Under the pieces are notes generated by a model. The model was not told where the DNA came from. It searched no databases and was given only the letters and a program-made list of their open reading frames with translations. Source: a virus. Taken from it: DNA of 30,935 nucleotides. Both the position numbers and the translations under genes were made by a program. Positions 1 through 30,935 of this stretch are shown one piece after another (the stretch's first letter is position 1; every line of letters begins with the position of its first letter). The stretch is taken from positions 1 to 30,935 of the IMG/VR virus record IMGVR_UViG_3300022752_000267, one strand, 5' to 3'.

Positions 1-48
1 GTGGGAACCTGTTATTTAGAGTTTTTGTTGGATAGAAGTCTCCTAAAC

Positions 49-73
49 AATTGGGGGGGTACCAATTTTTTTT
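49..73 (+). terminator. Candidate intrinsic terminator, plus-strand sense
   Basis: AATTGG at 49-54 pairs with CCAATT at 62-67 around a seven-base loop, and a run of eight T follows on the plus strand (66-73). The polarity suits a plus-strand transcript arriving from the left of the window. For the minus-strand operon the A-run precedes the hairpin, so it would not work as a classical terminator there. The stem is short and AT-rich. The 75-180 stretch beside it is extremely T-rich and otherwise shows no clear element. Confidence 0.35.
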
Positions 74-124
74 GTAAAGACTTCACATTTTTTTTCTTTT
101 TTTTTCAATTTTTTTTTCTGTTTT

Positions 125-193
125 TTATTTGGATTGCGTTGGTTTTGATGGTTTTGGTCGCTTTGTTCTGTGATTTTTTTCGTGTTTTTTCAC
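125..193 (-). CDS. Possible 22-residue basic peptide
   Basis: A GTG start overlaps the stop of the preceding gene as GTGA, the same coupling used elsewhere in this operon, and the frame stays open for 22 codons. The predicted peptide is almost entirely Lys, Arg, Pro, Thr, Ser and Asn, with no hydrophobic core. It lies in a very A-rich stretch (minus strand), so a chance open frame is quite possible. No function can be assigned. Confidence 0.22.
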   Translation of the reverse strand: MKKHEKNHRTKRPKPSKPTQSK

Positions 194-675
194 CCATTTG
201 GTGGCAATTTTCCACCAGCTTCAACGAAGGCTCTAACGATTGGTTCAGCCTCAGACACGAAGTCGGCCTTCTGTACTGATGTCCAGTTAGTCACGCTCTT
301 TCTGGCTAGCCATTGGCGAGCCTTGATGATGTAGCTATGCCACGCTTGGTCGGCCTTGGGGTTGCTGGTCTCGATGGGGTCGGGTAGTAGCCCAGTCCAA
401 AGGGCTAACTGCTTTAGACCACTAGGGCTAGGGGCTTGCAGGGATGGCCTTGCCTTGGCTACCCGCTCATACCGCCTAGCTTGCTCACCGTTTATTCCCG
501 CTACCTCTTGGATGGTGTCTAGGTCTAGCCCCTCCACTCTTGCCGATAGGAGGATGTCGCCAGCATCTGCCGCCAGTCCGATGGCCTCCCCCATCTGCTC
601 GATTGCGTTTTGCTTCGCTTTGTCCAGTAGCCTTACCGTTTTCTGCAATTCCATTCCTATTTGTTTTTCACTCAT
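190..675 (-). CDS. Hypothetical early-region protein, 161 aa
   Basis: I do not recognise the family. The protein is mostly helical in appearance: charged N-terminal helices (residues 1-50), then a segment around 50-75 with the sequence pattern of a helix-turn-helix (TIQEVAGINGEQARRYERV), then a Trp-containing C-terminal half. The start is supported by an AAGGA ribosome site about ten bases upstream of the ATG. It is the last sizeable gene of the leftward early operon. Some small DNA-binding or Kil/DUF3102-type phage proteins have a similar N-terminal pattern of 'AIGLAADAGDIL', but the match is only suggestive. Confidence 0.75.
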   Translation of the reverse strand: MSEKQIGMELQKTVRLLDKAKQNAIEQMGEAIGLAADAGDILLSARVEGLDLDTIQEVAGINGEQARRYERVAKARPSLQAPSPSGLKQLALWTGLLPDPIETSNPKADQAWHSYIIKARQWLARKSVTNWTSVQKADFVSEAEPIVRAFVEAGGKLPPNG

Positions 676-694
676 CTTGGGATTTCCTTCTTGG

Positions 695-985
695 TTATGC
701 GCAAGCCTCGGCCAACTCCTCGGCCTCGACTTCTGCGGGTGGTTCTATCTCTCGAAATCTGTGCTGGGCAAAGCCTCGCTCCGGATGTGGCGGTGTGGTG
801 CTTAATGGGTTGTTGATGCCCTCTAAATACACGACCACTTCCCCTGCCTCTCCGTTCAAAGCTACCCCTATGCCTATGCCCCTTATGGTATATTGCCTAT
901 CCTTGATTGGTAGGGCGTTGTAAAAGGCTAGGATGTCTGGCGGGAATCTGTCATCTACGCATACTACTTTAGAGCCAGTTGTCAC
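695..985 (-). CDS. Hypothetical phage protein, 96 aa
   Basis: Small acidic protein beginning with a short beta-like stretch (VVCVDDRFPPDI, residues 7-18), followed by a Tyr-Thr-Ile-Arg segment and a strand-rich core. The pattern 'VCVDD.FP' followed by 'LP.K.R.YTIR' is one I associate with small hypothetical proteins of many phages, without a known function. Its start overlaps the stop of the upstream gene by four bases (ATGA), so the two are translationally coupled. Confidence 0.75.
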   Translation of the reverse strand: MTTGSKVVCVDDRFPPDILAFYNALPIKDRQYTIRGIGIGVALNGEAGEVVVYLEGINNPLSTTPPHPERGFAQHRFREIEPPAEVEAEELAEACA

Positions 986-1518
986 CGTTTTTTACCTCGC
1001 TTTTTAATACCCTTTACCCAAGCTTCCTTGTTCCACTTGGGGCATTCCTCCCGCCTCTTTTTGTGGACTCTCAAGGCTCGTTCCTTGTAGATTTGCCTAA
1101 CTCTTTCAGAGCGTTGGATGCGTAAAACTAGCCCGGTGCGTTGGCTTAACTCGGTAAGGCGAGCCGAGATGGCCGCCCGAGTGTAGGGCTTTCCAGTTGA
1201 GGGATTGATGTACCGTTTTGCTATTGAGGTTAAACTGTCTGGGGAGCGATTACTGGCTAGGGCTAGTAATGCCTCATCCAAGGTATCGTCCCGCCTATGC
1301 CTCAACATCTGAGAATCGCCTTCGTGCTTGATCGTCTGTTCTACCACCTCTGCCGTGAGCTTTGCTAATTGGTCTAGATCGATGGCTGGGTTCATCGCCT
1401 TCATTTTGGAGAGCCGTTCCTTCACACGATCTTCTAGGGTGTCGATGTGGTCGGCCATATTGGGAGTATAGCTTGCCAAGATTGAGTCGGCTGGGTCTTG
1501 GCCTTGGTGGTGGTTCAT
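982..1518 (-). CDS. Putative HTH DNA-binding protein, 178 aa
   Basis: A long helical protein with a central segment (about residues 78-130) that reads as a helix-turn-helix unit: a helix with DEALLALAS, then SIAKRYINPSTGK and AAISARLTELSQRTG. The C-terminal 45 residues are strongly basic and rich in Lys and Arg, which fits nucleic-acid binding. Its start overlaps the upstream stop (ATGA). A role in early gene control or a small-terminase-like DNA-recognition role are both possible. No catalytic motif is visible. Confidence 0.7.
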   Translation of the reverse strand: MNHHQGQDPADSILASYTPNMADHIDTLEDRVKERLSKMKAMNPAIDLDQLAKLTAEVVEQTIKHEGDSQMLRHRRDDTLDEALLALASNRSPDSLTSIAKRYINPSTGKPYTRAAISARLTELSQRTGLVLRIQRSERVRQIYKERALRVHKKRREECPKWNKEAWVKGIKKRGKKR

Positions 1519-2069
1519 TGGATTTCTACTAATGCTGTCCGTCCTACCCTTGCCAATTCCCGCTTTGCTTGCCGTTCTGTGGCATAGAAAAGGTCGACAA
1601 CTGGGAGCTTGGTTTTGCCCGATGCCTTCCGTGAGATTACTGCCGTCCCGGTGTCGTGAGCGTGGTATGCCTTGCCCTCAATTAGCAGGGTCGTTCCGTA
1701 GGGTATGATTTTGGGGTCTACTGCACAAGACTTACCAGAAACCAACCGTTTTCCAGTAGAGCTTTTATAGCCAAACTCATCCTCGCCCAACCAGTATGCC
1801 GTGATACGAGCCTTAATGGTTTTCTTGGCTGGTTGCTTTGGGGTTTGAATCATTATGTTAGCCGCTTGGCTTGAGCATAAGAGCGTGATGGCTAGGATGA
1901 TGATGGCTTTTTTCATCGTTAAGAAGTGGAGTCGCTCGCACAAATGGCGGTAGCGTCTTGAGGGTGATTCGTCCCCTTTAGTTCTTTTGCCTTGCTCGTT
2001 GTCAATCGGGGTCTTGAGCTTGTCGATCTGTGCCTCGATTGCCTTGGCCTCCATCTTGTTAATCTTCAC
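1515..2069 (-). CDS. 3D-domain (double-psi beta-barrel) protein with membrane segment
   Basis: Residues about 87-184 match the 3D domain, named for three conserved Asp residues. They are visible as D118 in AVDPKIIPYGT, D139 in AHDTGTA and D159 in VVDLFY. The family is related to the MltA/RlpA barrel and is usually exported and linked to peptidoglycan. A hydrophobic segment (about 55-70) is preceded by a 51-residue charged cytoplasmic-type N-terminus. The ATG at 2069 has a GGAGG site nine bases upstream. An internal ATG at 1916 would give an ordinary signal peptide (MKKAIIILAITLLCSSQA) but has no ribosome site. The long form would be a signal-anchored protein. Its position in the early operon, far from the lysis cassette, is unusual. 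Confidence 0.8.
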   Translation of the reverse strand: MKINKMEAKAIEAQIDKLKTPIDNEQGKRTKGDESPSRRYRHLCERLHFLTMKKAIIILAITLLCSSQAANIMIQTPKQPAKKTIKARITAYWLGEDEFGYKSSTGKRLVSGKSCAVDPKIIPYGTTLLIEGKAYHAHDTGTAVISRKASGKTKLPVVDLFYATERQAKRELARVGRTALVEIQ

Positions 2070-2355
2070 GCTTTACCTCCGTCCAATGGCATCGCTTGTT
2101 TGGCCTTTTGATCTTGCCCCTTCCCTCTAAATATCGTAGGTGGTACTGAATCGCTCCGTGTGTTTTCTTTAGCACTTCCGCAATCGTGCAAGTCGGAATC
2201 TCGTTGGTGATAAGTGTGAACACGGCATCTCTCAACATATCGATTGTCGCTTGGTTGCGAGTCGTTGCGTAGAGCTTTTCTAATTCCTTTCCGGGATAGC
2301 GGTCGGAAAGGATGCCGTTGGCCTTTGCCTCTGGGGTTGTGTATGCTTCGTTCAT
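2059..2355 (-). CDS. Small winged-helix DNA-binding protein, 98 aa
   Basis: Residues about 38-90 form a recognisable winged-helix pattern: helix MLRDAVFTLI, helix TIAEVLKKTH, recognition helix AIQYHLRYLEGRGKIKR, then a basic wing. That is the 'block the next helix, short wing' arrangement of ArsR/MarR-like and phage replication-associated winged helices. It overlaps the next gene by 11 bases and its ATG overlaps the stop of a 21-residue frame upstream. It is one of several small DNA-binding proteins in a row. A regulator or replication accessory role is inferred. Confidence 0.72.
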   Translation of the reverse strand: MNEAYTTPEAKANGILSDRYPGKELEKLYATTRNQATIDMLRDAVFTLITNEIPTCTIAEVLKKTHGAIQYHLRYLEGRGKIKRPNKRCHWTEVKRED

Positions 2356-2417
2356 TGAGTTTGCAACTTACTTTGAGTTTTTATTGAGGCAAGGGTTGGT
2401 TTTGGGTTATTCGACAT
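2352..2417 (-). CDS. Possible 21-residue peptide
   Basis: This frame exactly fills the gap between two HTH genes. Its ATG overlaps the upstream stop as TAATG and its own stop overlaps the next start as ATGA. The peptide is polar, rich in Lys, Gln, Ser and Thr. Both couplings match operon style, but the frame is very short and may only keep ribosomes moving between its neighbours. Confidence 0.35.
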   Translation of the reverse strand: MSNNPKPTLASIKTQSKLQTQ

Positions 2418-2686
2418 TATGCCAAATAGTATTGAGCGATGTTTTTGCCGCTGTTGGTTTTGACTGTTCGCTTCTCGACCATATGCCCAGCCTTACGCAA
2501 ATCACAAACTCGGCTTGCCAGTCGGAAGCACTTGAACCAATCGAGTGCCTCCAAAGCCGTAAGCGTTCGGCCCGATTGCAAATGGGCTAGGATGCGAGCG
2601 TTCTGGTCGTTGCCTTCCGTCTTTACTGGATGAGTTGTCCTCATAAAAGGCAACTCAAACTGCTCTGCCTCTACCATCGCGATCAT
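2417..2686 (-). CDS. Helix-turn-helix protein, HTH_39-like, 89 aa
   Basis: Residues about 29-72 read as the HTH_39-type domain seen in many phage proteins: ILAHLQSGRTLTALEALDWF, then CFRLASRVCDLRKAGH, then a basic, beta-like wing with EKRTVKTNSGKN. Such proteins are usually encoded near replication or early regulatory genes. The start overlaps the upstream stop (ATGA). It probably binds DNA; the target is unknown. Confidence 0.8.
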   Translation of the reverse strand: MIAMVEAEQFELPFMRTTHPVKTEGNDQNARILAHLQSGRTLTALEALDWFKCFRLASRVCDLRKAGHMVEKRTVKTNSGKNIAQYYLA

Positions 2687-3090
2687 CTTGAACCTCCCTT
2701 GGCCTTACGAACTGCAAAGTTGCGGCTCTTTGCGTTCATTATAGTTGTTCTATGAACGCCCCAAGCTCTTGCAAGCTCGCTCATCGACATTCCGCTATCG
2801 AGTTGGTGTTTCCAGAGCGTCCATCGCTTCTTAACTGTGGAGTATTCACGATTTCGCCTTGCTCCATCCTTTCCACGAGTCGGAATAAGCTCTTTGGGGA
2901 TGTCTAGGGGGGTAGTTACACCCATTACGAGCTTTTCAAGCCCTTGTGAGACCAATTCTGCTCGATTTTGTGCCATTGTAGCGGTGAGTGTGGTCACCAT
3001 TTGCTCAAACTCACGCAATTTGTCCTCGCACATCTTCACTCGGTGGATTGTGGCGGCTAAAACCATATCTTGAGGGTAGTTCACGGACAC
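2683..3090 (-). CDS. Coiled-coil plus HTH protein, 135 aa
   Basis: The N-terminal half (about 10-55) is a long amphipathic helix with heptad-like spacing that may dimerise. The C-terminal part (about 85-125) has a helix-turn-helix, with SMSELARAWGVHRTTIMNAKSRN as its recognition unit, followed by a Lys/Arg-rich tail. It overlaps the replication initiator gene upstream by ten bases. It is therefore a probable site-specific DNA-binding protein, perhaps a replication or early-transcription regulator. Confidence 0.75.
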   Translation of the reverse strand: MSVNYPQDMVLAATIHRVKMCEDKLREFEQMVTTLTATMAQNRAELVSQGLEKLVMGVTTPLDIPKELIPTRGKDGARRNREYSTVKKRWTLWKHQLDSGMSMSELARAWGVHRTTIMNAKSRNFAVRKAKGGSR

Positions 3091-3848
3091 CCCGCTTCTA
3101 CCCAGTCGCTATGCGTGTTGAATCCAGCTAATTTATAGGTTGGTGGGGATTCGCATCCCGATTTGATTGGTTTCTTCATTGGTTGGTTGTTTCCTTTCGT
3201 TGGTTGTTGGTTGCTCCGTCTCTGACAGTTCCTCGCACACGCTCGCCAGTCCTTAACCGATGCCCTGCCTCCGACCCTCCATCCGTTGCTCTGGTAGTAA
3301 TCAAAAGCCGACTCTGCGTCCGTATGCCTCCATCCGATCTCTTTAGCAAAGGCAATCCATTCAGCGAGCGTGGGGCGTAAGCCCTCTCTCTCTTTCTTGT
3401 TATCTATCTTACTATTATTGTTACTATTACTATTACTATTATTATATACAATAGATGGCTCATCTTTGGTACATAGATGGTTCATAGATGGTACATAGAT
3501 GGACGATCTATGGTTCATCCTTCGTGCATATCCAGCCGATCTTTCCTCCATCTTTGCCAGTCCAGAGGCCACTCCTCCGTGATAGATTGCCCCATCCTTT
3601 AGCTCATAAACCCCAGCAACCTCAAGCTCTTGCAGTAAAGGCTTGGCATCTTGCCCAACCATTCTGCTGATCTGTTCGGGGGTGGGTATGTGTCCGTTGA
3701 TGGTTAGCTTGCCGCCGGCGTTGGCCTTATACATAAGGCAGAGCAAGTGAATCCATAGCCCTTTAGAGGCAAGGCTTACCAATGCCAGCTTCTCATTAGC
3801 CAGCCAGCGGTTAGGCTCAAAGGGAAACCAGAAAGAATCTCGCCTCAT
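3081..3848 (-). CDS. Phage replication initiator-like protein, 255 aa
   Basis: The N-terminal part (about 1-105) resembles the winged-helix domain of phage replisome organisers: a WF.F..NRWLAN opening, a Trp-Ile-His-Leu-Leu-Cys-Leu-Met-Tyr helix, a GKLTINGHIPT turn, an ISRMVG helix, and a GVYELKDGAIYH wing. A low-complexity linker of Asn and Ser (about 135-148) separates it from a C-terminal part with SAFDYYQSNGWRVGGRASVKDW, a pattern seen in DnaD-like and primosomal phage proteins. The linker DNA carries a trinucleotide repeat and helically phased 10-mers that look like an origin. Together this resembles lambda gene O, where the origin lies inside the initiator gene. The start overlaps the upstream stop (ATGA). 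Confidence 0.8.
   Translation of the reverse strand: MRRDSFWFPFEPNRWLANEKLALVSLASKGLWIHLLCLMYKANAGGKLTINGHIPTPEQISRMVGQDAKPLLQELEVAGVYELKDGAIYHGGVASGLAKMEERSAGYARRMNHRSSIYVPSMNHLCTKDEPSIVYNNSNSNSNNNSKIDNKKEREGLRPTLAEWIAFAKEIGWRHTDAESAFDYYQSNGWRVGGRASVKDWRACARNCQRRSNQQPTKGNNQPMKKPIKSGCESPPTYKLAGFNTHSDWVEAGCP
3402..3515. other. Candidate replication origin: iterons plus AT-rich block
   Basis: Within the initiator gene, near-identical 10-mers (A/T)CATAGATGG occur at 3471-3480, 3482-3491 and 3493-3502, with a variant CAATAGATGG at 3449-3458. Start-to-start distances are 22, 11 and 11 bases, all on one face of the helix. An inverted half copy (GATCTATGG) follows at about 3505-3513. Directly beside them, 3402-3450 is almost pure A/T built from TTA/CTA triplets, as expected of an unwinding element. 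The architecture is that of lambdoid origins. Function is inferred. Confidence 0.6.
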
Positions 3849-4003
3849 TTGTTTTTAACCTCTTTCCAAACATCAAAGCCCTTGTCGCAATTTACGGATA
3901 GCAACATCAACTTCTGGTAAAGCCAGCCGCCCCAACGCCAATGACAAAGGGTTATGCTGACTATATCCCCAAGGTGATAGAGTAGGATTGAAAGCAACTT
4001 CAT
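3845..4003 (-). CDS. Small phage protein, 52 aa, amphipathic/membrane-like
   Basis: Its ATG overlaps the upstream stop and its TGA overlaps the next ATG, both as ATGA, which strongly supports a real gene. The product starts MKLLSILLYHLGDIVS and continues with a Trp/Gly-rich turn and a charged tail KGFDVWKEVKNK. The pattern recalls small hypothetical proteins encoded in many phage early regions. A membrane or interfacial location is possible. No function is known to me. Confidence 0.7.
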   Translation of the reverse strand: MKLLSILLYHLGDIVSITLCHWRWGGWLYQKLMLLSVNCDKGFDVWKEVKNK

Positions 4004-4209
4004 TTCTTGGCCTTTTCCATATCGATCTTCTGGTACTTCTTTGCTCGTTCCAATAGCTCTTTAGTGATACGATGGCTATAATCTAGGTGGCTGATGATGT
4101 CCTTGTAGTTCTCCCGCTTTGCGTGGTCGAAGTCCTTGAATAAATCCTTCAACCTTTTCGACACGATTGCGTGAAACTCATCTACTAACTTTAATCTTTT
4201 AACGCTCAT
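4000..4209 (-). CDS. Hypothetical helical protein, 69 aa
   Basis: A highly charged, all-helical small protein rich in Lys, Asp, Glu and His, with no Cys, Trp or membrane segment. It is coupled to both neighbours by ATGA overlaps. Family unknown. The heptad-like spacing of Leu and Ile suggests oligomerisation. Confidence 0.65.
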   Translation of the reverse strand: MSVKRLKLVDEFHAIVSKRLKDLFKDFDHAKRENYKDIISHLDYSHRITKELLERAKKYQKIDMEKAKK

Positions 4210-4361
4210 TTCTTTTTCTTAATCCTTTCGATTATGTCTTTTCCCAAATCCCACAATGCTCCGCTCACAAATATGATTGTGAGATAGAGACTCAAGCACC
4301 CTAAACCGATGACGAACAAGTCCCACAAAGCTCTCCCTATGGATAAAAGGAAAGTTACCAT
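4206..4361 (-). CDS. Small membrane protein, 51 aa
   Basis: An ATG that overlaps the upstream stop (ATGGTAA) opens a 51-codon frame ending in TGA that overlaps the next ATG. The product has hydrophobic stretches around 3-20 and 21-36 (LFVIGLGCLSLYLTIIFVSG), with a Lys-rich cytoplasmic-type tail (ERIKKKK). One or two membrane spans are likely. A longer competing frame at 4219-4530 overlaps two coupled genes and looks like a shadow. Confidence 0.65.
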   Translation of the reverse strand: MVTFLLSIGRALWDLFVIGLGCLSLYLTIIFVSGALWDLGKDIIERIKKKK

Positions 4362-4573
4362 TTGGGTGCAGTCGGCCAGCTTGACCAGAGCCGAATGTCC
4401 TTTTTAAGTACCTCGCCAAACGCACACACAAAGCGATCATCGAGATACCTACCACTAAAAACCACACCGCCAGATTCCATAAGTATTCTTTCATCTTTTT
4501 TTGGGCACTCCTTGGCTGTATGCCATTCAATCATTGACCATTTTAGCTTTGGAACATCGACATCAACGCTCAT
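4355..4573 (-). CDS. DUF551-like protein, 72 aa
   Basis: The spacing of key residues matches small DUF551-type phage proteins: an early W with I, then 'KECPKKDERILME', a glycine turn with GVVFSGRY, and a terminal W..WPTAPKW that corresponds to the family's 'HW.PLP..P' end. The start at 4573 lies inside the end of the upstream gene, as is usual in this operon. The function of DUF551 is unknown. It is common in phage early regions. Confidence 0.65.
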   Translation of the reverse strand: MSVDVDVPKLKWSMIEWHTAKECPKKDERILMESGGVVFSGRYLDDRFVCAFGEVLKKDIRLWSSWPTAPKW

Positions 4574-4748
4574 CCGTAAGCCTCCGCAAGGCAACGACAA
4601 CTTCGTTGAGAATGTCTTGGATGACTTGATCTTCTGTTCCGTCTGCTAGTCGTTGGACAAGTTCGGCACACCGCTCCCTTTCGAGGGCGGCGGCCTTACG
4701 CATCGCATCATCGATGATGTCTTGGATTAGGTCAGAATGGGATTTCAT
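4563..4748 (-). CDS. Hypothetical helical protein, 61 aa
   Basis: The ATG at 4748 lies 17 bases inside the end of the annealing-protein gene. The frame extends further upstream, but only through the coding region of that gene. The product is a single helical, charged protein with the pattern ALERERCAELVQRLA, often seen in small phage proteins of unknown role. Expected to be a soluble oligomer; nothing more can be said. Confidence 0.6.
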   Translation of the reverse strand: MKSHSDLIQDIIDDAMRKAAALERERCAELVQRLADGTEDQVIQDILNEVVVALRRLTDER

Positions 4749-5565
4749 CTTCGGGCTTTCCTTTCTGGATTGAGTCGGCTTCCGCAAGAATCTCTGCGAT
4801 GATTTCGTTTCTGACGATGTCGTTCTTATAGGGCTTACCATCTGCACCGGGCTTGAGGTCTTGTTTGGATAGCCACTCCAAGTAATCCAAACCCTTGTTT
4901 CCGAAGGCGGCGATCTCACGAAGGGTCGAGCCTTTGTGCTTGCCGAACTTCAATTCCATATCCCTCGGCTCACCGCCATTCGTCTTGACCGCAACTCCGT
5001 TGAGCTTGGCCGTAATGTCTGCTAAGTCGGCCTTGCTGATGAAGTCTGCTTTTACTGTGTCTAACTTAACTGGCTTTGGGGCTGGCTCATACTTGTCCGT
5101 GTTGATGTCCTCGAACCCACCAATGGGAATTTCCTCTGCCGGGGTCGTACTTAATTTAGAATCTATTAGCACGACGATATGTGCGAATGCTGAACGACAA
5201 GCCCTGCTAATTGCTCTGGTCTGAACCATAGCCCTTTTTGCATAGGTCGGACGCTCGAACCACATCTTTTCGTCATCACCCAAGAACCCCTCGGCACTTG
5301 AGATTACTTGGCCGTTGTCCATTCGCTTCACCTCACCGATGCACCGATAGCCATCTTCAAGACGCTCAACATCTCTGGCCGATGCTACGCATCCGTGTGC
5401 TACTGCGATTGCTTGCCAGCCTTCAACTCGCACATAGTCCTTTTGGCCTATGCGTTGGCAAGTTTCCTTTACGATGGCACGACAAGCCCCAGCCACATCA
5501 GTCGCTTGGCGAATGTGGGTTGAGACTCCGTTGCCATTCTGAACTACTAATTGGTTATCACTCAT
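4732..5565 (-). CDS. Putative single-strand annealing / recombination protein with SSB-like tail
   Basis: Residues about 40-145 match a common phage protein family whose pattern is 'Y..VEGW', a D..E.LEDG.. turn and 'RP.YA.R.M.QTRA.S.A.R..F....V', followed by TPAEE. I associate it with Rad52/RecT-type annealing proteins, but the assignment is by pattern only. Residues 206-232 form a second unit, FGKHKGSTLREIA with YLEWL, like the C-terminal domain of exodeoxyribonuclease X. The last eight residues, KPEDEIPF, copy the acidic tip by which bacterial SSB recruits repair and replication partners. A strong AAGGAG site precedes the ATG. Confidence 0.72.
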   Translation of the reverse strand: MSDNQLVVQNGNGVSTHIRQATDVAGACRAIVKETCQRIGQKDYVRVEGWQAIAVAHGCVASARDVERLEDGYRCIGEVKRMDNGQVISSAEGFLGDDEKMWFERPTYAKRAMVQTRAISRACRSAFAHIVVLIDSKLSTTPAEEIPIGGFEDINTDKYEPAPKPVKLDTVKADFISKADLADITAKLNGVAVKTNGGEPRDMELKFGKHKGSTLREIAAFGNKGLDYLEWLSKQDLKPGADGKPYKNDIVRNEIIAEILAEADSIQKGKPEDEIPF

Positions 5566-5777
5566 TATTTCATTCTCCTTATTGGTTGTTGGTTGTAGTC
5601 GTAGTCTCCCAGCGACTCACGATCTTCTCTGCTTCCTCTGATTGGAAGATTCAAACATCTTGCATCGTGCGTCTGGTCATAAAGTGTATCTGGAATCGGG
5701 CCATCCACTCTCGTCACCCATTCTTCCAATGTTTCTCCTTCAAGGCGTTTGGGATATCTTGGTACACAATCACTCAT
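5565..5777 (-). CDS. Hypothetical protein, 70 aa
   Basis: The start at 5777 overlaps the stop of the nuclease-like gene (ATGA). An upstream in-frame start would run back into that gene. The product is hydrophilic and acidic, with 'RLEGETLEEWVTRVDG' in the middle and a tail rich in Arg, Asp and Tyr. Its stop (TAA) touches the ATG of the annealing-protein gene. No family recognised. Confidence 0.6.
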   Translation of the reverse strand: MSDCVPRYPKRLEGETLEEWVTRVDGPIPDTLYDQTHDARCLNLPIRGSREDRESLGDYDYNQQPIRRMK

Positions 5778-6094
5778 TTGGTTATCCTTTCGTTTATAGT
5801 TTTGATTATCGGGGAAAGCCATTTGGTGCTGATGTCGTGAGACGGCACTCGGAAAACTAGGATGCCCATAGATGCGGCGAGATTATATTTCTCCATATCG
5901 TTCAAGAAGCCAGATGGATTCGTATGGCGACCACGCACCCAAATCCCCCCCTCCAATTCTACGGCTACTCCATCGATGTGGTAATAGTCGAATCTAAATC
6001 TTCTGCCATCAGCAAACTTGTATTCCTTTAACAGCCCCCACCCACCAAGACTCTTCCATAGAATCTCGAACTTGGCAGATGGCGTGAGCTTCAT
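5774..6094 (-). CDS. PD-(D/E)XK-type nuclease-like protein, 106 aa
   Basis: The pattern fits the small DUF559/VSR-like PD-(D/E)XK endonucleases. There is an 'FRFDYYHID' strand carrying the first Asp, then VAVELEGG with the Glu expected on the core strand, then GRH...GFLNDMEKYNLAASMGILVFRV, which matches the usual 'D..K.n.a...G..vlR' ending. The protein is small enough to be a stand-alone catalytic core. Next to an annealing protein and a ligase, a role in recombination or end processing is plausible. The substrate is unknown. Confidence 0.68.
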   Translation of the reverse strand: MKLTPSAKFEILWKSLGGWGLLKEYKFADGRRFRFDYYHIDGVAVELEGGIWVRGRHTNPSGFLNDMEKYNLAASMGILVFRVPSHDISTKWLSPIIKTINERITK

Positions 6095-6095
6095 T

Positions 6096-6311
6096 TTAGT
6101 TACGCCCCACCCAGTTCTTTGTAGGCAAGACTAGCTCTGGCTCTTTGGGCTGGTTGCCTTCGGCCACGATCTTGTCCAAGCGGTCTAGGTCAGCGGCTAC
6201 GGACAAATAGAATCTTCGTCTTTCGTAGTTCTGCTGGTCGATGTGCTGGGCGATCATATAAAGCCCTCGAACAATCACCAGTCCTACAAAGATGATGAGG
6301 CCAAAGATCAC
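6096..6311 (-). CDS. Small single-pass membrane protein, 71 aa
   Basis: A GTG at 6311 overlaps the stop of the ligase gene (GTGA). A TTG at 6335 is a possible longer start. The N-terminus is strongly hydrophobic (IFGLIIFVGLVIVRGLYMIA), followed by a basic Arg cluster and a charged tail. The expected topology is N-out with a cytoplasmic tail. No known function. Confidence 0.6.
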   Translation of the reverse strand: MIFGLIIFVGLVIVRGLYMIAQHIDQQNYERRRFYLSVAADLDRLDKIVAEGNQPKEPELVLPTKNWVGRN

Positions 6312-6877
6312 CAGCGAATCCTCTGTTTCTGCCAAGCAGGTGAGCAGTAGTTAGGGTTTGTAATGAATGGATACTTGCCGTCATCCATCGCCTTCATAAC
6401 AAAGCCTTCCCAGATTACCTCGCCAGCCTTGTTATTCTGAAAGTTCATCTCCTCCCATATCGAATTGATTTTATGGTGGGCAAGCTGAACAAAGCGAAGA
6501 AGCTTGTTCTGTGGCACATCAAAGGTCACGGCTTCTAGGTGTTCGATCTCTTTCATCCTCTCGGCGTAGGGTTTGGGATTTGCTGGGTCAAATGCGTCCA
6601 TCACAACGATTGTGCCCTTGCCAGTCTTGGTTCTCTGTCCCATTATTTCACAATCGACAAAGCGTGATTTGATTCCAGCACCGAGGATTCGATCTGCCAT
6701 TAGCTTGTGATTGGTAGCAAACTTGCCGTGGCGATTGTAGCCTTGCTGAGTCTGTTGGTCGAACCAGCCCCGCCATCCGTTGAGCTTACCCTCAATGGAG
6801 AACCCATCGGAGAACTCATCGTGATTGGCTGGCACGACTGAACCTACTGGCCTTGCTGGGAGGGGGAAGGATGTCAT
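6308..6877 (-). CDS. Minimal NTP-dependent DNA/RNA ligase, adenylation domain only
   Basis: The nucleotidyltransferase motifs are all visible in order. Counting from the ATG at 6877 (189 aa), motif I is EGKLNGWRG with candidate catalytic Lys 31, motif III is RFVDCEIMG, motif IV is WEGFVMKA, and motif V is WQKQR near the C-terminus. No OB-fold domain follows, so this is shorter than usual ATP-dependent ligases. Motif I has Asn where Asp is typical (KxDG becomes KLNG). A TTG at 6913 would add 12 residues and lies just after the upstream stop. Likely role: nick sealing in replication or recombination. Confidence 0.72.
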   Translation of the reverse strand: MTSFPLPARPVGSVVPANHDEFSDGFSIEGKLNGWRGWFDQQTQQGYNRHGKFATNHKLMADRILGAGIKSRFVDCEIMGQRTKTGKGTIVVMDAFDPANPKPYAERMKEIEHLEAVTFDVPQNKLLRFVQLAHHKINSIWEEMNFQNNKAGEVIWEGFVMKAMDDGKYPFITNPNYCSPAWQKQRIRW

Positions 6878-6916
6878 TGTTTTTTTTGTAGGGATTTGGT
6901 TTAGTTGTGGCAAGAC

Positions 6917-7003
6917 TTATTTTAGGAGTTGCTCAACGATGCAAAGGGTTGCACCAGCACCCACAACTAGGCCGATGATATAGGCTATGAGGATTTTGTT
7001 CAT
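6917..7003 (-). CDS. Tiny membrane peptide, 28 aa
   Basis: An ATG at 7003 opens a 28-codon frame that is one hydrophobic helix with small-residue packing (IAYIIGLVVGAGATLCIVEQLL) and a Lys at each end. It fills the space between two early genes. No clear ribosome site. The composition is typical of small phage membrane peptides. Confidence 0.5.
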   Translation of the reverse strand: MNKILIAYIIGLVVGAGATLCIVEQLLK

Positions 7004-7025
7004 TTGGTTTTTCTTTCTTGGTTGG

Positions 7026-7196
7026 TTATTTGTTTTTCCATTCGCTTATTTCGGCTGCTCGCAAATCATCTAAATGTTTTTTGGTTTGCACCAAAATGGA
7101 GTGTCGCTTTGTTCCTAACTTAACCCAATAGCCGAGAATCCTTGTGTAACCCACTTTGACCGGGGTGACTTCGGTTCTTGTTGTTGTTGCTTGCAT
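7026..7196 (-). CDS. First gene of the early operon, 56 aa
   Basis: Small basic protein with a Thr-rich start (MQATTTRTE), a strand-rich core (VKVGYTRILGYWVKLGTKRH) and a charged helix. Its ATG is seven bases downstream of a good -10 element and no ribosome site is visible, which suggests leaderless translation. It is the first gene after the strongest promoter candidate, so it could be made very early in infection. Family unknown. Confidence 0.6.
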   Translation of the reverse strand: MQATTTRTEVTPVKVGYTRILGYWVKLGTKRHSILVQTKKHLDDLRAAEISEWKNK

Positions 7197-7202
7197 ACCC
7201 GC

Positions 7203-7230
7203 ACTCTATCACACCCCCACAACTTGTCAA
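7203..7230 (-). promoter_or_regulatory. Sigma70-type promoter for the leftward early operon
   Basis: On the minus strand a perfect -35 TTGACA (7225-7230) is followed after 16 bases by TAGAGT (7203-7208), a 4/6 match to TATAAT. The expected transcription start, seven bases beyond, is the A of the ATG at 7196, so the mRNA would be leaderless. It lies in the only intergenic gap of this region. Confidence 0.6.
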
Positions 7231-7232
7231 GG

Positions 7233-7266
7233 GTTTATTTACGATTGTTTGTAAGTATCTATAAAC
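7233..7266. promoter_or_regulatory. Dyad just upstream of the early promoter, candidate operator
   Basis: GTTTAT (7233-7238) and ATAAAC (7261-7266) form an inverted repeat, with inner half-sites TTAC (7239-7242) and GTAA (7251-7254). The dyad sits two bases upstream of the -35 box, where an activator or repressor would act. The adjacent gene at 7270-7545 encodes a small winged-helix-like protein that could be its ligand. This is inferred only. Confidence 0.35.
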
Positions 7267-7269
7267 ACG

Positions 7270-7545
7270 CTACTTGCGAGGGGGCTTTGTGGGCAGGATT
7301 TTGTAGATTTGTAGCTGGCGAATGGATGGTTTTGTTTTTGTCGCGATTAGGAATGGGTGCTTCCGCATCTCTAGCTTTTTATTTTTCATCATATCCTTGA
7401 TGAGTCTTGCGGTGGTGTTCGTTTTCAATCCCCATAGCTTTGCAATTTCTGGCCGAGTGTAAAAACCCTCTGGGCGTGGTGGGGTAAAGCGATTGTAAAT
7501 GTGTTCTTGTAGTAGTTTCTGCCAAGGATTTCGTGGGGATTTCAT
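7270..7545 (-). CDS. Small winged-helix-like DNA-binding protein, 91 aa
   Basis: Basic protein with an N-terminal amphipathic helix and a central segment GFYTRPEIAKLWGLKTNTTARLIKDMMKN (quoted in parts: TRPEIAKLWG, TNTTARLIKDM) that reads as helix-turn-helix, then a basic wing with KKLEMRKHPF. The C-terminus is Pro- and Lys-rich. It is encoded directly upstream of the early promoter region, so a role as regulator of that promoter is reasonable. Its start shares TAATG with the metallophosphoesterase stop. Confidence 0.68.
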   Translation of the reverse strand: MKSPRNPWQKLLQEHIYNRFTPPRPEGFYTRPEIAKLWGLKTNTTARLIKDMMKNKKLEMRKHPFLIATKTKPSIRQLQIYKILPTKPPRK

Positions 7546-8285
7546 TAGAAGGATTTTATGTTTGTGGGCAGATGAAACTTGTTGCCTCGTTGTCTTGCTT
7601 GAAATACATCGTGGGTTTTATCGGGGTGAATCATCCCATAAGCCCATCCGTGTTGCCATCTTAATCTACGCAACTGACCTCGATTGTATTCGGGAGTTTT
7701 ACTGCAGAGGCATCCGATGTTGTACCCGGTGCGGGGGTCAATGGAGATGCTTCTAAAGTAATCGATGGCGTGAGTGTGCCCAAAGATAACATCTCCATAC
7801 GCATCGCTATGTTGCTTTGCAGAGTGCATAGCGTGGCCGTACCCGTGTGCGAATGATAGCGTCCCGCACTTGTAGATACCAGCAACGGAATCGTAAGGGA
7901 ACATTCTTCCCTTTGTCTCTTTCATAATGGCCTCAATATTTTCAATCCCATCGTTGGCGTAGTCCCTTGCTATCCCGCTTCGAGAGTTGCGGCTCAAATC
8001 AAATATGCGTTCATCGTGGTTGCCCCTTAAAAATATTCTCTCATCTCCGAACTTAAAGAACTCTCGAATGAACTCCTCTCCACAATCCCAATCCTTCTGC
8101 AAGCTAGATGCTTGTTCCTCATCCCCCGCACCCTTTCGTATTGCTCGGAAGTCCCAAAGGTCACCGATGCAAACGACTAGGTCTGGTTGGTATTCTTTCG
8201 TGAAGGCGAGTAAAGCCTTTACCGAAGGAGCGTCTTGTTCATCGCCGTGAATGTCTCCACAAGCAACGAACTTAATTGGCTTCAT
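7545..8285 (-). CDS. Metallophosphoesterase, 246 aa
   Basis: All calcineurin-like phosphoesterase motifs are present: GDIHGD (D11, H13), GDLWD (D42, D45), GNHDE (N89, H90), FAHGYGH (H147, H151) and GHTH (H170, H172). These bind two metal ions. The length is usual for phage members, which may act on nucleotides, RNA 2',3'-cyclic ends or proteins. The substrate cannot be read from sequence. It is coupled by ATGA to the MazG-like gene upstream. Confidence 0.88.
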   Translation of the reverse strand: MKPIKFVACGDIHGDEQDAPSVKALLAFTKEYQPDLVVCIGDLWDFRAIRKGAGDEEQASSLQKDWDCGEEFIREFFKFGDERIFLRGNHDERIFDLSRNSRSGIARDYANDGIENIEAIMKETKGRMFPYDSVAGIYKCGTLSFAHGYGHAMHSAKQHSDAYGDVIFGHTHAIDYFRSISIDPRTGYNIGCLCSKTPEYNRGQLRRLRWQHGWAYGMIHPDKTHDVFQARQRGNKFHLPTNIKSF

Positions 8286-8641
8286 AATGGGGGTTTAGAT
8301 TGTCCAGTTAGAGTAGTGTAAATAAGATTGCAACACTCTCTAGCACGAGGATTTGTCAATGTTTCATCCGTGCATCCCTCTTTCGCCAACTCCATAACGA
8401 TGTGCATTTGTTGGCGAAGGGACAAAAGATAAACCATTTGATCGGTTGCCTCCGCTATTGACTCCTCAACCAATCTGGCCGTGGGCATCTCCCACAACTT
8501 CGTTCCTTTGTTTTCCTCAACTCCCCGCTTGTATTTCTTCTCCATCGATTCGACTGCCGCAACTTGCAAAGTCGTTAAATGAAGTTCGTGCTTTTTAGTA
8601 AAATGCTTTTGGGTTTTCTCCACGCCCTGCGTTGATGTCAT
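8282..8641 (-). CDS. MazG-like all-alpha NTP pyrophosphohydrolase-like protein, 119 aa
   Basis: The middle of the protein has the pattern KYKRGVEENKGTKLWEMP, then ARLVEESIAEATDQMVYLLSLRQQM. This recalls small phage MazG-like proteins, whose 'EE...E..D...Y' helices bind Mg2+ and hydrolyse nucleoside triphosphates. The first EE and the E..D pair (residues about 58-68) are present. The second metal-binding helix is less clear. Such enzymes remove unusual or alarmone nucleotides during infection. The assignment is tentative. Confidence 0.55.
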   Translation of the reverse strand: MTSTQGVEKTQKHFTKKHELHLTTLQVAAVESMEKKYKRGVEENKGTKLWEMPTARLVEESIAEATDQMVYLLSLRQQMHIVMELAKEGCTDETLTNPRARECCNLIYTTLTGQSKPPL

Positions 8642-8644
8642 CCA

Positions 8645-9151
8645 TTAACGACTAGACCACGGACGCTTGCTGACTAGAGAAACCTTTTGATTATTCACCT
8701 CTTGTTTTTGCGGAGAAATTAACTCTCTCCATCCAGAGATTGTTGCGTCCTCTAAATGGGGTTGCTCCCAATCGAGATGCCGTAGCTGGTGCTTCTGTGC
8801 GATTTTCTGGCATATCGAATAGGTTTGTTCATCGTCCCAAGAAGCCAATAGATTGCCAGTCGGGGTGCGGGATAGGGGAACATAGTCTATTGCGTGTGCC
8901 CCTATTCCTTGGTCAATGTGAAGCGATTGCGGTGGTATTCCGCGAGCGTTTGTAACTTTCCTACCCGCCTTGGTTCGGCCTTGGGCGTAGAGTTCCTCTT
9001 GCTCTTGAGGAGTACGCACCGAGCAGTAGATCAAAACTGGAATCTTTTTGCTCATCAACTCCGAGTACCAAGCCCCAACCCTCTTGCCGAAGCTAGGCTC
9101 ACACTTTTCTATGTGGCCTCTTGACCTTTCCACCGCCTCTCGAAGCGTCAT
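8645..9151 (-). CDS. Endolysin, M15-type L,D/D,D-peptidase
   Basis: M15 (VanY/endolysin) peptidase motifs are visible: CSVRTPQEQEELYAQGRT (42-60), SLHIDQ with H78, AIDYVP with D89, and WEQPHLE with H132 and E134. These residues supply the zinc ligands and catalytic acid. There is no signal peptide or membrane segment, so release would depend on the holin encoded just upstream. About 30 hydrophilic residues follow the catalytic domain. The end of the domain is shorter than in typical members, which have WGG.W before D..H.E. Confidence 0.85.
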   Translation of the reverse strand: MTLREAVERSRGHIEKCEPSFGKRVGAWYSELMSKKIPVLIYCSVRTPQEQEELYAQGRTKAGRKVTNARGIPPQSLHIDQGIGAHAIDYVPLSRTPTGNLLASWDDEQTYSICQKIAQKHQLRHLDWEQPHLEDATISGWRELISPQKQEVNNQKVSLVSKRPWSSR

Positions 9152-9426
9152 TGGTCAAGCCTCTTGCGGAGTCGTTCATTTTCCTCCACGAGTCGAGAAA
9201 TCGTTTTGAGCGTTTGCCCATAAAGCTGTCTGTATTCTTCTGGGGTTGCCTTGCTTCTGTCGAGTTTATCCCACCGCATAATGTAGTCGCTAATCGAATC
9301 TTGGTGTGGCACTTCCCCAATGTCGTAAGGGCGGGTGGTCGCACACCCGCAAATCAAACTAGCGGCGGTGAATCCAAGAATCGACTTCCGTATCTCGCAG
9401 ACGGCGTTTGTAAGCGATTTCTTCAT
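9148..9426 (-). CDS. Outer-membrane lipoprotein, o-spanin-like (Rz1-like), 92 aa
   Basis: Starting at the ATG 9426, the product has basic residues, a hydrophobic segment (residues about 15-27) and a lipoprotein-type cleavage site ICGC with C28 as the likely lipidated residue. A coiled-coil-like tail (RLVEENERLRKRL) follows. The gene starts inside the small membrane-protein gene at 9359-9520, in another frame, the embedded arrangement typical of spanin Rz1 genes. A longer frame opens at 9483 but would place the signal internally. The stop overlaps the endolysin ATG. Confidence 0.62.
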   Translation of the reverse strand: MKKSLTNAVCEIRKSILGFTAASLICGCATTRPYDIGEVPHQDSISDYIMRWDKLDRSKATPEEYRQLYGQTLKTISRLVEENERLRKRLDQ

Positions 9427-9520
9427 CGTCTCTTTCCTTGCGGGTCTTTGCACGATTTTTAGTCCACCAAGCCACAATCCCAATCAGTCCAGCAAGCGAG
9501 GCGAGAATGGCCTCCCACAT
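9359..9520 (-). CDS. Inner-membrane spanin-like (Rz-like) protein, 53 aa
   Basis: The product has an N-terminal membrane segment (AILASLAGLIGIVAWW) and then a highly charged helix rich in Arg, Lys, Glu and Asp up to the end. That is the shape of an i-spanin, though much shorter than lambda Rz. The lipoprotein gene starts within it in another frame. Holin-like upstream and endolysin downstream support a lysis role. Confidence 0.5.
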   Translation of the reverse strand: MWEAILASLAGLIGIVAWWTKNRAKTRKERDDEEIAYKRRLRDTEVDSWIHRR

Positions 9521-9522
9521 TG

Positions 9523-9693
9523 TTACTTTCTAGAGAAGCGACTCAAGAACTGAACCACCTTGGTCAAGGTTGCCTCTGGCTCATCACCCGGAATCAAAGA
9601 GGCCACGGCAATCACAGCAGAGAGGAGGGCGACCAAAGCACCCAACCAAGCAAACACATCTTGAGACTGAACGAAGGCTAGGAGTTGATTCAT
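9523..9693 (-). CDS. Holin-like small membrane protein, 56 aa
   Basis: A single hydrophobic helix (AWLGALVALLSAVIAVASLIP, 15-35 in parts) is followed by GDEPEATLTKVVQFLSRFSRK, a charged and amphipathic tail. Small size, one membrane span and position at the head of the lysis block fit a holin. It ends three bases before the next gene starts. An antiholin or unrelated membrane peptide is also possible. Confidence 0.6.
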   Translation of the reverse strand: MNQLLAFVQSQDVFAWLGALVALLSAVIAVASLIPGDEPEATLTKVVQFLSRFSRK

Positions 9694-9716
9694 ATCAAAG
9701 CTAATATGTCAAAGGG

Positions 9717-10328
9717 CTAACCAGTTTGAGAGTTGTATGTTCCCCCATAAGTCCAGTATTCCTTTGCGTTAATTTCAATTAAGGCAGAACCAGACGAGCC
9801 ATCTGCACCAAAAATATCACCCGTAATATCATAATCTAAATATGTAATCTTATATGTTCCTATTTTTGCGGTGAAAGAAAGGGCATAAGATGATATGGCG
9901 TTAATAGAACTAATAATAAAACTTGGATAATAAGTTGAGGAATTTTTTTTGATTGAAGTAAATATGTACTGAAAATTTATAGTGCCATCGACATTGTATG
10001 GAGCACCGACATCTGGGGTAATGGTGGCTGTTGCGGCTCTTTCAAAAGAAAAGGTCTCGCTTCCCTTACATACCAAGTTCTTCTCTTCTTGAATCGTAAT
10101 ACCTGGGGTCATATCTAAAAATGAATTAGAGGTATATGTGATATTAGAATTGATATTGTAACTATAAAACGAGCCGCTCGCTCTTGCCTCCCAAGTCCTC
10201 ACTCTCCAAAATAAGGCCATCGCTTGTTCTAGGGTTAGGCTTAAGTAGTCTTGAGATGGAGTCGGAGTTCCGTCTATAATGCAAGTAGGAAAATATCCGC
10301 TGTAGCTAGCGTGAAGAACTTTACCCAT
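9717..10328 (-). CDS. Hypothetical tail-associated protein, 203 aa
   Basis: A beta-rich protein, abundant in Ser, Thr, Tyr, Asn and Ile, without charged clusters or membrane segments, as in virion surface proteins. The N-terminal part contains 'LSLTLEQAMALFWRVRTWEA'. The gene is visibly more AT-rich than its neighbours, a hint of later acquisition. Its position after the tail genes suggests a distal tail or receptor-binding role. Family not recognised. Confidence 0.65.
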   Translation of the reverse strand: MGKVLHASYSGYFPTCIIDGTPTPSQDYLSLTLEQAMALFWRVRTWEARASGSFYSYNINSNITYTSNSFLDMTPGITIQEEKNLVCKGSETFSFERAATATITPDVGAPYNVDGTINFQYIFTSIKKNSSTYYPSFIISSINAISSYALSFTAKIGTYKITYLDYDITGDIFGADGSSGSALIEINAKEYWTYGGTYNSQTG

Positions 10329-10337
10329 AGGATTTCA

Positions 10338-10353
10338 TGAGGGAATTCCCTCA
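10338..10353. repeat. Perfect 16-base palindrome between tail genes
   Basis: TGAGGGAATTCCCTCA is a perfect palindrome in the 28-base gap between two tail genes. In RNA it could form a six-base-pair hairpin with an AATT loop immediately upstream of a GAAATCCTA motif and the next start codon. No T-run follows, so it is not a standard terminator. Confidence 0.6.
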
Positions 10354-10356
10354 GGG

Positions 10357-11979
10357 TTAATAACCAATGACAGTAATTCTGTAAGTGGCAGTGTTTACGT
10401 CGATCGCAGCGTTGTCCGTATTAATACAGGATAGACACACAGTATTGGCCTTATATACAACTCCTTGAATAACGGCTCCAGCGGACACGGCAGCCGGTAA
10501 GCCAAGTAATACGAGATTATTTATGGCCGCACCTGTCACAGTAACGTCTCGGTAATGCTGGTCATTTGCGTTTACAGTTCCAAAGCTTACCGAGGTAAGA
10601 GTGGTAACAGTGTATGGCGATTGCGGAAGAACACCGTAGCTGGTGCCACTTGCTAGCAAACCAACGGCAATCATTCCAGAAACTGCGTTAATGTTAGCGG
10701 GTTGAGCGGTTGGCGTGCTTCCATAAAAGCCCATTGCGCCAGATAGGGCTAGGCCAGTGGAAAAGCTAATCACATTTGAGCCAGCACTGTTTACTAGGGT
10801 GCGGCCGCCATAGTTTACCGCAGTAACGCCGCTAGAAGATTTGAGCACCCGATTAACTGCATTAACATTTGTCGCTGAGTCCGCAATGAATCCAGCGTCC
10901 ACTTGTGCCTTGGTGTAGTAGAGAGCTAAATCGGCGGGCACTAAAGCACCAGTCAAAATTAAGTCCTTGCTGATGGATGCCGTGTACTGAAGAAGGGTCT
11001 TTGTCTGACCACTCTCCGTCATCTCAATCTCTAAGGTGGGCGTTATGGTATCTGTACCGGCCTCGTTGAATAGCTCCTCCATCTCACTCGTGGACATTGT
11101 AACTGTGGCCGAATACCAATTATAAACCTGCACCCCAGAGGAGTCTAAAGTGAGGGCAGTAGATACATTCTGTAGGCCAAGAGAATTAACAAAAGATATA
11201 ATCAATCCTCTCTTTGAATCGCTGACAACGGAGATATTGCCCGCTCCGATTCCAGTTATCGCAGACAAAATTGTAGTTACATTGATTGCGGTCTGATTAA
11301 AACCAATGCCAACAGAATAGCCCCCATAAGCCAAGCTGTATGAACCTCCATAAACATCGTTTCCAATACTGAGGGCATAGGTCTCGTTCAGTGAGGCCGA
11401 GCCGTCTTGTATTTTTGTGAGAGCAACGCCCTGTCCAGAAACCGATGTAAAGGAGTCAGAGAAAACGGCTGGGTTTCGGCTTAATGAAATTATTTGCTGT
11501 GCGTTGATTGAGGCGGTGGGGACTCTTCGTGTGTTCACTTGGACAGCCGAAGTTGGGAAAAGGGTGAATGGCAACGCACCAAAGCTGAGTGCCGTGTTAG
11601 GGGTAGCCGCCGTGATAATCCAAGCTGAACCAGAATCACCATAGGTGGCTACGCTTACATTCCCAGCAATAGCACTAACCGCAGAAAGCACTTGGGCAGT
11701 AGTGGCGTTAAAGGATATGGCCGTGGAAGTTCCCGTGGTCGTGGTTAGCTTGAATTGGCCGTCTGTTGCTACTGCATCAATGTTCCCTATGCCTAGCGAG
11801 AAGGATGGGCTAGAGAGATTTGCGTCTGTATATGAGCCGTCTGCGTTGCGTTCAAGCACACGGATTCGAAAGGGGTAGACATCATTTCTGGTAAACTCTG
11901 GCAGTACACCCGCAGGGGCTGAACCGCCTAAGAGTAGCCCACCAGATTTGTCTAAAAGAATGTCGATGTTTGATGCCAT
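10357..11979 (-). CDS. Tail protein, baseplate/fibre-like, 540 aa
   Basis: A large Ser/Thr/Ala/Val-rich beta protein. Residues about 30-160 and 195-285 hold two divergent copies of one domain: 'GQFKLTTTTGTSTAISFNA' with 'AQVLSAVSAIAG' matches 'GSYSLAYGGYSVGIGFNQ' with 'TTILSAITGIGAG', each followed by a strand and glycine turn. The C-terminal 180 residues are of a different type and end in a strand-rich region. The fold is that of virion surface or upper-baseplate proteins. The exact role is unknown. Confidence 0.72.
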   Translation of the reverse strand: MASNIDILLDKSGGLLLGGSAPAGVLPEFTRNDVYPFRIRVLERNADGSYTDANLSSPSFSLGIGNIDAVATDGQFKLTTTTGTSTAISFNATTAQVLSAVSAIAGNVSVATYGDSGSAWIITAATPNTALSFGALPFTLFPTSAVQVNTRRVPTASINAQQIISLSRNPAVFSDSFTSVSGQGVALTKIQDGSASLNETYALSIGNDVYGGSYSLAYGGYSVGIGFNQTAINVTTILSAITGIGAGNISVVSDSKRGLIISFVNSLGLQNVSTALTLDSSGVQVYNWYSATVTMSTSEMEELFNEAGTDTITPTLEIEMTESGQTKTLLQYTASISKDLILTGALVPADLALYYTKAQVDAGFIADSATNVNAVNRVLKSSSGVTAVNYGGRTLVNSAGSNVISFSTGLALSGAMGFYGSTPTAQPANINAVSGMIAVGLLASGTSYGVLPQSPYTVTTLTSVSFGTVNANDQHYRDVTVTGAAINNLVLLGLPAAVSAGAVIQGVVYKANTVCLSCINTDNAAIDVNTATYRITVIGY

Positions 11980-11994
11980 ATTGGTTGGCTCTTG

Positions 11995-12258
11995 TTAAAC
12001 TCCGAAAGCCTCAAGGTCAAGAGGCCCATACACGCTAATCGTACTTGGGCTACCATTAGAACACACATTTAGGGTTATGACATTAAAAGATGGAAGGGTT
12101 GCGTTTATTTCATAGCCGCCCTCTTTGGGTTCTACGGTTATATTATCCCCCGCAAGAGGAACGATAGATTCAATTCTTCTTACTACTCTTCTAAAGTGTT
12201 GCCCGGATAGTTTCATAGAACTATCGGGTAACATTTGAAGTCTGGGTTCTTGTGGCAT
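11995..12258 (-). CDS. Small tail-associated protein, 87 aa
   Basis: A small beta-rich protein with one basic helix (QHFRRVVRRIESIV, about 20-33) and strands after it. Start has AGGATAA seven bases upstream. It lies between two tail genes and probably is a minor virion or assembly protein. Family unknown. Confidence 0.62.
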   Translation of the reverse strand: MPQEPRLQMLPDSSMKLSGQHFRRVVRRIESIVPLAGDNITVEPKEGGYEINATLPSFNVITLNVCSNGSPSTISVYGPLDLEAFGV

Positions 12259-12262
12259 AATT

Positions 12263-13030
12263 TTATCCTAATCGTGGGAAGAAATATCTTGAAACAGTTG
12301 CTTGATTTCCTTGGGCATCTTCCCCCCCCCAAGTAAAGGCAAATCCAGCCTCAGAAAAAACAAGCGTCACAAGAAGTAGGCTTCCCCGCTTCTCTGTTAA
12401 AATTGTTTTACAAACAAAACCATAGTATGTTCCACCATTACCAACAAGAGTGGGGTTGCTTGAAAATTCGTTTATTACCCTTTCGTCACTAAACGAACCA
12501 TCCCCCCTTGCTGGAACAGGTAGACTAGCTCCACCCAAAGTTGTTGGCATAGCAGACGAGAAATGTGTTGTGAAAACTGCTTGTTGCCCAGCGGCTCCAC
12601 CACCAGCAAGAAACTTAACCTCAATGCTCTGCCCTGCTCCACTAATTCCGTAGCCATAAATATTTCCGCTTGCAGGTGTGCCAGATAATCCAAATATAAG
12701 CGGGCCACTAGAAAGAAGAGAGACTCTCGGAGGGTTTGCGATGTTTTTAGTTCCAATGGTATTGACCGTAAGCTGTGTTAATCCTCCCGCAACATCTTGA
12801 GTTGCAACGCTGTCTACGACATAAAGCGAACCGGGATTAGAGCTTTTAGTCCAAGAAATGCCACGCCAAGTTTCTATGCCATCGAAGATATCATCTTTCT
12901 TAATATTGTAACTGCCTATGGTGCTTGTCTTAATTGTGTACTGATATGACACATAATCAAAGCCATACTCGTCTGTCTCTGACTTTTTTGAATTAAGGAT
13001 TGGGAATGTGCCGAGTATTGTGGTCGCCAT
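12263..13030 (-). CDS. Tail protein, probable distal tail component, 255 aa
   Basis: Directly follows the tape measure gene, where distal-tail or baseplate hub proteins usually lie. The protein is rich in Gly, Ser, Thr and aromatic residues and appears all-beta, with no membrane segment. The N-terminus reads 'FDYVSYQYTIKT' and the middle has 'YGYGISGAGQSIEVKFLAGG'. I cannot place it in a named family. Confidence 0.68.
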   Translation of the reverse strand: MATTILGTFPILNSKKSETDEYGFDYVSYQYTIKTSTIGSYNIKKDDIFDGIETWRGISWTKSSNPGSLYVVDSVATQDVAGGLTQLTVNTIGTKNIANPPRVSLLSSGPLIFGLSGTPASGNIYGYGISGAGQSIEVKFLAGGGAAGQQAVFTTHFSSAMPTTLGGASLPVPARGDGSFSDERVINEFSSNPTLVGNGGTYYGFVCKTILTEKRGSLLLVTLVFSEAGFAFTWGGEDAQGNQATVSRYFFPRLG

Positions 13031-13034
13031 ATGT

Positions 13035-14693
13035 TTATCTTACAAAAGCGTAAGTACGCATTTCTTCTAGGTTGCTTTCTAATAGTTTGTGAATATCTGT
13101 TAAAACCTTCTCTGTGTTGTCAGCTTTTTTTTCCTTAATCTCGGCCTCTTTACTAGCCTCTTTTAACTTAGTGGCAAGGTCATCGGTGGCTGTCCCCAAC
13201 TCATTAAAGTCTTTCCCAACATCAGCAGTTTCATCCCCCGTCTTTAGAAAATCCTTAACTAAGTCACCCGTATTTTCCGTAATACTATCAGAAAAATTCT
13301 CGGCACTTTTTACTGTCTTATCGAAGGCTGGGAATATTTCCTCCATACTAGTGCTAAACTGACTTGTTATTTTGCTTGCGTCTTGGGTGCTTTGCTTGAA
13401 ATCCGCAAGGTTTTGTTCTGCTGTTCTTATTGCATCAATAAAGTCTTGAATCCCATACTTTGATCTGCCTTGTTCGTATGCAAGGTCTTTGGCTGTTTGT
13501 ATCAGCTTATTATTTACGGCATTAGAATCATAGGCTAGGCCATTCGCCCTTAATTGATTTGCTGTGTATTGTCTAAGTTGCTCTGCCGAGTCTTTTAATC
13601 CTTGTATATATGCCCTTTGTGCCGCTTGTTGAGCACCTATATCAGCCGAGCTTCCCGGTTGTACCCCCGGCGTTCCTCCCCCTCCACCTCCACCTCCTCC
13701 ACCGCCTCCTATACCACCCGCACTCGGTGGTTTATTCCTTGCTTTATCTAGTGCGTCATAGAGTTCTAGCAGTTTAGTCGCTAGTTCTTCTTCTGCCTCA
13801 AGATGTGCGTCTATTCTGCTTTGAGTTTCTTCTTGAGCCTTTACCTCTGCATTATATAGGTCGTTGAATCTTTTCTGCTGAGCTTGCCCTAGCTCTCTCT
13901 CCTTTTGGATTTGAGCATCTATTTCCTTTTGTCTTTTCGCTGCGTTTTCAACTTCTGCCTTATTTCGCTCATCTGCAAATTTTGCCCTAATCTCATCCGC
14001 TTGTAGCTGATATTTGCGAGTAATGGCTAGGGCTGTCTCGCTTTCATCGATGGCACTAATGCCCTCAAGTTCCTTGGCTAAGGCTCTTGAGTTTAATTCT
14101 AATGCTTTGTTTTCTGCATCAAGCCCGTGCATCCTTTGTAAATGAGCCAATTCCGACTCAGCCCCCATTCGCTTGATTTCTCTAGCTTGATTTTCTGCAA
14201 TCGTAGCTTGCACATCCATCAGCTTTGTGGATTGCGTGATGTTGTCGATTATGCTTGTGAATGGGGAATCGTTGATCTCTTTAATCTTTTTCCTAATTTT
14301 CTCTGCAACTCCCTCAAAATTATTTGCTTGCCCAACTGCCTCTGCAAAACTCATCGCCTTCCCGGCCTTATCCATTCCAGCGAATGCCTCGGAAACTGCT
14401 ATCTCTGATTCTTTTACTGCCTCATCAATCTTTGAAAACGCATCTATCAATGCCTTCCCAGCAATAATAATTCCAGTTCCAGCCAATGATGACCCAAGCA
14501 CTCGGCTAAATGCTCCAAGAGCCGCCGAGGCAACATCTGTTCCATCTTTTGCTTGTGCTACATCTTGAACGAAAGACTTTAACGCACCAGAGGCCTTCTT
14601 TGATGATACATCTAGGCCACTTAGACTCTTATCATATTGACGCACCCCCGCATCATCAGCTTGCGTTTCGATCTTAAAGATTAGCGGTTCCAT
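13035..14693 (-). CDS. Tail tape measure protein, 552 aa
   Basis: Position after the G/GT chaperone genes and composition fit a tape measure. The product is mostly helical with long stretches of alternating charge. It has one hydrophobic region near residues 60-90 (AALGAFSRVLGSSLAGTGIIIAG) and a poly-Gly stretch at 13676-13720. The start at 14693 shares TAATG with the upstream stop; a further upstream ATG (14729) falls inside that gene. Tape measure length sets tail length, so a fairly short siphophage tail is expected. No lytic domain seen. Confidence 0.78.
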   Translation of the reverse strand: MEPLIFKIETQADDAGVRQYDKSLSGLDVSSKKASGALKSFVQDVAQAKDGTDVASAALGAFSRVLGSSLAGTGIIIAGKALIDAFSKIDEAVKESEIAVSEAFAGMDKAGKAMSFAEAVGQANNFEGVAEKIRKKIKEINDSPFTSIIDNITQSTKLMDVQATIAENQAREIKRMGAESELAHLQRMHGLDAENKALELNSRALAKELEGISAIDESETALAITRKYQLQADEIRAKFADERNKAEVENAAKRQKEIDAQIQKERELGQAQQKRFNDLYNAEVKAQEETQSRIDAHLEAEEELATKLLELYDALDKARNKPPSAGGIGGGGGGGGGGGGTPGVQPGSSADIGAQQAAQRAYIQGLKDSAEQLRQYTANQLRANGLAYDSNAVNNKLIQTAKDLAYEQGRSKYGIQDFIDAIRTAEQNLADFKQSTQDASKITSQFSTSMEEIFPAFDKTVKSAENFSDSITENTGDLVKDFLKTGDETADVGKDFNELGTATDDLATKLKEASKEAEIKEKKADNTEKVLTDIHKLLESNLEEMRTYAFVR

Positions 14694-15514
14694 TAGTCTG
14701 CCTTTACATTCATTTTCTTGCCAAACCACGCTTCAGAGTTTCTCTTAATCACAAGCTCATACATTGATTTGATCTCTGCATCAACTCCAATCCGCAAGCC
14801 AGCCTCTTGAATGGCTCGTGCTTTTTCAATGTCGTTAGAGCTACGCATAGGTGTTCCCTTGTATCGAAGGTCAAACACGCCAGCCCCATTGTATATTGTA
14901 AAAACTGATTGGCCCGGTGCAATTCTATCTATCGTTGCCCCTCCTCCGTATGCCTTTCCAGATAGTCTTGCAAGTGTAGCTGAGCCAAAGTCTCCCCTTC
15001 CGAATGGCTTGCCCATTGCAGAGGCGGCCAAAGCCCAGCCAATCCTCAAGAACTTTGAACCTCTAGCTCTTGCCTTTAGAAATGCCTTGGTCTTGCCATC
15101 CATAAATCTATTCAATCCAGCAGACGGCCCAGTGTTTCTTGGGACTTGCTTAATTTTTTTACCCTTTTTATTGATTCTGTTTTTGCTTCCACCCAAAGGG
15201 AAAAGCCCCATATTCTTTCTTTGCCAATTCATTAGCTTATATAGGCCAACAAATTGTGTATCTCCGTATCTCTTTTTCCCCTCATCTTTAGTAATAGGAA
15301 GTGAAGTTAATTGATTTCTTATGGTCTGTGGTGGGGAAAAATATGTATTTTGTGAGGCTTTATAGGCTATGTTTGCCATCTTTTCTTTTACCGATTCAAA
15401 TACAGACTGGTTTCTAACTTTTACATAGGCTTCTAATGCTTGTTTTACTGCATCAACATTAGAGATTATGCCTCCATTATTGCCTACGGATGCGGTTAAA
15501 ATGTTCATTGCCAC
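14693..15514 (-). CDS. Tail assembly or minor tail protein, 273 aa
   Basis: Lies between the chaperone GT and the tape measure. The protein is basic, with a helical N-terminus, Lys/Arg-rich loops (KNRINKKGKKIKQ) and 'GKAYGGGATIDRIAPGQSVFTIYNGAGVFDLRYKG' in parts, which reads as a compact beta unit. In lambda G/T is directly followed by H, so this gene is an insertion relative to that order. No family assigned. Confidence 0.65.
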   Translation of the reverse strand: MAMNILTASVGNNGGIISNVDAVKQALEAYVKVRNQSVFESVKEKMANIAYKASQNTYFSPPQTIRNQLTSLPITKDEGKKRYGDTQFVGLYKLMNWQRKNMGLFPLGGSKNRINKKGKKIKQVPRNTGPSAGLNRFMDGKTKAFLKARARGSKFLRIGWALAASAMGKPFGRGDFGSATLARLSGKAYGGGATIDRIAPGQSVFTIYNGAGVFDLRYKGTPMRSSNDIEKARAIQEAGLRIGVDAEIKSMYELVIKRNSEAWFGKKMNVKAD

Positions 15515-15528
15515 AAAATTAGCTGATG

Positions 15529-16115
15529 TTAAACCTCAATCCCCATCAGTTTTGCCATCTCTAACTTGTCTGATGATGTTGCGGAGGATTCACGCATTAA
15601 CCGATAGCCCTCTTCATAAAGGTAGGTGTGGGTGGCTTGGTTAAGGAGTCGGATTGGAATGTTCCAAAGCATATAGTCTAAGTTCCATCCAGTTTTCTCT
15701 GCCAGCGTAAAGAGGGTGTAAGCCGTCCACGCTGGCGTTAGTCGTTTCCCGATGCGATATTCCCAGATAGTACAACTGAAACTTTTGCCCTAGACGCTTC
15801 TTCGATCATTTCTGAAACTATGTTTGTGGCTACGGCTCTATCTTCCTCTGTCTTGTCCTCTATCCAGCCAAGCAACTTGTCCCTAAACTCATCCCTATTC
15901 CACGCTAGTTTGATTGCTTCTTTGCGGTTCTTTGCGATCAGAATATGGATGTAAAGAAAAGCCCATACAAAATATACAGAGGAGTCTTGCGGTTCTTTGC
16001 ATTGAAGCATCAATAGGCGAGAGCCTTCCGTATAGTCGGCTATTGCTTCTCCCTTGTAATCCCTGCCGGGTTTTACAAAGCTACCATTCAGTTCGTCATC
16101 TAGGATGTCACTCAT
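15529..16115 (-). CDS. Tail assembly chaperone GT, produced by -1 frameshift
   Basis: The G frame (16115 to 15744) carries the slippery site G GGA AAC three codons before its stop. Shifting back one base there leads into an open frame that runs on to the TAA at 15529, giving a 195-residue product. This second frame has no start codon of its own before an internal ATG far downstream. The T part reads RLTPAWTAYTLFTLAEKTGW, then NLDYMLWNIPIRLLNQATHTYLYEEGYRLM, like other siphophage chaperones. As in lambda GT, it would help load tail tube subunits onto the tape measure. Confidence 0.75.
15738..16115 (-). CDS. Tail assembly chaperone G, 125 aa
   Basis: Unshifted product of the same gene as the GT form. 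It is acidic and helical, with 'SSVYFVWAFLYIHILIAKNRKEAIKLAWNR' (in parts) in the middle and an end of VVLSGNIASGND. It lies two bases downstream of the 126-residue tail gene, in the position of lambda G. G is present in excess of GT in the known systems. Confidence 0.75.
   Translation of the reverse strand: MSDILDDELNGSFVKPGRDYKGEAIADYTEGSRLLMLQCKEPQDSSVYFVWAFLYIHILIAKNRKEAIKLAWNRDEFRDKLLGWIEDKTEEDRAVATNIVSEMIEEASRAKVSVVLSGNIASGND
15744..15750 (-). promoter_or_regulatory. Slippery heptamer G GGA AAC for -1 frameshifting
   Basis: Read on the minus strand the heptamer is GGGAAAC, in the X XXY YYZ register relative to the G frame (codons GGA, AAC). It is followed by GAC and TAA in the zero frame. 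The lambda gene G site is GGGAAAG. No clear stimulatory stem was drawn by eye downstream. Confidence 0.8.
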
Positions 16116-16116
16116 A

Positions 16117-16497
16117 TTATATTGCCTTTAGGATAGCCCTTTTTAGCTCTGGTTTGGCGTTTGTAGGGACGAGGAGCGTCTGCCCCCCTCTCTTTATGAT
16201 CTGTATTGGCTCGGCTCTTTTAACCAATCCTAGGAGCGTTTCTCGATTCTCTAGTGCGGCTCGGACATAACGAATGGGAGCTTCTTGGTCGCTAGTCATA
16301 TCTGACCACTTGGCTTCCATTTCTTTCTTTGCCGTGCTTCCAGACCCACCAGAGTTAAACCAAAAGGTAATCTGCTTCGAGCCATCCTCACGGACTATGT
16401 GGGTAACTGGGTCTGTTTGTCGAAGAGTTCCACCGAAAGCGGCCACGGCACTCGCCACCTTAATGTTTGTCGTGCCCCAGTAACTACTGCCTTCCAT
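16117..16497 (-). CDS. Hypothetical tail-region protein, 126 aa
   Basis: Encoded between the likely major tail protein and the chaperones. It has a Gly/Ser loop and a basic C-terminus (residues about 85-126) with 'LGLVKRAEPIQIIKRGG'. The middle has ITFWFNSGGSG. It could be a tail assembly or tail-tube associated protein. No family recognised. Its start is preceded by a hairpin and a GAAATCCTAA motif, described separately. Confidence 0.6.
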   Translation of the reverse strand: MEGSSYWGTTNIKVASAVAAFGGTLRQTDPVTHIVREDGSKQITFWFNSGGSGSTAKKEMEAKWSDMTSDQEAPIRYVRAALENRETLLGLVKRAEPIQIIKRGGQTLLVPTNAKPELKRAILKAI

Positions 16498-16513
16498 AAG
16501 ATTAGGATTTCAT

Positions 16514-16532
16514 TAGAGGACTAGAACCTCTA
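16514..16532 (-). repeat. Small hairpin between major tail gene and next gene
   Basis: TAGAGG (16514-16519) and CCTCTA (16527-16532) pair around a seven-base loop. It begins immediately after the stop codon of the tail protein gene and precedes GAAATCCTAA and the next start. No T-run, so it is more likely an RNA-processing or translation-control hairpin than a terminator. Confidence 0.5.
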
Positions 16533-16880
16533 TTAACTTACGTTAGGGTATCCAGTAGCCGAGATGTCGATAGTGACGAAGCCGGTGTTCGTCTTGTTGA
16601 GGGCGATTGAGTCAATTCGACAAGTTCCAACCGTAGTAGCATTAGCAAGAGTAGCAAAAGAACCGCCAACCGTTAGGCTTGTGTTAGCCCCAGTGATGGC
16701 AACGCTCAAGGAATAGGCTGTCGTTGGATTGTAATATCCAATTCCAACAACATCGCCACTGGCATTACGGACTTCATTTTTCTCTACATTCCGTGTTTCA
16801 GAGAAGCTTTGTACAAGACCAATCGTCTCCGTGGTTAATCCGAACACAAGATTCTGCTGTCCAACTGTAATCGCCGGCAT
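16533..16880 (-). CDS. Probable major tail (tube) protein, 115 aa
   Basis: A small beta-rich protein with Ser, Thr, Ala and Gly, no Cys or Trp. It opens with MPAITVGQQNLVFGLTTET and has 'IGYYNPTTAYSLSVAITG' followed by 'VGTCRIDSIALNKTN', a pattern typical of small phage tail tube proteins. Position just before the tail chaperones matches tube genes. A candidate promoter and a leader with a T-run precede it, fitting a highly expressed gene. Shorter than most tube proteins (about 150-200 residues). Confidence 0.62.
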   Translation of the reverse strand: MPAITVGQQNLVFGLTTETIGLVQSFSETRNVEKNEVRNASGDVVGIGYYNPTTAYSLSVAITGANTSLTVGGSFATLANATTVGTCRIDSIALNKTNTGFVTIDISATGYPNVS

Positions 16881-16907
16881 TAGATTGAAACCTCAAAAAA
16901 ATTGTTA

Positions 16908-16934
16908 ATCATAGTTCTACTTTAAGGGTGTCAA
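16908..16934 (-). promoter_or_regulatory. Candidate promoter upstream of the tail protein gene
   Basis: On the minus strand TTGACA (16929-16934) is followed after 15 bases by TATGAT (16908-16913). Each hexamer is a close match, but the spacer is one or two bases short of the preferred 16-18. It lies in one of the few intergenic gaps of the tail operon. Confidence 0.4.
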
Positions 16935-16935
16935 A

Positions 16936-17211
16936 TTATCGTGGGAACACCCGCACCTTTATGAGTTCCCAGATTGTAGAGAATACCGCCCCCGACACTA
17001 GGGCAACTAGCCATAGCTTCGTTTTGATGGTGTGGGCATCCCTCTCTAGGGTGTCTACCTTAGTGTTAATTTTATTTGTCCATTGAGCAAGTTCGCTTGT
17101 ATGACGCTCTAAAACCGAGATTATATTTTGCTGTCTTTCTTCTATTCTTGCGATAGCCTCTCGGACAGTAGATAAACGCTCTTGAAGTTCTGCAACTTGA
17201 TCTGCACTCAT
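16936..17211 (-). CDS. Coiled-coil membrane protein, XhlA-like, 91 aa
   Basis: Residues about 5-65 are a long coiled coil with regular heptads (ELQERLSTVREAIARIEERQ), and residues about 67-83 are hydrophobic (LWLVALVSGAVFSTIWEL), followed by a short basic tail. This is the arrangement of XhlA-type hemolysin/holin-accessory proteins. It lies away from the main lysis block, in the tail region. The role is inferred. Confidence 0.6.
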   Translation of the reverse strand: MSADQVAELQERLSTVREAIARIEERQQNIISVLERHTSELAQWTNKINTKVDTLERDAHTIKTKLWLVALVSGAVFSTIWELIKVRVFPR

Positions 17212-17363
17212 AGCGTAGCTTGCTCCGCACCGGGGGCAATCCGAACCATCTGCTCGCCCTTGTCGTTGTAAAATATCTCTATGTATCCCTCGGCCTCCAA
17301 GAACTTGAGGCTTGCCATAAAATCTCGCCAGCTAGGGGCATCGCTATCATCTGTGACACTCAT
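17208..17363 (-). CDS. Small acidic protein, 51 aa
   Basis: Coupled to the next gene by ATGA and starting right after the TGA of the mini-lipoprotein gene. The core 'FMASLKFLEAEGYIEIFYNDKGEQMVRIAP' (in parts) resembles a small winged-helix or beta-hairpin unit. No function known. Confidence 0.6.
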   Translation of the reverse strand: MSVTDDSDAPSWRDFMASLKFLEAEGYIEIFYNDKGEQMVRIAPGAEQATL

Positions 17364-17483
17364 TCATTTCACCTTCCCCGCATCTTCAGCCGCACCCATG
17401 TCGCTGTATCGTGGCAGGACGTTATTGTCTGCTGGGCGTGGCGAGCAAGAGCAGAGAAAGAGGGTGAGGAGGAGGAGGGGCAT
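17364..17483 (-). CDS. Mini-lipoprotein, 39 aa
   Basis: MPLLLLTLFLCSCSPRPA is a short signal peptide with a lipobox LCSC, so the product would be a lipid-anchored peptide of about 26 residues, with Pro and acidic residues. It starts at the stop of the upstream gene (TAATG) and its TGA abuts the next ATG. The size resembles minimal o-spanins. With the coiled-coil membrane protein it could form a second lysis pair. Confidence 0.6.
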   Translation of the reverse strand: MPLLLLTLFLCSCSPRPADNNVLPRYSDMGAAEDAGKVK

Positions 17484-18238
17484 TACGGCAATCCTAAGCC
17501 TGCCCCGAGGGTTGTTTTGTAGAGGGAGTAGAGCGATGCATTGCCAGTTATTGATTGAGAGAACAAAGCAAAAGCAAAGTTACCATTCCCGCCGTTTGAA
17601 TTTATTTTAAAAGATGTCATATTTGCATTTGCAGATGAAACTGCATTGCTTAAAATTGAAGTTCCATTAACAAAGAATGTTGAACCGCTTGCTGAGGCAA
17701 TCCCGTGCGTAAATACTCGGCTTGTTGGAGTTGATCCTCCCTGTAGTCTATTCAATGCATTTGCACTAGATCTTACATCCCAATAATACGAACCACCAAA
17801 TCCCGCCCAAATGCCCGGATCTGCTCCGCTAGCCGTTGCGTTAATAGTTCTTAAATTCCCAGATGTAGCGGCTTGGCAGGTAGCTAAAATTAAATCAGTT
17901 GCGGTTATAGCAATGTTTGGGATGTTTATTGATTGAGAAAAACCAGAAGTAAAAGTAATTCCATCTACTCCCCGAGTTGGAAGTGGTGATCCAGCTAGCG
18001 TCCCATCAAAAGTCCCAAAACCGCCCAAGCTATAAACAGTCGTGCCGCTTTGAGCGTTCTGGGTAGAGCGTAGAGGCCAACTAACTATACTACTCCAAAT
18101 ACCAAGATCTTTAATCCCTAAAACAAAATCATTAATCGCATTTTGTGTTACTACGTCCGTAATCCCCGCTCTTCCAATGTAGGCAACAGCGTCTAAGTCA
18201 GCCGTTGGCTTAATTATTTGCCTGCGGTAAAGAGGCAT
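17483..18238 (-). CDS. LamG/concanavalin-like virion protein, 251 aa
   Basis: After an N-terminal segment (MPLYRRQIIKPTAD), residues about 60-245 look like a LamG-type jelly-roll: 'DGTLAGSPLPTRGVDGITFTSG' (in parts), 'IWAGFGGSYYWDVRSS', 'VFTHGIASASGSTFFVNGTSI' and 'FAFALFSQSIT'. Such domains bind carbohydrate and are common in phage tail or decoration proteins. The ATG 18238 lies close to the end of the upstream gene. The longer frame begins inside that gene and is rejected. Confidence 0.68.
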   Translation of the reverse strand: MPLYRRQIIKPTADLDAVAYIGRAGITDVVTQNAINDFVLGIKDLGIWSSIVSWPLRSTQNAQSGTTVYSLGGFGTFDGTLAGSPLPTRGVDGITFTSGFSQSINIPNIAITATDLILATCQAATSGNLRTINATASGADPGIWAGFGGSYYWDVRSSANALNRLQGGSTPTSRVFTHGIASASGSTFFVNGTSILSNAVSSANANMTSFKINSNGGNGNFAFALFSQSITGNASLYSLYKTTLGAGLGLP

Positions 18239-18248
18239 CTTCCGATCC

Positions 18249-19241
18249 TTAGCTAAGTTGGCAAATCCTAGCCGTCCCTGCGGTTGCGAACACGGCCGAG
18301 TGGGTAATCGTCGTTTGATGATTAGGCACCTCGTAGTAATCCCCTGCCGATAGGCGCACCTGGTAGGCGATGGTGGTGCAAGTTGCCCCCGCACAGATAT
18401 GCAAATTACCCGCTCCCTCGTTGAAAATTGTCAGCACTTCCCTTGTCGCATTGTAACTAGCCAGCACGGTAGAGGCGGTGGTGCTGGTAAAGTTAGAGGT
18501 GGTGACTGCTGTGCCTTGGATGGCGAAGGTATTGGCGGTGACCGTACCACTAATCGCAGGGAGCGAGCCGATGGTGACGCTATTGCCAACCGTGACGGAG
18601 GAGATGCTAATCGGAACCGTCCCGCTGATGGATGCCGTGACTGAGCCTATCTGTGCCGTTCCTGCCCCGATTGTTACCGTCCCGCCGCCAATCGTCACTA
18701 CTCCAATGCGGTTTGTGCCAGTGGGAAGGGCAGTTGTGAGTGTTGATTTTATTGATGATGAATTGTCGAAAACAGACTTTCCTTCGTCTGTAAGCAAGAT
18801 CACACCAAGCCCAGCTGTAACAGTTGGCTGTATATTCACCAACGGGATATTCGCCGTCACGCTTCCGATTTGTGCCGTGCCTGCTCCAATGGTTACCGTG
18901 CCAGCACCGATGGTCACCACGCCGATGCGGTTTGTGCCAGCGGGTAGGGCAGAGCCGATGCCGACTGGAATAGCTCCTTCGGCATCTATATATTGAAGAA
19001 TACCAGAATATATTACTGCGGGGAAACCATCCCCAGCATTCGCCGTCACCGTGCCAGCTATCGTCTGAGTGGCAGGGAGGTTGGAGATGGACACAACGCT
19101 TCCACTTACTGCACTCCGCATATCTGTAATCGCTTGAGTGCCAAGGCTAACAACCGTATGGGCGGTGATGTGTTGCCCACTAGAAAGAATGGTTGAGAGC
19201 GTGGTTGCCGACTGATTGCCGTCTAAAATGGAAAGTGCCAT
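18249..19241 (-). CDS. Repetitive fibre-like protein, 330 aa
   Basis: A Gly/Thr/Val/Ile-rich protein with internal repeats, such as two copies of a unit containing GTNRIGVVTIG and TVTIGAGTAQIGSVTA, and further short repeats (SGTVT, SVTA). This is the pattern of beta-helical or trimeric adhesin-type fibres. The C-terminal 80 residues are a distinct non-repetitive cap with two Cys residues. Start has AAGGAG about ten bases upstream. It is likely a tail or capsid fibre. Confidence 0.72.
   Translation of the reverse strand: MALSILDGNQSATTLSTILSSGQHITAHTVVSLGTQAITDMRSAVSGSVVSISNLPATQTIAGTVTANAGDGFPAVIYSGILQYIDAEGAIPVGIGSALPAGTNRIGVVTIGAGTVTIGAGTAQIGSVTANIPLVNIQPTVTAGLGVILLTDEGKSVFDNSSSIKSTLTTALPTGTNRIGVVTIGGGTVTIGAGTAQIGSVTASISGTVPISISSVTVGNSVTIGSLPAISGTVTANTFAIQGTAVTTSNFTSTTASTVLASYNATREVLTIFNEGAGNLHICAGATCTTIAYQVRLSAGDYYEVPNHQTTITHSAVFATAGTARICQLS
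18652..18733. repeat. Direct repeat unit in fibre gene, copy A
   Basis: An 82-base unit highly similar to 18871-18952, in frame in the fibre gene. The copies differ mostly in synonymous or conservative positions, which suggests duplication followed by drift under selection. Confidence 0.7.
18871..18952. repeat. Direct repeat unit in fibre gene, copy B
   Basis: Second copy of the 82-base unit; the distance between copies is 219 bases, an exact number of codons, so expansion or loss keeps frame. Confidence 0.7.
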
Positions 19242-19257
19242 ATTCTCAAGCTCCTTG

Positions 19258-19749
19258 TTAAATCACGGCAACATACATTGAGTTTTGCTTTTGATAGAAG
19301 TTCAAATATCGCAAGCCATCGTCCAGTTCTGATGGGGTGCATATAAGGCTTATCTTCAAACCCCTTTGCCAAGCCCTTTTAGCCGTTCTAATGGTTGGGG
19401 TTTGACCGGTAATGCGAGCAGTATAGACCTTTGTATCGAATATGTTGTTTTGAATCTTGGTAAAGAGGGGTGGCGTTTCAGAGTATAAAGCCTCGAAGAT
19501 TGAGCAGTATTCAGCGTCAAAAGCCTCTTGGCTAATCTTGGCCGCCGTGTCGGAGTAGTCGATTGTGACAGCCACTTCATATACCCCGGTATAATTTCCA
19601 AGCAACTGCCCCCCTACCGATGCAGAGATTGTGGCGAAGGGAAATAGCTTTGCCCCTACCCGATTGCTCTTATACACATTGAGGCCAGAGACATTAGTCA
19701 GAATTTTGTCTAACGCATCCTCCACATTGATTTGAACGCTATTCGTCAT
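19258..19749 (-). CDS. Tail terminator/completion-like protein, paralogue 2, 163 aa
   Basis: Shares its architecture with the next gene: an early 'VEDALDKIL' helix, 'FPFATISASVGG', 'GVYEVAVTIDYSD', 'FDAEYCSIFEALYSE', 'FTKIQNN', 'VYTARITG..PTIRTAKRAWQRGLKISLI'. These fit a small head-tail completion or terminator protein like gpU or gpZ of lambda, as does its place after the capsid and stopper genes. Start 19749 is set by an ATGA overlap. It is longer than the neighbour by a C-terminal extension. Confidence 0.62.
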   Translation of the reverse strand: MTNSVQINVEDALDKILTNVSGLNVYKSNRVGAKLFPFATISASVGGQLLGNYTGVYEVAVTIDYSDTAAKISQEAFDAEYCSIFEALYSETPPLFTKIQNNIFDTKVYTARITGQTPTIRTAKRAWQRGLKISLICTPSELDDGLRYLNFYQKQNSMYVAVI

Positions 19750-20162
19750 TTTTTTGCGGTTGCTATAATGTCTAAAGTCATGGCTCTTGACCAAGTTCTA
19801 TTTTGACCATTGATTGCAGGGCTATCATCTGTTACTTTTGCGACATAAAAAGTGATATTTGAGTTGGTTGTAAGATAGCTTGCCAAGTCTGGGTCACGAT
19901 AGAGTTGTTCTAGAATGTCGTAAAATTTGGCATCGAAGTCGGCTCGAGCGATTGTATCTGCTCTGGCTACATAAGTAATAGATGCTGGGGTTCTGAATAC
20001 GCCAGAAAAGGGCATAACCTCCTCGCCGCTGATTTGTGCTTGAACCGTGACGCTTGGCATTGTTCTAGCTGTGCCTCTTTCACTTGTAAAGAAGTTCACC
20101 CCAGTAATACCAGAAACCACATTAAGGAGGGCGTTTTCAACCTCCCTCTCGATAGAGGCCAT
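19746..20162 (-). CDS. Tail terminator/completion-like protein, paralogue 1, 138 aa
   Basis: Pattern 'VENALLNVV', 'MPSVTVQAQISGEEV', 'GVFRTPASITYVAR', 'FDAKFYDILEQLYRD', 'FYVAKVTDDSPAINGQNRTWSRAMTLDIIA' matches the next gene position by position at low identity. The two are therefore tandem paralogues. Place in the operon suggests tail completion. The stop overlaps the ATG of its paralogue. Confidence 0.62.
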   Translation of the reverse strand: MASIEREVENALLNVVSGITGVNFFTSERGTARTMPSVTVQAQISGEEVMPFSGVFRTPASITYVARADTIARADFDAKFYDILEQLYRDPDLASYLTTNSNITFYVAKVTDDSPAINGQNRTWSRAMTLDIIATAKK

Positions 20163-20479
20163 TAGGTTGTTATCTCCGCAAGTTCGATGGTATATGAAAG
20201 GCCATCTGTGCTTTGCGAAAATCCTCCAACCATACGCTCCACCCCACTTACGGTACAGAGCGAGCCAATAGTAGGGGCAGAGATTGACGAAGCTAAAACC
20301 ACTATACTTTGCGTCACCCTAAACACCTCTCCACCAATCTCTAAATCGCTTGCTGTTACTAGGTCTGTGACAGAGGCAGAAATAGCAGAAGAACCAAGGC
20401 CAGTAACGCTCTGATACAAGTCTCCTATCATATAGGAAAGATCGGTTGCAAAATAGGAGGTGCTGATAGTTCCAGCCAT
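20162..20479 (-). CDS. Head-tail connector, stopper/FII-like, 105 aa
   Basis: A small beta-rich protein, with an early 'FATDLSYMIGDLYQSVTG' helix region and many Ser/Thr/Val/Ile. It has no Trp. In the lambda order this place belongs to the FII-type stopper. The assignment rests on position and size. Start AAGGGG site. The 16-base gap to the enzyme block is empty. Confidence 0.5.
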   Translation of the reverse strand: MAGTISTSYFATDLSYMIGDLYQSVTGLGSSAISASVTDLVTASDLEIGGEVFRVTQSIVVLASSISAPTIGSLCTVSGVERMVGGFSQSTDGLSYTIELAEITT

Positions 20480-20495
20480 AAACCCACCCCTTATG

Positions 20496-21170
20496 TCAAT
20501 CCATACTAACTAGCCCCTCAAAGGCAAATATGTTGTCAGTTTCCCACTCGTTTTTCTGTGGGAAAAAGCCAGTTCGCTTATCCCTTCTTGTAACTGACGC
20601 AAGGATGATCGGGGTGCTATTGATTGCCCAAAAGTCCGTAGCTCCACGGATTGCCTTGGCCATCTGCTCAAGTGATTTTGCTGTGTAGGTGTTTAACCCT
20701 TGAATTTTAATATCCTCTGGACATAACACAAAGAAGTTATCTTTGCCCATAGTCTGCCTAGCCCTCACGATTAACTCTAGTGGGTTGCGGTAGTAGCCTT
20801 GGGATAGCCCAAAGGGGGCAACTAGGTTATAAGTCTCTGGGAGTCCCTCGGCTGGTTTCTCGTCCAGCTTGTCTAGGACAATGTTGGTCTTGTTTGCGTC
20901 TTTAATTTCTGGGTGACTATAAACAAAGTCAGTCCAGCTTCTCTTGCTTTTCCGATAAGCCTCGTACTGGTTCGGCCATACTTCCAGATCAATAACATCG
21001 CCCATCCTATGCCCAGCCTTCACATAGCTGGTAAGCTCAAAAACTCCGTGATATTGGGCGAAGCAATCAAAGAAAACTTCGTGGCCTTGGTCGGCTAGAT
21101 GCTTGGCGGCTGGTAGGCAACGAAGCACATCCCCCAACCTCTGCGAGTATTTGATAGTTTTAACACTCAT
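20496..21170 (-). CDS. GT-B-like glycosyltransferase (heptosyltransferase-like), 224 aa
   Basis: The N-terminal pattern 'RLGDVLRCLPAAKHLADQGHEV' (in parts) resembles the start of GT-9 heptosyltransferases. A second Rossmann-like half follows: 'DNFFVLCPEDIKI' then 'LEQMAKAIRGATDFWAINSTPIILAS', where GT-B enzymes have 'D S...HLA'. At 224 residues it is shorter than ordinary GT-B enzymes, so it may be reduced. The ATG at 21170 lies inside the end of the GT-A gene. It closes the enzyme block. Confidence 0.55.
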   Translation of the reverse strand: MSVKTIKYSQRLGDVLRCLPAAKHLADQGHEVFFDCFAQYHGVFELTSYVKAGHRMGDVIDLEVWPNQYEAYRKSKRSWTDFVYSHPEIKDANKTNIVLDKLDEKPAEGLPETYNLVAPFGLSQGYYRNPLELIVRARQTMGKDNFFVLCPEDIKIQGLNTYTAKSLEQMAKAIRGATDFWAINSTPIILASVTRRDKRTGFFPQKNEWETDNIFAFEGLVSMD

Positions 21171-21927
21171 CGACAACGCTCTTGTCTGTTATGAAGGGGA
21201 AATAATCTCTCAATCTAACTGGGCTAGTGGTTTGTTGTAGGCTCTCCCATCCCTCGACCAACCCGTTATACCCATAGAAATCTTCCTTAAATTGGGCTTG
21301 CTCCTTTGTGGCGTAGGCGAAGTGGTCAAAGGTTAGCCCCCAAGTTTCCGTCACTCCCCTTGGAATCATCATCGACTGCACATTCAACTTGGGTGGTTCG
21401 TGGCTAATGAACTCAACTCCCCTGCCCCACTTCCAAGCCCGCAACCATTCGTACCAATGCGAAGCAAATCCTTTCCTAGTCACAACTTTTTTATTCTGCC
21501 CCACATAATAGTTACAATGGAACTGCATCGCTCGCCCCTCCTCGCATCCCTTAAGATGCCCAAAGATTGCGTCTAGCTGGTCGGCTCTCCATATCTCGTC
21601 AGAATCAATCTGCATCACAACCCCCTTCTCCACCCCTCGCAACGCCTCACCAATCATCGCTAGCTTACCGGGGAAGGGCTTTGCTTGCCAATAGACTGAA
21701 ACATTCTCGCCCCTAATGCTCTCAAGATATTCGTGCGTTCCGTCCACGCTCACAAAGTTCTTATGGTACTTCTCTGGAACTTGTTTGCACCAGCGGGTGC
21801 ATCCCAGAGGCTCGGCCACTCCCTCGACAATCTTCCACTCCCAAGGAATCTTTAGCTTTTGAAACTCTGCTAGATGCCTTTGAATATAGGGCATCCCATT
21901 GAGGACGATGGTAAAGATGGTCAGCAT
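21160..21927 (-). CDS. GT-A glycosyltransferase, 255 aa
   Basis: Opening LTIFTIVLNGMPYIQRHL matches GT2-type enzymes ('T.VLNG.....'), and 'VMQIDSDEIWR' (D108-D110) is the DxD metal/nucleotide-sugar site. Residues 120-200 contain aromatic-rich acceptor-side loops, including HWYEWLRAWKWGRG. No membrane segment. It is embedded between an FkbM-like methyltransferase and a GT-B-like enzyme. Confidence 0.75.
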   Translation of the reverse strand: MLTIFTIVLNGMPYIQRHLAEFQKLKIPWEWKIVEGVAEPLGCTRWCKQVPEKYHKNFVSVDGTHEYLESIRGENVSVYWQAKPFPGKLAMIGEALRGVEKGVVMQIDSDEIWRADQLDAIFGHLKGCEEGRAMQFHCNYYVGQNKKVVTRKGFASHWYEWLRAWKWGRGVEFISHEPPKLNVQSMMIPRGVTETWGLTFDHFAYATKEQAQFKEDFYGYNGLVEGWESLQQTTSPVRLRDYFPFITDKSVVDEC

Positions 21928-22433
21928 TTCAAGCGACCATAGATAACGCTAATCTCTGCACAAAAAGAAACCGAGTCGTGCCGATAGCATTCAAACCCAA
22001 TCGAATCAAACCAAGCAATAAACTCATTTAGCCAAGTATCTGAATAGTGTAGCTCGATGGCAATTTCTTTTAGATTGTGGACATTCCCAATTTGCAGAAG
22101 TTGAGTCTCGTCTCCTTCGATGTCGCATTTAATGTGGGTAATTGAGTTCTCTGTTATCCAAGTATCCATTTGAAATGCGGAATCTGCCTTTTCGCATAAG
22201 AACTTTCCTTGTGGATATTGTTGAGAAAGGGTGTTGATGTCCCCTTGGTTTATGTCCACCCCCATATAAAACTCTGGCTTTTGTGACAGAAAATACTTGG
22301 TTGTTCCATTGGCCTCTTGCCTTTCTGCTTCCGTCCAGAACGCACACCCCAAGTCCAGCACCCTCCCGCCAGCCACCTTGAGATGCTCCCAATGGATTTC
22401 GGGAGACTCCGATGTGATGATTCCTTTAGTCAT
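21921..22433 (-). CDS. FkbM-type SAM methyltransferase, 170 aa
   Basis: 'VLDLGCAFW' (25-33) is the SAM-binding glycine motif, 'GVDIN' (58-62) the acidic loop, and 'HIKCDIEGDE' (100-109) the FkbM signature around the motif-IV Asp. Members usually O-methylate sugars. It overlaps both neighbours by a few bases. It probably modifies the product of the glycosyltransferases next door. Confidence 0.75.
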   Translation of the reverse strand: MTKGIITSESPEIHWEHLKVAGGRVLDLGCAFWTEAERQEANGTTKYFLSQKPEFYMGVDINQGDINTLSQQYPQGKFLCEKADSAFQMDTWITENSITHIKCDIEGDETQLLQIGNVHNLKEIAIELHYSDTWLNEFIAWFDSIGFECYRHDSVSFCAEISVIYGRLKC

Positions 22434-23038
22434 AGCTCAAAGATGGCCGCACCATTACGAACAGACCAATCCTCCCAAAGCAGTTTAGCAAATCCATTGA
22501 GCTTGTTGTAGTTCGCCAAGTTCTTGATGTCGTTCACATCGTCCAATGCGATGATTGCCTTTTCTGCTAGGAATGGCCTTACGCAACGGAGTTCGGCCTC
22601 ACCAGAAAAAGGCGAGCCATCAATCAGCACAAAGTTAAAATCTACATTATGCTCAAAGTGGATGTCCTCGATGGCGTTGGTTGAATATGGGTAGGCAGTC
22701 TCTAGACAGACATTGTGCCAGCCCATAACTGTTTCTAGGGGATACTGATTGAGGCTTGTTTTGGTAGTTCGGTAGAACTCCTCAATGTCGTTCTTGTTCA
22801 TCCATAGCTTTGATAAGGTTGCTGTGCCGTTGATAGCAACTCCTCCCCTTGCGGATAGATTCATCGAATGCCTACCGATGCGGTCTGGGTGGTTCTCAAT
22901 GCTGAATAGCCTTTTTGTCCTAATACATTGAGTTGAACCATCCCCAGTTCCTCCACCGATTTCTAGGCCAACATCCAGCCCCTCGCTATATTTTGCAAGG
23001 GCTTTTCCAAATGAATCGTTAATGGTTATCTCTTGCAT
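22430..23038 (-). CDS. Class I SAM methyltransferase, 202 aa
   Basis: Motif I 'GLEIGGGTGDGSTQCI' (24-39), motif II-like 'LFSIENHP' (44-51), motif IV 'FVLIDGSPFSGEAEL' (136-150), and 'AIIALDDVND' (161-170) match the Methyltransf_24 type, often acting on sugars or small molecules. Coupled by ATGA to the FkbM gene. Confidence 0.72.
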   Translation of the reverse strand: MQEITINDSFGKALAKYSEGLDVGLEIGGGTGDGSTQCIRTKRLFSIENHPDRIGRHSMNLSARGGVAINGTATLSKLWMNKNDIEEFYRTTKTSLNQYPLETVMGWHNVCLETAYPYSTNAIEDIHFEHNVDFNFVLIDGSPFSGEAELRCVRPFLAEKAIIALDDVNDIKNLANYNKLNGFAKLLWEDWSVRNGAAIFEL

Positions 23039-23280
23039 TTTGCCATACTCGTTAATGCTTTTTTGATTGCGTACTCAATCACGGCTTCTGGGTCGTGTTT
23101 TAAGGCAAGCATCCCAGCCTCATACAATTCCTTCCCAGCCTTATCATCATAGGTAATATCCACTAGCACATACTTTGTTTTGTCTACGCTAGACTTGCCG
23201 AAGGTAATCATACCAAGCCCCTTCGTACTCTCTCCCTTTTTCGATTTCCTACATCCAATTATTTGCTTTGCGTTTTTCAT
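23026..23280 (-). CDS. Hypothetical basic protein, 84 aa
   Basis: Lys-rich, with a strand-like region 'TKYVLVDITYDD' and helices after it. It overlaps its two neighbours by 13 and 32 bases. No family recognised; embedded in the sugar-modification block. The start has AAGGA ten bases upstream. Confidence 0.6.
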   Translation of the reverse strand: MKNAKQIIGCRKSKKGESTKGLGMITFGKSSVDKTKYVLVDITYDDKAGKELYEAGMLALKHDPEAVIEYAIKKALTSMAKCKR

Positions 23281-24901
23281 AGATCGCTTTTCCTTTCTCG
23301 TAGAATTCTGGCTTGTTGTGGTTCTTTAGTTGTTCGTCTGGTTGCCCACCATTAAACATAGGGTTATCGTGTTTGAATTGAATATGTCTAGCCTCAACCA
23401 CGGCTTGTTCTGCATAGGCTCTATCCGTGAACTCGTTGTCTGAATAGATGCCGTCCGACTCTTGGTAGTCTGGGTGGAATAGATGCCCTTGCTTCTTGAG
23501 CCTAGATTGCGTCAGAATCGCCATACAGAGCAGTTTATCTTGCCGTAGGCCGTCAGATACTGCCAGCACTTTCTCTGGCGTTGTATCCCCAATAGCGGTC
23601 GAAATTAGGGTATCCCAATGGCGGGGGGGTGTCCAATCATCGCTCATTTGAATAACAATGTCCCCTTTGGCTATTTTTGCCCCTGCGTTCCAAGCGTTAA
23701 TCATCCCGCCCGGATTGCACCTAATGGCTTGGTGGGGGGTGTAGTCGGTTGGGTCGTTATGATCGACCATAAATAACCACTCAATTTCAAGGGGCTTTTC
23801 GGCTAAAGAAAGCCACATCCACCGCCTCTGCCAAGCAATCTGTGGTCTGCATCGAGTAGCGTGAACAATGCTTATCTTGGGGGCTGGTCGCATCTTCTTG
23901 ATCTTTTCTACTTCGCCAGCTTCTCCTACACACACCGAAGCCGTCTCGTATAAATCCATCGCTTGCCAATTGTAAATTGCCTCTACAAGATTCCAGTAGT
24001 GAGATTTTGGGCGATGCAAGGTCATACAAGACCTAATAGCTCCATAAGTCTTAATCCAGTTGCCCTTTCCAGACCAATGATTAGCGATATAGAAGTAAGC
24101 CTCTCGCCTATCGGGTTGTAAGGCCACGGCTTGCCCAAGGTAAGCAAGCCTCTCATTTTCTGGTACAATCCTTCCCAAGTTGCAAAGCACATCGTATCGA
24201 AGCGTATCCTCTAGGTCTGGGAAAGACAATGCTCGCATACTAGAATCAATGCACTTTTCGTGTTGATTAGATAAGAAATATTCTTGAGCTTGGTAGTAGA
24301 GAGAGTTGGCGGCTGGGGCTAGGGTGTCGGCTAATATATTAAAGTTCCTTTCAGCACTTCTGGGCTTGTAGCCGTGAGGCTTATGGATTCGGAAAATCTT
24401 ATCCACGCCAATCGTCTTGTTCGGCTCTTTGCAAACTAGCATTTCGTGAACTCGGTTCTTCCAGCTACAAGTTCCCTTCTTGGAGATTTCCTCTCGGAGT
24501 GGAATAAGTCCGGCGTTGTCTACATTGTATTTTAACGCCACTAGGTGAGCGTCTTTTTGAATGGCAAGGTCAATAGCCTCCTCGACAACCTTCGCCCCAT
24601 CCTCGGCCATCACATCGTCAGCATCTACCCACAAGCACCACTCATTTGAGCAAGCCTCAAGAGCCGTGTTCCTTGCCGTGGCAAAATCGTCTATGTGATT
24701 CCAATCAGTTCTTTTATTCTGGTAGTGAACGATCTTCGCCCCAAGCCCACTCGCAATCTCCTCTGTCTTGTCGGGCGTAGCTGACCCCCTAGAAATACAT
24801 ACAACCATTTCTTTTGCGATGGGGGCAAACGACTTGAGGCAACGCTCAATGTATTCTTCTTCATTTCCAGCGATGAGATAGACTGAAATAGGATATTTCA
24901 C
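23249..24901 (-). CDS. Two-domain glycosyltransferase with helical repeat linker, 550 aa
   Basis: N-terminal GT2 domain (1-180): 'SVYLIAGNEEEYIERCLKS', 'FATARNTALEA', and 'LWVDADDV' (D93, D95 as DxD). Residues about 185-335 are helical with TPR-like spacing (YYQAQEYFL, AYLGQAVALQPDRREAYFYIA). A second GT-A-like domain starts at 342: 'KISIVHATRCRP', 'NAWNAGAKIAKGDIVIQMSDDW' in parts, with S420-D422 in the DxD place. Start is GTG at 24901, 45 bases beyond the terminator hairpin. Two catalytic centres in one chain suggest successive sugar additions. The second domain could also be inactive. Confidence 0.78.
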   Translation of the reverse strand: MKYPISVYLIAGNEEEYIERCLKSFAPIAKEMVVCISRGSATPDKTEEIASGLGAKIVHYQNKRTDWNHIDDFATARNTALEACSNEWCLWVDADDVMAEDGAKVVEEAIDLAIQKDAHLVALKYNVDNAGLIPLREEISKKGTCSWKNRVHEMLVCKEPNKTIGVDKIFRIHKPHGYKPRSAERNFNILADTLAPAANSLYYQAQEYFLSNQHEKCIDSSMRALSFPDLEDTLRYDVLCNLGRIVPENERLAYLGQAVALQPDRREAYFYIANHWSGKGNWIKTYGAIRSCMTLHRPKSHYWNLVEAIYNWQAMDLYETASVCVGEAGEVEKIKKMRPAPKISIVHATRCRPQIAWQRRWMWLSLAEKPLEIEWLFMVDHNDPTDYTPHQAIRCNPGGMINAWNAGAKIAKGDIVIQMSDDWTPPRHWDTLISTAIGDTTPEKVLAVSDGLRQDKLLCMAILTQSRLKKQGHLFHPDYQESDGIYSDNEFTDRAYAEQAVVEARHIQFKHDNPMFNGGQPDEQLKNHNKPEFYEKGKAIYEKRKANNWM

Positions 24902-24936
24902 TTGGTTAGGATTTCTAATTGCTAGAGGATGTCAAT

Positions 24937-24977
24937 TAAAAGAAAAGGGGGGGATAGGTTATTCACCCATCCCCCCC
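24937..24977 (-). terminator. Intrinsic terminator after the capsid gene
   Basis: On the minus strand a stem of about 13 pairs (seven G at one end, seven C at the other, one G-T wobble) encloses a five-base loop at 24960-24964 and is followed by TTTTCTTTT (24938-24946). It lies 28 bases after the major capsid stop. It would cut or lower transcription from head genes into the glycosyltransferase block. Confidence 0.85.
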
Positions 24978-25005
24978 TCTTCGGAGGAATCAACCAACTA
25001 AGTCT

Positions 25006-25968
25006 TTAGCTGTAAGTCGTGGTGATTCGGACGGCGGCGTTCGCATCAATGACTTTCTCGGCTGTGTTCATACGAACACGGAGAACATTGGAGCGACGAG
25101 CTTCGTCACGATAGCTCTCGGAGACGAAACCACCGGGAGCGTCATCAGACCAGACCAAGGTGCGTCCTAATCCACCAGCAGTGAACTGACCGCCAGCAAC
25201 ATTAGCAACAACGATCTTGGTGTCGGGAACAATGAACGAGCCAGAGTAGGCTTTGTTCTTGTTCGCTGTGTTGTAAGCCGCACGGCCTACATACACATTC
25301 TGAACACCAAACGCTTCGGCAATCTGCTTCTCATCGAGCAAGCGTCCACCAGTATTAGAAACAACTCCGTAGAATTGATTCTGCAAGAGGGTGGTACGGC
25401 GAACTCTCTCGTACACATTGGCAGACATAATCACCGCATTGGCTTCGTAACCGAGCTTGTTCAGGGCGAGCTTGCCAGCCGCAACATCCGCAGGGGCGTT
25501 GATGGTTGCCAAGTTGCCTTCAATGTAGGAGGCCGTAGGGCTTAAATCAGCCGTGGTGAATGGGGTCGTTGTCGCCCAGAGCAAGTCAGCCACCCGCTTT
25601 TCGTGGGAGAGTTTAACTTGTCGGAGCAAGAACTTGGCAGTTTCGCTTTCCAGCGAAAAAAACCTGTTTGCATCCTGCTTGAAACTATCGTCAATTAGCT
25701 CTTCCAAGCCGGTTTCGATACAATCGTAGGTATCACTCGTGAATTTCCGAATCGCACGAGCGTATTCAGAACCAGCAGTACGCTTGGCCGCATCAGCATT
25801 GAGGAGGTCAGCATCAGCCGTCTGCACTTTGAGATACACGCCACTCTTTGCCGTTACTGGCAAGAGAGGAAGAATGTCTGCACCGATCAAGCCAATCTCT
25901 GCGGGGGCTTCGATTAGGGCTTGGTTAATATCAGCACGAATGGTCGTGCCACCAGAAATAAAGCTCAT
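25006..25968 (-). CDS. Major capsid protein, HK97-fold, 320 aa
   Basis: Opening with a helical arm and 'EIGLIGADILPLLPVTAKSGVYLKV', a typical capsid N-domain start, then the E-loop region around 70-115 and an alternating helix/strand P-domain. Conserved patterns near the end include 'GRTLVWSDDAPGGFVSESYRDEARRSNVLRVRM' in parts, a feature of this capsid group. Position after protease and decoration genes and before a strong terminator supports the assignment. Length is normal for the family. Confidence 0.85.
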   Translation of the reverse strand: MSFISGGTTIRADINQALIEAPAEIGLIGADILPLLPVTAKSGVYLKVQTADADLLNADAAKRTAGSEYARAIRKFTSDTYDCIETGLEELIDDSFKQDANRFFSLESETAKFLLRQVKLSHEKRVADLLWATTTPFTTADLSPTASYIEGNLATINAPADVAAGKLALNKLGYEANAVIMSANVYERVRRTTLLQNQFYGVVSNTGGRLLDEKQIAEAFGVQNVYVGRAAYNTANKNKAYSGSFIVPDTKIVVANVAGGQFTAGGLGRTLVWSDDAPGGFVSESYRDEARRSNVLRVRMNTAEKVIDANAAVRITTTYS

Positions 25969-26005
25969 TTTATATTATTCTTTCTTTTGTTTATTGTTTC
26001 GTTGT

Positions 26006-26368
26006 TTAGAACATCGGGATTGCGATTTCGATAACAGCCGATGAACTTGTAGCCGCTTCGAGTGCAACACCAGCCGTTACGAGGTTGGCGGCCAATGTGG
26101 TCACCAAGCCAGACGCATCAAATTTGAGCGTATCACCGACTGCCGCAACGCCAGAGACGGTCGCGAAGAAGGTCGGGTGAAACAACTTAACCGCAACGAA
26201 ACCACCAGCGGCAACATCTTCTTGAGTTACGCCGATAGATTTGCTTGCACCAGTTACCGCAACATTAACGAAGCCAGCCGTGGTGGTGTCGGGCTGAACG
26301 AATCGGAACGCCGAGATGGCAGAAGCCGAGCCGAATGTGCGAAAATTACCATCAACTTGAGTAGACAT
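26006..26368 (-). CDS. Capsid decoration (head stabilising) protein, 120 aa
   Basis: A Gly/Ala/Val/Thr-rich beta protein, with 'FVQPDTTTAGFVNVAVTGA', 'SIGVTQEDVAAGGFVAVKL' and 'AVGDTLKFDASG', resembling DUF2190-type decoration proteins. The place between protease and capsid genes is that of lambda D. An AAAGGATAA site precedes the ATG. Confidence 0.78.
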   Translation of the reverse strand: MSTQVDGNFRTFGSASAISAFRFVQPDTTTAGFVNVAVTGASKSIGVTQEDVAAGGFVAVKLFHPTFFATVSGVAAVGDTLKFDASGLVTTLAANLVTAGVALEAATSSSAVIEIAIPMF

Positions 26369-26385
26369 TTTCTTTTATCCTTTTG

Positions 26386-26790
26386 TTAGATTTTAGAAAT
26401 GCCACGGTTTTTAGCCTCGGCATATTCTGTGGGGTTAGATAGCATCACGGCGTTCATCGCCTTGAGCTTTGAAGTTCCGTAATCGCTGTGGGCGGCTACG
26501 AGTTCTTCAAAAGTTTTGGGTTCAACCTTCGCGGGGGCTTCGACAACTGGTGAAGCAGAGATGGGCTTAATGCCAAACTCTGTGAGAACTGCTTTGAGCT
26601 TCTCAGCCATCTGGCTTTCGTCCTTCTTGGCCTTATCATCAACGGAAGGAACTTCGGTTGAGGGAACGACTGGTGCTTCGGCTTTGTCCTCAGCTTGGTC
26701 TGCGGCTTCGTCTGCGGGTTTCATAGCGGCTTCGAGAGCCTCTAGGCGAGCTTTAAGTTCGCTCAATTCGTCCATATATTTCTTGTCCAT
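26386..26790 (-). CDS. Nested scaffold protein from internal start, 134 aa
   Basis: In the same frame as the protease, codon 270 is an ATG preceded by AAGGAG nine bases upstream, the best ribosome site of the head region. The product starts MDKKYMDELSELKARLEALE and is coiled-coil and acidic, as expected for a scaffold. Lambda Nu3 lies in gene C in just this way. Needed in greater amounts than the protease. Confidence 0.65.
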   Translation of the reverse strand: MDKKYMDELSELKARLEALEAAMKPADEAADQAEDKAEAPVVPSTEVPSVDDKAKKDESQMAEKLKAVLTEFGIKPISASPVVEAPAKVEPKTFEELVAAHSDYGTSKLKAMNAVMLSNPTEYAEAKNRGISKI

Positions 26791-27597
26791 ATTTTTATTC
26801 TCCTTGTTGTCAAGTATTGGGTCGTGTTCCACAACTGCTTGTGTGTCGGCAGGGATGCTCACGCCTCCCGAATTATATGCCAATTTTGATTCTGCCTTTA
26901 CGCAAGAACCAGATTCGTATGCCGGAACTCCCTTTGCTGGTTTGTAACCTTCCCAGCAACGGAACTTTGTCCCAACTGCGAAAACAAGCATCTCAATATT
27001 TTTGCTTTGAAAGTCTCTAAATTTCTCATTACTTGCAGGACTAGAAACTAGATCGGCAGATTCAATCCTCTGGGGGCGAATGTAGTCCTTGCCTCCAATA
27101 GTTTCAGATTCATTCAAGAAGGCAAGACTAACGCCAAACTGGTCGGGGGCTTCGTTTGCCATCTCTTTAACTAGGCCATAATGAGGGGAGCTTTTTAACA
27201 AGTGAAGATCGGCCAATAGCTTGTCCCCCTCAATACGGGGATTACGAGCAAATCCTAAAACTGCGTCCAATCCCGAGCCGTGGTTCATCTTAACCTTCAC
27301 GCCATTGGGTGCTTGAGACATTAGCTCATAAGCCTTCTCAATCGAGGTCTTATCAATGAATAGGTCGTGGCCTCGTGCTTCGCCTTGGCTCAAAATATAC
27401 ACATTAGGGATAACTGTGGAATCTTCTTCAAGTCTGGCCTCTTTGCGTTGCTTCTTTTTTGTGTCTCGATAGGTCTGGTAGGCAACTGCCGCCCTTTGCT
27501 TAACATCTGGAAAATCCTTTACGGCTGTCTTGTTGCCCATAAAGCGACCAACGAAGTCCTTTGTTTTCTCGCCTTTTTCTGGTGTGATTAGTGGCAT
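26386..27597 (-). CDS. Prohead protease fused to scaffold, 403 aa
   Basis: N-terminal segment (1-45) with 'MPLITPEKGEKTKDFVGRFM' and 'QRAAVAYQTYRD' is usual in prohead proteases of this kind. The protease domain (60-195) has H106 in VKMNHGSG and S157 in QFGVSLAF, with 'ESADLVSSPAS' after. A Glu/Lys/Pro/Ala-rich coiled-coil segment (270-345) and a helical C-terminus act as scaffold. Start overlap with preceding gene is clean. The scaffold is probably also made alone from an internal start. Confidence 0.8.
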   Translation of the reverse strand: MPLITPEKGEKTKDFVGRFMGNKTAVKDFPDVKQRAAVAYQTYRDTKKKQRKEARLEEDSTVIPNVYILSQGEARGHDLFIDKTSIEKAYELMSQAPNGVKVKMNHGSGLDAVLGFARNPRIEGDKLLADLHLLKSSPHYGLVKEMANEAPDQFGVSLAFLNESETIGGKDYIRPQRIESADLVSSPASNEKFRDFQSKNIEMLVFAVGTKFRCWEGYKPAKGVPAYESGSCVKAESKLAYNSGGVSIPADTQAVVEHDPILDNKENKNMDKKYMDELSELKARLEALEAAMKPADEAADQAEDKAEAPVVPSTEVPSVDDKAKKDESQMAEKLKAVLTEFGIKPISASPVVEAPAKVEPKTFEELVAAHSDYGTSKLKAMNAVMLSNPTEYAEAKNRGISKI

Positions 27598-27601
27598 ATT
27601 A

Positions 27602-27979
27602 TTAAACTAGGGTTAAGAGGTATTTGAGTTGGTTCACGCTTCCAAGAATCTCATCTCGGATATTCAACAAGTCGGTGTCACCTTCATTCAGATAACCCGG
27701 TAGCTCATCAGAAAGGAATGAAATAAACTCATCGTTGTATTCAGCAAAGCCCTCGAAGTAGTTATCTAGGCTAAAGTCAAAGGTAGAGGCAGAGATAATT
27801 CTGCCATACTTGCCCATAAAGGTTTCAACAAACTCATCAATGTTCTCTGTAAGAGACTCATAGATTTCACCAAAGCTCTTATGTTGGCTATAACTCTTTG
27901 TCTGCCAATGAAATATCTTATACTGATTCTGGTAGGTCAGTAAAGTTGTGAGAATTGTCTCGCCGTTGGCGTTTTCCAT
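27602..27979 (-). CDS. Dps/ferritin-like small protein, 125 aa
   Basis: Numbered from the ATG 27979 (a GTG two codons earlier is in frame), an all-helical protein. The opening helix has 'YKIFHWQTKSYSQHKSFGEIYESL', then 'IDEFVETFMGKYGRI' (each in parts). The pattern H-x14-D-x3-E, with HW nine residues before the second His, repeats the spacing of Dps ferroxidase ligands. Hypothetical proteins with this signature (DUF5856 type) occur in phages and giant viruses. The function is unknown; it lies between portal and protease genes. AGGTG site upstream. Confidence 0.65.
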   Translation of the reverse strand: MENANGETILTTLLTYQNQYKIFHWQTKSYSQHKSFGEIYESLTENIDEFVETFMGKYGRIISASTFDFSLDNYFEGFAEYNDEFISFLSDELPGYLNEGDTDLLNIRDEILGSVNQLKYLLTLV

Positions 27980-28001
27980 AATCACCTTTCTAGTTTGTCA
28001 A

Positions 28002-30713
28002 TTACTTGGCTTTGTCTTTAATCGGCCCACCAACAATCCAAGCATCACAAGTGCGTTTAGCCGCACACTTAAAGTCAAAAATCTCGCAGTATCCTAAGTC
28101 GCCACCAACTGCCACTTCATTTGCATCCTCACCAATACCCTTCTTAATGCAACCCAGAAGTTTGTTGGTCTGATTGAAGGCCGCACAATTACCACATCGC
28201 ATCTTTCTGGCCGTGGCTACATCGCCTTGGAACTCGTCTGCCTTGGCTTTCCAGTAGGCATCGTTTGGCTCGTTGGGATTTGCAGGGCCGTAGTTTGCGT
28301 CATCAACTGCGTTTTGCCTATTTGATAAATTGGTTTTGATGTCTTGAGTTGCGATTGGGCAAGAAGCTGGTTCTTCTAGCTTTTCATCTCGGCTGTCCAT
28401 TTGCTTGATAAGTTTCTTGACCCAAGAGAAGCCAGCATCACCTCCCCAACCATTCCACGCTTGCCATCCCTTGCCTTGATCGTCCCAGCCAGCACCCTTC
28501 TTATCGACTTCGTGACGGCTAAAGAAAGAGTGCATTCTGCGAATTGTGTCTGGTGATAGGGTTTTACCAGCAATCAAATCTCTAGCCCTAGCGATGCCCA
28601 CAGAGGTCATTCCTCGCTGGCTTGATGGCTTATTGCCTCGAACCGCTAAAGCTCGTTTGGCCGCATCCCTAGCTCCTTGTGGGGGCGTAAAATCAATGTC
28701 TGAATACTTGCCTAGCTCGCAAGCATTAAGCATTCCGCTAACAACCATATCTATTCCTTTAGAATCTAGCTTGGACAATTTCTCAAGGTTGTTATCAATC
28801 TGCTTGCCACCAATCTTGCTTGTGTCCTCGGTTTCTCCTTTTTCAGTAGGTTCACGCTCCTCGCCAACATCAATATCACCATCTCCACCAGTTGTGCGAG
28901 TTGCCGTGTCTTGCTCTTTAATTGGAGGGACAACCACAACTGCATTTTCGTCTTGTGGCTCTTCTTCCATTTTTTGAGTTGTTGGAATTGCTGGAGTTTT
29001 TCCAAGCGGGGCGATAGCTCCGATGTTAATACCACCTACAATTTGATTGGCCTCTTCTCGTGTAAAAAATGGGAACGCCGCTGTGATAATTGAAATAGAG
29101 CCTTCTCTAGAAATTGCACCAGAAGCAACTGCATTTACAACTTGAATGAGCGATGCAACTTGTGCTCCATTAAGGGCTTGATCTGCGACATAGGATTGAT
29201 TGGCTTGGTTGTTCGATGCGGCTTGTCCTTGTCCCGATCTTTCCACGGCTTGCTGTGCGTACACCAAGCTTTCCACAATATCGGAAATTGCAACGGCTGG
29301 GATATCGTATTCTTTTGCTAGTTTCTTAATGAAACTTGCCTCTTGTGCCCTTTGCCTTAATGATGTCTCAAAATCTTGGCCTCGCTCGCTGTAAATATCA
29401 GAGGCGGTTCGCAATCCAGTCTTAAACTCGGCTATGGATGATTCGGACTCCCGGCCTAAATCAATAGAGACATTAGCCCCAAAATTAAAAATGCCCTTGG
29501 TGCTTTTGCTTCCAAGATTGTTTGCGATCAACCCCCTAGACACTCCATCTGCAATTACAATGTTTTTTAGGGGGCGAAGAACTCTATCCTCAAGAAGTTT
29601 CTGGTATCTTCGGAAGGTGCGTCCAGCTTGTTGCATTTCAAGCCTAGCTGTCGGACCAGACATTGAGGAGGGGTCTACGGCAAAACTATAAGGGATTCCA
29701 ACACCCATACAAATGTTTCGCAAAAGAATCTTATGAAACTCTGCAAATGCACCAGAAGGACGGCTTGGGCCGTCTGGGAAAATAATATCTTCATTAACCT
29801 CTAAATAGCTAACCCTGCCCGGTTCAATAGTTTCTAGCTTGATTCCTTGATTGTCAGCGTTTAGGTCGTTTGTGAGGCTTGAAAGATCAGAGGCATTATT
29901 ATTATTCCGCTTTATAATTCCAGCTTGTGAACTGGCATATTTAGCGGCCATCTTCTCTGATGCAATTATTTCGTATATGTCTACGCAATCATTGATTGCT
30001 GTGTGAAAAGCAGAGATTCCCCTATATTGGTCAATCCGAAGTGGGTCATACAAGTGAAACGCTTGGCTTGCTGGTACGGTTGTTTGGAAGATGTAAGCGT
30101 TTCCATATGTGCGAAGGTAAATATCATATCCAACTGGCGAGCCAGTTTCTTGGTCAATGTGAATACCGCTAATAAGGTTGAGGCTTGTATAGGTTCGGTT
30201 TGGGTCTCCAAGTCTGTCGGCTTCGATGCCTTGTAGTTTCAAACTTCCATCTTGCGATCTAACTAAAACAAAAAGAAAATCTCCGTCTCGGAGCATCGAC
30301 ATCATAGCCACTTGCATTAGGAATGAGCCAGTATGCCTTCCAGATAAATCGCACTTATCCCACCATTCATTCCAATAAGCCTCAACATCGCTATTAACTT
30401 GGGGGCTTTCTGTTCTAGCTTGATAAGAGATATTACCAGCACAATGACTGGCGAACTTCATCAATAGACCACGCACTAGGCCGACATTCTCTGCCAAGTC
30501 CCTAGAACGCTTTAACAATTCTACTCGGTCATAGTTAGATCGGAAACCCTCTGCACCAGACAAAGAGGACGGCCCTCGGCGTTGTCTGTTGTATTGAGTT
30601 GCGTCATATTCAAAAGCTGTGAGCTTTGCCCTAGAAGCCAAACGCTGAACGGCGGCCTGTGGATTAACAAAGGCAATCGCCTTATCAATTAGGTTTAGTT
30701 CGACCTTTTTCAC
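28002..30713 (-). CDS. Portal protein with C-terminal fused domains, 903 aa
   Basis: Residues about 1-500 are a lambda-type portal (Phage_portal_2): early basic helix, 'RGLLMKFASHCAG', 'WNEWWDKCDLSG', 'LRDGDFLFVLVRS', 'SGPTARLEMQQAGRTF'. After an acidic, low-complexity linker (about 590-650) come two units. One, about 665-765, has 'GMTSVGIARARDLIAGKTLSPDTIRRMHSFFSRHE' (in parts) and 'WNGWGGDAG', seen as separate or fused domains in other phage head proteins. The last, about 838-895, has six Cys in C-x2-C-x11-C-x20-C-x6-C-x5-C. Usual portals have 450-550 residues. GTG start directly after the gpW-like stop. Confidence 0.82.
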   Translation of the reverse strand: MKKVELNLIDKAIAFVNPQAAVQRLASRAKLTAFEYDATQYNRQRRGPSSLSGAEGFRSNYDRVELLKRSRDLAENVGLVRGLLMKFASHCAGNISYQARTESPQVNSDVEAYWNEWWDKCDLSGRHTGSFLMQVAMMSMLRDGDFLFVLVRSQDGSLKLQGIEADRLGDPNRTYTSLNLISGIHIDQETGSPVGYDIYLRTYGNAYIFQTTVPASQAFHLYDPLRIDQYRGISAFHTAINDCVDIYEIIASEKMAAKYASSQAGIIKRNNNNASDLSSLTNDLNADNQGIKLETIEPGRVSYLEVNEDIIFPDGPSRPSGAFAEFHKILLRNICMGVGIPYSFAVDPSSMSGPTARLEMQQAGRTFRRYQKLLEDRVLRPLKNIVIADGVSRGLIANNLGSKSTKGIFNFGANVSIDLGRESESSIAEFKTGLRTASDIYSERGQDFETSLRQRAQEASFIKKLAKEYDIPAVAISDIVESLVYAQQAVERSGQGQAASNNQANQSYVADQALNGAQVASLIQVVNAVASGAISREGSISIITAAFPFFTREEANQIVGGINIGAIAPLGKTPAIPTTQKMEEEPQDENAVVVVPPIKEQDTATRTTGGDGDIDVGEEREPTEKGETEDTSKIGGKQIDNNLEKLSKLDSKGIDMVVSGMLNACELGKYSDIDFTPPQGARDAAKRALAVRGNKPSSQRGMTSVGIARARDLIAGKTLSPDTIRRMHSFFSRHEVDKKGAGWDDQGKGWQAWNGWGGDAGFSWVKKLIKQMDSRDEKLEEPASCPIATQDIKTNLSNRQNAVDDANYGPANPNEPNDAYWKAKADEFQGDVATARKMRCGNCAAFNQTNKLLGCIKKGIGEDANEVAVGGDLGYCEIFDFKCAAKRTCDAWIVGGPIKDKAK

Positions 30714-30935
30714 TTACGCCATCCCAATCGAACGAGCAGGGCCGAACTTTGCGTAAGTAGTGCGAACTCTTCCACCAGTTGCTTGCTGAATGGCTAGGGT
30801 CAATTCTGCAATCGTATCTCTTACCTCACCCAGATTCGCCCTAGAAAAAGAGCGTCCAGCTATCGAATAGCTTGAACCCGCCACCGCTATCGCTTCGAGG
30901 CAAGTGATATATTTATCACGCAGAGAAGTTAGGGT
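30714..30935 (-). CDS. gpW-like head-tail joining protein, partial
   Basis: Runs off the right edge; the last 73 residues are visible. The pattern 'SFSRANLGEVRDTIAELTLAIQ', after an antiparallel strand segment 'SSYSIAGRSF', resembles gpW, the small adaptor encoded just before the portal gene in lambda. Its TAA abuts the GTG of the portal gene. The 5' end and start lie outside the window. Confidence 0.7.
   Translation of the reverse strand, partial: TLTSLRDKYITCLEAIAVAGSSYSIAGRSFSRANLGEVRDTIAELTLAIQQATGGRVRTTYAKFGPARSIGMA

Follow-up and report, generated by a model that had tools for sequence, protein, structure and literature searches.

The C-terminal end of a phage portal protein encoded in the window (the whole stretch of DNA analysed here, a virus record of 30,935 bases) may well be a metal-binding domain that resembles the high potential iron-sulfur proteins (HiPIPs), likely carries a [4Fe-4S] cluster and serves as a head module with a structural role. 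We refer to this part, residues 785-903 of the chain, as the Cys unit. It belongs to a family with hundreds of occurrences in viral contigs, which has been named so far only by automatic annotation. In the literature searched, we found no paper on a HiPIP-like domain in phages, nor on a HiPIP or Fe-S domain in phage heads. Hence, should the Cys unit indeed bind an Fe-S cluster, that literature contains no earlier proposal of such a centre in a phage head; it would be placed on the DNA channel itself, and metal or redox chemistry in phage heads would become testable.

The portal frame and its extension

The portal gene (Table 1) is one uninterrupted frame, which runs through a lambda-type portal, a linker, a helical unit and a Cys-rich end without a stop, just as the first-pass annotation had read it, and matches both PF05136 and phrog_2859. 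In the Pfam profile search, PF05136 (lambda-family portal) is matched over residues 60-371 with 177 bits against a cut-off of 32.9, and head genes come next, hence the protein can be assigned to the lambda-family portals, while its score for TIGR01539 is under the cut-off of that profile. The portal core shares 23-27% identity with homologous portals of many phages. The lambda family covers residues 1-480, so that an extension of about 400 residues lies outside of it. Although the Cys unit forms a separate, overlapping gene in some relatives, it is practically out of the question that assembly or sequencing joined two genes here, because the in-frame succession of portal, helical unit and Cys unit recurs in about 50 viral contigs from different metagenomes, two of which (L009, L023) have a 904-aa layout resembling the window portal.

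The distance between portal and helical unit, which the linker fills in the window, ranges from about 43 to more than 600 aa among the relatives. The helical unit matches phrog_2859 over residues 667-809 (PHROG profile search, E about 3.5e-27 to 3e-26), and the alignment of the unit (A4) has invariant positions A60, R83, H84, W106, G107 and G108, plus others; profile and motif both place it in this family. The function of phrog_2859 is unknown, its relatives are found in or beside head genes, and in Roseobacter, Vibrio and Synechococcus phages its members stand beside head genes or are fused to them. Unlike these relatives, the window copy is fused to a portal and has the Cys unit after it. 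For the helical unit, VIA-align with the second structural model described below listed no fold other than common helical arrangements.

Table 1. Features of the portal gene and of neighbouring head genes, given in positions of the window.
Feature	Position	Strand	Basis or remark
Portal gene with C-terminal extension, 903 aa, GTG start	28002..30713	-	single open frame; PF05136 E 6.6e-52
Portal core, residues 1-480	29274..30713	-	PF05136 and phrog_21
Linker, residues 481-660, partly acidic, low in complexity	28734..29273	-	length varies in relatives
Helical unit (RARD ... RRM ... RHE ... WGGD), residues 661-784	28362..28733	-	phrog_2859; alignment A4; helices in AF2 model
Cys unit, residues 785-903, HiPIP-like	28005..28361	-	conservation, profile alignment, structural matches
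C785, clade-specific, co-occurs with C855	28359..28361	-	
C840, invariant, aligns with HiPIP ligand 1	28194..28196	-	
C843, invariant, aligns with HiPIP ligand 2	28185..28187	-	
C855, clade-specific, 33/51	28149..28151	-	
C876, invariant, aligns with HiPIP ligand 3	28086..28088	-	
C883, invariant, without HiPIP counterpart	28065..28067	-	
C889, invariant, aligns with HiPIP ligand 4 (C-x2-W)	28047..28049	-	
Next gene, DUF5856/Dps-like	27602..27985	-	PF19174 E 7e-17; phrog_858
Probable prohead protease with scaffold-like tail	26386..27597	-	position between portal and capsid gene kept in relatives
Major head protein	25006..25968	-	phrog_1005 E 2e-29

Conservation of the Cys unit and its likeness to HiPIPs

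Our survey of the family comprised 245 copies of the Cys unit, 183 of them different, and conservation was judged on 51 non-redundant units (less than 80% identical in pairs). The last 64 residues of the window protein show the spacing C840-x2-C843-x11-C855-x20-C876-x6-C883-x5-C889, exactly as the first-pass annotation had given it. All 51 units keep C840, C843, C876, C883 and C889, and C855 occurs in 33. The cluster of six cysteines proposed there is thus present as described, but a seventh conserved one, C785, had been overlooked, and only four or five resemble ligands. C785 lies within the motif CP-x-x-T-x-D-I-x-x-N-x-x-N-R (also given as CPxATxDIxxNLxNR); with this residue included, the unit extends over approximately residues 785-903 and holds seven cysteines. 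C785 is found in each of the 33 carriers of C855, whereas among the 17 scorable copies lacking C855 it is gone in 15 and shifted by one position in the other two. In the tree, one fully supported branch divides the types with and without C855, and the pairing of both residues may therefore reflect a single event.

No other part of the portal fusions is conserved as strongly as the Cys unit. Its mean identity to the window is 0.88 (portal 0.78, helical unit 0.77), and among the 16 closest relatives pN/pS amounts to 0.048 in the Cys unit, 0.106 in the portal and 0.071 in the helical unit.

In Pfam, PHROGs and NCBIfam the Cys unit matched no family significantly, and PDB sequence searches gave no relevant match or no match at all. 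Matches to WhiB-like PHROGs (E 0.07) and of the RQNAVDDANYGPANPNEPND stretch to a splicing factor (E 0.05) were judged to be due to chance. The HiPIP family profile PF01355 did not match the window unit, and of 14 members of the Cys-unit family a single one gave a hit, with an E-value of 0.061 that falls short of the family cut-off. For a profile-profile alignment with hhalign, HiPIP sequences were gathered from the genomes of one bacterial order, with one seed sequence confirmed against the PDB entries 1cku/1hip. In the best path, the four HiPIP ligands fall on C840, C843, C876 and C889, with a score of 23.0, P of 0.0011 and a probability of only 21%; the maximum was 22.2 in 150 permutations that preserved the cysteines and 17.2 in 60 full column permutations, and the hhalign confidence is restricted to the CxxC stretch. 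As to the earlier worry that the cysteines might occupy unrelated positions, this profile alignment sets four of them against HiPIP ligands; C883 and C855 have no counterpart among these ligands, and C785 precedes the aligned region.

In this alignment, four cysteines of the Cys unit can be matched to the HiPIP ligands, with an aromatic residue after the CxxC and a terminal C-x2-W. However, the second and third ligands are 32 residues apart in the Cys unit (C843-C876) and about 14 in HiPIPs, and the Cys unit has one invariant extra cysteine and two clade-specific ones. Moreover, HiPIPs are small exported proteins, while the Cys unit is part of a 903-aa head protein without a signal sequence at its start. 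Since the family profile is not matched and the setting is different, we keep the Cys unit out of PF01355, and it reads as a HiPIP-like domain.

The predicted fold points in the same direction. With the first AlphaFold2 model, built without templates from 41 sequences and of middling quality (pLDDT 69), HiPIPs took ranks 1-12 in a Foldseek search against 350,542 PDB chains, and VIA-align returned at Z of at least 2 only 13 HiPIP entries and HpdC. The second model, also template-free, covered residues 653-903 with 62 sequences and reached a pLDDT of 81 (block means in the Cys unit mostly 76-86). Here, the top 13 rows of VIA-align were all HiPIPs (PF01355; e.g. 1hrq, 1hlq, 3hip) with Z of 4.2-4.8 and rmsd of 2.7-3.9 over up to 81 residues, followed by rows with Z of at most 3.3 that lie mostly over the helical unit; in Foldseek, a HiPIP was at rank 1 but HiPIPs made up only 2 of the 29 rows. 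In absolute terms, these scores are low (Foldseek E of 0.3-2 and Z under 5), and they were obtained on predicted models; the value of the matches lies in their specificity and repetition. HpdC (2y8n_B) is a glycyl radical decarboxylase's small subunit, in which a HiPIP-like Fe-S domain is accompanied by a second cluster. It aligns with the Cys unit with Z of 2.4 and rmsd of 1.8 over 38 residues (26% identity); however, it is a subunit of a cellular enzyme, and the weak match is missing from the list of the second model. The metal or Fe-S fold that had been suggested for the portal C-terminus is consistent with both models as a predicted fold, since each of them retrieves HiPIPs.

Occurrence and fusion partners in relatives

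The Cys unit is not specific to portals; it also occurs on its own, in a gene coupled to that of the portal by an ATGA overlap, and in fusions with proteases or effector-like domains. The order portal, Cys unit, helical unit was found in 10 contigs, and in 14 the Cys unit has its own frame; a broader survey was in accordance with this distribution. In 12 split loci examined, the gene of the Cys unit begins where the portal gene ends, with an ATGA overlap in 11 of them, which is typical of coupled translation. A covalent link to the portal is thus not required, but proximity is kept. Other copies are fused to HK97/S78-type prohead proteases (L130, L260, L264), to other protease-like proteins (L139, L147), to DUF2213 (L272) or to a protease-capsid protein (L161). 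Stand-alone copies occur in many phages, in one case (L123) upstream of an SU10-type portal. All recognised structural partners work at the procapsid interior or at its inner face; hence, the Cys unit would most likely be a module of the head interior, a place that we infer from the fusion partners alone.

Relatives of the Cys unit were absent from plasmid sequences, and genome contigs contributed only eight loci, every one in metagenome-assembled genomes and, by context, probably on phage contigs. The family also includes phage entries in GenBank named "high potential iron-sulfur protein" (OQ999401, MW202710, MW202867, MW202701, MW202879, MW202462), as judged by 29-44% identity and by alignment A1. 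Different from the window copy, these are separate small proteins, most of them without C785 and C855, and their name stems from annotation only. The resemblance to HiPIPs has thus been noticed by annotation but not studied. In correction of the first-pass annotation, the unit is not confined to portals, and distant stand-alone relatives already bear this name. In one of these entries, from the Actinomycetia phage DSL-LC01 (L082:4557-7120, OQ999401), a helical-unit gene annotated as capsid maturation protease comes after a Cys-unit gene that stands alone; here, both units keep company without portal fusion.

Further domains were found around the module. In some relatives (L033, L031, L107, L073 and others) the portal chains reach about 1,500 aa, with big insertions that precede or follow the helical and Cys units and for which only weak matches to DUF5824, minor head proteins and peptidases were obtained. 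Weak matches to metallopeptidases and minor head proteins also occur on the portal tail or on the Cys-unit chain of some relatives, and weak ADP-ribosyltransferase (ART) matches on these chains in four others (L030, L110, L013, L019). Two loci stand out, in which the gene directly after that of the portal and helical unit combines the Cys unit with an effector-type domain on one chain: a zeta-toxin-like kinase (L118:3350-7381, E 2.8e-19) and an ADP-ribosyltransferase exoenzyme domain (ADPrib_exo_Tox; L119:3335-5896, E 1.1e-5, over cut-off). On the portal chain of the window, the Pfam, PHROG and NCBIfam profiles recognised no effector domain.

Proposed cluster and role, and the alternatives

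Cluster type, head location and role of the Cys unit are what we infer from the comparisons above. In the reading we favour, one [4Fe-4S] cluster would most likely be held on C840, C843, C876 and C889, with the invariant C883 close to it, while C785 and C855 could form a clade-specific disulfide or a second ligand set. The unit would hang via the flexible linker off the C-terminal side of the portal. In solved portals this side faces the capsid interior, so that up to 12 copies would be present in a procapsid. Its most likely role would be that of a metal-stabilised assembly or anchoring domain, which together with the helical unit may constitute a mobile module of phage heads. Fusion to the portal or protease, or synthesis coupled to theirs, would bring it into the head, and in relatives it may take further domains with it. 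The closest phage precedent is gpL at the tail tip of lambda, a virion protein with an Fe-S cluster on four cysteines and a role that is unknown (PMC10721106). The Cys unit, with its predicted four-Cys cluster, would resemble it in this respect; however, gpL belongs to the tail tip and not to the head, is of another family and has a different spacing (Cys173/182/205/212), and the window protein, a portal, is not of the gpL type.

The same chain course could also hold a structural zinc ion, bound by C840, C843 and two of C876, C883 and C889 and stabilising the portal extension. In phage proteins, small Cys domains more commonly bind zinc, and the five invariant cysteines with their CxxC, as well as the confinement of the hhalign confidence to this stretch, would fit such a site. 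Nevertheless, we regard it as a possible but rather unlikely alternative to the Fe-S cluster, since zinc-protein families gave nothing significant and the best structural rows of the unit are HiPIPs and none is a zinc protein.

Another explanation sees the portal fusion as a mere route into the head, where the Cys unit would be released by cleavage; injected together with the DNA, it would then act in the host, e.g. in redox reactions or defence. Packaged and injected effectors have a model in Alt of phage T4. The effector-type domains in relatives and the stand-alone copies of the unit can be counted in favour, and packaging and injection of effectors fused to portal or MuF proteins (polyvalent proteins) have been proposed in passages of PMC9503650 and PMC5512222. 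Such fusions resemble the relatives with ART and other effector types in that the extra domains are C-terminal of the portal, but the window copy lacks a recognised effector, and the Cys unit does not appear in those passages. Furthermore, the unit is very strongly conserved compared to fast-changing effectors, which makes injection unlikely for the window protein. More generally, portal C-termini would appear as docking platforms for domain swapping, including likely injected effectors.

A more far-reaching version of the favoured reading, in which a redox-active Fe-S centre is widespread inside phage heads in up to twelve copies round the DNA channel, with C883, C785 and C855 forming an unusual or second cluster and serving as a redox switch in packaging, in maturation or in the release of DNA, and with effectors riding the same platform in relatives, appears quite improbable to us at present. 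Even less can be said for a metal-free disulfide domain of the extracellular type (e.g. C785-C855) that stabilises the virion after lysis: both residues are jointly present or absent (33/33 versus none at the same position in 17), but this co-occurrence is weak evidence of a bonded pair as the tree requires one change only, the core cysteines with their CxxC are odd in number, and the fold match is a cluster protein.

Past the portal gene, the head region continues with the DUF5856/Dps-like gene, the probable protease-scaffold gene, whose product had no significant Pfam or PHROG match, a cement-like gene and the capsid gene. The DUF5856/Dps-like gene, with ferritin-type relatives and "starvation-inducible" as PHROG label, adjoins Cys-unit genes in about 30 loci, though not in all, and a tie to iron is possible. 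Finally, genes for glycosyltransferase (PF00535 in 23249-24901) and methyltransferase-like proteins are clustered between those of capsid and tail (20496-24901, minus strand); this cluster could serve in glycosylation of the virion or of a surface.
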